Notes: generated by a model from the letters alone, not told the origin. A stretch of 46,250 nt of DNA from a virus (IMGVR_UViG_3300036766_001071:1-46250); one strand, 5' to 3'. Positions 1 to 46,250 are shown, counted from the first letter of the stretch. Numbers and translations are program-made.

Positions 1-27
1 TGCGTGCGGGTTCGGAGCCGCGGTAGC

Positions 28-381
28 ATGTTTGTTATGAAGGTCAGAGTCGAGCCATCCGGCGAACATCTCATCTTGACTCCAAGCACCGCACACGACC
101 GCGAATTCCTGGCCCGCTGGTGGAATTTAGCCAAGGATGGCAGGCAAATCGCCTTGGACCTGCGCGAACCGAGAGAGCCGGAGATGTCCATCAATCTCTC
201 CGTTCTCCGGGCGAGCCGGGTGACTGAGGTCGAAGTGGATGCGTTGCTTCGGGCAATCCGTGACATTCCGCTCACCGCTCTCCAGGGGAAGATGATCCTC
301 GACGCAGTTGGGCTTCCAATTGATCCAGCCGGCCGCGAATGTCAGCCAGTTCGGCCTGAACCGATGATGTCAACGCAATAA
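28..381 (+). CDS. hypothetical protein at left edge
   Basis: A 117-aa reading frame with ordinary amino-acid composition and no family I recognise. It opens MFVMKVRVEPSGEH; either Met 1 or Met 4 could be the start. A GGAG at 14-17 lies about 10 bases before the first ATG. The body alternates short beta-like and helical stretches with no membrane segment or cysteine motif. Its last 110 bases overlap the 3' end of the leftward gene at 272-481 tail to tail, so one of the two may be wrong or their ends may really overlap. No function can be given. Confidence 0.45.
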   Translation: MFVMKVRVEPSGEHLILTPSTAHDREFLARWWNLAKDGRQIALDLREPREPEMSINLSVLRASRVTEVEVDALLRAIRDIPLTALQGKMILDAVGLPIDPAGRECQPVRPEPMMSTQ

Positions 382-481
382 GGCCCGCGTTCAGGTTCCA
401 GACCAGCGGGTCCCGGCGTGGGTCGCCGAGCATGTCGAGGTTCTCACGGAAAGACTTCTTCGCTTCGTCGTAGTAGGTCAT
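272..481 (-). CDS. small coiled-coil protein, last gene of leftward array
   Basis: 69 aa starting MTYYDEAKKSF, with heptad-like leucines near the C-terminus (ELADIRGRLDQLEAQLRR) suggesting a short coiled coil. The ATG overlaps the TGA that closes the ARWAKKKGGK-type remnant just upstream. The GGGAGG inside that remnant would be the Shine-Dalgarno, though its spacing is long. This is the most distal gene of the array running leftward from about 2090. No signal peptide or membrane segment is seen. Function unknown; the small size and coiled coil match its neighbours. Confidence 0.6.
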   Translation of the reverse strand: MTYYDEAKKSFRENLDMLGDPRRDPLVWNLNAGLIALTSSVQAELADIRGRLDQLEAQLRRGSSSPGER

Positions 482-504
482 CTCGGGGTTTTACCTCCCT
501 TCTT

Positions 505-712
505 CTTCGCCCACCGCGCCTTACTGTTCTAAATCTTCGATACGCTTCTCGTGGGACTGGGCGATTCTGGCGAGCGAGTTGATGGCCTCGAGGGCCTGGG
601 CCATCATCACCTCGTTCTTGCGCTGCGCTTGGAGAATCTTGTCGATGGTCGTCTGCTGACCGGCCTGTGTCTCCAACAGGTGCTCCAAGCCGCGCTCGAA
701 GCGGTCCATGCG
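505..712. repeat. exact 208-bp direct repeat, copy 1
   Basis: Read base by base, this segment is identical to 1293-1500 (offset 788); the first mismatch on the left is at 504. It covers nearly the whole coding part of the type A coiled-coil gene plus part of its downstream ARWAK-type junction. No divergence over 208 bp implies recent duplication or gene conversion. The copies flank the two membrane-anchored type B genes, so recombination between them would delete or invert that interval. Confidence 0.95.
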
Positions 713-742
713 CGATTCGTCGTGTCCGTTTCCGTTGCTCAC
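521..742 (-). CDS. small coiled-coil protein, array type A copy 1
   Basis: 73 aa from a GTG start. AGGGAGG lies six bases upstream, and the GTG overlaps the TGA of the mini-ORF before it (GTGA). After the start, VSNGNGHDESR leads into a charged helical region (MDRFERGLEHLLETQAGQQ) and ends KRIEDLEQ. From the internal MDR onward it is identical to the protein at 1309-1527, because the DNA belongs to an exact 208-bp direct repeat; only the first 11 residues differ. It is soluble and predicted fully helical, likely an oligomerising coiled coil. No known family recognised. Confidence 0.65.
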   Translation of the reverse strand: MSNGNGHDESRMDRFERGLEHLLETQAGQQTTIDKILQAQRKNEVMMAQALEAINSLARIAQSHEKRIEDLEQ

Positions 743-807
743 TTCGCGCCTCCCTTCTCCTTCGCCCACCGCGCCTCGGCCGCTTTGAGCGCGATCTCCC
801 GGCTCAC
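739..807 (-). CDS. 22-codon mini-ORF, remnant of ARWAK-tail gene
   Basis: A GTG-initiated ORF encoding VSREIALKAAEARWAKEKGG plus AK. Its start overlaps the TGA of the gene at 804-1049 and its stop overlaps the GTG of the gene at 521-742. It matches the C-terminus of the 63-aa protein at 1899-2090 (AIAKKAALARWAKKKGATE). It may be translated, or it may be a decayed gene end kept because its GGAGAAGGGAGG segment is the ribosome-binding site of the next gene. Too short to assign a role. Confidence 0.35.
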   Translation of the reverse strand: MSREIALKAAEARWAKEKGGAK

Positions 808-1049
808 TTAGCCTCGATCTTGGAGAGGCGCCCGTCGAGCTCGTCCAGTTTGTCCAGGACGTGTTTGAAGTTGGCGTCCCAGGCGCGGCGTTCCGCGGCT
901 AGCAGTTCGCGGAACTCGCCGCGTGCCGCGGTGATCTGGTCGCGTACGTCGCTGAGGCGCGCGCTGAACAGCGTGGTGATCACCACCGCGATGATGCCGT
1001 TGAAAAAGATCGGTACGCCGATCGCCATGTAGAGTTGTTCGTTGCTCAC
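804..1049 (-). CDS. membrane-anchored coiled-coil protein, array type B copy 1
   Basis: 81 aa from GTG, with GGGAGG upstream and a GTGA overlap with the remnant VKGGAK. Residues about 6-30 (LYMAIGVPIFFNGIIAVVIT) form one transmembrane segment at the extreme N-terminus. A charged helix follows, ending LDKLDELDGRLSKIEAK, a probable coiled coil. It is paralogous to the next upstream gene (1063-1275); both share the plan xNEQLxMAIGxP, a hydrophobic stretch, an aW..N..V segment and RL..IE. Topology suggests a single-pass anchor with a soluble helical rod. A role in envelope remodelling or exclusion is possible but unsupported. Confidence 0.65.
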   Translation of the reverse strand: MSNEQLYMAIGVPIFFNGIIAVVITTLFSARLSDVRDQITAARGEFRELLAAERRAWDANFKHVLDKLDELDGRLSKIEAK

Positions 1050-1062
1050 TTCGCGCCTCCCT

Positions 1063-1275
1063 TCACCGCTTGAGTTCTTCCTCGATGTGTTTGAGCCGTG
1101 CGTCCATGACTTCCTCGACGCGGCGCAGGTTGGACTCCCAGGCCTTCGAGTACGCGTCGAGCAACTTGTGGACGGACGTCTCCATGCTGCCGATGCGCGA
1201 GTGGATGGCCAGCCACATCGCGGCGTTGAGGATCACCGGGATTCCGATGGCCATGAATAGCTGCTCGTTCGTCAC
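1063..1275 (-). CDS. membrane-anchored coiled-coil protein, array type B copy 2
   Basis: 70 aa beginning VTNEQLFMAIGIP. I chose the GTG at 1275 because AAAGGAGG precedes it at good spacing and the GTG overlaps the TGA ending the ARWAKEKGGAK remnant. An N-terminal hydrophobic helix (IPVILNAAMWLAI) is followed by a helical rod ending ARLKHIEEELKR. It is a diverged paralog of 804-1049, adjacent in tandem, so the type B module duplicated separately from the type A module. No enzymatic motif. Function unknown. Confidence 0.65.
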   Translation of the reverse strand: MTNEQLFMAIGIPVILNAAMWLAIHSRIGSMETSVHKLLDAYSKAWESNLRRVEEVMDARLKHIEEELKR

Positions 1276-1292
1276 TTCGCGCCTCCTTTCTC

Positions 1293-1500
1293 CTTCGCCC
1301 ACCGCGCCTTACTGTTCTAAATCTTCGATACGCTTCTCGTGGGACTGGGCGATTCTGGCGAGCGAGTTGATGGCCTCGAGGGCCTGGGCCATCATCACCT
1401 CGTTCTTGCGCTGCGCTTGGAGAATCTTGTCGATGGTCGTCTGCTGACCGGCCTGTGTCTCCAACAGGTGCTCCAAGCCGCGCTCGAAGCGGTCCATGCG
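1293..1500. repeat. exact 208-bp direct repeat, copy 2
   Basis: Partner of 505-712, identical over the whole length. It ends at the GGTCCATGCG of the type A gene, after which the two N-terminal coding segments differ. Beyond it, 1501-1550 instead resembles 1869-1920, where the N-terminal codons and ribosome-binding site of the 104-aa gene lie. This type A gene therefore looks like a mosaic of two neighbours. Confidence 0.95.
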
Positions 1501-1527
1501 GTCCGTCGACCCGTTGCTTTCGCTCAT
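1309..1527 (-). CDS. small coiled-coil protein, array type A copy 2
   Basis: 72 aa opening MSESNGSTDRMDR. The ATG overlaps the TGA of the upstream remnant RSAAKGAEARWAKAKKKGAT (ATGA), with an A/G-rich ribosome-binding site inside that remnant. The N-terminal 11 residues nearly match the 104-aa paralog at 1588-1902, while the rest is identical to the 73-aa gene at 521-742. Entirely helical and charged, with no cysteine and no membrane segment. Function unknown; it probably forms oligomers with its paralogs. Confidence 0.65.
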   Translation of the reverse strand: MSESNGSTDRMDRFERGLEHLLETQAGQQTTIDKILQAQRKNEVMMAQALEAINSLARIAQSHEKRIEDLEQ

Positions 1528-1588
1528 TTAGTCGCTCCCTTCTTCTTCGCCTTCGCCCACCGCGCCTCGGCGCCCTTTGCCGCGCTTC
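1524..1588 (-). pseudogene. ARWAK-tail remnant between type A genes
   Basis: After the stop of the 104-aa gene, another frame reads RSAAKGAEARWAKAKKKGAT then K and TGA, with no start codon of its own. It closely matches the C-terminus of the 63-aa protein at 1899-2090. The TGA is embedded in the ATGA start of the next gene. It is either a gene end left over from duplication or a sequence conserved as a ribosome-binding cassette. Shorter versions lie at about 1273-1309, 1047-1065 and 482-523. Confidence 0.55.
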
Positions 1589-1902
1589 TACCCCTGCGCG
1601 GGCGGTTGCCCGCGGACGATGCCGTCGACGACGCCGATGAGCGCGTTGAGCTTGTCGGTCGCCTCCGCCAAGTTCTGCTCGGTGCGCTCATGCGCGGCGG
1701 CGAGCTTGCCCACATTCTGGTCGGTGTGCATCTGCGCGCCGGCGAGTTCGCCCAAGCGGGCGCGGGTCTCGTCGACAAACAGAACCTGCGCCGTGAGCAG
1801 GTTCCGCTGCGAGTCGGCGATCTTTTCAACTGCCTCCTCGAGGCGCTCCAGGCCGCGCTCGACGCGGTCCATCCGCTCCGTCGACCCGTTGCTTTCGCTC
1901 AT
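1588..1902 (-). CDS. coiled-coil protein, array type A long form
   Basis: 104 aa starting MSESNGSTERMDRVERGLER, followed by a long helix with heptad spacing (LEEAVEKIADSQRNLL) and an alpha-helical tail ending GQPPAQG. The ATG overlaps the TGA of the 63-aa gene upstream (ATGA), with a GAAGAAGGGAG ribosome-binding site. The N-terminal 22 residues are shared with the 72-aa paralog downstream, but the C-terminal two thirds are different, so this looks like the parental or a recombined form. No catalytic motif or membrane segment. Confidence 0.7.
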   Translation of the reverse strand: MSESNGSTERMDRVERGLERLEEAVEKIADSQRNLLTAQVLFVDETRARLGELAGAQMHTDQNVGKLAAAHERTEQNLAEATDKLNALIGVVDGIVRGQPPAQG

Positions 1903-2090
1903 TCAGTCGCTCCCTTCTTCTTCGCCCACCGCGCCAGCGCCGCCTTCTTTGCAATTGCGCTGCGTTGCTTGGCCGTGAGGGCGCGGCGCACGCGGTTTAG
2001 CACTCGCGCCTGACGTGCCCGGTCAGCCGGCGTAGCCTTACTCCATCGCATGGCAACGAGCGCGACGGCGACTTCGTTCTTCGTCTTCAC
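1899..2090 (-). CDS. small basic protein with AKKAALARW C-terminus, first gene of array
   Basis: 63 aa if started at the GTG at 2090; an internal ATG (MRWSKATPADRARQ) would give about 50 aa. The protein is very basic: RVLNRVRRALTAKQRSAIAK then KAALARWAKKKGATE. The C-terminus resembles the KAA.ARW helix seen at the ends of small nucleoid-like or regulator-like bacterial proteins, so nucleic-acid binding is plausible but unproven. It is the promoter-proximal gene, and its C-terminus is the source of the remnants at every later junction. A TATGAT at 2097-2102 lies only six bases before the GTG, which would make the transcript nearly leaderless. Confidence 0.55.
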   Translation of the reverse strand: MKTKNEVAVALVAMRWSKATPADRARQARVLNRVRRALTAKQRSAIAKKAALARWAKKKGATE

Positions 2091-2108
2091 GATCCCATCA
2101 TACACCAC

Positions 2109-2120
2109 AGTTACGAAACT
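2109..2120. promoter_or_regulatory. operator-like palindrome AGTTACGAAACT
   Basis: Twelve-base near-palindrome in the region between the leftward array and the rightward gene at 2216. It differs by one base from the perfect palindrome at 2159-2170, and the centres are 50 bp apart, nearly five helical turns. Two copies of one dyad between divergent genes is the classic arrangement of a repressor operator. No cognate repressor can be named. Confidence 0.5.
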
Positions 2121-2158
2121 GCTTGTACCCCCGAAAAATGCGATGGGGAATAGCAAAA

Positions 2159-2170
2159 AGTTACGTAACT
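2159..2170. promoter_or_regulatory. operator-like perfect palindrome AGTTACGTAACT
   Basis: A perfect 12-bp dyad just upstream of a weak -10-like CATAAT (2174-2179) that could serve the gene at 2216. Together with 2109-2120 it forms a pair of matching sites. A related core, TTACGTAT, occurs at 6090-6097 beside the start of the two-HTH regulator, which makes that regulator a candidate binder. Confidence 0.55.
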
Positions 2171-2215
2171 ATGCATAATAGAACTGGAAGCAAACCTTGT
2201 GGAAACGAGGAAGAC

Positions 2216-2767
2216 ATGCGCGACAAAGTGACCTTCGCAACCAACGTGCCCCAAGAGGTCGTTTTGGCCTTCGACGAGGGCAAGGAAATCAACGGGCAGT
2301 TCGGCGACTCGGTGATGTACACGCTCGAGGGCGAGCGCGTGATGTTCGTCCCGCCCATCGTGCGCGACAGACTCGACAAGCTCGGCGTCGGACGCGGCGA
2401 TCCCGTCGTGATCTGCAAGGCCGAGCGCGTCAACGGCACGCGGCGGCGGGTCGAGTGGAAGGTGGAGCGCGGGGAGGCGAGCGAAAGTTTGGCGACTGCA
2501 CTCGCCCCCCGGGCATCGAGCCCTGTGCACAGTGCTCAACCGAAGCCTAGCACTCCGGCCCCGCAGAATGGGAACGGCCACGCACCCGCGCGCTCCGGTC
2601 CGGCTGAGTCGCTGCTGGAGAGCTGCCTCGTCCAGGCGATGATCGCGGCGATGCGCGCCGAGAAGGCCGGCCAGGGCGTCGGCTGCACGCTGCGGTTCAA
2701 CTCCGAGGATGTCCGCGCCATGGCGCTGACGCTCTACATGCAGATGGCGAAAGGGGGCGCGCGATGA
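2216..2767 (+). CDS. hypothetical protein, possible OB-fold-like N-domain
   Basis: 183 aa beginning MRDKVTFATNVPQEVVLAFD. This ATG is chosen because GAGGAAG sits immediately upstream; the earlier in-frame codons lie in the promoter region. Residues about 1-85 form a compact beta-rich domain (GEINGQFGDS-like turn, VMYTLEGERVMFVPP, then VVICKAERVNGTRRRVEW). The pattern recalls small single-stranded-DNA-binding or phage DNA-metabolism proteins, but I cannot assign it firmly. A Pro/Ala/Ser linker (about 95-135) leads to a helical C-domain (ESLLESCLVQAMIAAM). It heads a two-gene unit ended by the terminator at 2996. Confidence 0.7.
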   Translation: MRDKVTFATNVPQEVVLAFDEGKEINGQFGDSVMYTLEGERVMFVPPIVRDRLDKLGVGRGDPVVICKAERVNGTRRRVEWKVERGEASESLATALAPRASSPVHSAQPKPSTPAPQNGNGHAPARSGPAESLLESCLVQAMIAAMRAEKAGQGVGCTLRFNSEDVRAMALTLYMQMAKGGAR

Positions 2768-2973
2768 TGCGGCATCTTGTGCAGACGGTGCCGTTCAACC
2801 ATCGCGATGACGGGCAGACCGGCTACGAGGCGCAGATGGAGAGCGTGATGAACGATGCGGTGAATCGAGGCTGGACGCTCGGGCGCGTCTGGCAGGTGAA
2901 GGAGGACCTGGGGCCGGGAAGCGTGCCTCGCGTCACGATCACGCTGCTGTTCGAGCGTGCGATCATCGCCTGA
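2764..2973 (+). CDS. small protein, DUF4177-like pattern
   Basis: 69 aa starting MMRHLVQTVPFNHRDD, with its ATG overlapping the stop of the preceding gene (ATGA), so the two are probably translationally coupled. The pattern YEAQMESVMNDAVNRGW-TL, a variable loop, then VTITLLFERA resembles the short alpha/beta DUF4177-like fold, in which a helix is followed by GW and a final beta strand ending in an arginine. That is inference from pattern only. It is the last gene before the terminator at 2996-3030. Confidence 0.6.
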   Translation: MMRHLVQTVPFNHRDDGQTGYEAQMESVMNDAVNRGWTLGRVWQVKEDLGPGSVPRVTITLLFERAIIA

Positions 2974-2995
2974 CGTGTTAGGGTGAAAAAGCGAA

Positions 2996-3030
2996 GGGGC
3001 GGCCCCATAGCCGCCCCGTTTGATGTTTTT
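2996..3030 (+). terminator. Rho-independent terminator
   Basis: Perfect 8-bp stem GGGGCGGC / GCCGCCCC with a CCCATA loop (2996-3017), followed by the T-rich tail GTTTGATGTTTTT. It lies 23 bases after the stop at 2973 and closes the unit 2216-2973. Confidence 0.85.
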
Positions 3031-3058
3031 GCTGTTTGAGGCGAGAAGCGTTTTGCGG

Positions 3059-4060
3059 ATGTTATCAGCATCCAGCGAACCGGTGCGCCAGTTCTTTTAT
3101 ACCATGCCGGCCGCTGCCCATCGCGATTCCTTCAGCCAAGACTCGCTACCGGTCTGCCTCGGCAACGGGAATCCCAACAGACTGGTGACGCTGTGGGACA
3201 TCGTGAATTACTTCGATGCGCTTCAATTCGGCCTATTCATCAACGAGCTTGGAAAATGGCACGCCGCGGCGTTGATCGACAGGGATGAGGGTCGGCAATG
3301 TTCGACGGTCACCGAGGGAGCGCTGGGCACGGTGAGGAATCTGCGAATCTTTTGCGAGGCGATCGCATTCGAGCAGTGTTATCAGCTCACCGTCTTTTCC
3401 GAAAAACACTTGTTGGATGCTCCAAGCGTGGGGGTCGTCGCCAACGAGATGACGCACCTGAAAGAAAGTCTTATAGGGGAAACCAGCAGCCGCCGCTTTC
3501 TCTACGTGCGCAACGACAGATCGGGCTTGCTGGACCAGAAGTCTCTATTCGGGCTGAAAGTGTATCGGGCTTTTCCCTCTGCGCGGAAGGATATCAGGGA
3601 AGCCGGCAACTGTTTGGGAGCGGAGAACAACACGGCCGCGGTCTTCCATCTGATGCGCGTCGCCGAGTATGGGCTGAGGGCATTGGCTCGCGATCGTCGA
3701 ATCACGCTGTCCAAGAAAGGTGTCTTGGAGCTCGCAACCTGGGAACAAATCATCAGGCAGATCGAGGAGGCTGAAGTCGCTATTCAAGGGTGTCCGAAGA
3801 CGCTCGCGCGGGAGGCCCAGTTCGAGTTCTATCACGGCGCGATGATGGAGTTCAAGAGATTCAAAAACAAGTTCCGGAATCGGATCATGCACACCAGGGA
3901 GGAAGAGTACGACCGGGACGAGGCGCTGAGTGCATTCAATCATGTGCGCGATTTTATGAGGATTCTCGCATCGAGGATTTCAGAGTTACAGCGAACGCCG
4001 TTGGTCTGGAGGGGCAAGAAGTGGACTACGGGAATGGATTCCTCGCGATCCGTGCGATGA
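3059..4060 (+). CDS. HEPN-domain protein, possible RNase/abortive-infection type
   Basis: About 333 aa. The C-terminal 150 residues have HEPN character: NTAAVFHLMRVAEYGLRALA, a long helix, then FRNRIMHTREEEYDRDEA. The R-N-R-I-M-H segment (CGG at 3875, CAC at 3890) fits the Rx4-6H signature of HEPN ribonucleases, with the favoured polar residue after Arg. The N-terminal half is unrecognised. The start is uncertain: TTG/ATG at 3020/3023 would lie in the terminator tail, so I use the ATG at 3059; 3104 is also possible. None has a good Shine-Dalgarno. With terminators on both sides it is an independent unit, as expected of a lysogenic-conversion or defence gene. No adjacent MNT antitoxin partner is seen. 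Confidence 0.7.
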   Translation: MLSASSEPVRQFFYTMPAAAHRDSFSQDSLPVCLGNGNPNRLVTLWDIVNYFDALQFGLFINELGKWHAAALIDRDEGRQCSTVTEGALGTVRNLRIFCEAIAFEQCYQLTVFSEKHLLDAPSVGVVANEMTHLKESLIGETSSRRFLYVRNDRSGLLDQKSLFGLKVYRAFPSARKDIREAGNCLGAENNTAAVFHLMRVAEYGLRALARDRRITLSKKGVLELATWEQIIRQIEEAEVAIQGCPKTLAREAQFEFYHGAMMEFKRFKNKFRNRIMHTREEEYDRDEALSAFNHVRDFMRILASRISELQRTPLVWRGKKWTTGMDSSRSVR

Positions 4061-4114
4061 TTGCGCTGGACGACAAACGCCGATATTTGGGCATGTAGCG
4101 TGCGTATTCCTCGG

Positions 4115-4141
4115 GGGCGCCTTCGGGCGCCCTTTTTTTTT
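4115..4141 (+). terminator. Rho-independent terminator with TTCG loop
   Basis: GGGCGCC-TTCG-GGCGCCC (4115-4132) followed by nine T residues. It is a strong terminator with the stable UUCG tetraloop and sits between the HEPN gene and the resolvase gene. Confidence 0.92.
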
Positions 4142-4158
4142 GCGACGAAAGGAAACCG

Positions 4159-4782
4159 ATGCGAACCGCGATCTACGCCCGAGTCTCGACGCAAGACCAG
4201 CACTGTGAAATGCAGCTCCGCGAGCTACGCGAGTACGTCAAGCGGCGCGGCTGGAAGAAAGCCGGCGAGTACGTCGACGAGGGCATCTCGGGCACGCGCG
4301 CCTCGCGCCCGGCGCTCGACAAGCTTATGCTGGACGCCTCGGAGCACCGCGTCGATTGCATCATCGTCTGGAAGCTGGACCGCTTCGGCCGAAGCGTGTT
4401 GCACCTCTCGGAGCAACTCGCGAAACTGGCCAGCTACGACGTGCGCTTCATCGCCACCACGCAGTCGATCGACACCGACGCCAGCAATCCGACGTCGCGG
4501 CTGCTGCTGCACATTCTCTCCGCGGTCGCCGAGTTCGAGCGCGAGATGATTCGCGAGCGAACCACTGCCGGTGTGCGTCGCGCGATCGCGGCGGGGAAGA
4601 AAGTCGGGCGCCCGAAAAGGATTTACCGCCGTGACAAGGTACTTGAGCTGCGCAACGCCGGCAAGAGTTGGCGCGCGATCGCGGCGGAGCTGGGCGTTCC
4701 GTTTTCGACGATTCGAGGGTGTGCGAAAACCCCCCCTGCAACCTCACCTCGTAAGTCACGCAAACAAACCCCCAAAAAGTAG
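4159..4782 (+). CDS. serine recombinase, resolvase/invertase family
   Basis: 207 aa with the full small-resolvase plan. The N-terminal catalytic domain starts MRTAIYARVSTQDQH with nucleophile Ser10 and Arg8. EGISGTRASRPALDKLM follows, then WKLDRFGRSVLHL with the DR..R residues. The long E helix carries EFEREMIRERTTAG, and KKVGRPKR leads into a C-terminal helix-turn-helix (AGKSWRAIAAELGVPFSTIR). These enzymes catalyse site-specific resolution or inversion through a 5'-phosphoserine intermediate. GGAAACCG precedes the ATG. It could resolve multimers or invert a segment; no obvious res or inversion site was found. The last 20 residues are a Lys/Pro-rich tail. Confidence 0.93.
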   Translation: MRTAIYARVSTQDQHCEMQLRELREYVKRRGWKKAGEYVDEGISGTRASRPALDKLMLDASEHRVDCIIVWKLDRFGRSVLHLSEQLAKLASYDVRFIATTQSIDTDASNPTSRLLLHILSAVAEFEREMIRERTTAGVRRAIAAGKKVGRPKRIYRRDKVLELRNAGKSWRAIAAELGVPFSTIRGCAKTPPATSPRKSRKQTPKK

Positions 4783-4948
4783 CTGGCTGGCTGAGCGAAA
4801 AACGAAGGTTATCCGCTCAGAGGGATGGTCGGATCTTCTGTTTTCTGCGGCTCTCGGGGTGTGGAGGGTCGGGGAGGGGGGGCCGCTTCCCCCCTCTCCC
4901 GCGCGCCGTTTCCGCGTCCCCTGCGCGCACGCGCGAGGGGGGGACGAG
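4783..4948. other. intergenic spacer with inverted repeat
   Basis: Non-coding as far as I can see. It contains a 7-bp inverted repeat CTGAGCG / CGCTCAG (4791-4797 and 4814-4820, 16-base loop) just after the resolvase stop, without a T-run. A G-run/C-run hairpin-like stretch lies at about 4871-4900. Either could slow transcription or be a resolvase target; neither is proven. Confidence 0.4.
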
Positions 4949-5029
4949 ATGATTGCAATCATCTTGGTCGGCGTGAAAGAGGTGGTAGCCCTGTTTATGA
5001 TTGAAGGATGGAAACGATCGGGGAGGTGA
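4949..5029 (+). CDS. 26-aa hydrophobic mini-protein
   Basis: Short ORF MIAIILVGVKEVVALFMIEG then WKRSGR, with a strong ribosome-binding site (GAGGGGGGGACGAG) before the ATG. Its stop lies three bases before the ATG of the next gene, and its 3' end supplies that gene's GGGGAGGTGA Shine-Dalgarno. The hydrophobic core with a basic C-terminus could insert in a membrane. It may be a real tiny peptide or a leader that couples translation of the downstream gene. Confidence 0.45.
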   Translation: MIAIILVGVKEVVALFMIEGWKRSGR

Positions 5030-5032
5030 GCC

Positions 5033-5257
5033 ATGCAGCGTTTTGAGATCGGCGCGCGCGTCGAGTGGATCGCGGAGATGGGGCGGCGCCGGGTGACCGG
5101 GAATGTGGTCGGCTTTCAGCCCGCGGCCAACGGCCGGCGCTGGGCGGTCTACAGTGTGCGCCGTGATGACGGTCTTGGCACGCTGTTGACTTTGGCGGAT
5201 GGCTCAGCCGTGACCGGGGTGGAGGTCAACGGGGACAGGCTGGAGCGGGCGCGCTAA
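5033..5257 (+). CDS. small hypothetical beta-rich protein
   Basis: 74 aa starting MQRFEIGARVEWIAEMG, with a near-ideal GGGGAGGTGAGCC ribosome-binding site. Alternating short strands and turns (TGNVVGFQPAANGRRWAVYSV, then LLTLADGSAVTGVEVNG) suggest a small SH3-like barrel, a fold common in phage regulators. No specific family is recognised. It is convergent with the leftward pair that ends at 5271. Confidence 0.6.
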   Translation: MQRFEIGARVEWIAEMGRRRVTGNVVGFQPAANGRRWAVYSVRRDDGLGTLLTLADGSAVTGVEVNGDRLERAR

Positions 5258-5270
5258 AACGGGCGGTGGA

Positions 5271-5549
5271 TCATCGTCGCCGGTAGCTCAGGCCGATCAC
5301 GGGCTCAGGCATGACCGTGGGCTTGCCGTCGCGTGCGTTCCGTGCTGCCTCGGCCATCGCGCTCTCGAATGCGGCGCGGTTGACACCAACCCAGACATCG
5401 ATGATCTCGCGGCCGTCGAGGCCCGCTTGGTTGGCCGCGCGTGCGATCGCGCGGAACACGGCGGGTTGTTCGAAGATTCCCGCCGGCCAGGGGATCTCAT
5501 CTGCGGAGGCCTCGCTCGCGGGCTGGTCGCTCTGGTCGGGGCGGGTCAT
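5271..5549 (-). CDS. hypothetical protein downstream of HTH regulator
   Basis: 92 aa beginning MTRPDQSDQPASEAS, then a helical core (FEQPAVFRAIARAANQAGLD, EIIDVWVGVNRAAFESAMAE) and a short basic end. Its ATG overlaps the TGA of the two-HTH gene upstream (ATGA), so the two are co-translated. It may act with that regulator. No motif identifies a family. Confidence 0.6.
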   Translation of the reverse strand: MTRPDQSDQPASEASADEIPWPAGIFEQPAVFRAIARAANQAGLDGREIIDVWVGVNRAAFESAMAEAARNARDGKPTVMPEPVIGLSYRRR

Positions 5550-6076
5550 CGCGCCGCTCGCGCGCGCTTGCGCGGCGCGGCAGCCTCGGCGACATAGTAG
5601 AGGCTCACCTTGCCGAGGTCTTCGCGATGGATCCGCAGTTGACCGCCCACGAGGGCCGCGCGGACCTGGCCGGCTTCGGCGGCGGCCCGCACCATCGGGG
5701 CGGTGAGTCCGAGGCGCGCGGTCGCATCGCGCAGGCCGATGAACAGCGGTTCGGGCGGCGCCGCGGCGGGTTGGAACGCGCGGAGCTGCTCGAGAAGCGG
5801 GGCGAGCACTTGCAAGGCGACATCCGGGCGGGCGACGGGGGGCGGCAAGTGCATTGGTTGGGCAGAGCGTACTGACTGAAGTTGCATCTCGTGTTTGAGC
5901 GCTTCCACTTCCTTGCGCGAGTAAAGCGACTCGGTGATGTTCCCGTTTTTTACGTAGCGAACCTCGAGCCCCGCCGCCTTGGCGCGCTTGTGGAACTGGC
6001 TATGCGAGCGGTCCAGGATCGCGGCGGCTTGCGGCTTCCGTATCCATTCGTCGAGGTGGGTGGTGGTGTCGGTCAT
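5546..6076 (-). CDS. two-helix-turn-helix regulator, excisionase/MerR-like
   Basis: 176 aa. Residues about 8-60 (WIRKPQAAAILDRSHSQFHK, then RAKAAGLEVRYVKNGNI, LYSRKEVEALK) read as a winged HTH of the excisionase/MerR N-terminal type with a YSR.EV wing. A Pro/Ala linker leads to a second HTH at about 111-157 (LFIGLRDATARLGLTAPMVR, GGQLRIHREDLGKV). The tail RKRARAAR is basic. I start at the ATG at 6076; MGHM at 6085 is possible. Two such domains in one chain suit a phage regulator or a directionality factor for the nearby integrase. A TTACGTAT sits just upstream, similar to the operator pair near 2109-2170. Confidence 0.75.
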   Translation of the reverse strand: MTDTTTHLDEWIRKPQAAAILDRSHSQFHKRAKAAGLEVRYVKNGNITESLYSRKEVEALKHEMQLQSVRSAQPMHLPPPVARPDVALQVLAPLLEQLRAFQPAAAPPEPLFIGLRDATARLGLTAPMVRAAAEAGQVRAALVGGQLRIHREDLGKVSLYYVAEAAAPRKRARAAR

Positions 6077-6089
6077 GTGACCCATATTA

Positions 6090-6097
6090 TTACGTAT
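6090..6097. promoter_or_regulatory. possible third operator core TTACGTAT
   Basis: An AT-rich patch (6084-6100) in otherwise GC-rich DNA, directly upstream of the two-HTH regulator. It contains the palindromic core TACGTA and shares TTACGTA with the perfect palindrome at 2159-2170. It could be an autoregulatory site or the -10 region of the leftward promoter. Short match, low certainty. Confidence 0.3.
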
Positions 6098-6129
6098 ATC
6101 TTCGCGGCGATAGGGGGGGCGCGATAGGG

Positions 6130-6398
6130 CTAGACGCCCTCGGCGCGGTAGAACTGGCGCGGAGGATCGAGATCGACGATCTCGACGACGCGGATCATGC
6201 CGCCGCGCGCGGGACAACCAATCAGGTCGCTTTCGAGGCCCGCGTCCGGTAGGAGAACCCGAGGCCGTAGAGCGTGTGGAGGAAGCGCTCGGCGGCCATG
6301 GTGACGACTGTCGCCGGCGCTGTTTGCCTGGTATGGGCAACCTGGAAGCGGCGGAGGAGGCCGCTGGGCAGGAGTGCAAACAGCGCGCGGCGCGTCAT
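6130..6398 (-). pseudogene. possible frameshifted small gene
   Basis: On the minus strand a 58-codon frame from 6398 (MTRRALFALLPSGLLRRF, ending MAAERFLHTLYGLGFSYR-) stops at 6222. In another frame, overlapping and continuing, DAGLESDLIGCPARGGMIRV leads through VEIVDLDPPRQFYRAEGV to a stop at 6130. The second part reads like a real protein end but lacks a convincing start; its internal ATG at 6198 would leave 22 aa. A single frameshift joining the two halves would give a protein of about 80 aa. It is either a decayed gene or two tiny ORFs. Confidence 0.3.
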
Positions 6399-6429
6399 GC
6401 GTTCATGATGGCACGTTGTCGCGGATGAA

Positions 6430-6474
6430 CTGCAAAACCTTTATGCACCGGTTCGACTCCGGTCCGCGCCTCCA
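6430..6474 (+). other. tRNA-Cys 3' half, attachment-site (att) core candidate
   Basis: CTGCAAA (anticodon loop, anticodon GCA) is followed by ACCTT (3' anticodon stem), a variable region and a perfect T-arm ACCGG-TTCGACT-CCGGT. The 3' acceptor strand CCGCGCC, discriminator T and CCA end at 6474. The upstream sequence (GGATGAA) cannot pair with ACCTT and no D-arm or matching GGCGCGG acceptor follows from it, so only the 3' half exists. A tRNA 3' half close to a tyrosine integrase is the usual form of a phage att core. Phage-like genes on both sides suggest attP rather than one end of an integrated prophage. Confidence 0.8.
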
Positions 6475-6480
6475 AGGCTT

Positions 6481-6666
6481 TTAGAGTTCGGGGCCGAGCA
6501 TCCGGCGCTTATTAGGTGGGCGCCGCCCTTCGGGGTAACATGGATAGGTGCAAGGCTCCGCGGCGGCGTCTGCGTAGAAACGGGCGCAGCCAGCGGTGGC
6601 GGTCGCGTAGTAACGGCCGCCACCAGTTATTCGGAGCACCTGAGCAAGGCGGCGTTTTTTGGGCAT
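6481..6666 (-). CDS. doubtful small ORF next to att
   Basis: 61-codon frame MPKKRRLAQVLRITGGGRYY and onward, ending just beside the tRNA 3' half. Composition is not obviously artefactual, but the ribosome-binding site is weak (GAGG 14 bases upstream) and no family is recognised. The 6475-6729 interval otherwise holds no clear gene. Confidence 0.25.
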   Translation of the reverse strand: MPKKRRLAQVLRITGGGRYYATATAGCARFYADAAAEPCTYPCYPEGRRPPNKRRMLGPEL

Positions 6667-6697
6667 ATGTGTGCGCCGCCTCTGCAAGGTTCGTGAC

Positions 6698-6731
6698 GGG
6701 CGGCGGCCGGCACGAGCGCTGGCCGCCGCTC
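6698..6731 (-). terminator. GC-rich stem-loop after DUF3800 gene
   Basis: GGCGGCCGGC / GCTGGCCGCC with an ACGAGC loop (6702-6727, one G.T pair, extendable to about 6698-6731) overlaps the stop of the leftward DUF3800 gene. No T-run follows on the minus strand, so it is a possible Rho-assisted terminator or mRNA-stabilising hairpin rather than a classic intrinsic terminator. Confidence 0.45.
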
Positions 6732-7461
6732 AGGCGGTGGCGGGGATCTTCTCCCGCAACGCACGTAGCATGTCCCCGTCCAGGTGCGTCAGGGTGTGCG
6801 GCGACTCCACCAGCGCCAGGAAATCCAGTCTCGTCCTACGGCCATCCATGCGTCGCTGGCAATCCTGGTAATACTGCCACGCCAGCAGGTCCGCCGCCTG
6901 GAGTGTGGTTTCCGCACTCTTGGCCGCGAACTCGTAGCGTTGGATCCGCATGCGCTCGCGCCACCCACGATGCCTTTCGCTCGATAGCAGCAGTTGCAGG
7001 TAGGTCTGGAACTCGGCCTGTTTTGCCGCTCCCGCCTCGAACGAATACCGGATCGGCTCGTGAATTTCCCACCGGTCGGCCCATTGGGCCACGCCGAGCA
7101 AGCAGACATGGGCGCACAGAGTGTAGCCGCTCAGCCATTCGCGATACTCCGGCTCTGGAAAGACCTTGCGGAACTCCGGTTCGGCGACCGCGGCGGCGAG
7201 ACCCATCCTCGCGCGGCGCCGGATGATCCCGATGGCCGTCCGCGCCAGTTCGACGCGTTCGGCTTTGGCGATGTCGGCGAAGGCCCCCGCGCCGTGGGCG
7301 CAGTCACTCATGTGAAAACAGGGGACCCCGTAGCGGCCGAGCAGGTCTCTCCACTCCCGCTCGAAGTGAGCGACCTGTGGCTCGTCGAAGAGGTATCCAG
7401 CGACGCACACAACGGCCGATCCGGCGTGAGTGCCGCTCTCGTCAAAGAAGGCGACGTGCAT
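6730..7461 (-). CDS. DUF3800 family protein
   Basis: 243 aa from the ATG giving MHVAFFDESGTHAGS; GGGGAAGGAA lies just upstream. The N-terminal FFDESG (Asp7, Glu8) and the C-terminal LQAADLLAWQYYQ acidic motif are the hallmarks of DUF3800, a family with an RNase H-like fold found in phages, mobile elements and defence loci; its biochemical role is not settled. A helical middle part (EREWRDLLGRYGVPCFHMSD) fits the family. It lies 21 bp after the integrase stop in the same direction, between integrase and att, so it is probably co-transcribed with int. A cargo or integration-accessory role is inference. Confidence 0.85.
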   Translation of the reverse strand: MHVAFFDESGTHAGSAVVCVAGYLFDEPQVAHFEREWRDLLGRYGVPCFHMSDCAHGAGAFADIAKAERVELARTAIGIIRRRARMGLAAAVAEPEFRKVFPEPEYREWLSGYTLCAHVCLLGVAQWADRWEIHEPIRYSFEAGAAKQAEFQTYLQLLLSSERHRGWRERMRIQRYEFAAKSAETTLQAADLLAWQYYQDCQRRMDGRRTRLDFLALVESPHTLTHLDGDMLRALREKIPATA

Positions 7462-7482
7462 TTCCTTCCCCAATTATTGCTC

Positions 7483-8343
7483 TCAGGCGGTGGCGAACCG
7501 TTCCATCGCCTCATCCATCACACTCTGGCCCGGATGCACGTAACGCATCACGCATCGCAGGCCGTTGTGGCCGAGGATCGCCGCGAGCGTCGTCAGCGGC
7601 ATTCCCAGCGACGCGGCGCGCGTGGCGAAGGTGTGCCGCAGATCGTAGAGGACGAAACAGACACCGGCACGCTTGCACGCGCGGTTGTGCGGGCCGTTCA
7701 GCTTCGTGGCCGGACTCCCCGGTTTCAAGCCTGGGAACAGGTAGTCGTCGGACCGGCGTGCGGCGCACAGGCTCTCCACGATTCCGATAGCTTCGCCCAC
7801 CAACTTCACCTCGCGGCGCGCGGCGGCCGTCTTCCCGCGCCGAATCCGGATCCTGTGCTGCTCGGCGTCCACGTCCGAGCGCCGCAACGCAAGGACTTCG
7901 GATGGTCGCAGGCCCGTGGCGAGCATCAGCCGCGCCAGCGCGTTAAGTTTCGGATGGCTCTGGGCGGCTTGAAAGTAGCTTTGCTCCTCGTCTCGCGTGA
8001 GCACGTGGATGCGGATCGCGTCGCGGTCGCTCGGGATTTTGACCTCGCGCACCGGATTGGCGGCGGCCCAGCCCGCTTTCAGCGCGTAGCGAAAGAAGCC
8101 GGAGAGAGCGTGCAGGTCGTGGCGGATCGTCACCGGCTTGACGGCCGACCGGCGCGCGGCCTTGAAAGCCTCGATGTCGGCTGGAGTAACCGAGTCCACC
8201 GGGCGGCACCCGACATGGGCGGTCAGCGAGACGAAGCTCACCGCGATGCGCCGCCACGTGTTCGGATGGTCGTACTCCTGGCGGGTCCAACCCAGGTACT
8301 GGCGGGCAGCTTCGGCGAAGCAGATCGGTGTGAGTGTGGGCAT
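7483..8343 (-). CDS. int: tyrosine recombinase (phage integrase)
   Basis: 286 aa starting MPTLTPICFAEAARQYLGW; longer upstream frames extend into low-complexity non-coding DNA. An N-terminal SAM-like core-binding domain (about 1-105, TIRHDLHALSGFFRYALKAG) precedes the catalytic domain. That domain has Arg146 in TGLRPSEVLAL, Lys171 in RRGKT, YDLRHTFATR with Arg236 (the first box-II position is Tyr rather than His), His259 in ILGHNG and nucleophile Tyr268 in VMRYVHP. It would integrate the phage at the tRNA-Cys att core about 1 kb away, towards which it is transcribed. The short N-terminus lacks an obvious arm-binding domain. Confidence 0.95.
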   Translation of the reverse strand: MPTLTPICFAEAARQYLGWTRQEYDHPNTWRRIAVSFVSLTAHVGCRPVDSVTPADIEAFKAARRSAVKPVTIRHDLHALSGFFRYALKAGWAAANPVREVKIPSDRDAIRIHVLTRDEEQSYFQAAQSHPKLNALARLMLATGLRPSEVLALRRSDVDAEQHRIRIRRGKTAAARREVKLVGEAIGIVESLCAARRSDDYLFPGLKPGSPATKLNGPHNRACKRAGVCFVLYDLRHTFATRAASLGMPLTTLAAILGHNGLRCVMRYVHPGQSVMDEAMERFATA

Positions 8344-8499
8344 GGCTTCGCTCTTCTCATCGGCACAGCCGAGTGTGGCTTTAGAGGGTCGGCGATACTC
8401 AAAGCGAATTTGTGGAAAAGGTCCAAAACAATTGTGGGAATCGGCGGGGCCATCTATAAAGTCTTTACAGAAGAGAAGAGAAGAAGAGAAAAGAAAGTA

Positions 8500-8542
8500 G
8501 GTAGGTAGGTTAGTCCTTTCCGGAGAAACCAACCCACCTACC
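8500..8542. promoter_or_regulatory. inverted repeat GGTAGGTAGGTT / AACCCACCTACC
   Basis: Eleven of twelve positions pair between 8500-8511 and 8531-8542, across a 19-base spacer. The arms themselves contain a GTAG tandem microrepeat. It sits roughly 155 bp upstream of the integrase start and just downstream of the purine-rich tract. Possibilities are an operator, an integrase or excisionase binding site, or an mRNA hairpin. Confidence 0.5.
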
Positions 8543-8576
8543 AACCGAACAAATGCGCATTGCCGCGAAATGGGGT

Positions 8577-8604
8577 TTGCGTCGGACTGGAGTTTTCGTA
8601 TAGT
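8577..8604 (+). promoter_or_regulatory. possible early rightward promoter
   Basis: TTGCGT (8577-8582), a 16-bp spacer and TATAGT (8599-8604) resemble a sigma-70-type -35/-10 pair, with the -10 matching five of six positions. It would leave a leader of nearly 300 bases before the ATG at 8897. Tentative. Confidence 0.3.
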
Positions 8605-8896
8605 CTGGAACGGAGAATTTCATTCTGGCGGAACAACCGGATTACTACCCGGCCGCTGAGTGATCCTCGGCATCACCTAATGCCACCACGACCAAACATT
8701 TCGGCCCAAAGCACAGGAAGCCGGGCCGTCTTCCGCGTCTTGGTGGGTAGACGAAGGAGTCTTTGCCCATGGGAGTCACACCCGAGGTGCGTTTATGCGC
8801 ACCCGTTTAGAGACCGGGAGAGGCGCCGTCCTTTCCGTTTCCGCGGCCGGCCCGTTTAAGCCAAGCCCTTACGATCGAGCTCGAGCAGGTACGGCG

Positions 8897-9355
8897 ATGA
8901 GCGCGCCGAAGCGTGGGCGTGCGCTACCAAGAGGGCGCAGGGAGCCATTCGCGCCCCACGAATTAGCGTGGGAAAGAGAGCTGAACCGCATTAGCTACAC
9001 GAACACACCAGCTTCGTTTTCCAACGTGCTGCAGGCGTGTCCTGGTATTGCGTCGGTGGCGGTAGACTACATTTTTCGTCGCACCGTGGGCGCATTCACC
9101 CGCGGGGTGCGGCCCGAGTGGCTGCGCCTAAGCGACGCCGACGCCGGAAAGGCCTTCAACTGCTGGGCCACTGGCGCGGCGCGGGCGCTGGGTGAGGCTG
9201 AGAGGGTCGGCGCGATCGAGTCGCGCCAAGTGGCGAGCTACACAGAGTATCGCGTGCTGCTCGAAAATTGGCCGAACATCAAGCCCAAGGCGGCGCGCAA
9301 GCTGGCGCCCAAGCTCCGGCCACATGCGAAGGTTGAGTCTGGGGGGGCGAGATGA
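8897..9355 (+). CDS. hypothetical early protein
   Basis: 152 aa beginning MSAPKRGRALPRGRREPF; GAGCAGGT lies at suitable distance before the ATG. A basic N-terminus is followed by helices (ELNRISYTNTPASFSNVLQ, AFNCWATGAARALGEAERVG) and a basic C-terminus. It is the first gene of the early rightward unit and overlaps the next start by ATGA. No family recognised. The basic character and its place beside a replication-type protein suggest nucleic-acid work, as inference. Confidence 0.6.
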   Translation: MSAPKRGRALPRGRREPFAPHELAWERELNRISYTNTPASFSNVLQACPGIASVAVDYIFRRTVGAFTRGVRPEWLRLSDADAGKAFNCWATGAARALGEAERVGAIESRQVASYTEYRVLLENWPNIKPKAARKLAPKLRPHAKVESGGAR

Positions 9356-10557
9356 GCGCGCCCGCTCTAGCGCCGGCGCGAGCGCGGCGAGCGCTGCCAG
9401 CATCGGCGGGGAGCCAACGCATCCCGAGGCATATAACAGACTGGTCCCCCTACTCCAACGCCGTGGGCGAGAACCTGCCCATAGTCGGCAAGCCCGCCGA
9501 CTTGCGGGTCTACCATCTGCTCCTGATGACCACGGTCGGCGCCAGTGGGCGTAAGGAGTGGTGTGAGTGGACACAGGAGGAGATCGCCGAGTACCTCGAC
9601 CTCACACCTAACACGGTCGCCAGCTCGCTCAAACGCATGGTCGACGTATTCGGGATCGTGAAGCGGCAAAGGTACGGACGCCGCGATAAGCATGCGCTCA
9701 TATACGGCGACACCGTCCGGTCGAGGATGCGGGTGCTGGCGCAAAAACACCGGCCACGCACGCTCACCCGCTCGGCCAGTCTTGAATCCCGGGTGGTTGA
9801 ACAGGCGGCGCTCCGCTCCGTGCCCGCGAAGGAGACCACGGTGATCACTACGGGGGCGATTGACGCTCCGCCACTCGTCGATCTGTGCCCCGCGGGCGAG
9901 CGTTGCCCGCGGGCGAGCGAGTGGGCAAAAGGGCGAACAAACGGTGAAGCACAAAAAATCGTAAGTGTTGATTCTGCACAGGTTAGAACCTCAACACCAC
10001 AAATGGAGTTGGACAATCCGCTGGTGCTCCTCCCGACGCCCGACGCCCGCCCGATTCCCCTGGGGACGGTGATTCGTCAAGTACGTTACCGGGCTGGGGA
10101 GGGGGATCCGGAGATCGCGGCGACGGTGCGTGGCGATGTACTCGAGCTGAGACCGGTTTGGGGAGCACCCTCGGACCTCGACGAACTGCGGGTGGCACTG
10201 AACAGTCTGTTGCGGCAGCGTCTCGGGCCGGTGAGCGACGACGGCCTGCGGCGGATCGCGCAGGCGCTCGGAGATACGCCACTCGAGCTGCTGGTGGCTA
10301 AAATCAACAGCCGCCCCAGCATGTTCACGTCTCGCCAACGGAGTTGGGGCGGGGTGGAGACTCTGGCCCAGGAGGTGCGCAGGGCTTGGCTCGCGGAGCA
10401 AGGCGCGCAGCGCAGGGTGACGGGAAAACAGCGCGCCGACCAAGTGGCGCGGGAGATTGAGGCGGCCGAGCGGTCGCTTGCCGACGCGAGCGAGCCGGAG
10501 CTCGTGGCGATGTACAAGGCGCAGATCGCCGAGTTACGTGTCCAGCGCAAGGAGTGA
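9352..10557 (+). CDS. winged-helix protein, possible replication initiator
   Basis: 401 aa. Residues about 60-120 (WCEWTQEEIAEYLDLTPNTV, then ASSLKRMVDVFGIVKRQRYG) form a clear winged helix-turn-helix. The middle is Pro/Ala-rich, and the C-terminal part is helical, ending in a coiled coil (EIEAAERSLADASEPELVAM). HTH protein plus early position upstream of small nuclease genes is the usual place for a phage replication initiator or early regulator. No helicase or primase motif is visible, so the precise job is unproven. The ATG overlaps the previous stop. Confidence 0.65.
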   Translation: MSAPALAPARARRALPASAGSQRIPRHITDWSPYSNAVGENLPIVGKPADLRVYHLLLMTTVGASGRKEWCEWTQEEIAEYLDLTPNTVASSLKRMVDVFGIVKRQRYGRRDKHALIYGDTVRSRMRVLAQKHRPRTLTRSASLESRVVEQAALRSVPAKETTVITTGAIDAPPLVDLCPAGERCPRASEWAKGRTNGEAQKIVSVDSAQVRTSTPQMELDNPLVLLPTPDARPIPLGTVIRQVRYRAGEGDPEIAATVRGDVLELRPVWGAPSDLDELRVALNSLLRQRLGPVSDDGLRRIAQALGDTPLELLVAKINSRPSMFTSRQRSWGGVETLAQEVRRAWLAEQGAQRRVTGKQRADQVAREIEAAERSLADASEPELVAMYKAQIAELRVQRKE

Positions 10558-10560
10558 GCC

Positions 10561-10776
10561 ATGACGAATCGAAGCACGGTGAAAAACAAACGCAACCGCA
10601 AGACTCGCACGTCGCGCAAGGCGGCGGGGTATCGCGCCGAGGAGCGGCGTTGCGCCCGCGAGATTTCCGCGATGGAGGCCCAAACCGACGCGGCGGCCTG
10701 GCTCACCACGTTGGGCATCGAGGACTGGCGCGCCGAGATGCGGTTGCTCCGTCGCGAGCGGGAAGACAGTGCCTGA
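10561..10776 (+). CDS. small basic hypothetical protein
   Basis: 71 aa, very Lys/Arg-rich at the N-terminus (MTNRSTVKNKRNRKTRTSRK), then a helical part with WLTTLGIEDWRAEMRLLRRE. AAGGAG precedes the start, three bases after the previous stop. Probably a small nucleic-acid-associated phage protein; no family is recognised. Confidence 0.55.
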   Translation: MTNRSTVKNKRNRKTRTSRKAAGYRAEERRCAREISAMEAQTDAAAWLTTLGIEDWRAEMRLLRREREDSA

Positions 10777-11023
10777 AACCTCGCCCTCCCGCACGATGCG
10801 CGCGCAGCTCGGCGGGGAAACCCCGTTCGACGCCAATTGCGTGCTCGCCTTCGACGTGGATCGCGCCGAGGTGCTGGTCGCCTTCAGTGTGCCGTTGAGT
10901 GCGTTGCGGCTCAATCAGCCGGCGGCGGTCTGGCTGGCCACGCTGCTTCTCGTCGAGGCGCGCAAGATCGGGCCGCTGTCGCCGTCCGTGCTTAAGGAGT
11001 CCTGTGATGCCGATTGCCCCTGA
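10769..11023 (+). CDS. hypothetical early protein
   Basis: 84 aa from GTG (GGGAAGACA upstream), overlapping the previous stop; an ATG at 10796 is an alternative. Segments FDANCVLAFDVDRAEVLVAF and LSALRLNQPAAVWLATLLLV suggest a beta-alpha fold with a hydrophobic C-terminal helix. The 3' end overlaps the start of the HNH gene by 17 bases. Function unknown. Confidence 0.55.
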   Translation: MPETSPSRTMRAQLGGETPFDANCVLAFDVDRAEVLVAFSVPLSALRLNQPAAVWLATLLLVEARKIGPLSPSVLKESCDADCP

Positions 11024-11459
11024 GTGGCGCTCCTACTACGGCCAGGAGTGGCGCGAGTCAGTTCGCCCGCGGATCATGACTCGGGCACACAACAAGTGCG
11101 AGCAGTGCGGCAAGCCCGACGGCAAGCGGATCTGGGTGATGTCGCTCGGCATGGCCGGGCAGTTCTGGAGCGCTTCGCGCGTGGTCCCTAAATGGCACGT
11201 CTGCCTGCGCGGCGGGGCGGTGGCGGTCCTGGAGAAGGCGGACGTGATCAGGGAGGAGGCGGTCGATTGGGCGGGCGTGAGGCAGATCCGCGTCGTCCTG
11301 ACCGTGGCGCACCTCAACCACGATCCGACCGACAACCGCGACTCGAACCTGCGGGCGCTGTGCCAGTGGTGCCACCTGCACCACGACGCGCGTCATCACA
11401 AGGACACGCGCTCGCGGCGCAAGGACGGCGCGCGGCCGCTGCTGGCGGCGCTGGCATGA
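11007..11459 (+). CDS. HNH endonuclease
   Basis: 150 aa, started at the ATG with AAGGAGT upstream. The motif set of a zinc-bound HNH nuclease is visible: Cys31-x2-Cys34 (CEQCGKPDG), LTVAHLNHDPTDNRDSNL (His102, His105, Asn114) and LCQWCHLHHD with Cys119-x2-Cys122 and His126. HNH proteins close to terminase genes often assist genome packaging or cohesive-end cutting; free-standing ones may act as homing or anti-competitor nucleases. It lies about 0.8 kb before the small terminase gene, which favours a packaging-linked role, as inference. Confidence 0.9.
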   Translation: MPIAPEWRSYYGQEWRESVRPRIMTRAHNKCEQCGKPDGKRIWVMSLGMAGQFWSASRVVPKWHVCLRGGAVAVLEKADVIREEAVDWAGVRQIRVVLTVAHLNHDPTDNRDSNLRALCQWCHLHHDARHHKDTRSRRKDGARPLLAALA

Positions 11460-11758
11460 GTGGAGGGCAGTTCCCCCACGGGAAACTCAACGAGCACGAC
11501 GAGGGCGTGCTGCGCCTGGATGTTGCCGCCGACGTCGAGAACGGCGTGGTGCTCATGCACTTCGGCAAGCCGGTCGCCTGGCTCGGGCTGACGGCGGATG
11601 TCGCTCTCGAGTTGGCCTCGGCGCTCATCGCCAAGGCCCAGGAGGTCGAGGCGGTGGCGCGGGACCGCGTCCGTGTCGCCGCGATCTGCGCGCACTGCTG
11701 CGCGATGATCGAGGACGCGCGGTCGCACGTGTGCGCGGGTAACGGGGAAGTGCAGTGA
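11456..11758 (+). CDS. hypothetical protein with C-terminal cysteine cluster
   Basis: 100 aa starting MSGGQFPHGKLNEHDEGV, with its ATG overlapping the HNH stop. A beta-rich first half (GVVLMHFGKPVAWLGLTADV) is followed by a helix and the cluster CAHCCAMIEDARSHVC, a plausible zinc-binding knuckle. Co-translated with the HNH nuclease. No family name can be given. Confidence 0.65.
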   Translation: MSGGQFPHGKLNEHDEGVLRLDVAADVENGVVLMHFGKPVAWLGLTADVALELASALIAKAQEVEAVARDRVRVAAICAHCCAMIEDARSHVCAGNGEVQ

Positions 11759-11973
11759 TGGGCCGTCGCGGGTTCAGGCGCTACCTCGCCCATCTGCTGT
11801 GGGCGGCGCCGCTCGGCGTGCTCTGCCCGTGGAGGGGCCTGCCGCCGTACGTGGCTGTGGCCGTGCTGTTCGGTGCCTCAGTGGTGGCCGCAACCATCGT
11901 CGAGCTGCTGCGCGCGCGGCGCGACGAGCGGCGCTGGCGCGAGGGCATGCGCCGCCAGTTGAGCGGCGGTTAG
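11758..11973 (+). CDS. small membrane protein, two TM segments
   Basis: 71 aa with two hydrophobic stretches (YLAHLLWAAPLGVLCPW and YVAVAVLFGASVVAATIVEL) and a very basic C-terminus (RARRDERRWREGMRRQ). GGGGAAG precedes the start, and TGATG overlaps the previous stop. The plan suits a holin-like or accessory membrane protein, but placement before the terminase genes is not a classic lysis position, so this is only a topology call. Confidence 0.6.
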   Translation: MGRRGFRRYLAHLLWAAPLGVLCPWRGLPPYVAVAVLFGASVVAATIVELLRARRDERRWREGMRRQLSGG

Positions 11974-12098
11974 CAGGCTTTGCGCGAACGCGCGGGCTTG
12001 GACGCCGGTGCGGCCATTTTCTTGGCCGGGCGCGCGGCTGGTGCGCTCGCGGCGGCGGCGGGACGCGGTTTCGAGGAAGAGGACTTGGTGCTTGCCAT
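11970..12098 (-). CDS. short Lys/Ala/Pro-rich histone-H1-like protein
   Basis: 42 aa (MASTKSSSSKPRPAAAASAP then AARPAKKMAAPASK and a basic end) in leftward direction, converging on the previous gene with a 4-base overlap. The composition recalls short H1-like DNA-binding tails. The start lies in a small inverted repeat CTTGCC/GGCAAG (12091-12106) and lacks a ribosome-binding site, so it may be an artefact of the GC-rich sequence. Confidence 0.35.
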   Translation of the reverse strand: MASTKSSSSKPRPAAAASAPAARPAKKMAAPASKPARSRKAC

Positions 12099-12219
12099 GG
12101 GGCAAGCGTAACACGAGCGGGCGCGCGGTTCCACAAAAAAAGACAAAGCGGCGGCTCTGGAACGAGAGCGGAGCGTTGGCCGCCACTTTCCACCACCGAT
12201 TCTCATTTTCACATAACTT

Positions 12220-12236
12220 CGCCTGAAATTTCGGCG
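12220..12236. promoter_or_regulatory. operator-like dyad before the late operon
   Basis: CGCCTGAAATTTCGGCG contains the perfect palindrome GAAATTTC with CGCC/GGCG flanks. It sits about 50 bases upstream of the small terminase start, in a 188-base gene-free interval (12099-12286) with AT-rich patches (TTTTCACATAACTT). It could be an operator or activator site for late transcription. Confidence 0.4.
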
Positions 12237-12286
12237 GGCTGAGCGCACTACCTTCTTGGAGAAGCGCTCGCGCCGATGAAACCAAC

Positions 12287-12790
12287 GTGCCCCGAGGTAA
12301 GCAGTCCAAGCCGCTGCCGGCGGCCAAGCGGCCCAAGCCCGCGACCAAGAAAACCGTCCGCCGCGCCCGCGTGGCCGAGGGCATCGTCGCCGGCGTCAAG
12401 GTGCGCGACCTGGCCGCGCGCGAGCGCGTCTCGACGCGGACCATTCAGACCGATGCGGCCTCGCTCGAAGTGCAGCTCCGCATCGCGCTCGAGCTCGACC
12501 GCCGCGCGCCGCGCCTCGGCACGCTGCTCGATGAGGCGCTCGATTGCATTCAGGCTGCCATGCAGGCAGCGAAACACGCCACTGTCACGACGGCGCCGGG
12601 AATCGCCAGCGTCGTCGAAGTTGGACCCGACCACTACGCACGCCTGGCGGCGGTGCGCGAGCTGGGCAAGTACTTCGTGCTTGGCCGCAGCATCCCCAAA
12701 GCCAAAGAGGATGACGACTCCTTCGCGTTGACGATGGAACAGCTCCGCGCCGTCAAACACAAACTGTTGGAGGGCTCCGGTGGATCATGA
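12287..12790 (+). CDS. terS: terminase small subunit (putative)
   Basis: 167 aa from GTG (MPRGKQSKPLPAAKRPKP, basic). Residues about 25-60 form an HTH (RVAEGIVAGVKVRDLAARER, VSTRTIQTDAAS). A helical oligomerisation part follows (RRAPRLGTLLDEALDCIQAA, HYARLAAVRELGKYFVLG). Size, N-terminal HTH, helical core and position just before the large terminase identify the DNA-recognition subunit. No strong Shine-Dalgarno is present at this GTG. Its 3' end overlaps the sigma-like gene. Confidence 0.75.
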   Translation: MPRGKQSKPLPAAKRPKPATKKTVRRARVAEGIVAGVKVRDLAARERVSTRTIQTDAASLEVQLRIALELDRRAPRLGTLLDEALDCIQAAMQAAKHATVTTAPGIASVVEVGPDHYARLAAVRELGKYFVLGRSIPKAKEDDDSFALTMEQLRAVKHKLLEGSGGS

Positions 12791-13334
12791 GCAACGTAAC
12801 GAAATCGTCCTTGGCCATTTGCACGTTCCGAAACTCGTCGCCAAGGTCGTTTGCGCGCGCCTGCCGCGGCGGGTCGATCTGTTCGACGACTTGCACGCGA
12901 GCTGCAACCTCCTGCTAGTGGAGGCTGCCGAAAAGTACGACACGCGCCGGTCGGTGCCGTTCGACAAATGGGCGACGCGCTACTTATTCTGGCGCATCTT
13001 CGACACCGGCCGGCTGAGGCGGCGCGCGCTGCGCGAGGCGCTCCACCTGGGCCTGAGCGAGGTCGCCGACACCGCCGTCGAGCCCGAGCAATACGCCAAC
13101 GCGCAACGATCGCGCCGGTGCCAGGTGATCGAGATCGCCATCGCCCGCGCGGGCCTGAGCAAGCGCGAGGAGGAGATTACGCGGCGGCGCTTCTGGCACG
13201 GCGACACCATCGTCGCCATCTCGCGCGAGCTCGGCATCACGAAGGAGTACACGAGCAAGGTGGGCCGCGCCGCGCTGCGCAAGGTGCGCGCCGCCGAGCC
13301 GCGCCTGGCCGAGCTTGCCGACGATGCCGCGTGA
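12780..13334 (+). CDS. sigma-70-family-like protein inside the terminase operon
   Basis: 184 aa from GTG, with GGAGG six bases upstream. Residues about 33-80 resemble sigma region 2 (DLFDDLHASCNLLLVEAAEK, then FDKWATRYLFWRIFD). Residues about 125-172 resemble region 4 (LSKREEEITRRRFWHGDTIV, ELGITKEYTSKVGRAALRKV), a helix-turn-helix for -35 recognition. It could direct host polymerase to late promoters, or be a DNA-binding cofactor derived from a sigma factor. Location between terS and terL is unusual. It overlaps both neighbours, so it is co-expressed with packaging genes. Confidence 0.75.
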   Translation: MDHEQRNEIVLGHLHVPKLVAKVVCARLPRRVDLFDDLHASCNLLLVEAAEKYDTRRSVPFDKWATRYLFWRIFDTGRLRRRALREALHLGLSEVADTAVEPEQYANAQRSRRCQVIEIAIARAGLSKREEEITRRRFWHGDTIVAISRELGITKEYTSKVGRAALRKVRAAEPRLAELADDAA

Positions 13335-15105
13335 CACGAGCGACCGCCGCGCCGCCCTACGCCTCGCCGAGGTCGAGCGCAGGTTCGCCGACGTGGCGGG
13401 GTTCTGCCGCGAGTCGCTCACCGTGCGTGACAAGCGTGGCTGGGAAGTGCCGCTCGAGCCCGGACCGGCGCAGCTCCGGCTGTTCGACAAGATCCGCGCG
13501 GCGCGCGCGGCGGCGAAGCCGGGCCGCTTCATCTACCTCAAGGCGCGCCAGGTCTGGGTGTCGACGGCGTTCGAGGCGTACCTGTTTCACGAGCTGGCCT
13601 TCCACTCCGGGCAACGCGCCAAAGTAGTCGCGCACGACGAGCAGGCGGCGGCGAACATTACCGGCTACTTCCGCCAGTTCCTGGCCGGCTACAAGCCCTT
13701 CGGGGGCCTGCTGGGCCTCTCCGGCGTGGTCAAAAACAACGATGGCGTGATCGCCTTCGCCAACAACTCCGACGTGTCGATCAACACCGCGCGCACGCTC
13801 ACGACGGGCCGCTCCTTCTCGCTGCGCTACCTGCATCTGTCGGAGTTTCCCTTCTGGCAGCATGCCAAGGTGCTCATGGACGCGTTGATGCAATCGGTTC
13901 CCGACGACCCCGACACGTGCGTGCTCATTGAGGGATCCGCCAACGGGAAGGGCGGCGAGTTCTACCGCCTGTGGCGCGAGGCCTCCGACCCGAAGTCGGG
14001 CTCGGTGTGGACGGCGATTTTCTTTGGCTGGTGGGAGCATCCCGAGTACCGGCGTGCGCTCGACGTTCCGCGCGATGAGTTCATCCAATCGCTCGACGCC
14101 GAGGAGCGCGGTCTCATCGAGCGCTACGCCTGCACGCTCGAACAGCTCGCCTGGCGGCGCTGGTGCATCAAGGCCAACTGCGGCGGCTCGGTCGAGAGCT
14201 TCCATCAGGAATACCCGTCGAACCCGGAGGAAGCCTTCCTCAGCTCCGGACGGCCGCGCTTCTCGCTCGTCCACCTGGGCCGGATGCCGGTGATTGACGC
14301 TCCCTTCGCCGGGCAACTCGAATGGCACACCACGCCTGTCGGCCAGCGCATCGTGCGCGTGCCTTCCGAAAACGGCCCGCTCAAGGTCTGGAAGCAACCG
14401 CAACAGGGCCACCGCTACGTCATCGGCGTCGACCTGGCCGAAGGCATCGACCGCAGCGCGGTCGCGGGCAGGGCCGTGCTCGGCGGGGAGAACCCGGACT
14501 TCTCGGTCGCCTCCGTGCTCGACATCGACTCCGGCGAGCAGGTGGCCGTGCTGCGCGGCCGCATCGACCCCGGCACGTTCGCCGACATGGTGGACTTGCT
14601 CGGCCGCTGGTACAACCTCGCCTACCTGATTCCGGAGGCCAACGGGCCGGGCCTGGCGTTCCTCGCCGTGCTCCAGCGTGTCCACTACCCGATGGGCCGC
14701 GTCTACCACCGCGAGCCCACACCCGACGAGCGCTACTCGACCGAGAACGACACCCTGCTCGACAAACTCGGCTGGAAGACGACCACCGTCACCCGCCCGC
14801 AACTGGTCTCGGCGCTTGATGGAGCGATCCGCGAGCTGGCCATCTTCCTCCACGACGCCGTCACCGTCGACGAGTGCTACTCGTTCATCTACAAGCCGAA
14901 CGGCAAGACCGAAGCGCAGGAAGGCGATCACGACGACTGCGTGATCGCGACCGCGCTGGCCGTCATCGGCATTCGCTCGGCGCCGCCCGACCGGCGCTTG
15001 AGCCAGGTCGCCCGCGACGAGCACAGCCGCGGGCGCCCGGCGCGCGCGCTGGGCCGCTACGGAACCGGCGGCGACCAGCCGAGAGGGACCACGGTGAAGC
15101 TATGA
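13324..15105 (+). CDS. terL: terminase large subunit
   Basis: 593 aa from MPRDTSDRRA. The ATPase half holds FIYLKARQVWVSTAFEAY at about 69-86, where Walker A usually reads RQ-x-G-x-ST; here the glycine is Trp78. A Walker-B-like LRYLHLSEF puts the acidic residue at Glu174. The RNase H-like nuclease half shows VIGVDLAEGID (Asp370), YLIPEANGPG (Glu438) and EGDHDDCVIATALAV (Asp535/537/538), the three acidic metal-ligand clusters. It cuts concatemers and drives packaging through the portal. The ATG overlaps the end of the sigma-like gene; a TTG three codons earlier is possible. Confidence 0.95.
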   Translation: MPRDTSDRRAALRLAEVERRFADVAGFCRESLTVRDKRGWEVPLEPGPAQLRLFDKIRAARAAAKPGRFIYLKARQVWVSTAFEAYLFHELAFHSGQRAKVVAHDEQAAANITGYFRQFLAGYKPFGGLLGLSGVVKNNDGVIAFANNSDVSINTARTLTTGRSFSLRYLHLSEFPFWQHAKVLMDALMQSVPDDPDTCVLIEGSANGKGGEFYRLWREASDPKSGSVWTAIFFGWWEHPEYRRALDVPRDEFIQSLDAEERGLIERYACTLEQLAWRRWCIKANCGGSVESFHQEYPSNPEEAFLSSGRPRFSLVHLGRMPVIDAPFAGQLEWHTTPVGQRIVRVPSENGPLKVWKQPQQGHRYVIGVDLAEGIDRSAVAGRAVLGGENPDFSVASVLDIDSGEQVAVLRGRIDPGTFADMVDLLGRWYNLAYLIPEANGPGLAFLAVLQRVHYPMGRVYHREPTPDERYSTENDTLLDKLGWKTTTVTRPQLVSALDGAIRELAIFLHDAVTVDECYSFIYKPNGKTEAQEGDHDDCVIATALAVIGIRSAPPDRRLSQVARDEHSRGRPARALGRYGTGGDQPRGTTVKL

Positions 15106-15752
15106 CGGACGCCGAGCGCTCCTTCGCCCTCGTGCATGCCGACCAGTCATGCGCCGCGTGCTCTGGCCTCGGAGTGGTCTGGTGCTGGGGTCCGTGGGGA
15201 CACGCCCGCGCGCTCGCGACGTGCGAGTGCGTCTACCGCGCCGTCTTCGACCGCACGCTCGCGCGCTGCGAGCAATTCGGGTGGGCTCTCGCAAGCGGGT
15301 TGATCGTGCCCGTGCGGGCGCACACGCGGCGAGGCGCGCCGGTGTGGGGCATCCGCGCCGCCGAGTTCATCGCCGACGTCTTCGCCGTAGCGCACCGCGC
15401 CGTGTTCGCTCCGGTGGCGCTTGCCAGCGCACGCGACCGCCAGGCCGCGCAGCAAACCGCCGAAGTGCATTGGCGCGTTTTCCTCGCCCACTCGATTGGC
15501 GGGGAACCTTGGGGCAGGTGCGCGGGCAAGCTGGGGCTTTCGAAGGGGAACTTCTTTCACAGCGTCGACCGGGTGAAGCACCTCGTCGGCCAGGCGGCCG
15601 TGCGCACGCGGCCCTGGCCGCTCTATCCATACCGCGCCTACGCGGCGGCGGCGCCCTCGCCCGAGCTTTCGGCCGAGCGGCGGAGGAGCGGGCGGCCGAT
15701 GTTTACGCCCAAGCCCAAGGTCATGCCCAAAGTGATGGCGATGGCCGGTTAA
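15102..15752 (+). CDS. zinc-knuckle plus HTH-like protein, possible late regulator
   Basis: 216 aa, ATG overlapping the terL stop. An N-terminal cysteine cluster (Cys17, 20, 28, 41, 43; CAACSGLG is half of a DnaJ-type zinc motif) is followed by a helical middle part. Near residues 125-165, HWRVFLAHSIGGEPWGRCAG then KLGLSKGNFFHSVDRVKHLV reads like a sigma-region-4 or antiterminator-type HTH. The C-terminus is a Pro/Lys-rich tail (PKPKVMPKVMAMAG). With the sigma-like gene upstream, it is a second candidate transcription factor in the packaging operon. Assignment by pattern only. Confidence 0.6.
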   Translation: MTDAERSFALVHADQSCAACSGLGVVWCWGPWGHARALATCECVYRAVFDRTLARCEQFGWALASGLIVPVRAHTRRGAPVWGIRAAEFIADVFAVAHRAVFAPVALASARDRQAAQQTAEVHWRVFLAHSIGGEPWGRCAGKLGLSKGNFFHSVDRVKHLVGQAAVRTRPWPLYPYRAYAAAAPSPELSAERRRSGRPMFTPKPKVMPKVMAMAG

Positions 15753-15798
15753 GGTTTTCCGGCTCGCGCCGATGAGTGGGCGGCGTGTAGTGGTGGGG

Positions 15799-15849
15799 AA
15801 CCTGGGCGGACGGGACCTTTAGCGTTCGCGCTCGCCCGGGTTTCTTGTT
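15799..15849 (+). terminator. possible weak terminator/attenuator
   Basis: AACCTGGGCG (15799-15808) pairs with CGCCCGGGTT (15833-15842) with one T.G pair, across a 24-base loop. The tail TTTCTTGTT is only moderately T-rich. It lies in the 131-base gap between 15752 and 15884 and may attenuate transcription into the portal genes. Confidence 0.4.
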
Positions 15850-15883
15850 CGCTGCACGCTCGCACCACCGCGCTAAGACGCGC

Positions 15884-16288
15884 ATGGCCAAAAAGACCGC
15901 CGCCAAACCCGTTTCGATTCTCGCGCCTCTGGTTGACGAGTTGGGCGCGCTTGACGAGGACATCCGGAAGCTTCGGCTGTTCGAGAAGCGCGCCGAGATG
16001 ATCAAGGCCGAGATCAAGCGGCACTTCGAGGGGCTCGCGCCCCATGAGGCCGCGACCGTCGAGGGCAAAGCCTTCGCCGTTGACCTGTCGATGATGGGTC
16101 CGCGCCGCGTCTTCGATCCGGCCAAAGTCTACCGCGTCCTGAACGCCCGGCTGTTCGACTGCGCGCAATGGTCGATCGAGAAAGTCTCCGATCTGCTCTC
16201 TTTCACGCAGCGCCGAAAGCTCATCACCATTGAATCCGTCGGTCCGCGCACGATCACCGTGCGCCCGCTCTCCAAGGAGGCCGCATGA
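15884..16288 (+). CDS. hypothetical protein before portal
   Basis: 134 aa starting MAKKTAAKPVSILAPLVDEL. An N-terminal coiled helix (LDEDIRKLRLFEKRAEMIKA) is followed by a beta-rich part (TVEGKAFAVDLSMMGPRRVF and LITIESVGPRTITVRPL). Similar helix-then-strand proteins occur upstream of portal genes in podovirus-like phages, but I know of no function. Its last codons overlap the next start (ATGA). Confidence 0.65.
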   Translation: MAKKTAAKPVSILAPLVDELGALDEDIRKLRLFEKRAEMIKAEIKRHFEGLAPHEAATVEGKAFAVDLSMMGPRRVFDPAKVYRVLNARLFDCAQWSIEKVSDLLSFTQRRKLITIESVGPRTITVRPLSKEAA

Positions 16289-16443
16289 ACACCAATCCAA
16301 AGACCACTATCTGCGGCGCGATCGCCGCGCTGCTGGAAACGGCCACGTACTTCTGGCCGCAGTACGCGGGGCTGGCCCACGCCGCCAGCGCGTTCGCCGT
16401 GGCGCTCGGCCTGGCGCTGGCCTCCGACGCCAAACCCAAATAA
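16285..16443 (+). CDS. 52-aa holin-like membrane protein
   Basis: MNTNPKTTICGAIAALLETA, then TYFWPQYAGLAHAASAFAVA and LGLALASDAKPK. Two short hydrophobic stretches separated by a polar turn, with an Asp-Ala-Lys C-terminus, match the plan of the common phage mini-holin type (KTTIxGxxxA... GLxLAxDAK). The ATG overlaps the previous stop, with AAGGAGG just upstream. This is the best lysis-related candidate in the window; no endolysin gene was found near it. Confidence 0.6.
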   Translation: MNTNPKTTICGAIAALLETATYFWPQYAGLAHAASAFAVALGLALASDAKPK

Positions 16444-16446
16444 CCG

Positions 16447-18663
16447 ATGCCCAATCCCCGCCGCGCCTTCGCTCCGCAGATCGAGCTGCCCAAACCGGAG
16501 CTGACGCGGCTCATCTCGCGCATCGAAGACGACTACCAAGGGGCGATCTGGGATCACGACGCGCGCATGCGACGCTTCACCGCCTACTACGCCCGCTGGC
16601 GCGACCTCGCGAGCGACCCGCCGCTCGGTCAGGAGCGCAAGCCCAACTTCCGCGTGCCGCTGTTGCAGTGGCAGACCTACGCCAAGTGGGCGAAAGAGCT
16701 GGATTCGCTGTTCGGCGAAAACGCCGAGATCGTCGCCGAGGCGGTCGGCCCGTCGGATCACCGCCGCGTCCACAAGGTCGCGCTCTTCGAGAACTGGCGC
16801 GTGTTCACGTCGATGCGCATCGTGCAGCCGGCGGCGCTGTTCAGCTTCCGCAAGATCCTGTTCGGACACACCCACGCCTACGCGCCGTGGGAGCGGCGCA
16901 CCTTCCTGGTACCGATGGATGACGGCTCCTGGGAAGAGCAGGTCGACTACGAGGGACCAGCTTTCGAGCCCTTATGGCCTGACGACTTGATCGTGCCGGC
17001 CGAGGACGCGCACACAATCCAGGACTTCAGCTTCGTTCTTCACAAATTCCGGCTCACTCCCGACCAGCTCCTGCGCGGCGAGGCCATCGGCAAGTTCCAG
17101 GGCATCGACGAAATCTTCGAGGACGTGTTGCGCTACGCCGAGGGCGGCCGCGAGCGCGACTACCAATCCGACACCACCAAGCTGGTCTCCGACGAAGCCG
17201 AGGGCGTGGTGCGCGACTCCCTGTCGACGGTCGGGTCGCTCCGCGTCTGGGCCTGGTACGGACGTTGGCGCCGCCTGTTGGGGAAGCGCGACGCGCGCGT
17301 GGACAACGTGAAGTACCGCGACAAGTTCGAGTCGGATCTGCTCGTCTACTACGTGCCCGACCTGCACCGCATCGTGGGCGTCCAGGACCTGGCCGAGATG
17401 TACCCGACCTCGCCGCGGCGCCGCCCCTTCGTCGAGTCGGCGCTGGTGCGCGACGGGAGCTACTGGGGTCCGTCGTTCGGCGAGCTGCTGGAGCGGATCG
17501 AGCTCGAATGGTCGAACGCGCACAACATGGGCTCGAAGGCGGGCGCGCTCTCGGTCGGCCCGGTGGTTTTCTATAAGCCCGACTCCGGTTTCGACCCCGA
17601 CACGTTCGAGTACGAGCCGAACACTGCCGTTGCCGTCGAGAATCCAGCCGGCATCAACATCGTGCAGTTTCGCGCGGACTTGAACTACCCCGTCATGGTT
17701 GGGCAGGAGATGGGCGCGACCTCTGAGCGCGTGACCGGCGTCACCGACCAAAACCTCGGCCGGCAGAGCGACCGGCCCAACGCACCGCGCACCGCGCGGC
17801 AGTTCATCGGCCTTTTGGAGGAGGGGAACGTCCGGGCGTCGCTCGACGTGAAGATGCTGCGCGAGGACTGGCGCGACATCCTGTCGTGGTTCTGGGCGCT
17901 CGAAACCATGTACGGCTCGCCCAAGACGTTTTTCCGCGTGACCGAGGAGGAGGCGCGCGGGCTGTTCGAGGTGTCGCAGGGCGGCGCCTGGCTCACCTCG
18001 CAGGAGCGGCAGGGCAAATACGATTTCGCGCTCAAGCTGGCCAGCTCGGCGCAGTCGCGCGAGGTGGATAAGGAGCGCCAGCTTCAGCTCTACGGGCTCG
18101 ACATGCAGAATCCGCTGGTGGTCAACAACCCGCGCGCGCTGTGGGTCATCACGCACAAGGTGCACGAGGCGCTCGGCGATCCCAATTTCGCCGATGTGAT
18201 CCCCGAGCCGCCCAACCTCGGCCAGCCGCAGAAACCGAAAGACGAGTGGGTCGCGCTGCTCCAGGGCGAGGACGTGATCGTCCACCCCGAGGACCTCGAC
18301 GAGGATCACCTCAACCAGCACTACCGGCAGCTCTCCGAGTATCAGCAGACGCCGGGCGACGAAGTGGACCAGCAGGCGATGCAAGCGCTCTCGGTGCACA
18401 TCGCCGCGCACCACAAGCAGCTTCAGCAGAAGCGGCTCATGTCGGCGCTCACCAACCAGCTCGTGACGAACCTGGCGCAAAACATCGGAACAGGCCAAGG
18501 CCTCCAACCGGGCGGGATGCCCATGAGCCTGCAGAACCTCCAGCAAACCATCGCCGGGCTCACCGGCGGCAATCCCAACGCGCCGGGCGGCGCACCAGGC
18601 GCGCCAGGCGGGCCGACGATGCCGGGCGCGCCCCCACAACCAGGAGAACCACCATCACCATGA
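16447..18663 (+). CDS. portal protein
   Basis: 738 aa, first ATG three bases after the previous stop. Size, position after terL, and the pattern of an acidic-aromatic N-terminus (SRIEDDYQGAIWDHDARMRR), a central beta-rich crown (VWAWYGRWRRLLGKRDARVD, LLVYYVPDLHRIVGVQDLAE), the helical stem (ERIELEWSNAHNMGSKAGAL) and a helical C-terminus identify a large P22-type portal. It forms the dodecameric ring through which DNA enters and leaves. The last 45 residues are a Gly/Pro-rich tail (NAPGGAPGAPGGPTMPG), probably flexible. Confidence 0.88.
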   Translation: MPNPRRAFAPQIELPKPELTRLISRIEDDYQGAIWDHDARMRRFTAYYARWRDLASDPPLGQERKPNFRVPLLQWQTYAKWAKELDSLFGENAEIVAEAVGPSDHRRVHKVALFENWRVFTSMRIVQPAALFSFRKILFGHTHAYAPWERRTFLVPMDDGSWEEQVDYEGPAFEPLWPDDLIVPAEDAHTIQDFSFVLHKFRLTPDQLLRGEAIGKFQGIDEIFEDVLRYAEGGRERDYQSDTTKLVSDEAEGVVRDSLSTVGSLRVWAWYGRWRRLLGKRDARVDNVKYRDKFESDLLVYYVPDLHRIVGVQDLAEMYPTSPRRRPFVESALVRDGSYWGPSFGELLERIELEWSNAHNMGSKAGALSVGPVVFYKPDSGFDPDTFEYEPNTAVAVENPAGINIVQFRADLNYPVMVGQEMGATSERVTGVTDQNLGRQSDRPNAPRTARQFIGLLEEGNVRASLDVKMLREDWRDILSWFWALETMYGSPKTFFRVTEEEARGLFEVSQGGAWLTSQERQGKYDFALKLASSAQSREVDKERQLQLYGLDMQNPLVVNNPRALWVITHKVHEALGDPNFADVIPEPPNLGQPQKPKDEWVALLQGEDVIVHPEDLDEDHLNQHYRQLSEYQQTPGDEVDQQAMQALSVHIAAHHKQLQQKRLMSALTNQLVTNLAQNIGTGQGLQPGGMPMSLQNLQQTIAGLTGGNPNAPGGAPGAPGGPTMPGAPPQPGEPPSP

Positions 18664-18893
18664 GTAACAACACACCGACCGCACCGAGCGATTCCCCTAA
18701 GCCGCGCTGTCGAGCGAGCAAGCTGATCCGCGAGGCCATCGAGCACGGACGGCTGCGCTTCCTGGCGTTGTCGAACGTGGTCTACCTCGACACCGGCCGC
18801 GGCTGGCGCAAGCTCGGCGGGCTGAAGCCGGGCGTGCCCGCGCGCGAGCAGCTCGACGCGATCGCGGCCGAGTTGGTGGCGGCGCGTGGATGA
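18660..18893 (+). CDS. small hypothetical protein after portal
   Basis: 77 aa, ATG overlapping the portal stop (ATGA). MSNNTPTAPSDSPKPRCRAS precedes a compact domain with KLIREAIEHGRLRFLALSNV and VYLDTGRGWRKLGGLKPG, a beta-hairpin-like end with a final helix. No family recognised. Translational coupling to the portal points to a structural or assembly accessory role. Confidence 0.6.
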   Translation: MSNNTPTAPSDSPKPRCRASKLIREAIEHGRLRFLALSNVVYLDTGRGWRKLGGLKPGVPAREQLDAIAAELVAARG

Positions 18894-19147
18894 ACGTCAA
18901 GACGCGGCCGCCGCGACCACGCTACGACCGGACGGATCTGGAGGAGCTGCGCTCGACAGTGGCCTCGGGCGGCTGGCAGATGTTGCGCGAACGGCTGACG
19001 CAAATGGTCGAGACCGAACGGCTGAACTGCGAGACGGCGGCGGCGCTCGACGAGATGCGGGCGGCCCAGGGGGCGGTTCGAGCGCTGCGGAGGGTGCTCG
19101 AACTTCCCTCGATCCTCGAGCGCGAGATTCGCGCCAAGGAGCGATGA
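18890..19147 (+). CDS. small helical hypothetical protein
   Basis: 85 aa starting MNVKTRPPRPRYDRTDLEEL, nearly all helical and strongly charged (MLRERLTQMVETERLNCETA), ending in a probable coiled coil. Overlaps both neighbours by ATGA. Unknown function. Confidence 0.6.
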   Translation: MNVKTRPPRPRYDRTDLEELRSTVASGGWQMLRERLTQMVETERLNCETAAALDEMRAAQGAVRALRRVLELPSILEREIRAKER

Positions 19148-19497
19148 GTGTTCGCGCGTACTCGTTTCCTGCCGTCCATCGTCTCCGCCTGCCTTGTCGT
19201 CAATGCTCCCGCTATCGGGCCGTCGAGGAGTTTGTCGGCGGTCCGGTTGTCGGCACCTGCCAAGACTGCTACTCCGCCAACGCCGTCGCCATCGCCGAGC
19301 TGCGGGGCATCACCGGATGCTGCGGGTGCAATACAACGTTCGCCGCCATGCGCGAGCGCGAGGGCGCCGCGCGCCTGCGCCTCGTGCCGAAAGACGGGGT
19401 CTGGCAACTCATCTGTGACCGCTGCTTCGACTATTACGCCACCATGCGCCGCGACCTCTACGGGCACACCCCGTTCGGGCGCAAACGAAATCTATGA
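19144..19497 (+). CDS. double zinc-ribbon protein
   Basis: 117 aa with four cysteine clusters: PCRQC (18/21), GTCQDC (39/42), GCCGC (59/60/62) and CDRC (91/94). These look like two zinc ribbons, each formed by paired knuckles. Between them lie helices; the C-terminus is basic (RRDLYGHTPFGRKRNL). Zinc ribbons in phages bind nucleic acids or mediate protein contacts; the specific role is unknown. ATGA overlap with the preceding gene. Confidence 0.7.
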   Translation: MSVRAYSFPAVHRLRLPCRQCSRYRAVEEFVGGPVVGTCQDCYSANAVAIAELRGITGCCGCNTTFAAMREREGAARLRLVPKDGVWQLICDRCFDYYATMRRDLYGHTPFGRKRNL

Positions 19498-19511
19498 AGG
19501 AGGACGGCGAC

Positions 19512-20015
19512 ATGCCCCCAATTGAGGACTTGATCGACTACGAGGGGATTCTGTTTGATCCCTTGACCGGGAAGACGTATTTCCGCCAGTTCGACTACCT
19601 ACCGATCACGGAAACTCCGTTCCGTTTCGAGCGCGCCTCCTGGGACGGCCCATGGTGGGCGGCGCCGGTCATCGGCATTTTCAACATCTGGGGCGGCCGT
19701 GTCAGGGGCGCTCTGAACCCGCTCGGCTTCGCCGCGCATGACACTGCTATCAACGTGCTGGGGATGTGCCGCGCCGCTCGCGCCAACAACGGCACGTTGG
19801 GCTGGTCGTGCGAGCTCGACGAGACGGAAAAGAACCTGGGGCCGTTCACGCGCACCATCGAGCGCCTCATCGTCGTGCGCCGCGCCGACGGCAACCCGGT
19901 CGAATCGTTCTCCTGCGGACGGCTCGCCACGAGCGCCATCCGCATCGGCACGAGGAACGCGATGGAGAACTGGCTCGCCGAAGTCCGCCTGGCGCTGAGC
20001 AAAGGAGCCCAATGA
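19512..20015 (+). CDS. hypothetical protein in head operon
   Basis: 167 aa from MPPIEDLIDYEGILFDP, chosen because AAGGAGG lies eight bases upstream; an ATG six codons earlier overlaps the previous stop. WDGPWWAAPVIGIFNIWGGR is an aromatic stretch, followed by a mixed alpha/beta body (LDETEKNLGPFTRTIERLIV). No family recognised. Position between portal and scaffold suggests a head-associated protein. Confidence 0.6.
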   Translation: MPPIEDLIDYEGILFDPLTGKTYFRQFDYLPITETPFRFERASWDGPWWAAPVIGIFNIWGGRVRGALNPLGFAAHDTAINVLGMCRAARANNGTLGWSCELDETEKNLGPFTRTIERLIVVRRADGNPVESFSCGRLATSAIRIGTRNAMENWLAEVRLALSKGAQ

Positions 20016-20902
20016 TGAACGACACAGAGACGATGATCGATCCCGGCGAAGCCACTTTCTTGCGCGGACCCGGGGAACCGCTGCCGGGCGAGGATGTGGA
20101 GAACGCCGCGCCCAAGGAGCCGGAAAAGAAAGAAGCCCCGGCCGAGCCCGAATGGAAGAAGGAACTTTCGGACGTTCGCAAGTCCTTCGAGCGCGAGTTG
20201 AAGAACGAGCGGGAAGCACGCAAGGAAGCCGAGCACGAGGCGCGCGAGTGGCACGCGCGGGCGACGTCCGGCAAGGGCAAAGAGGAAGCCGGGCCTGCCG
20301 AGCCGCTCGACCTGGTGGACGCGCTCAGCTCCGGCGACGACAAGCAGGTGCGACAGGCCCTCAAGCAACGCGGCTTCGTCCCGGCCGACGAGATCGAGGC
20401 GCTGGTCGAGCGCAAGGTCCACGGGGCGCGCGGCGCGGCTACCCGCGAGGCGCAACTGGTCGGCGACTATCCCGATCTCAAAGACGAGGATTCGGAACTC
20501 TATAAGGCGACGGCCCAAGCCTACAAGGAACTCGACAAGGCGGGCGTGAAGGGCGACATGCTGCTCGACCTGGCTGCCGATCGCGCCGCCGCCCGGCTGG
20601 GCATCCAACGCGGGACCGCCACCGCGAAGTCGCGCCGCCGCTCCGACGACGACGAGCCCGAGCCACGGCGCCGCGCCCGCGAACGCGACGACGAGGGTGA
20701 GCCGGAAACCGAGGCCGAGCGCGTCGAGCGGGTCGCCGCGCAGTCGGGCGTGCGGAGCAAGGCGCGCGCCTCCACCGTGCGCGACGACGATCTCACGATC
20801 GAACAGAAGATGATCGCGCGCAAGTTCGGCATCAGTGAGGATGCCTACCGCAAGCGCGCGGCGCGCGGCGTGTCCATCTCCGGAATTCCACGCCCGAGGT
20901 AA
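20012..20902 (+). CDS. scaffolding-like protein
   Basis: 296 aa, AAGGAG upstream. Acidic, coiled-coil-rich N-half (KKELSDVRKSFERELKNERE, ARKEAEHEAREWHARATSG), low-complexity charged segments (RRRSDDDEPEPRRRARERDD) and a final small basic helical domain (DDLTIEQKMIARKFGISEDA). Charge pattern, coiled coil and location between portal and major capsid match phage scaffolding proteins, which template procapsid assembly and then leave. Sequence-level family identity is not visible. Confidence 0.65.
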   Translation: MMNDTETMIDPGEATFLRGPGEPLPGEDVENAAPKEPEKKEAPAEPEWKKELSDVRKSFERELKNEREARKEAEHEAREWHARATSGKGKEEAGPAEPLDLVDALSSGDDKQVRQALKQRGFVPADEIEALVERKVHGARGAATREAQLVGDYPDLKDEDSELYKATAQAYKELDKAGVKGDMLLDLAADRAAARLGIQRGTATAKSRRRSDDDEPEPRRRARERDDEGEPETEAERVERVAAQSGVRSKARASTVRDDDLTIEQKMIARKFGISEDAYRKRAARGVSISGIPRPR

Positions 20903-20907
20903 ACCGG

Positions 20908-21141
20908 ATGCCGAAACAGACAACCAGGAAAGCGAAGCCACCCGCCGCCGCGCCCGCGCCCGAGCCACCCCCCGCCCCACAGGAGGAAGACGTGACGGCA
21001 GCCAGCAAGCCCGACGACGTGCCCATCCATCCCGCGGACTTCGACGGCGACGTCGAGGACGACGTCGAGGGCCGCGCCCGCCGTCGCGCCGCGAAGTACC
21101 ACGCGCGCCGCGGCTGCCCGCCACCGCGGCCACGCCGCTAA
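20908..21141 (+). CDS. Pro/Ala-rich small protein
   Basis: 77 aa from ATG with GAGGT eight bases upstream. MPKQTTRKAKPPAAAPAPEP is low-complexity, then an acidic DFDGDVEDDVEG and a basic end (RARRRAAKYHARRGCPPP). Probably unstructured. It may be an auxiliary head protein; a GC-driven artefact cannot be excluded. Confidence 0.45.
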   Translation: MPKQTTRKAKPPAAAPAPEPPPAPQEEDVTAASKPDDVPIHPADFDGDVEDDVEGRARRRAAKYHARRGCPPPRPRR

Positions 21142-21158
21142 AGGAGAACTGCCCCAAC

Positions 21159-21857
21159 ATGGCAACCAACAAAACGAAGAAACCGGCGGCGCAAGCGCCC
21201 GCCGATCCCCTGGCCGAGTCGCGCCGCGTCGTCGCGCAGTACGCCGAGGATGGCGCGCTGACGGTCAACGGCAAACCGCTCGACCCCGACAATCCCGACC
21301 ACGCGAAGCTGTTTTTCCAGCAGACCGACCAGGGCATTGCGGCCGCCAACATCGCGCAGGGGCGCACGGGCTCGGGCGCCAAGGTCAGATCGCGGTTCGA
21401 GCACCAGATCGAGGCGCGGGAAGCCGTCGCCGACGGCAACCTCGCGCCGTGGGAGGCTCCCGACCCGCTGAAGGAAGCAGCCGACGCGCACCGCAGGCCT
21501 GGCATGGCCGTGCGCGCGCTCAGCGATCGCGTCATTAAGCAGCGCGGCCTGCGCAAGTGGAAACCGATCATCGGCGAAAACGGCGACCCGGTCAAGGTCG
21601 CGGATATGGTTTTGGGCGAGATGCCGATGGAAAGTGCGGAGAGGCGGAACGAGTACTACCGCGAGCAAGGCAACGAAGCCGTGCGCCAAGCGGAAGAACA
21701 CGCCCGCGAGCAGCAGGAGAAACTGATCCGCGACGGGAATGTCGTGGGCATCAAGCCCCTCAAACCCGGCGAGACGGTACACGACTCTGACAACGGCAGC
21801 AGGGTCGCGGTCTCCGGTCTGCGCGCCCAACGCGGCAACTCCCATTTCGCCGAGTAG
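21159..21857 (+). CDS. hypothetical head-region protein
   Basis: 232 aa from MATNKTKKPAAQAPADPLAE, with AAGGAGAA upstream. An Ala/Pro N-terminus is followed by a helical and charged body (AERRNEYYREQGNEAVRQAE, EHAREQQEKLIRDGNVVGIK). No family recognised. It lies directly before the cement-like gene and is probably a virion or assembly component. Confidence 0.6.
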   Translation: MATNKTKKPAAQAPADPLAESRRVVAQYAEDGALTVNGKPLDPDNPDHAKLFFQQTDQGIAAANIAQGRTGSGAKVRSRFEHQIEAREAVADGNLAPWEAPDPLKEAADAHRRPGMAVRALSDRVIKQRGLRKWKPIIGENGDPVKVADMVLGEMPMESAERRNEYYREQGNEAVRQAEEHAREQQEKLIRDGNVVGIKPLKPGETVHDSDNGSRVAVSGLRAQRGNSHFAE

Positions 21858-21935
21858 CGGCCACATCCGCGTCTAGAGCGGTGCGCGGCGCCCTCGGCCC
21901 TCGCCGGAATCTCACAACCCGGAGTGTGCCTCAAC

Positions 21936-22457
21936 ATGGCGAACGTAAACAACCCTTACGGGTTCCGTTGCCTCGGCCGAACGCTCGACGGCGGCGCGCC
22001 GCAAGTCGAGGAGTTCGACAAAGTCGTGGGCTACGGAACCACAATTTTTCCCGGCGACCTGGTGAACCAGGTCGCGGACGGCTCGATTGAGGTTTCAATC
22101 ACGCCGGGAACCACCCTCATCAGCGGCGTCGCGCTCAACTACGGCGCGCTTTCCACGGCCACCAAGCACTTGGTGACAGTCAGCCCCGGCGCGGTGTTCG
22201 AGGCGCAGGAGAACGCGGGCTCCGCGCTCGTGGCAGCCGACAACGGCCTTCTGTGCAACGCGGTCCTCACGGCGGGCGACACAACCAAGAAGCAAAGCAA
22301 GCATCAGATCAACTCGACGGGCAAGGACGTGACCGCGACGCTCGACCTGAAGTTGCTGATGTTGCTCAAGGTCCCCAACAACGACTACGGCGCGTACTCG
22401 CGCTGGGAAGTCGTCATCAACAAGCACCGGCGTAACCCCGCCGTGGTGGGAATCTAG
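21936..22457 (+). CDS. capsid cement/decoration-like protein
   Basis: 173 aa starting MANVNNPYGFRCLGRTLDGG, with CGGAG upstream. The MANxNxPxGFR opening and beta-rich body (TTIFPGDLVNQVADGSIEVS, TKHLVTVSPGAVFEAQENAG, YGAYSRWEVVINKHRRN) are typical of phage head-stabilising proteins encoded just before the major capsid gene. It probably coats the capsid at threefold positions. Specific family assignment would need a search. Confidence 0.7.
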   Translation: MANVNNPYGFRCLGRTLDGGAPQVEEFDKVVGYGTTIFPGDLVNQVADGSIEVSITPGTTLISGVALNYGALSTATKHLVTVSPGAVFEAQENAGSALVAADNGLLCNAVLTAGDTTKKQSKHQINSTGKDVTATLDLKLLMLLKVPNNDYGAYSRWEVVINKHRRNPAVVGI

Positions 22458-22480
22458 CCACCGGCTGAAGGAGAAACCCG

Positions 22481-23410
22481 ATGCTCATCAGAACTCAATT
22501 TCCCGATCTATTCCTAACCTCGATGCTGCCGGCGCTGGAGGAAGTTACGTTCCAGCGGTTCACGCAACACCCGCCGCAGTACCCGAAGATTTTCCGCGTG
22601 CTCGACAGCTCGCGCTCGATCGAGCAGTCCTCGGAAATCACCGGCCTCGGCACGATGGTCGAGATCCCCGAAGGCGGCGACATGAAGTACGACTACGCCG
22701 TGCCGGGCTTCAACAAGACCTACACCCACATCCAGATGGGACTCGGCTACAAGGTGAGCCGCATCATGGTCGACGACGACCGCTTCGGCGTCATCAAGAA
22801 ACTGGCCGGCGAACTCGGCCGCTCGGCGCGCGAAACCATCGAGCTGCACGCGGCGAGCGAGCTGAACAACGGCTTCACCGCCGGCAGCTACGCCGGCCCC
22901 GACGGCGTGGCGCTGTTCTCGGCCTCGCATCCGTTGGTCAAGGCGGGCGGGACGGCGGCCAACACGCTGGCGTCCGCCGCCGATCTCGATATCGCCTCGC
23001 TCGAGCTGGCGCTCACCGACTTCCGCGGCATGGTGGATCCGGCCGGGAAAAAGATCCGGCTGATTCCCGAGCAGCTCATCATCCCCCGGCAAAGCGAATT
23101 CATCGCCGCCGAAATGCTGAAGGGCACGATGCGGAGCGACACGGCGAACAACACCGTGAACGCTTTCCGCAACCGCATCGGCATCGGCGCCTTCGAGGAC
23201 GTGATGGTGTACGAATACCTCACCGATCCGGACGCCTGGTTCATCCGCGCGGCCAAGGAGGATACCGAGCTGCGCTTCTACTGGCGCGAACGGCCAGCCC
23301 AGGTGCACGAGATTCACTTCGACTCGCGGACGATCAAGACCGCGATGTGGATGCGCTTCAGCCACGGCTTCTCGAGCTGGTACGGCTGGTACGGCGTCCC
23401 CGGCGCGTAG
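22481..23410 (+). CDS. major capsid protein
   Basis: 309 aa with GAAGGAGAAACCCG before the ATG. HK97-fold pattern: N-terminal arm (LIRTQFPDLFLTSMLPALEE), E-loop-like beta region (DYAVPGFNKTYTHIQMGLGY), long spine helix (FGVIKKLAGELGRSARETIE), then PDGVALFSASHPLVKAGGTA and DIASLELALTDFRGMVDPAG, followed by IRLIPEQLIIP, which recur in many major capsid proteins. No scaffold (delta) domain is fused, consistent with the separate scaffold gene. A terminator-like hairpin follows at 23437. Confidence 0.9.
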   Translation: MLIRTQFPDLFLTSMLPALEEVTFQRFTQHPPQYPKIFRVLDSSRSIEQSSEITGLGTMVEIPEGGDMKYDYAVPGFNKTYTHIQMGLGYKVSRIMVDDDRFGVIKKLAGELGRSARETIELHAASELNNGFTAGSYAGPDGVALFSASHPLVKAGGTAANTLASAADLDIASLELALTDFRGMVDPAGKKIRLIPEQLIIPRQSEFIAAEMLKGTMRSDTANNTVNAFRNRIGIGAFEDVMVYEYLTDPDAWFIRAAKEDTELRFYWRERPAQVHEIHFDSRTIKTAMWMRFSHGFSSWYGWYGVPGA

Positions 23411-23436
23411 GTTCGCTGAATTCGCTCGAACAGTGG

Positions 23437-23457
23437 GGGCCGGGCAACCGGCCCTTT
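23437..23457 (+). terminator. hairpin after capsid gene
   Basis: GGGCCGG-GCAA-CCGGCCC followed by TTT: a seven-bp perfect stem with a GNRA tetraloop, 26 bases after the capsid stop and before the next Shine-Dalgarno. The short T-run suggests a partial terminator that favours high capsid expression, or an mRNA 3'-stabilising hairpin. Confidence 0.6.
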
Positions 23458-23478
23458 CCATCAAAGGAGATTTATCAA

Positions 23479-24462
23479 GTGGGAACGACCAATTTTGACG
23501 TGATCCAAGCGAACGCCTTCCTCGGGGCGCAGTTTTTGACCCAGGGGCGAACGTGGTACGTGAAGCCCCGTACCGGGTCCGACGGAGCGGACGGCAAATC
23601 GCCGCGCACCGCCTTCAAGACTCTGGCCCAGGCGCTCTCGGCGGCGACCGCCAACCAGAACGACGTTGTCTTTCTGTTCGCCGAGGGGAACAGCTCGGCC
23701 AACTGCACCGACTACCAGAGCGCCACCCTCGACTGGAACAAGGACCTCGTGCACCTGATCGGCGTCAACGCCGGGGGGTCGATTTCCCAACGGTCCCGCG
23801 TGGCCCTTTTGTCCACCTATGACACGGCGTCCAACCTGTTCACCTTGAGCGCGAACGGCTGTCTCATCGCCAACATTGCCTTCTACGCGGGCGTCGCCGG
23901 CACCAATCCAACCGGATGCGTGAAAGTGACGGGCAATCGCAACCGCTTCGTGCGCTGCCACCTGGTGGGCATCGGGAACACCGCCAACGATATCGCGGGC
24001 GCCTACTCGCTCAAACTCGACGCGGCGGAAGAAAACGAGTTCGACCATTGCGTCATCGGCCTGTTCACCGTCGCGCGCGGCGCGCAACTCAACGCCGAGA
24101 TTCTGTTCGACACGGCGGCCAAGGAAAACCTGTTTGAGAACTGCCGCATCGTCTCGCAGGTCTCGCACGCATCCAATCACGTGCTGGTGGAAGTGGCGGA
24201 CGCGACCGGCGTCGACGCCTTCAACTACTTCCAGGGCTGTAAGTTCCTCTACCAGTCGGCCAACTACGGAGCGGCCGCGACGGGGGTCATGCGCCTGCCC
24301 GCGCTGACGCAAGGCTATCTGCTGGTCGACGCCAATTGCGCCACGATGTCGGACGCGCCCGGAACGCTCATCAAATGGGACGTGAACGACAGGAACAAAA
24401 TCGCGATCGTGGGGGCCGTGAAGCCCGCGGGCGATACATCGAACGTGGCCCTGCTGGTCTAG
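23479..24462 (+). CDS. parallel beta-helix protein next to capsid
   Basis: 327 aa from GTG, with AAAGGAG upstream. It opens VGTTNFDVIQANAFLGAQFL, then RTWYVKPRTGSDGADGKSPR, a motif common to right-handed beta-helix proteins (GxDxxxGxSPxxAFxTLxxA). Repeating rungs follow (NRFVRCHLVGIGNTAND, NEFDHCVIGLFTVARGAQLN, NLFENCRIVSQVSHASNHVL). The fold is used in phage spikes and polysaccharide-binding proteins; here its site between capsid and connector genes suggests a capsid-surface or head-fibre protein. No catalytic residues can be assigned. Confidence 0.75.
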   Translation: MGTTNFDVIQANAFLGAQFLTQGRTWYVKPRTGSDGADGKSPRTAFKTLAQALSAATANQNDVVFLFAEGNSSANCTDYQSATLDWNKDLVHLIGVNAGGSISQRSRVALLSTYDTASNLFTLSANGCLIANIAFYAGVAGTNPTGCVKVTGNRNRFVRCHLVGIGNTANDIAGAYSLKLDAAEENEFDHCVIGLFTVARGAQLNAEILFDTAAKENLFENCRIVSQVSHASNHVLVEVADATGVDAFNYFQGCKFLYQSANYGAAATGVMRLPALTQGYLLVDANCATMSDAPGTLIKWDVNDRNKIAIVGAVKPAGDTSNVALLV

Positions 24463-24477
24463 CGAGAGGGGGTACTC

Positions 24478-24825
24478 ATGGCCCGCAATCGCACAATCAG
24501 CGCAACTGTCCTCAACGGAGCCACCGGGCTATCGGCGGCGATCTTCCTGGGCGATCAGGTTCCCGTGCGCATCCAGATGTCCACGGGCTGGAGCGCCGCC
24601 GATCTCACGTTTCAGGTGTCGGCCGACGGAACGACCTTTTTCGACAAGTACGACGGCCCGGGCGGCTACGAATACACGATCAAGGCCGCGGCATCGCGGT
24701 CGATCGACCTGAATCCATCCGACTGGCTCGGCGCGAGCTGGATCAAGGTACGCTCGGGGACCACGGGGACGCCCGTCAATCAGGGCGCGGACCGCGCGCT
24801 CACCCTCGTCGTCCGGGAGGTGTAG
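24478..24825 (+). CDS. beta-sandwich structural protein
   Basis: 115 aa from ATG with GAGAGGGGG upstream. MARNRTISATVLNGATGLSA, then VPVRIQMSTGWSAADLTFQV, DGTTFFDKYDGPGGYEYTIK and IKVRSGTTGTPVNQ. The pattern SxWxAAxLTFQVSxDGxTF occurs repeatedly in phage structural operons and suggests a small beta-sandwich, probably decorating the virion. Not assigned to a named family. Confidence 0.65.
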   Translation: MARNRTISATVLNGATGLSAAIFLGDQVPVRIQMSTGWSAADLTFQVSADGTTFFDKYDGPGGYEYTIKAAASRSIDLNPSDWLGASWIKVRSGTTGTPVNQGADRALTLVVREV

Positions 24826-24827
24826 CC

Positions 24828-25571
24828 GTGCTGGCGAGCGTGTTGGCCAAACGCCGCCTTCGCTCGCCCGTCGGGCTGGCGTCGGAATACCTCCTCGACG
24901 CGGGGGCCGCCGCATCGACGCAGGTGATTACCGACTCGATCGGGGGGCGCGACGGCCAGCGCGGCTCAACCTCCGGGGCGACCTCGAACGATCCCACCTG
25001 GGTCGCCGAGGGCCTCTCGTTCGACGGCGGCGACTTCGCCACGCTCGGCGACGCCTCGACGTGCATTTGCGCGCACGACACCGATTCGTGGACGTTCCTC
25101 GTTGTCGTGAAGCGCAACGCGACGGGCGCGAATCACCAGCTCTTTCAGGCGCGGAAAATCACCGCCAACAACATGGGCGTCGATTTCTACATCAAGAGCG
25201 ACAACACTCTGGTATTTCGCGTCTCGGGCAACGACGGCACCCAGGAAAACAAGACGACGACCGGCACGGTCGCAGACACCAACTGGCACGTCATCGCCGC
25301 CTCCTACAACGGCGTGACCAAAAAGGCGCGCCTCATCCGCGAGGGCGCGGGCGGCTTCCGCGAGAATACACAGGCTTTCGTCAAGACGTGGACGATACCG
25401 TCGGGTAACTTCGACCTCGGCGCGTTCGGCTCCTGGGCCTCGACCAATTACCTCAACGGGCGCATCGCCTACGTCGCGATGTGGTCGCGCGCCCTCGGCG
25501 ACGCCGAGATCACGCAGGCGTGGCGCGCGCTCCAGCGCGTCGCGGCGGTGAAAGGCATCACGCTGCAATGA
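24828..25571 (+). CDS. LamG/concanavalin-like lectin-domain protein
   Basis: 247 aa from GTG with GGGAGG upstream, two bases after the previous stop. The body shows the LamG/jelly-roll logic: GLSFDGGDFATLGDASTC, TDSWTFLVVVKRN, a beta-strand series (VDFYIKSDNTLVFRVSGNDG), NWHVIAASYNGVTKKARLIR and the closing YLNGRIAYVAMWSRALGDAE. That ending (G.I..V.iW.RAL.d.Ei) is diagnostic of concanavalin-A-like laminin-G-type domains. It probably binds surface glycans on the virion exterior. The C-terminus overlaps the next start. Confidence 0.8.
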   Translation: MLASVLAKRRLRSPVGLASEYLLDAGAAASTQVITDSIGGRDGQRGSTSGATSNDPTWVAEGLSFDGGDFATLGDASTCICAHDTDSWTFLVVVKRNATGANHQLFQARKITANNMGVDFYIKSDNTLVFRVSGNDGTQENKTTTGTVADTNWHVIAASYNGVTKKARLIREGAGGFRENTQAFVKTWTIPSGNFDLGAFGSWASTNYLNGRIAYVAMWSRALGDAEITQAWRALQRVAAVKGITLQ

Positions 25572-25792
25572 AACGCCTCGCCCTGTTCCTGTTGGCCGTC
25601 GGAGTTTCAGCCACGTCCCTCGGGGGCGACGACGAGTTCACCGACCGGCTCAACACGTTCGCAGTCGCCTATAACGCCTTTGTCGAGCAGTGCCACGAGG
25701 GGCGCTTCAACATCCGTGACGCCAAGCGGCTCTCGAAGCTGTGGCGGCGCGTGGAAGATTCCGGTGTGTGGCCAAAGGAAGGCAAGCAATGA
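25568..25792 (+). CDS. small secreted protein with signal peptide
   Basis: 74 aa, ATG overlapping the previous stop. MKRLALFLLAVGVSATSLGG is a clear Sec signal peptide with a cleavage site near SATS-LGG; no lipobox cysteine. The mature part (DDEFTDRLNTFAVAYNAFVE, FNIRDAKRLSKLWRRVEDSG) is helical with one cysteine. An exported small protein amid connector genes is odd; it could act in the periplasm during lysis or exclusion. Unknown family. Confidence 0.65.
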   Translation: MKRLALFLLAVGVSATSLGGDDEFTDRLNTFAVAYNAFVEQCHEGRFNIRDAKRLSKLWRRVEDSGVWPKEGKQ

Positions 25793-26676
25793 CCTGGGGC
25801 GAATTGCGGCTACGGCTGATCCGCCAGGCGGGCGAACTCGACCTCGACCTGATCGACGGCTGGCTCAACGAGCGCTACCGCCAGATCCTCGACGCGCACA
25901 ACTGGCGCGGGCTGCGCGTCGATGCCACGCTGGCGACGATCTCCGCCTACCGCGACGGCACGCTCGACGCCACGCTCGGCGCGACGGCCGTCACCGGCGC
26001 CGGAACGACCTGGACGGCGGGGATGAGCGGAATGCGGATCCAGATCGCGGGAACGCCCGAGTGGTACACGTTGACGCGCACGGGCGCGACGACAGGGACG
26101 CTGGAACGCGCCTACGAGGGCGAGACCGTGACCGGCGCGGGGTATGTCCTGTTCCAGAACGTCTACACGCTCCCGTCCGACCTGAAGCACATCGAGACGA
26201 TGCTCGACACGCAGACGGGCCTGCCGATGCAAAAACTCTCCCCGGGTGAGCTCCGCGCCGCCGTTGGCCGCATCATCACGCTCGGTCCGCCGAAGGCGTG
26301 GGCGCCCGCGACCGACACCGGATCGAGCGACCCGGCGATGTTGCGTCGCGTCGAAATCTACCCGATCCCCGAGTCGGCTATCGGCGTGCCCTACACCTAC
26401 CAGCGCCGCATCACGGCATGGACAAGTACGAACCTCTCGCCGCTCCCGTGGGTACCCGACCAGCTCATTGAGTTGGGAGTGAAGGCCGACATCCGCGAAG
26501 CGCGCGGCGACTACGGCGGCGCCGATCGCGCCGAGGCGAAGTTCGCCGCGGCCCTCGCGACGCTGCGCGCCCAGGACAGGCGGCAGAACCCGACGACTGC
26601 GTTGAAGCCCGCCGCGCACTGGACCGCGCACTACCTGCGGCCCGTTCGGCGCGGAGGCAATTTCCGGCTGCCATGA
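25789..26676 (+). CDS. head-tail connector/adaptor 1
   Basis: 295 aa, ATGA overlap. An N-terminal helical segment (TWGELRLRLIRQAGELDLDL, IDGWLNERYRQILDAHNWRG) and central beta insertions (YTLTRTGATTGTLERAYEGE) lead to a C-terminal helix (ELGVKADIREARGDYGGADR). The plan of helix-WLN..Y..I, beta domain, then terminal helix matches gp6/gp4-type adaptor proteins that dock under the portal. It is followed by two related proteins of the same general architecture. Confidence 0.7.
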   Translation: MTWGELRLRLIRQAGELDLDLIDGWLNERYRQILDAHNWRGLRVDATLATISAYRDGTLDATLGATAVTGAGTTWTAGMSGMRIQIAGTPEWYTLTRTGATTGTLERAYEGETVTGAGYVLFQNVYTLPSDLKHIETMLDTQTGLPMQKLSPGELRAAVGRIITLGPPKAWAPATDTGSSDPAMLRRVEIYPIPESAIGVPYTYQRRITAWTSTNLSPLPWVPDQLIELGVKADIREARGDYGGADRAEAKFAAALATLRAQDRRQNPTTALKPAAHWTAHYLRPVRRGGNFRLP

Positions 26677-27371
26677 CGCTCAGCGAGATGAGGACGCGCG
26701 TGTTTGCCCGGCTGGAGGAGCCCGCCGACGGCAGCGGCTACTACACCGTGGCCGAGGCGACTTCCGCCCTCAACGCGGCCGAGCGCGTCTTCGCCTACCT
26801 GACGCTGTGCCTGGAGGCGACGCGCACGCTCGATCTCACGGCAAACGTCCACTTCTACCACCTGATGAGCACCTGGTCCGACCTGTTGGCCGTCCTGCAC
26901 GTCCGCCAGGTGGGATCGACGAGGGTCCGTCCCGTCCGGCTTGCCGAAATGGGCGCTGTCACGCCGAACTGGTTTACGACTACCGGGACTCCCGCGCGCT
27001 ACGTGGCCGTGGGCGGCGATCTGTTCGGGCTGGAGAAAGCGCCGCCCAACGCCGGTACCGCCCTCTCGATCATTCTGGCGCGCGCTCCCGCCGGCATGAG
27101 CGCCGACGGCGATAGCCCGGAGATTCCCGCCGCGCATCACGCCGCGCTGATTGAATTCGCGGTATTCCGATTGCGCGCCAAGGAAGGCGGCTCGGAGTTC
27201 GCCGAATCGTTCGAGGGACTGGGCCGTTACGTGGCAGCCGTGAAAGACGTGGCCGCCCAGGTGCGCGCCCGCGCCCGCGCGCTCCACTTCGACACGCTGC
27301 CACCCGAGCTCGAGCGCTTCGACCTCTCGGCCCTGCTCGGCCAGAAGAAGAAGCAACCGGAGGCCGCATGA
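26673..27371 (+). CDS. head-tail connector/adaptor 2
   Basis: 232 aa, ATGA overlap. MTLSEMRTRVFARLEEPADG, helices with ALNAAERVFAYLTLCLEATR, then a beta part with PARYVAVGGDLFGLEKAPPN and a helical end (PAAHHAALIEFAVFRLRAKE). It has the same block order as the following gene: helices, P.RY.. strand, P-rich turn and closing helices. Presumed second ring of the neck. Lys/Gln-rich C-terminus. Confidence 0.65.
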   Translation: MTLSEMRTRVFARLEEPADGSGYYTVAEATSALNAAERVFAYLTLCLEATRTLDLTANVHFYHLMSTWSDLLAVLHVRQVGSTRVRPVRLAEMGAVTPNWFTTTGTPARYVAVGGDLFGLEKAPPNAGTALSIILARAPAGMSADGDSPEIPAAHHAALIEFAVFRLRAKEGGSEFAESFEGLGRYVAAVKDVAAQVRARARALHFDTLPPELERFDLSALLGQKKKQPEAA

Positions 27372-27970
27372 TCGACGCGAGCAGTGTCATCGCCGATCTG
27401 GCCCCGGCGCTCAACGCGGCGACAACCAGCGATCTCGCCTTCTGGACAACGACCGAGTTGTACGGCTACGCCGACGAGAACCTGAAGCGGCTGGCGCGCC
27501 AGGCCGGAGTGTTCGCCGAGCGCACGCAGACCTCGCCTGGCGCCGTCTCCAGCTTCTCGCTGGGATCGCGCGACATCGCGATCCTGCAGGCCGCCTGGAA
27601 CGGTGTTGTGATCCTGCCCACGACTCTGCGCGATCTCGACGCGCTCGACACCCTGTGGGCCGACGCGGCGGCGGCCACCCCGCGCCGCTACCTGGCCGAC
27701 GCGGGTCTCGCGCAACGCCGGCTTTACCCGCCCGCCGCATCCGGCTCGACGCTCGACCTGATCACCTTCCAGAGCCCGGCTGACGTGACGAGCGGCGCGC
27801 CGCAATGCGCCGCGCCGCCGCTGCTTCAGGATTGGCTCTATTTCGTCTTGCTCGCCGAGGCGCGCGGGCGCAACGGCGAGGGAGCGATGCCGGACGTGGC
27901 CGCGCAGGCGCGCCAGTTCGCCGCGCTCCTCGAAACGGCGGCGCGGCACTACTGGGGGCCGACGCTATGA
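27368..27970 (+). CDS. head-tail connector/adaptor 3
   Basis: 200 aa, ATGA overlap. MIDASSVIADLAPALNAATT, YGYADENLKRLARQAGVFAE, then TPRRYLADAGLAQRRLYPPA, which parallels PARYVAVGGDLFGLEKAPP in the previous gene, and a terminal helical part (PPLLQDWLYFVLLAEARGRN). Probably a diverged paralog of adaptor 2. Located directly before the nozzle-like gene, so it may form the lowest neck ring. Confidence 0.6.
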   Translation: MIDASSVIADLAPALNAATTSDLAFWTTTELYGYADENLKRLARQAGVFAERTQTSPGAVSSFSLGSRDIAILQAAWNGVVILPTTLRDLDALDTLWADAAAATPRRYLADAGLAQRRLYPPAASGSTLDLITFQSPADVTSGAPQCAAPPLLQDWLYFVLLAEARGRNGEGAMPDVAAQARQFAALLETAARHYWGPTL

Positions 27971-30180
27971 GCTACAAGCGCGACGCCTGGACGCTGAAAT
28001 TCGGCGGGGTCAACCTGGTCGGGGCGGGGGACAACATCCCCGACGACGACTCGCTCGAAGTCACCAATTTCCGCGTCGACCGCTACGGCTACCTGCGCTC
28101 GCGCCACGGCAACACGTCGAGCGAGCAATGCACCTTCTCGGGCGGCAGCGCCGACGCGCTCCACACGGCCCGGCGGCTGGCCGGGCGGCGCTATTGGGGC
28201 TGGCAGGCGGCGGGAGGGTCCGACGGCAGGCTCCAGCGCAACACGACCTACATCCTGTCCGGTTTGGCGAACGTGGCCCCGTTCGGCCTGGCGGCGGCGG
28301 GCCGCTACGTCTGGATCATGAATCAGGCGGCGGACCGCCAGGTGCGCGACAACGGAACGTCCCTCTACCTCTGGCAACCACCGAAGCCCGGCTCCGCTCT
28401 CAGCGGCACGCCCAACGGCACCGGCGGAATCACCGGGACCTATTACTACTACGTCACCTTTGGGACCGCGACCGCGGCCGGAGACGAGAATTTCGAGTCC
28501 AAGCCCTCCGCCGTCTCGGCCGCCATCGACGCGACCGCCGGCGTCGACTACATCGCGCTGGCCAGCATCCCTACCGCGCCCGCCGCGCCCTCCGGCCTCT
28601 CGCAATGCGTGAACAACCGGGCCATCTACCGCGTGGGCGGGCATCTGGCCGAGCCCACGCTCGTGGCCTACATCTACGACAACTCCACCACCACCTACGA
28701 CGACCACCGGCTCGACAGCGAAGTCGCCGATACGCCCGGCATCCTCATGGAAGACGATCACGACCCGCCGCCCGCCGCCAACGGCGTGGTGACGTACATG
28801 AACCGCCTCGTGGCCTACCGCGATTCGGTGAATCCGCGCCGCGTCTACTACACTCCTCCCGGCAAGCCGTGGTACTTTCCCGGCTCAGACAACGGCACGA
28901 GCGGGAACTGGTTCGACGTGGACGACAATGTTCTGCACATCTCGGTCAAGCCGCGCTCGCTCTACATCTACACGGCAACATCCATCTGGCGCGTCGGAGG
29001 CGACATCGAGGAGAACCCGCCCGAGCTGACGCGCTCCGACTACGGTCTCATGTCCCCGCGCGCCGTGGCGTCGAGCGGGTTGACGGATTTCTTCCTCGCC
29101 CGCGAGGGCCTGTGCGAGTTCAACGGCGATTACGCCAAGCTGATCTCGCCGAAGCTCGATCCGATCTTTCACGACGATGCCGTGTTCGTGGCGCGCGGCG
29201 CGGGCATCCAACACAACCCCTTCGAGGCGTCGTCAATGGGCACGGCGTCGATGACCATGCGCTCGGGCCGCGTGTGGCTCAGCGTCATGGACACGGCGGG
29301 AGTGCGGCAAACGTGGATTTACGAGCTTGCCAGCGGGCGATGGGTGAAGGACTCGCGGCGCCTGTTCAACTTCCTCAACGAGGGACAGGCGGGCGAGCTG
29401 ATCGGCTGCTTCTACCAGACCGCAAGCGGGTCGTCGCACGTCGGAGCCTACAACCTTGAAGACTCGCTCTACGACCAGGTGGGCGCAACCTACGCCGTCG
29501 CCTTCCACTCACGCTACAACGACCAGGGCGCGCCGGAACAGTTCAAGGTCTACGAGGACATCCTCGTCGAGGCCGACACCGGCGGGCTGAGCATGACCGT
29601 CAAGGTGTACACCAACAACGGCGAGCTGTCGGGAGACGAAATCTCGGTCGGCAGCGTGACGACCTCCACGCGGCAACAGACGGTGATTCAGCTCAACACG
29701 GGGGGATCCAAGCCCGGCATCCGAGCCAAGAACCTCGCGGTACGCCTGGAATGCACCAACACCGGCCAGTCGATCGCGGTCTACAAGGTAGTCGTTCACT
29801 ACTTCGTCGAGCCGCGCGAGGCGAAGAGCTTCGATTCCGACGAGACGGACCTCGGAACGGAGAAGGTCAAACAGTACAAGCGGCTGCAACTCGACATCAA
29901 CGCGGGCGGCGCCGTCGACTGGAAGCTCTACGTCGAGCTGCCATCCGGGGCGATGGCGAGCCCGACGGGATGCAACGGCACGATTGCCGCGACCACGACC
30001 CGCGCGCCGCGCGTGGTGGTCCTCCCGGACGGGATCGAGGGGCGCTTGGTGCGCCTCACGCTCATCGCTCAATCCTCGACATTTCAGCTCTACGGCGCGG
30101 CGTTGCTCATCCGCCCGCTCGGCGAGTACCACGACGGGAGCAACTCCGAGAAATTCATCACCGAAGCGATCACGGTTTAG
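27967..30180 (+). CDS. tail nozzle/hub-like protein
   Basis: 737 aa, ATGA overlap. N-terminus: MSYKRDAWTLKFGGVNLVGA, DDDSLEVTNFRVDRYGYLRS (the NF.VDR.G.LR.R.G opening seen in nozzle proteins). A beta-propeller-like centre has repeated blades (YVWIMNQAADRQVRDNGTSL, LHISVKPRSLYIYTATSIWR, DFFLAREGLCEFNGDYAKLI). Size and position after the connectors fit the T7 gp12-like nozzle. The last 110 residues carry a separate beta-domain (QLDINAGGAVDWKLYVELPS, LTLIAQSSTFQLYGAALLIR) that recurs as the whole of the next two proteins. Confidence 0.65.
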   Translation: MSYKRDAWTLKFGGVNLVGAGDNIPDDDSLEVTNFRVDRYGYLRSRHGNTSSEQCTFSGGSADALHTARRLAGRRYWGWQAAGGSDGRLQRNTTYILSGLANVAPFGLAAAGRYVWIMNQAADRQVRDNGTSLYLWQPPKPGSALSGTPNGTGGITGTYYYYVTFGTATAAGDENFESKPSAVSAAIDATAGVDYIALASIPTAPAAPSGLSQCVNNRAIYRVGGHLAEPTLVAYIYDNSTTTYDDHRLDSEVADTPGILMEDDHDPPPAANGVVTYMNRLVAYRDSVNPRRVYYTPPGKPWYFPGSDNGTSGNWFDVDDNVLHISVKPRSLYIYTATSIWRVGGDIEENPPELTRSDYGLMSPRAVASSGLTDFFLAREGLCEFNGDYAKLISPKLDPIFHDDAVFVARGAGIQHNPFEASSMGTASMTMRSGRVWLSVMDTAGVRQTWIYELASGRWVKDSRRLFNFLNEGQAGELIGCFYQTASGSSHVGAYNLEDSLYDQVGATYAVAFHSRYNDQGAPEQFKVYEDILVEADTGGLSMTVKVYTNNGELSGDEISVGSVTTSTRQQTVIQLNTGGSKPGIRAKNLAVRLECTNTGQSIAVYKVVVHYFVEPREAKSFDSDETDLGTEKVKQYKRLQLDINAGGAVDWKLYVELPSGAMASPTGCNGTIAATTTRAPRVVVLPDGIEGRLVRLTLIAQSSTFQLYGAALLIRPLGEYHDGSNSEKFITEAITV

Positions 30181-30189
30181 GGGGCATCT

Positions 30190-30540
30190 ATGGCATACGA
30201 CAGAATCAGCGAGTTCGGCTCCGTCAGTCTCGACTATTCGGCGGCAAGCTCGCTCACGGTGAAGTTCTACACCGCGCTCGAGGGCGCGGTCCTCTCCCTC
30301 GCCAAGACGCTTACCTTCCCGTCGCTCGCCAGCAGGGGCCAGCGCACGCTCTCGCTCGAGGACGCCTCGCCGGCGACGCCGGTCGAAGGCTCCGAGTTCC
30401 AGGTGGAAATCTCCAGCTCCGGCGTTTTCCGCTTGTTCGGCGGCAAGGTCTCACACCGCCCGATTCCCGTCTACATCAACGGAGCGGCCACGCCATCGGA
30501 GAAATGGCTCTCGCCCGTGATGACCATCGAGGGACACTGA
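30190..30540 (+). CDS. stand-alone copy of nozzle C-terminal beta-domain
   Basis: 116 aa from MAYDRISEFGSVSLDYSAAS. Strands SLTVKFYTALEGAVLSLAKT, TLSLEDASPATP and FQVEISSSGVFRLFGGKVSH align by eye with the C-terminal domain of the previous protein (QSSTFQLYGAALLIRPL) and with the next one (SSWSEVRLYGGSVLARAL). The conserved core is S-x-F/V-R/Q-L-F/Y-G-G-x-V. Probably a beta-sandwich that attaches to the same tail site. Confidence 0.65.
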   Translation: MAYDRISEFGSVSLDYSAASSLTVKFYTALEGAVLSLAKTLTFPSLASRGQRTLSLEDASPATPVEGSEFQVEISSSGVFRLFGGKVSHRPIPVYINGAATPSEKWLSPVMTIEGH

Positions 30541-31046
30541 TGGCGCGGGTGTGGCTGCTGAAGCGAGTGCGGTTGATTATCAACGCGCCCTTCGGGGCGA
30601 CGTTCAAGCTGTGGACAGACATGCCCGGCAACACGATGACCCTGCGGCACACGGCCTCCATCACCGCGGGCCTCTACCAGCCCGAGCTAAAGCTCCCCGG
30701 AACGATCCGCGCGCACCTGCTGCAAGTCGAAGTGAGTTCCTGGTCCGAGGTGCGGCTCTATGGCGGGAGCGTGCTCGCCCGCGCGCTCGACGGCGGCGAT
30801 TGGGCCTGGCTCCCCCTGCCCGGGCTCCCGCCTCAACTCGTCGAGTGGGCCGCGATCGCGCTCCCCATCCCCACGCCGCCGAAGTCATGGGCCGAGACCG
30901 CCTTGCCCATCCCCACGCCAGCGAAGACATGGGCCGAGACCGCGCTGCCGCTGCCGCCGCGCGATAAGGGCTGGCAAGACAAGCCGATCCCCATGCAGCC
31001 GACACCCGACTTGCCAGCCTGGATCGAGGTTCCGCCCGATGCCTAA
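30540..31046 (+). CDS. beta-domain plus proline-rich tandem repeats
   Basis: 168 aa. Residues 1-90 form the domain shared with the two upstream proteins (LIINAPFGATFKLWTDMPGN, LLQVEVSSWSEVRLYGGSVL). From about 105, 14-residue repeats begin: WAAIALPIPTPPKS, WAETALPIPTPAKT, WAETALPLPPRDKG, then a degenerate WQDKPIPM unit. Such Trp/Pro repeats form extended linkers. It probably joins the nozzle region to the spike encoded next. The ATG overlaps the previous stop by one base, and its 3' end overlaps the spike start. Confidence 0.65.
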   Translation: MARVWLLKRVRLIINAPFGATFKLWTDMPGNTMTLRHTASITAGLYQPELKLPGTIRAHLLQVEVSSWSEVRLYGGSVLARALDGGDWAWLPLPGLPPQLVEWAAIALPIPTPPKSWAETALPIPTPAKTWAETALPLPPRDKGWQDKPIPMQPTPDLPAWIEVPPDA

Positions 31047-34000
31047 CAAGCGGACGTTCACCGATATCGCGTCGAATCAGGAGTTCGGGTCGGACTTCAT
31101 CGCCACGCTGAACGACCGGCTGCGGCGGCTGGCCGACGGCGCGGGCGTCACCCAGACGACGGTGCAAAAAATCACCCAAATCGGCGGCGGCGGCGCGAGC
31201 GACGTGAAAATCGAGTACGACAGCGGCGTCCCCTACACCGACTCGCAGACGCGCACGGCGGGCTGGAAGGCCGGGGATTACCCATCCGTGCTCGACTTCG
31301 GCGCGGCGGGCGACGGCGTAGCCAACGACACGGTTGCTTTTCAAGACGGGCTCGATTCCGTCTCGGCGGCGGGCGGCGGCGACCTGTTTGTCCCCAAGGG
31401 CGACTACCTCATCGACCAGCTCGACATCCCCGCCGGCGTGCGGTTGCGCGGCGAGGGCCGCGAAAGCCGGCTGGTGCGCAACGGCGACGTGGCCGCGGGC
31501 TTGGGGCTGCTCGATGTCACGGGCGAAAACTCGGGCCTGTTCGACTTGCAGATCGATGGCGACGTGGACACGTCGGTCGGGTTGCTCTACTCGGATTTCT
31601 CGGCCGATCCGATGCACGCGACCCTCACCGAGAACACGTCCGTGTGGGTGCATGGCGGCGCGCACGGCTTCCGCATGGCGGGCGTGGTGTTCTTCCACAC
31701 CGGCGGCTACTCGGCGCTGTTCGACGCCCGCGACGCGGACCTGCGCGACGTGCTCGTCGACGGCTGCACGGTCGAGAACTGCCGCCCGCATCTGTTCGGC
31801 GCCTCGGGCGGCGATAAGACCTACGGCTCCTGGACGGGCGGGTTCCACTACCAGTGTGATGGCCGCGCCTCGGCGGGCAAGCTCTACTCGGTCAAGGGCC
31901 TCACCGTGACGCGCTGCGTGTTCCGGCGACTCACGGGCGTGGGCGTCTGGGGCCACTGCTACGGCTTCGACGAGATGCACCGCAACGTGAACATCTCGCA
32001 CAACCGGTTGGAAGACATCGGCTTTCACGGCCTCCAGCTCGGCTCCGTGAACGGCGGATCAGTCTCGAACAATGTGCTGCGGCGCATCGGCTACACGACG
32101 AGCGACGACACGTCGGCATCGACGCCGAAGTACTTGGCCCTCGCTTACGCTTCCGCGATCGACATGAGCGGCCTGGTGCTGCACGCCTCGATCACCGGGA
32201 ACGTGGTTGTGAGCGCCAACGGCGATTGCTTCGACCTCGACGGCCTCGCCTACTCGACGGTCTCCGGCAACACGTGCGTCATCCCATCGTCGGGGGAGCC
32301 CGCCTACACCGAGGACAGTATCAGCGCCATCGGGCCGGGCGGCGCCGGGAACAACTGGACGTATGGGATGCAGACCGGGAACACCAACCTGTTGCAGGGC
32401 GGCGAAAAGGTCAACATCATCGGCAACAGCTTCCGCAACATGGGCGGCGGCGCGATCCGGCTCTACACCGCGCGCGGCTGTCTGGTGGCGGGCAACAACA
32501 TCGAACACCCCGCCGCGCCGAACGTCGCGCCAATCACGCTCGGCAACACCGGTACCGCCGATACACAGCGGGCGCGCGACAACGTGGTGCGCGACAACTT
32601 CATCTCTTACGACCCCGCCGGCTCCGCCCTGCCGGCAATCGTCGAGGACGCGACAATCGCGGATTTCGACGCCGACGACGAGAACCTGGTCGGCCAAAAC
32701 GTGCTCGTCGGCAACTGCTACGAGTTCCTGCGCCACGCGACGAGCGCGTCGAAAACGGCGCTCCACTTTACCACCAATGATGCGACGGCGGCGGCGCGCT
32801 CGGAGTTCTTCCTCCAGCGCGAGGGCTATGGGATCACGGCCGCCTGTAAGGGATACACGCGCAACGGCGCGACGAGCAAGCAGCGCTTCCAATTCGCCGA
32901 CTACCGCGACGGGGCGACCGAGGACGCCGTGCTCAACGTCTCGCTCGACGGCGCGGCGGGAACGGGCGTAATCGCGACCGCCGACCGCGCGGTGTTCGGC
33001 GCGGGCGACCTGGTAGCGACCGGCAAGCTGCTCAGCTACGGCTTCCTGGCGCAACTCGGCATGACGGCCACCGGCGAAGCGTATGCGGACGCCGACGCGG
33101 ACTTGCTCGACGCCGACTGGGGCCTACTGCGGTTCAACCAAACGCTCGGGCGCTTCGAGCAGAGCGTGACGACATTGGCGGGCGCGCGGGTGTGGATCGA
33201 TCTTGTTCCGCCGACCGGCGCGGCGGCCGGTTCCGATCGGGAAGTGCAGTTCAACGACGGCGGGACGTTCGGCGCGGCCTCTACCTTTGTCTACAACTCG
33301 GGCGGCGCGCTCCAGGTAGGCTCGGCCACCGACGACGGCAGCGGAGCCACCGTCCAGGTGACGGGCTTCGTGCGCGCCACGACGGGATTCTCGACGCCGG
33401 GCACGGCTACCGACGCGATCCAGGCGGCAGCGGGCGGCGTGACCGCGCGCTGGCTGATCGCCACGCGCTCGCTCTCGCTCACCGCCGAGACGGAGGCGAA
33501 CGCGGGATTGTCCGACGTCGGGCAGGGCCGGATGTATTTCGACTCTTCCACCAATCGCTTTCGGGTGTCGGAAAACGGCGCGGCCTACGTGGACGTGCTC
33601 TCGGGCGGCGGCGGCGGCATTCCGGCGGGGGCAGACCGGCAAGTCCAGTTCAACAGCAGCGGCGTGTTCGGCGCGGCTTCCACCTTTGTCTACAACTCGG
33701 GCGGCGCGCTTCAGGTAGGCTCCTCCTCCGACGACGGGACGGGAGCGAAGCTGCAAGTGACCGGTTTTGTGAACGCGACGACGGGCTACGCCACGGCATC
33801 CTCGTCCTCGGAGGCGTTCAAGGCGCTGGCGGGCGGCGGGAAAGCGCTCGGCTGGATTGGCGAGCGCACCGACGGCGATTCGGCATTCACGCTCTCGCGG
33901 CCGAGCTATCGCGAATGGGGGCTGAACATCGGCAGCTCGGGCCAGTTCATCGTGCGCGATCGCACGGCCGCGCAGAACAACTTGGAGTGCAACCCGTCGC

Positions 34001-35517
34001 GGGTGTGGACGCTCCGTAATCAACTCGTGGTCGCGGGTTCAGCCGGCGGCCAGTCGATCCTCGTGCAAGACGGCTACGTGCAGTCCGACGAAGGTTTTTA
34101 CACGGCGGATGCCGGCCATCAGGCGATCCAGACGCCCTCGGGCGGCGTCTACGCGCGCAGTCTGCGGGCGACGACGTACATGCAGGTCGGCCAGTCCTCT
34201 GGCGCGCCGTCGGTGACGGGCGCGGACTCGCTCGTCGATGGCGCGCTCTACTACGACACCGCAACCAGCAAACTCCGGGCGCGCGTGGCCGGGACTTTCG
34301 TGGACGTGACGACAGGCGGCGGCACCCCGGCCGGGTCGAACCGGCAAGTCCAGTTCAACAGCAGCGGCGTGTTCGGCGCGTCCTCCACCTTTGTCTACAA
34401 CTCGGGCGGCGCGCTTCAGGTAGGCTCCTCCTCCGACGACGGGACGGGAGCGAAGCTGCAAGTGACCGGTTTTGTGAACGCGACGACGGGCTACGCCACG
34501 GCATCCTCGTCCTCGGAGGCGTTCAAGGCGCTGGCGGGCGGCGGGAAAGCGCTCGGCTGGATTGGCGAGCGCACCGACGGCGATTCGGCATTCACGCTCT
34601 CGCGGCCGAGCTATCGCGAATGGGGGCTGAACATCGGCAGCTCGGGCGAGTTCATCGTGCGCGATCGCAGCGGCGCGCTGAATAACCTCGAATGCTCGAC
34701 CGGGCGCGTGTGGACGCTCCGTAATCAGCTTGTCGTCACGGGTTCAGCCGGGGGCCAGTCCATCTGGATCCAGGACGGCTACCTGCAATCAGACGAGGGC
34801 ATGTACACGCCGCACACGAGCTATCAGGCGATTCAAGCGCCGTCGGGCGGCGTCTACGCGCGCAGCGTGCGGGCAAGCACCTACATGCAGGCGGGCCAGA
34901 ATTTCGGCGCGCCCTCGGCGACGAGCGGCGACACCATCGGCAATGGGGCGATTTACTACGACACCTCGACCAGCAAGCTCCGGGCCTACGTGGGCGGCGT
35001 ATTCACCGACATCGTGACCGGCAGCGGCGGCGGCGGCGGCGTAACTTCGCTCAACGCGCTCGCCGGCGCGCTCAACATCACCGCCGGTACCGGCGTCACG
35101 GTCAGCCCCTCCGGTTCCAGCATCCAGGTGAGCATCGGCCAGGCCGTCTCGACAGTATCGGCGGTCACCTTCGCCTCGGTCGCCACCGGATCGGGCGGCG
35201 CGTTCAACTCCGGCGCGAGCGGCGCGTCCATCGCCTTCCAAACCTCGAACTACAACCTCCAGATGGACGGGAACGGCAATATCAGCGCGGCGGGCCAGGT
35301 GAACCTCACCGGCTTCGCGAGCGCCTACAAGATCGGCGGCACGACCGTCATTGATGCCAGCCGCAACACCGATTTCGCGCGCCTCAAATTCACCGGCCAG
35401 CTCTTTGCTCCCGTGATCGACGACAACTATTGGACTCCGGGCGGATCGACCACGGCCAAGATTTACGTCTACGACATCTATGGCTCGGGAATCGGCTGGA
35501 TACCGATCTACCCATGA
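31039..35517 (+). CDS. tail spike/receptor-binding protein with internal repeats
   Basis: 1492 aa from MPNKRTFTDIASNQEFGSDF. Residues about 75-110 (GDYPSVLDFGAAGDGVANDT) carry the pectate-lyase-superfamily entry motif, followed by a long right-handed beta-helix to about 720 (rungs such as NISHNRLEDIGFHGLQLGSV, NSFRNMGGGAIRLYTARGCL, NVVRDNFISYDPAGS). Residues about 732-1330 contain three related units, each opening DRxVQFNxxGxFGA and STFVYNSGGALQVGS; the last two are nearly identical over 100 residues. The C-terminus ends YVYDIYGSGIGWIPIYP. Likely trimeric, recognising or degrading surface polysaccharide. No C-terminal autocleaving chaperone was seen. Confidence 0.85.
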   Translation: MPNKRTFTDIASNQEFGSDFIATLNDRLRRLADGAGVTQTTVQKITQIGGGGASDVKIEYDSGVPYTDSQTRTAGWKAGDYPSVLDFGAAGDGVANDTVAFQDGLDSVSAAGGGDLFVPKGDYLIDQLDIPAGVRLRGEGRESRLVRNGDVAAGLGLLDVTGENSGLFDLQIDGDVDTSVGLLYSDFSADPMHATLTENTSVWVHGGAHGFRMAGVVFFHTGGYSALFDARDADLRDVLVDGCTVENCRPHLFGASGGDKTYGSWTGGFHYQCDGRASAGKLYSVKGLTVTRCVFRRLTGVGVWGHCYGFDEMHRNVNISHNRLEDIGFHGLQLGSVNGGSVSNNVLRRIGYTTSDDTSASTPKYLALAYASAIDMSGLVLHASITGNVVVSANGDCFDLDGLAYSTVSGNTCVIPSSGEPAYTEDSISAIGPGGAGNNWTYGMQTGNTNLLQGGEKVNIIGNSFRNMGGGAIRLYTARGCLVAGNNIEHPAAPNVAPITLGNTGTADTQRARDNVVRDNFISYDPAGSALPAIVEDATIADFDADDENLVGQNVLVGNCYEFLRHATSASKTALHFTTNDATAAARSEFFLQREGYGITAACKGYTRNGATSKQRFQFADYRDGATEDAVLNVSLDGAAGTGVIATADRAVFGAGDLVATGKLLSYGFLAQLGMTATGEAYADADADLLDADWGLLRFNQTLGRFEQSVTTLAGARVWIDLVPPTGAAAGSDREVQFNDGGTFGAASTFVYNSGGALQVGSATDDGSGATVQVTGFVRATTGFSTPGTATDAIQAAAGGVTARWLIATRSLSLTAETEANAGLSDVGQGRMYFDSSTNRFRVSENGAAYVDVLSGGGGGIPAGADRQVQFNSSGVFGAASTFVYNSGGALQVGSSSDDGTGAKLQVTGFVNATTGYATASSSSEAFKALAGGGKALGWIGERTDGDSAFTLSRPSYREWGLNIGSSGQFIVRDRTAAQNNLECNPSRVWTLRNQLVVAGSAGGQSILVQDGYVQSDEGFYTADAGHQAIQTPSGGVYARSLRATTYMQVGQSSGAPSVTGADSLVDGALYYDTATSKLRARVAGTFVDVTTGGGTPAGSNRQVQFNSSGVFGASSTFVYNSGGALQVGSSSDDGTGAKLQVTGFVNATTGYATASSSSEAFKALAGGGKALGWIGERTDGDSAFTLSRPSYREWGLNIGSSGEFIVRDRSGALNNLECSTGRVWTLRNQLVVTGSAGGQSIWIQDGYLQSDEGMYTPHTSYQAIQAPSGGVYARSVRASTYMQAGQNFGAPSATSGDTIGNGAIYYDTSTSKLRAYVGGVFTDIVTGSGGGGGVTSLNALAGALNITAGTGVTVSPSGSSIQVSIGQAVSTVSAVTFASVATGSGGAFNSGASGASIAFQTSNYNLQMDGNGNISAAGQVNLTGFASAYKIGGTTVIDASRNTDFARLKFTGQLFAPVIDDNYWTPGGSTTAKIYVYDIYGSGIGWIPIYP
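33635..33942. repeat. 308-bp repeat in spike gene, copy 1
   Basis: Matches 34340-34647 at offset 705. By direct reading only positions 33676 and 33678 differ, so 306 of 308 bases agree. It encodes the unit QVQFNSSGVFGA through ALGWIGERTDGDSAFTLSRP. Just after it (from 33965) similarity drops markedly though the frame stays homologous, marking a sharp conversion or duplication boundary. Confidence 0.93.
34340..34647. repeat. 308-bp repeat in spike gene, copy 2
   Basis: Partner of 33635-33942. The downstream parts of both units (about 33965-34330 and 34670-35030) remain recognisably homologous, with frequent substitutions, e.g. VWTLRNQLVVAGSAGGQSIL against VWTLRNQLVVTGSAGGQSIW. Confidence 0.93.
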
Positions 35518-35524
35518 GGCTCCT

Positions 35525-35839
35525 ATGACTATAACTCTCACCCCCGAACAGCGTTTCAAACTGTGGCACCTGTTTGCCGTGCTCACCGACACCGACGTGG
35601 CGCGCCTGCGCCGCTGCCGCGCGCTGATGCGCAAGATCGAGTTCAGCGCCGAGGAAAACAAGCACCTCCAATTCCGCGACGGGGCCGGCACGGTCTCCGT
35701 GATCGGCCTCGCCAAGCTCGCCAACAGCGAAATTCAGATGGACGTGGAGGAGGGCGTCGAGATTAAGAAAGTGATCGAGGCGGCGGCAAAGGCACCCCTC
35801 GATTGCGACTGGATCGACCCCTTGCTTGCTCAGCTTTAG
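35525..35839 (+). CDS. hypothetical protein after spike
   Basis: 104 aa from MTITLTPEQRFKLWHLFAVL; GAGG in the spike stop region serves as ribosome-binding site. Helical with a beta segment (LQFRDGAGTVSVIGLAKLAN). No family recognised. Likely a small virion protein or spike assembly factor. Confidence 0.6.
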   Translation: MTITLTPEQRFKLWHLFAVLTDTDVARLRRCRALMRKIEFSAEENKHLQFRDGAGTVSVIGLAKLANSEIQMDVEEGVEIKKVIEAAAKAPLDCDWIDPLLAQL

Positions 35840-35842
35840 CCG

Positions 35843-36382
35843 ATGAATCAGCCGATGAATCAGCAGATGAACGTGCGCGTCGAATCCCCCTTCCCCCTTC
35901 GGGCGCTGCCCCGGCTGTGGCACTGGATCAACTCGTTTCGCGACCGCGTGGCCGACGACTTCGCCCCGCGCACCTTCGACGAGTTCCTCGACGACTGGAA
36001 CGCGCGCGCGCCGGTCACGCGCACCTGGGGCGTCTGGCGCGACGAGGAGCTGGGCGGCATCGTGTCCATCCTGCCCATCAACCCGATTCACTGCCAGACT
36101 CACGTCATCTTCGCGAAACGCTTCTGGGGCCACGAGACCACCGTGCCGGCGCTCCAGCAGGTGTACGCGCAAGTCTTCGCCGCGGGCGTGCTGCGCATCT
36201 CGTCTCACGTGTTCGCCGACAATCACCAGCTCATCGCGCTCGCGCGCGCCATTGGCGCCGTCGAGGAAACACCACCGCATCGCCCCCTGCCCGCCTGCAC
36301 GCTCCGCAACGGCCAACCCGTCGCCATGCGGATCGTGACTTTGTTCCCGGAGGAGTTTGAGCGATGCCTTGGAACGCCATAG
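35843..36382 (+). CDS. GNAT-like internal/assembly protein
   Basis: 179 aa. The start is ambiguous: ATGAATCAG-CCG-ATGAATCAG-CAG-ATGAAC gives three tandem candidate starts (MNQPMNQQMNVRVESP). The body follows acetyltransferase-fold logic (TWGVWRDEELGGIVSILPIN, THVIFAKRFWGHETTVPALQ, LRISSHVFADNHQLIALARA IGA). Phage proteins of this GNAT-like type sit among ejection-protein genes in podoviruses. Whether it binds acetyl-CoA is unknown. Overlaps the next gene by 19 bases. Confidence 0.65.
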   Translation: MNQPMNQQMNVRVESPFPLRALPRLWHWINSFRDRVADDFAPRTFDEFLDDWNARAPVTRTWGVWRDEELGGIVSILPINPIHCQTHVIFAKRFWGHETTVPALQQVYAQVFAAGVLRISSHVFADNHQLIALARAIGAVEETPPHRPLPACTLRNGQPVAMRIVTLFPEEFERCLGTP

Positions 36383-37008
36383 CCAGTATCGGCAGCAGCC
36401 TAATCGGTGGTCTGCTCAACCGCCCGAAGACGACGACGCAACAGCAACGGCCGTACTACACGCCCGAGCAGCAGCAAATCAATTCGCTCGTCTCGTCGCG
36501 GCTTCAGGCGCGGCTCGCGGACCCATCGGCAGGGACCGAGCCAATCAAGACGGGCGCGTTGACCGACATCAACCGCCGCTACGCCGACGCCGGCGATACG
36601 CTCGCCTCGCGGATGGCCGCGAAAGGGTACGGCACGGCGGGCGCCGACGGCCGCGCCGGGCGCATGAATCTCAACCTCGAGCTCAGCCGGTTCCGCGACC
36701 AGGGCGACCTGGAAACGAAGATGGCGCAGTACATCATGCAGCGCGACGACAACACGCTCGGCCTCGCGCAACGCTTCGGGCAGGCCTCCGGCTCGACCAC
36801 CACCGGCACGCAGTCGGGCAACGTGCTCGGCGGCGCCGCCAGCGGCGGGATGTCGACGCTCTCGACGATGCTCATGCTCGACAAGCTGCTCAAGGGCGGG
36901 AAGACTGGCTCGGGCGGCGGGACTGATTTGAGCTACTCCGACGACCCGTTTTTCGGCAGCGCATGGAGCGGCGGCGACGGTGACTATGGCGGCGACGGCC
37001 AGCAGTGA
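36364..37008 (+). CDS. internal virion/ejection protein 1 (putative)
   Basis: 214 aa. MPWNAIASIGSSLIGGLLNR is a glycine-rich hydrophobic N-terminus typical of ejected proteins. A Gln-rich stretch, helices with GALTDINRRYADAGDTLASR, and a Ser/Gly-rich C-terminus (SGGMSTLSTMLMLDKLLKGG, WSGGDGDYGGDGQQ) follow. Position after the spike and before the large polyvalent gene matches gp7/gp14-class DNA-ejection proteins. Family identity by context. Confidence 0.6.
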   Translation: MPWNAIASIGSSLIGGLLNRPKTTTQQQRPYYTPEQQQINSLVSSRLQARLADPSAGTEPIKTGALTDINRRYADAGDTLASRMAAKGYGTAGADGRAGRMNLNLELSRFRDQGDLETKMAQYIMQRDDNTLGLAQRFGQASGSTTTGTQSGNVLGGAASGGMSTLSTMLMLDKLLKGGKTGSGGGTDLSYSDDPFFGSAWSGGDGDYGGDGQQ

Positions 37009-37023
37009 ATGGGGAGGTGAATC

Positions 37024-38118
37024 ATGTCCGACTTCAACGCATACAACCCGATCAACGAGGGTCTCATCAACGCTGTGGGCCTGGCGGATCGCATCAAGTC
37101 GATGGCGCTCCGGCAATCCGAGTTCGAGGAGTCGAAGCGCAGGACCAGGCGCAACGAGGGGATGCAGGACGAGGAGATGGGCTGGGCGCGCCAGGACCGC
37201 GCCACGGCGGCCGGGGAGCGCACGCGGCGCAACGCTCGCGAGGACGAGGCCGACACGCTGCGGAAGATCCAGGCTCATTTCGGGTTCGCCACCAATCCGG
37301 CGCTGCAGGAGCTCGACCCGGGCCAGACGGAGCGCACGATGCCGCTCAACCGGCCCGCCGGCATGAGCCCGCTCCAGGCGCTCACGATCCCCAACCAGAT
37401 CACGGCACCCGTCGGCGACACCCTCGACTACGGCGGCCACCGGTACGCAATCCACGGGCAGGAAGAGATGCACAGCAAGGCGCTCTCTGACGCGCAAGCG
37501 ATGGCGGACATGAACCTCCACAACACCGCCGCGCTCGAAAAGATCAAGAACCCGGAGTTCTCGATCAACCTCCCCGGCATGACGGCGCCGATGTCGGTAC
37601 CGAGAACGGCCGCTGGCGCGGCCATCAACGCCCTCTCCAGGGCGGAGAGCGACAAGCAAGCCAACAAGCGGAGCGAGGACGCGAACGCATCGCGCGAGCG
37701 CACGGCGGGGATTCGCGCCAACAAGAAGGGGGGCGGCGAGAAGGGACTCACCGAAAAGCAGAAGCGCGACGAGCTGAAAGGCCTCGAAAAGGAGGAGCGC
37801 GGCTACACGACTTCAAGCGGCAGAGTGCCGGGCCTGCACGAGGAAATGGTGACCATCGGCGCGGACCTGACGAGAGGGCAGGAAACCCTGAAGAACGGCC
37901 ACACGGTGGACCTCGACGCCGACGGAGAGGAGCGCCTCAAACGCAGATTCGAGCAGCTCACCACCCGCCGCACGGAAGTGCTCAACCGCAAAGAGCAACT
38001 CGGCTACTCGAAGCCCGCGACGATGGCGCATGTGAAAGCCTACGCGCAGCAGAAGGGCATCGACCTGAAAGCGGCGCAAAAAGAGTTCGAGGCCAAAGGC
38101 TACTACATCAGAAATTAG
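37024..38118 (+). CDS. internal virion/ejection protein 2 (putative)
   Basis: 364 aa with GGGGAGGTGA before the ATG. Highly helical and charged, with coiled-coil runs (ALRQSEFEESKRRTRRNEGM, LTEKQKRDELKGLEKEERGY, RLKRRFEQLTTRRTEVLNRK), a Lys/Gly linker (ANKKGGGEKGL) and a basic end (KAAQKEFEAKGYYIRN). Composition and placement fit a second ejection protein that would form a channel through the envelope. No enzyme motif is visible. Confidence 0.6.
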   Translation: MSDFNAYNPINEGLINAVGLADRIKSMALRQSEFEESKRRTRRNEGMQDEEMGWARQDRATAAGERTRRNAREDEADTLRKIQAHFGFATNPALQELDPGQTERTMPLNRPAGMSPLQALTIPNQITAPVGDTLDYGGHRYAIHGQEEMHSKALSDAQAMADMNLHNTAALEKIKNPEFSINLPGMTAPMSVPRTAAGAAINALSRAESDKQANKRSEDANASRERTAGIRANKKGGGEKGLTEKQKRDELKGLEKEERGYTTSSGRVPGLHEEMVTIGADLTRGQETLKNGHTVDLDADGEERLKRRFEQLTTRRTEVLNRKEQLGYSKPATMAHVKAYAQQKGIDLKAAQKEFEAKGYYIRN

Positions 38119-38121
38119 GCG

Positions 38122-41100
38122 ATGGCGGATAATCTCCTCAATCCCGACGATTTCATGCGGCAGTGGAAGCCGCCGGCGCCGGAGCTCGACCCCGACAGCT
38201 TCATGCGGAGCCTTCAGCGGCCGAGCCAACCGGCGACGGCCGCTCGCCCGAAGATCCCCGGTACCGAGCTGACAGGCCTTCCCGCGCCCTACCTCGTCGA
38301 GGGCGCGAAGATCGAGGAGATTCCCGAGCCGCCGCCCGACACGCGATCGGTGTGGCGCAAGGGCGCCGACATCGTGGACGCCTTCATGGGCAAGACGAGC
38401 CGCGCGGCATGGCAGACCGTCGAGGGCGCGGCCAACTTCGGCGAAGCGCTGGGCTCACAGATGGTACGCGAGAAGCCGACCGGCGGCGAGGGGACCGTTC
38501 TCAAGGGCCTGGGGCGCGAGTTCGGCGACATGGCGCGCAAGTTCCAGGGAGCGGGTGAGGCCGTAGGCAGCGACCGCCTCCCCGAGAACCGCAACCGGGC
38601 CAAGCACGATGTCGGCTTCGCCGACGCTTGGACGCAGAACCCCGAGCTGCTCTGGGACCCCGAATGGTGGTCGGGCAAGATGGGCGAGGCCGTCGGCTCG
38701 ATGATCCCGTTCGTCATGATGGGCGTGGCGGCGGGGCCGGCAGCGGCGGGCGCGGCGGAAGGCGTCGGACTGAAGGGGGAAGCCGCGCAATTGTTCACCG
38801 CGCTCGGCCAAAGCAGCGCGATGAGCGGCGTCGAGCTGGCTGTGGACGCTGGGGCGAACTACCGCGATGCCTTGGAGAAGCATGACGCGCAGCCGGCTGC
38901 CGCGTGGAAAGTGCTCAAGGACACCCTGCTGCTCGAAGCGCTCCCCACGTTCGGGCTGAACTACATCGGTTTCTTCGAGCCGCACATCAAGGCGTGGATG
39001 AAGGAGACGGGCAAGGGACTCGTCACGCGCATGGCCGTGCGGGCGGCGACGGGCGCCCCCGCCGAGGGGCTTCAGGAAGTGCTTCAGGGCGCGGGCCAAC
39101 GGACCGCGCTCAAACAGAACCTCCCGCCCGAGGAGGCGAAGAAGGTCAAGGTATGGGGGCCGGAGTCGATTAATGAGGGCATCCTCGGCGCGCTCGGCGG
39201 CACGGTCGCCGGCCCGATCTTCGAACATGGCGGCGAGCACGGTGAACAGGCAACGCCCAAGCCCAACGTGCGGCAGCAAGACACTGGCCTACCGCAACCC
39301 GACATCGCGCCGCCCACGCTGTTCGACCAGGAGCAGCCCGCGCCGGCTGAGCGAGCCCCGAAATCCGCCCCGGCTCCCAAGGCCGCGCCGGAGACGCCCG
39401 ATTCGTTCATGGAGCAGCGCGCCGCGGCCGAAACGGAAGCGGCGCCCTCCGAAACGGTCGAGACGAAAGGCGAGACGAAGCCGGCGGCCGTTAGCCCGGT
39501 CGCCCCTGTTGACCAGGGTGACCAGGGTGAGAAGGGTGCGCGCGCCGCCGAGCCCACCGGCATGGAGGCCGTGCTCGGCCCGGCCCGCGCGCTGGCGAAG
39601 CGCGAGGGAAAGCTCAGCAAGCAGGGCCTTCAGAACGCGCTCGGAGTGAACAAGAAGAAGGCGGGTGAAATCTTCCAGGCGCTCGTCGCCGACGGCACGG
39701 TGAACTCACTCGGCAAGTGGCAGGCGCCGGAGGAAGCCGCGCCCACGCAAGACTTGGCTACCGAGGAGGATCTGCCGGAGGGGACACCGGCCGAGATCCC
39801 TCCGGAGCGCTTGGGCAACGTCGGGAAGGTGACTACCGTGCGCGGCACGGAGGCCGACACGCGCTATGCCGTCGTCGAGGCCGACGATCTGACCGTCTCG
39901 CACGACCTGCAAGGCGAGCCGACCGAGGCTTACCCCGCGCCGCTCCAGCCCCGCGATCGCACGCGCAAGGCGAGCCAGGTCCAAATCGCCGACATCGCCG
40001 GTAAAGCCAACTACGGCCAGCTCAACGAGAATGCGCTGCCCAATTTCGGCGCGCCCGTCGCCGGGCAGGATTTGAACGTCGAGGCGGGCAACGGCCGCGT
40101 GAACGGGCTGCGCATGGCCTACGACCGCGGCCTGCCCACCGCCGAACGCTACAAGAGCGACTTGGCAGCCGACAGCGAGACGCACGGCATCGCGCCCGAA
40201 GTGATCCAGGGCATGAAGAAGCCTGTCCTCGTGCGCGTCCGCACCTCGCCGGTCAACCGCGTCCAGTTCGCCCGCGAGTCCAACGAGGACCCGCAGCAGG
40301 GGATGAGCCCGGCCGAGATCGCCCACATCGACGGCGGGCGCGTGGGGGCCGTCCTCGACAAGTTCGACCCTGATGCCGACATCTCGGCGCCCGCAAACCG
40401 CGATTTCGTCCGCGCCTTCATGGGCGGGGTGGTCTCGGCCAGCGATCGCGCGCGGCTGATGACTGACGACGGGTCGCTCTCGCAGGAGGGCGCGCGGCGG
40501 ATCCGCAACGCCGTCTTCGCCCGCGCCTACGGCGACCCCACCGCCATCGAGACGCTCACCGAGGCGACCGACGACAACATCAGGGGCGTCACGAGCGGGA
40601 TGCTGCGCGCGGCCCCGGCGCTGGCGAAGGTCAAAGAGGGCATCAAGGTCGGCGCGCTGCACGACCGCGACATCGCCCCGGACGTTGCGACGGCGGCGCG
40701 TAAGCTGAGCTGGTTGCGGCAGCGCGGCACGCCGGTGGAAACCTATCTCGCGCAACAGGGCATGTTCGGGCAGGAGATCACGCCCGAGGCCAAGGAGCTG
40801 CTTCAGGTCTTTGCCGAGCACGGCCGCGCGCCGCGCCGCGTGGGCGACGTGCTCACCGAGTTCGCGCGTGCGGTGCAGGACATAGGCCACCCCGCTCAAA
40901 AGGGCCTGTTTGGTACTACAGCCCCGCCAAGCAAGGGGGAATTGCTTCAGGGCGCGATTCAGCGCGTAATAGAAAAGGAGGCCCCGGGTGGCCAAAGAAA
41001 CGTACAAGCCGCGGTTCCTCAAGAACAACAACCCGTTCCAGGTGAAGCGCGTGCTGATGATGCTGCGCAAGTTGGACGGAATGGACCCGCTGACGGGCAA

Positions 41101-44100
41101 GCCGCCAGTGAGCAAGGAAAATCAGCCGCCGCCCAAGAAGGGCAACCCGGTCGTCCCCTTCCCCAGCAAGTAACCCCCCGCCTGCCGGGCGAGCTGGCAG
41201 GAGCGAAGCCGCGCTACGCATTCGGCAACAAGCAGTTTGAGCTGGATTTCGCCAGCGACCTCGACAAAGCCGCCTATATCGCGGCGCAGCTCCAGCGCTC
41301 GAAGAGCGACGCCAAGTACGTCGCCTTCGTCCGCCAGCACATGGGTGGGGACGAGCGCGCCGCCCGAGCGCTCGGTTCGCAAGTCCGGGCGCGGATCAAG
41401 GAGCTGGCGCGAACCGCCGAGCCGGGCGTGTTGCGCATCGAGCCGGTGCTGCGGGCGCGACCCGCCAGTGTCACCCCTGCTGACAAGGGTGCGCCCCCGA
41501 GGAAGTCCACCCCCAAGCCGTCAAGTAAACTTGACACCGCGCCGTCGCTGTTCGACGAGACCGCGCCTGCGCCCAAGTCGGAAGCAGCTCAGAAGCCCGC
41601 CGCTTCCGAGCCGGCTGCCGAGCCCGAGAAACTTACTCCCGCCGAGGAAGCTGCCGCGAACGTCGAGCGCTGGCGCGTCAAGGCGGAAGCGGCCGAGAAA
41701 CGCATCGCCGAAAAGCTCAAAAAGCTGGCTGGCGACACCTCAGGCGAGCTGCGCCCGGAGGCGTTCGCGCGGGTCGTCCAGGCCGGAGCGGAAAAGTTTG
41801 CCTCCGGACTGCGCAATTTCCGCGACTGGGCGCGGGCGATGCTGGCCGACTTCGGGGAGCGGATCAAGCCGCACTTGCTGAAGCTGTGGCCGCGGGCGAA
41901 AGAGGCGGCGGCGGTCGAGGGGCGCCGGCGCGAGCTGATTGCGGATGTTGCGGGTGGACCGGCCTACGATCCGAATGCCAGCTTCGAGCACAAGGCCCGC
42001 GAGGCGCGGGCGTTTCTCCACAAAGAGGAAGGCCACCCCCCGGCGGTTTTCGTCAACCCGCAGGCTTTCTCGGTTCTGTGGTCGACGATTGGTTGGCGAG
42101 GGGAAGGACCGGACGGCTTGACACTGACCCCCTGGATGGGCCGATTTCTTCGGCGCGCGATGATCCGCCAGCGTTTGGGCGCACGCGACGCCGCTATAGC
42201 AAGCAAGCTGAAGCACCTTTCCGAGCTGGTGAACCGCGCATCACAGAACCGTGAGGGGAACCTGGGATCAGCCCCGGTAATCCTTGTCCGGTACACGCCC
42301 GGCCACACCGACGAGATGATCCGGCAGACTCTAGACGAGGAGCGGGCACACCACAAACAGATTCTGATTACAGGTGAGTTCATCGACCTGATCGACAACC
42401 AAGCATTTTTCGCCGATGACGCCGCGAAGCGCGCCGGCGAGAACATGAAGCGGTCGGGTTACCCCGATAACCCTTCGGTGTTGGCGGCCGAGATCGGCGC
42501 GCGGCTCATGGCGCCGTCGATCAGTCACGAGTTGGGACTAACGTACCAGGAGCAAACCAGCCTGGCGGCTCTTTACACCGAGCTTCTGGTCGATAAGAAT
42601 GGAGAGAGAGCGAATGACGTCAACCAAACCATCGAAGGCAACTACCATCTCCTGCCCCGTCAGGAGCGACGGCGTGCAGACCAGCTACGTGATCGAGGAA
42701 GGGACCGGCAGGATCCTGGCGGTCGGGACGACGATTCACAGGCGCTCAGCTCTCGCAAGCCCCGCCAAGACTCCCTCTTCGACGCCGGAACCCGCGAAGA
42801 AGTAGCCGCCGGTGCCGCGCGCGATCGCGCCGCGCTCGAAGGCGACCGCCTCTCGGCCGAGTTCAAGTCCCCGCTCAACCGCGGCAACCGTCGCACCCCG
42901 CTGAAGCCCGCGCTCGACACCGGCGCCGGAAACCTGTTCGGCGAGGAGCCCAAGCAGGGGAATTTCTTCGAGCGGCTTTCGTCCGACACCTCAGGCGAGA
43001 TGCGCCTGGACGGTCCCCGGACGACAGCAGGTCTCACCGCGCGCGAGCGGTTCATCGAGACGGTGGTGAACGCGCGCGTGCGCCGCGACCCCGAGCGCCT
43101 CTTCCAGGAGTACGAGAACCAGTTCGGCGCCACGGTGAGCAGCGACCGCGCCGCGCGCCTGTTCCCCGAGTACAACAAGTCGAACGAGCACCGCACGCGC
43201 AACCGGCGCGCGGTTCACGCCGCGGCGCAGTGGATTGCCGATTCGGTCTACTGGCGGCTGCTCGAGCGGCCGGCGAAGGGCGACGTAACTTTCACTGCTG
43301 GCGGAACTGGCTCCGGGAAGACGACAGCGTTGCGGTTGGCTGGCGGACAAGCCGAGATCACCTACGACACCACGCTGAACAGCTTTCCCTCGGCGGTGGA
43401 ACGAATCGACGCGGCCCTCAACAGCGGGCGAAACGTCCGCATTGAGTACGCCTACGCCGAAGCAACGGAAGCCTTCCGGCGTGCGCTCGGTCGCGCCGCG
43501 AAAACAGGCCGCGTGGTTCCCGTGGACTACCACCTGATGACGCACAGGGAATCGCGCCGCACAGTCGAGCGGCTGGCCGAGCACTACGCGGGCGATCCGC
43601 GCGTCGGGTTCCGATTCAACGACAACTCTGGTACGTCCGCACACCAGATGACTATTGAGGAGCTGAAAGCACTCCCGTACACTGGAGATAGAGAGCAACT
43701 CGATGCCATCCTTCGATCAGAACGCGAAGCCGGACGAATCAGCCAACTCGTCCACGACGAAACCGCCGGTTCCCAGGGATCCGGAATTCGAGAAACGCTG
43801 CGACGAGGAACAGGCCGCGATGATCGAGAGTCTGAAACGCTGGCGGGAGATGCCGGTCGAGGAACTCTACTAGACCCATCCACTCCGGAAGGGTTCGCTC
43901 ATCACGCCCGCGCGGGCGCTGAAAAGCTCGCCTCGGGGCTCACCCGTTTCACCGACTGGTCGCGGTCCATGCTCGCCGACTTCGGGGAGCGGATCAAACC
44001 TCACCTGTTGAAGCTGTACCGCGAAGCGCAGCGGCTTTGGAAGGACACCTCGGGCGAGGTGCGCAAGGTCAGCCGCGAGCAGTTCAACGAGCTGCTCGAC

Positions 44101-46250
44101 GACCTGAAGACGGTCGGCGCGGAAAAGATCGCTTCCGGCTATACGCGCCTGGGGCGGTTCACCGACGCCATGGCCGGCCAGTTCGGCGAGTGGATCCGCG
44201 AGTACGCCGGCGAGCTGCACGAGGCATCGCTCGACGCGCTCAAGGGGACCGGGAAGCCCGCCGCGCCCGAGCCGGCTGCCAAGCCGGAAAAGCCCTCGCC
44301 AGAGGCGGGGAAGCGCACGGCCGATGCCAGCGGGCCGATTAGGGAGCCGAAGCAAAGCGGGTCCACAACGCTGGGCTCCGGGCTGGGCGCATTCGAACCG
44401 TACCTGCGCGAGGCCTTCGCGGAGATGAAGGATTTGAAGGCGAAGAGGGACGCGGCGCTGGCGGAACTGGAAAGGGCCAAGGCCGCGCCTGGCGAGAAGA
44501 AGTTTGGGCAGAGAGTCATCGAAGCCTTCACCGGCGAGCGCGATTTGTGGTCGGCGCGGGTGAACCAGGCCATCGACAAACTGCGGCGCATCGTTCCGAA
44601 GCCGGTCGACCAGGAAGCGCTGTCGCTGATGCGCGAGTACCGCGACCATCCCGAGGAACTGAAAGCGTGGCTGGGCGAGACGCCCCCGCTGCGGTTGGAT
44701 TTGAGTCCGGAGGACCGGACTGCGGCGGAGCGCAACATCGAACGGATGCGGCCGGCCATCGAGCGGGCGCTGAAGCCGACCGAGGCGATGAAGGCGGCGG
44801 ACAGCGTTCTCACGAAGATCGCCGGCGAGACGCTGCGCGAGGGCCAGCGGTTGGGGTTCCTCGAGAGCCGCTGGACGCCGGAGCAGTACGCCCCGCACAT
44901 TCTGCACCCGAAAGGTGAGGGCGAGGTGGCGGCGCCGACCTCGGATCGCCTGGGCCGCGCCATGGGCGGGAAGATTGGCAAGTATTTTGCATTCGCGGAG
45001 ACGCGCGGCTATCCCACGCTGCTCGACGCGGTGGCGGACAACGTGAAGCCCAAGACGCTGAACGCCTTCGACGCCTTCACGATCCACGGGGACAAATTCG
45101 CGACGGCGCGCGCCACTCACCTGCTGGTGAATCAGATCAAGGACACGGGCGTGGGCATGGTCGAGGCGGATCGTTTTAAACGGCCGGAGGGCTGGGTGGA
45201 GCTGGCCGGGCACTCGCCGGAGTTCCGGACGCCGCAGCAGTACACGGATGCAAACGGCGAGCCTGCCGTCCTGCACGTGCCGCTGGTGGTTCCGAAGTTC
45301 ATCGACGACGCGCTGAGGCCGGTCACGGATCCGGACTACCTGGGAGCGCTGCCGGGTTTCCGCAAGCTACGCGTGTTTCAGGCGTACACCAAGGCGATCC
45401 AGCTCGGGCTGTCGATGTTTCACGCCACCACCGAGAACTACATGGCGCTGGCGAACATGGGGCCGCGTGGATGGCTGCGCGGGTTGAGGGCGGATCGCAC
45501 GTCTCCGGAGTTCGCGGCCGAGGAGCGCGATTTCATTTCGCACGGCGGGACGACCGCGGTGCAGGGGAAGACCGTCGAGGCTTATAAGAGCTTTGAGCCC
45601 GGATCGATCCCAACGTGGAGCGAAATCTGGCGCAGGGCGCCGGTGGTGCGCGAGATGGACGCTGCCGCACAGAAGGTGACGGACTTCACCTTCGGGAAGC
45701 TGCAACGGCAGTTCAAAATCACCGACTACGCGATGCACAAAGCGCAGTGGCTGGCGAAACATCCGGACGCCACGGCGGCGGAAACGGCGGCTGCCATGAG
45801 CAGCATCAGCAAAGAGATCAACGCGGTGTACGGCGGCCTGCACTGGGAGAATCTGGGAGTGAACAAGGCCAGCGTGGAGGTGGCCCGGGCGCTGATGCTC
45901 GCTCCGGACTGGACCTTTTCGAATGTGTTCAACGTGAAGTACGCGTTCGAGCGCGGCACGCCGGCGGGAAGCCTCGCGCGCAGGTTTTGGATGAGGCAGC
46001 TCATTGGGGGAATGATCGCCACGCAACTGCTGAGCCTGCTGCTATCGAAGAAGCCTTCGAACAACCCGACGCAGGTTTACATGGGGAAGGATCCGCACGG
46101 CAAGGATATTTACCAGAACGTTTTCTTCAAGGGTGTTTCGGGCGACGTTCTGAACCTGGTCCACAACGTCGGGGACTATGGCGCGGTGGAAGGCCTGGCG
46201 CGCACCATGGCGGGCAAGGGAGCTCCGGTGGTGCGGGCCGGCCTGCAACT
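38122..46250 (+). CDS. giant polyvalent protein, open at right edge
   Basis: More than 2709 codons with no stop. N-terminus MADNLLNPDDFMRQWKPP repeats the motif PDxFM, and GSMIPFVMMGVAAGPAAAGA is hydrophobic. Residues about 580-930 carry a DdrB/ParB-superfamily-like domain (YAVVEADDLTVSHD, LQPRDRTRKASQVQIADIAG, GQDLNVEAGNGRVNGLRMAY). Residues about 1700-1860 form a zeta-toxin-like P-loop domain with Walker A GGTGSGKTT at 1727-1735. A module EKxASGxxxFxDWxxxMLAD-FGERIKPHLLKL occurs at about 1224, 1934 and, weaker, 2001. The C-terminal third is helical with hydrophobic patches (QLIGGMIATQLLSLLLSKKP). Such multi-domain phage polyvalent proteins are thought to be injected with DNA. Three small genes lie nested in its linkers. 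Confidence 0.88.
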   Translation, partial: MADNLLNPDDFMRQWKPPAPELDPDSFMRSLQRPSQPATAARPKIPGTELTGLPAPYLVEGAKIEEIPEPPPDTRSVWRKGADIVDAFMGKTSRAAWQTVEGAANFGEALGSQMVREKPTGGEGTVLKGLGREFGDMARKFQGAGEAVGSDRLPENRNRAKHDVGFADAWTQNPELLWDPEWWSGKMGEAVGSMIPFVMMGVAAGPAAAGAAEGVGLKGEAAQLFTALGQSSAMSGVELAVDAGANYRDALEKHDAQPAAAWKVLKDTLLLEALPTFGLNYIGFFEPHIKAWMKETGKGLVTRMAVRAATGAPAEGLQEVLQGAGQRTALKQNLPPEEAKKVKVWGPESINEGILGALGGTVAGPIFEHGGEHGEQATPKPNVRQQDTGLPQPDIAPPTLFDQEQPAPAERAPKSAPAPKAAPETPDSFMEQRAAAETEAAPSETVETKGETKPAAVSPVAPVDQGDQGEKGARAAEPTGMEAVLGPARALAKREGKLSKQGLQNALGVNKKKAGEIFQALVADGTVNSLGKWQAPEEAAPTQDLATEEDLPEGTPAEIPPERLGNVGKVTTVRGTEADTRYAVVEADDLTVSHDLQGEPTEAYPAPLQPRDRTRKASQVQIADIAGKANYGQLNENALPNFGAPVAGQDLNVEAGNGRVNGLRMAYDRGLPTAERYKSDLAADSETHGIAPEVIQGMKKPVLVRVRTSPVNRVQFARESNEDPQQGMSPAEIAHIDGGRVGAVLDKFDPDADISAPANRDFVRAFMGGVVSASDRARLMTDDGSLSQEGARRIRNAVFARAYGDPTAIETLTEATDDNIRGVTSGMLRAAPALAKVKEGIKVGALHDRDIAPDVATAARKLSWLRQRGTPVETYLAQQGMFGQEITPEAKELLQVFAEHGRAPRRVGDVLTEFARAVQDIGHPAQKGLFGTTAPPSKGELLQGAIQRVIEKEAPGGQRNVQAAVPQEQQPVPGEARADDAAQVGRNGPADGQAASEQGKSAAAQEGQPGRPLPQQVTPRLPGELAGAKPRYAFGNKQFELDFASDLDKAAYIAAQLQRSKSDAKYVAFVRQHMGGDERAARALGSQVRARIKELARTAEPGVLRIEPVLRARPASVTPADKGAPPRKSTPKPSSKLDTAPSLFDETAPAPKSEAAQKPAASEPAAEPEKLTPAEEAAANVERWRVKAEAAEKRIAEKLKKLAGDTSGELRPEAFARVVQAGAEKFASGLRNFRDWARAMLADFGERIKPHLLKLWPRAKEAAAVEGRRRELIADVAGGPAYDPNASFEHKAREARAFLHKEEGHPPAVFVNPQAFSVLWSTIGWRGEGPDGLTLTPWMGRFLRRAMIRQRLGARDAAIASKLKHLSELVNRASQNREGNLGSAPVILVRYTPGHTDEMIRQTLDEERAHHKQILITGEFIDLIDNQAFFADDAAKRAGENMKRSGYPDNPSVLAAEIGARLMAPSISHELGLTYQEQTSLAALYTELLVDKNGERANDVNQTIEGNYHLLPRQERRRADQLRDRGRDRQDPGGRDDDSQALSSRKPRQDSLFDAGTREEVAAGAARDRAALEGDRLSAEFKSPLNRGNRRTPLKPALDTGAGNLFGEEPKQGNFFERLSSDTSGEMRLDGPRTTAGLTARERFIETVVNARVRRDPERLFQEYENQFGATVSSDRAARLFPEYNKSNEHRTRNRRAVHAAAQWIADSVYWRLLERPAKGDVTFTAGGTGSGKTTALRLAGGQAEITYDTTLNSFPSAVERIDAALNSGRNVRIEYAYAEATEAFRRALGRAAKTGRVVPVDYHLMTHRESRRTVERLAEHYAGDPRVGFRFNDNSGTSAHQMTIEELKALPYTGDREQLDAILRSEREAGRISQLVHDETAGSQGSGIRETLRRGTGRDDRESETLAGDAGRGTLLDPSTPEGFAHHARAGAEKLASGLTRFTDWSRSMLADFGERIKPHLLKLYREAQRLWKDTSGEVRKVSREQFNELLDDLKTVGAEKIASGYTRLGRFTDAMAGQFGEWIREYAGELHEASLDALKGTGKPAAPEPAAKPEKPSPEAGKRTADASGPIREPKQSGSTTLGSGLGAFEPYLREAFAEMKDLKAKRDAALAELERAKAAPGEKKFGQRVIEAFTGERDLWSARVNQAIDKLRRIVPKPVDQEALSLMREYRDHPEELKAWLGETPPLRLDLSPEDRTAAERNIERMRPAIERALKPTEAMKAADSVLTKIAGETLREGQRLGFLESRWTPEQYAPHILHPKGEGEVAAPTSDRLGRAMGGKIGKYFAFAETRGYPTLLDAVADNVKPKTLNAFDAFTIHGDKFATARATHLLVNQIKDTGVGMVEADRFKRPEGWVELAGHSPEFRTPQQYTDANGEPAVLHVPLVVPKFIDDALRPVTDPDYLGALPGFRKLRVFQAYTKAIQLGLSMFHATTENYMALANMGPRGWLRGLRADRTSPEFAAEERDFISHGGTTAVQGKTVEAYKSFEPGSIPTWSEIWRRAPVVREMDAAAQKVTDFTFGKLQRQFKITDYAMHKAQWLAKHPDATAAETAAAMSSISKEINAVYGGLHWENLGVNKASVEVARALMLAPDWTFSNVFNVKYAFERGTPAGSLARRFWMRQLIGGMIATQLLSLLLSKKPSNNPTQVYMGKDPHGKDIYQNVFFKGVSGDVLNLVHNVGDYGAVEGLARTMAGKGAPVVRAGLQ
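40988..41173 (+). CDS. nested +1-frame gene 1 in polyvalent gene
   Basis: 61 aa from GTG, with AAAAGGAGG six bases upstream, an almost ideal ribosome-binding site. The product (MAKETYKPRFLKNNNPFQVK, LMMLRKLDGMDPLTGKPP, ending PVVPFPSK) has normal composition, with Lys/Asn/Phe. By hand count 55 of 61 codons end in G or C here, but only 22 of 62 in the main frame, which reads as Gln/Ala/Gly-rich linker (about residues 956-1018). Codon usage therefore says this frame is the selected one. No family recognised. Confidence 0.68.
   Translation: MAKETYKPRFLKNNNPFQVKRVLMMLRKLDGMDPLTGKPPVSKENQPPPKKGNPVVPFPSK
42614..42805 (+). CDS. nested +1-frame gene 2 in polyvalent gene
   Basis: 63 aa from MTSTKPSKATTISCPVRSDG, preceded by GGAGAGAGAG; a start five codons earlier is possible. 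SYVIEEGTGRILAVGTTIHR looks like a compact beta-hairpin core, with a Ser/Pro/Ala tail. About 50 of 63 codons end in G/C against about 40 of 64 in the main frame, where the sequence is an Arg/Asp-rich linker just before the zeta-like domain region. Evidence is weaker than for the other two nested genes. Confidence 0.5.
   Translation: MTSTKPSKATTISCPVRSDGVQTSYVIEEGTGRILAVGTTIHRRSALASPAKTPSSTPEPAKK
43703..43873 (+). CDS. nested +1-frame gene 3 in polyvalent gene
   Basis: 56 aa: MPSFDQNAKPDESANSSTTK, then PPVPRDPEFEKRCDEEQAAM and IESLKRWREMPVEELY, ending at TAG. A disordered N-terminus leads to an acidic amphipathic helix. 43 of 56 codons end in G/C, against 24 of 57 in the main frame over the same bases. 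A GAGAG seven bases upstream is a modest ribosome-binding site. It begins just after the zeta-like P-loop domain, so an antidote or regulator role for that domain is conceivable, without homology evidence. Confidence 0.62.
   Translation: MPSFDQNAKPDESANSSTTKPPVPRDPEFEKRCDEEQAAMIESLKRWREMPVEELY

Follow-up and report, generated by a model that had tools for sequence, protein, structure and literature searches.

The virus sequence analysed here (IMGVR_UViG_3300036766_001071; all 46,250 nucleotides of it are referred to below as the window) contains, inside a very long gene for a polyvalent protein, a complete 61-codon frame with a ribosome-binding site of its own, and the question that this locus raises is whether such a frame is a gene in its own right. 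Judged from the sequence and its relatives, positions 40988–41173 are very probably a real, translated nested gene, an estimate that leaves its function aside. The features concerned are:

38122..46250, + strand, polyvalent-protein gene (main frame), ATG start, at least 2709 codons, Pfam ddrB-ParB match (1.9e-28), exits the window
39805..40980, + strand, extended conserved ddrB region, residues 563–953, match to phrog_5143, the anchor for comparisons
39844..40242, + strand, ddrB-ParB domain PF18763, residues 575–707, Pfam E = 1.9e-28
40973..40981, + strand, Shine-Dalgarno (SD) sequence AAAAGGAGG of the putative nested gene, followed by the 6-base spacer CCCCGG before the GTG
40988..41173, + strand, putative nested gene, 61 aa, GTG to TAA, in the +1 frame of the polyvalent gene, with a homologue in L011 (see below)
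41146..41400, + strand, next conserved main-frame block past the linker, common to Macromonas phage BK-30P

The main frame runs from the ATG at 38122 to 46248 (2709 codons) and is still open at the end of the window, in agreement with an earlier count of more than 2700 codons. With PF18763 in a large multidomain frame and with head, terminase and tail spike genes nearby, its product is a DdrB-like polyvalent protein, a class described by Iyer et al. 2017 (PMC5512222). Residue 953 (base 40980) closes the conserved ddrB block and the nested start lies 7 bases past that end, so the nested gene begins at the exact edge of the domain. The block at 41146–41400 also matches an internal virion protein of Sphaerotilus phage R1. 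Farther downstream, main-frame residues 1745–1822 (window 43354–43587) match a zeta-toxin-like P-loop kinase (PF06414, E = 1.1e-7), and residues 1922–1970 are about 69% identical to another segment of the same protein (DTSGEVR-type repeats), which suggests a module duplication.

The preliminary description of this DNA had placed the nested frame correctly to the base, with its GTG at 40988, its stop codon at 41171–41173 and its SD at six-base spacing. The SD overlaps the main-frame residues IEKEAP, the last ones of the conserved ddrB block, and forms a duplex of −11.6 kcal/mol with the anti-SD sequence. GC occurs at 34, 22 and 55 of the 61 nested first, second and third codon positions, and at 22 of 61 main-frame third positions, so the reversal of third-position GC that had been counted by hand stands on recounting; the main-frame residues over the nested ORF are indeed a linker, directly after the extended ddrB domain. 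Main-frame GC at positions 1/2/3 is.71/.48/.89 in the 900 nt upstream,.90/.56/.36 over the nested ORF and.73/.52/.81 in the 900 nt downstream. For comparison, 12 linker segments from elsewhere in this gene, matched to the nested stretch in composition and overlapping each other, have a main GC3 that averages.80, and none of them is as low as the nested stretch itself (about.37).

Three other nested frames in the window may be mentioned here. Among its larger genes just one nested ORF has a stronger SD than the ORF at 40988: the ATG frame at 24478–24825 (+), 115 codons long, whose SD is very strong and which lies +1 to ORF 24336–25571. Since the PHROG match of the latter spans residues 199–410 only, 24478–24825 is probably an ordinary gene of its own, and the true start of ORF 24336–25571 probably lies downstream of it. 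The frames at 20908–21141 and 18959–19147 (both +) are +1 ORFs in larger ORFs, with good SDs and raised nested third-position GC.

It had been proposed to look for the 61-residue protein in phage proteomes; searches against phages and viral contigs returned no match, and a relative surfaced only through the main-frame domain. The sole close relative found by a scan of genome contigs for that domain is L011, a phage contig binned in a Bryobacterales metagenome-assembled genome, and a family search of 297 genomes from the phylum of its host found just two more ddrB genes. The main frames of the window and L011 are about 73% identical over the ddrB domain. At the end of its domain L011 has a nested ORF in the +1 frame (9184–9339, 51 aa, ATG, preceded by GGAGAAAGAGAATCCCG), and the two nested proteins align as NPFQVKRVLMMLRKLD and NEFRVQKVLMALRKRD, with 44% identity over 36 aa (E = 3e-5). 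Substitutions between the two are even over main codon positions 1/2/3 (16/16/17), so the selection signal of the window's own pair is only moderate. The polyvalent frame of L011 (6405–17351, at least 3649 codons) is of phage type, with ddrB-ParB, strawberry-notch helicase and methyltransferase-like domains.

Further evidence comes from the recurrence of such ORFs at the same place. A first set, 80 viral loci from an alignment of the ddrB region together with phage and plasmid records, comprised 93 loci in 80 clusters, 70 of which have a long main frame beyond the ddrB domain and constitute our non-redundant long ddrB-ParB genes. Each was scanned along the main frame for +1 ORFs of 40–110 codons with an SD duplex of −5 kcal/mol or stronger and a start within 45 nt of the position considered. 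In 64% of the 70 long genes an SD-led +1 ORF of 40 or more codons begins at the end of the ddrB domain, against 0–16% (mean about 7%) at other main-frame positions, and no SD-led ORF was found at the domain end in the +2 frame (0%). Synonymous shuffling of the long genes leads one to expect 16 nested ORFs in 69, compared with 45 observed. A replication set of 35 further viral loci, all less than 85% identical to the first set, gave the same picture: 16 of 35 (46%) have a nested ORF at the domain end, against 0–19% elsewhere, and the +2 frame again gives 0%. The window fits this positional class, with its +1 frame, its SD, a start no more than about 45 nt from where the domain ends and a length between 40 and 90 codons. 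Other carriers include the cultured Pseudoalteromonas phage vB_PalP_Y7 (OR791114.1, nested ORF 2956–3087) and the Acinetobacter plasmid-prophage pANC7919.1 (nested ORF at 39777–39932 of the record).

Homologous phages with the main frame intact and the nested frame missing had been named beforehand as evidence against a gene, and they exist: 18 of the 70 long clusters have an intact main frame and no detectable nested ORF, and thus the nested gene is not universal. Set against the conserved nested homologues elsewhere, these absences indicate gain and loss and not an artefact. Short main genes, whose frame ends shortly past the domain, seemed at first to lack nested ORFs altogether (0 of 10), but this proved wrong in the larger set, where 13 of 41 short-type clusters have one. 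The ddrB genes of L223 and L231 have a different extension of about 240 codons past the domain and no nested ORF.

The 51 nested products are 40–90 aa long (median 56) and mostly basic (median pI 10.4); the start codon is ATG in 43 of the 51, the SD spacing is usually 5–10 nt, and the second residue is mostly A, S, T, P or Q. Iterated HMMs built from two nested subfamilies each collect about 46–50 of 105 nested ORFs, yielding two large sets, one of the NPKMRRA type and one whose members have two helices joined by a D/N-x-P turn. Neither large-set profile truly matches any of the 1732 remaining +1 ORFs in these genes; the few apparent matches turned out to be nested ORFs as well, located at the domain end and led by a weaker SD. 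A profile comparison of the two main alignments showed no link. The subfamily of the window (profile F5, pattern NPxxVxxxRxLxRQ) consists of the window, L011, L020, L021 and L027, all of them seeds, with L013 marginal; the F5 profile recruited no member beyond its five seeds and had one borderline match (E = 0.009) among the other +1 ORFs. Its subfamily has no hhalign link to the largest (NPKMRRA) one (probability 4%), and the window protein is hit by neither the F1 nor the F3 profile and has no match in PHROGs, Pfam, NCBIfam or PADLOC; other nested subfamilies gave weak matches only in family searches, and a PDB search with the A5 subfamily profile gave a best E of 0.014. AlphaFold predicts, at low confidence, one helix at residues 15–29 of the window protein (pLDDT 65) and two main helices around the NP turn in the NPKMRRA subfamily (pLDDT 73). 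The window product is best read as a small, basic, partly helical protein of 61 residues without a known relative in the family libraries.

The DNA of the overlap carries the signature of two frames. In all 44 of 44 GC-rich loci main GC1 exceeds GC3 over the nested ORF, compared with 9 of 44 upstream, and the same holds for 16 of 16 loci in the replication set. The average of main GC3 over 45 loci steps down at precisely the nested start codon (.60 before,.36 after) and up again at precisely the nested stop codon (.44 before,.67 after), and its mean is.46 in the nested region versus.57 in composition-matched linkers elsewhere in the same genes. Because the high GC1 and the basic charge partly follow from a linker rich in A, P, E and Q, we put the weight on the fall in GC3 and on its sharp edges.

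Comparison of substitutions frame by frame among homologues, proposed in the preliminary description as a check, bears the nested gene out, with changes shifted toward nested third positions. In 19 phylogenetically separate pairs, aligned blind to frame, main positions 1/2/3 have 241/218/194 substitutions across the nested region, against 336/249/764 across the adjoining ddrB region on its upstream side (contrast by Wilcoxon test, p = 1.9e-6). The excess of position 1 over position 3 in the nested region is modest (p = 0.014); it points to constraint on the nested frame, where a relaxed linker alone would also even out the positions. In a wider group of pairs the identity over the overlap is 0.57 in the nested frame, 0.40 in the main frame and 0.42 in the non-coding third frame; these pairs were chosen by nested similarity, which biases the level of the nested value and leaves the comparison of main with third frame unbiased. 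On the best reading of these data the nested frame would carry most of the constraint in the overlap, and the main frame there would be a poorly conserved, low-complexity linker. At the level of sequence comparison, then, the existence of the nested gene, its position, its homology between loci and selection on its frame are established.

How the overlap arose is a question within this interpretation. The two options suggested at the outset were a real gene overprinted on the main frame, which recurrence, homology, codon-position composition and the substitution pattern strongly support, and a main frame fused through a once-separate gene, which is a matter of origin and has partial support. 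According to the latter, which is compatible with overprinting, the nested gene is the older and formerly separate one, and the linker came from extension of the ddrB frame through it; we would lean neither toward nor away from this. It is in keeping with the low conservation of the main frame, which in the overlap is about that of the third frame, and with the lengths of short-type tails past the domain, which are 118–144 codons (median 128) with a nested gene and 49–110 (median 88.5) without, some 40 codons shorter, with one exception (p = 1e-6). On the other hand, a linker that grew first, with the gene arising in it, predicts the same difference in length; proteins of the NPKMRRA type, the best-conserved subfamily and the one searched for, occur in 2.9 million viral contigs in the nested position only, with no free-standing relative; and the presence of the nested gene is scattered over the ddrB tree, requiring 14 changes, so that the tree does not separate gain from loss. 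The longer tails imply that the nested gene tends to bring extra DNA, which the main frame reads as linker, and we favour, short of proof, the view that the main-frame linker is a by-product of the nested gene.

Chance could in principle produce such an ORF, with a linker rich in A, P, E, Q and G keeping open a +1 frame rich in K, R, Q and P, and the SD being coincidental. In the window alone this has some appeal: an equally long SD-led +1 ORF appears in about 25% of synonymous shuffles of its main frame, so that the length of the ORF is by itself no evidence, and the strength of the SD and the GC reversal are more telling. The basic character of the product is also partly codon arithmetic, and main GC3 is lowered in some other linkers as well. 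Chance nevertheless becomes very improbable in the face of the position-specific excess and its replication, the homology of nested proteins between loci, the sharp switch of codon composition at both the nested start and the nested stop, and the +2 frame, which never has an SD-led ORF at the domain end.

Another way to account for a +1 ORF that directly follows the ddrB domain is a programmed +1 frameshift: prfB shows that an SD-like motif can make ribosomes slip forward by one base, and slippage near the motif here would end the ddrB protein early, on a few residues from the nested frame. This we regard as highly unlikely and have discarded. The +1 frame is closed at a median of 9 codons upstream of the nested start (2–4 codons in about a quarter of the loci), a start codon, ATG in most loci, is kept at the usual distance from the SD although its own distance to the domain varies by tens of bases, and the change in codon composition begins right at the start codon. 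A start codon at normal SD distance together with upstream +1 stops favours independent initiation over frameshifting. That the nested ORF might instead be a translation element (for ribosome loading, for a fresh start on the C-terminal half of the polyvalent protein by reinitiation, or as a pausing site) would suit a strong SD within a very long gene but is extremely unlikely, as the nested product is conserved in its amino-acid sequence and an SD-led main-frame start lies at the nested stop in just 1 of 51 loci, with no excess, for which reason reinitiation there was also discarded.

We therefore return to a nested gene with its own start. With independent initiation favoured and main-frame restart lacking, the nested gene is expected to be translated from the late mRNA of the polyvalent gene: ribosomes would start independently at its strong SD, and main-frame ribosomes would read across it as low-complexity linker. 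Its independent initiation and translation are what we infer from these features.

Phages are known to carry genes arranged in this way. In the spanin genes of lambda, the small gene Rz1 is embedded in the +1 frame of the larger Rz, and the window's nested gene is likewise small and in the +1 frame of a larger phage gene. Rz1, however, is an outer-membrane lipoprotein of the lysis cassette, whereas the nested gene sits in a virion polyvalent gene, and its 61-aa product has no cysteine, lipobox, signal peptide or N-terminal hydrophobic stretch and so is not a spanin of the Rz1 kind. In phiX174, gene E is overprinted with its own ribosome-binding site inside the virion gene D; E is a membrane lysis protein, whereas the ddrB-nested proteins are short and basic and have no long hydrophobic segment. 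Phage P1 also has an annotated gene inside a ddrB gene, iddB, but it runs antisense to ddrB and falls inside the domain region (L012 3980–4378), and where the domain of P1 ddrB ends there is no +1 nested ORF; iddB was for these reasons discarded as a precedent.

In Iyer et al. 2017 (PMC5512222), the founding work on polyvalent proteins, a term search finds no overlapping or nested gene; the word "overlap" is absent from it, "nested" occurs twice, and the passage displayed concerns a hairpin structure. The open full-text library that was searched contains no description of a ddrB-nested gene. The nested gene is also missing from the annotations checked, because gene finders normally drop small ORFs that lie wholly inside larger ones. 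The family thus appears so far unrecognised, its novelty falling short of proven.

That dozens of unrelated phages share this nested gene and its location means that it very probably encodes a real, unrecognised small protein. These genes are best read as a widespread set of overprinted microproteins, encoded directly after the extended ddrB domain in many phage and prophage lineages. Whether this unrecognised family is standard equipment of many ddrB-type phages, perhaps as an obligate partner and with the linker largely its by-product, seems to us evenly poised. It is a tentative guess, and a rather doubtful one, that the nested protein might be a stoichiometric partner (for example, a chaperone or packaging adaptor) of the co-transcribed polyvalent virion protein. 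A nested gene at one place in dozens of lineages would mean that long overlaps are stable and common in phage structural operons, and the ddrB-nested overlap would be a clear test case for deciding which of two frames is under selection. Polyvalent-protein systems form a major class of the anti-host effectors that enter together with phage DNA, and the nested gene would also supply them with a missing component.
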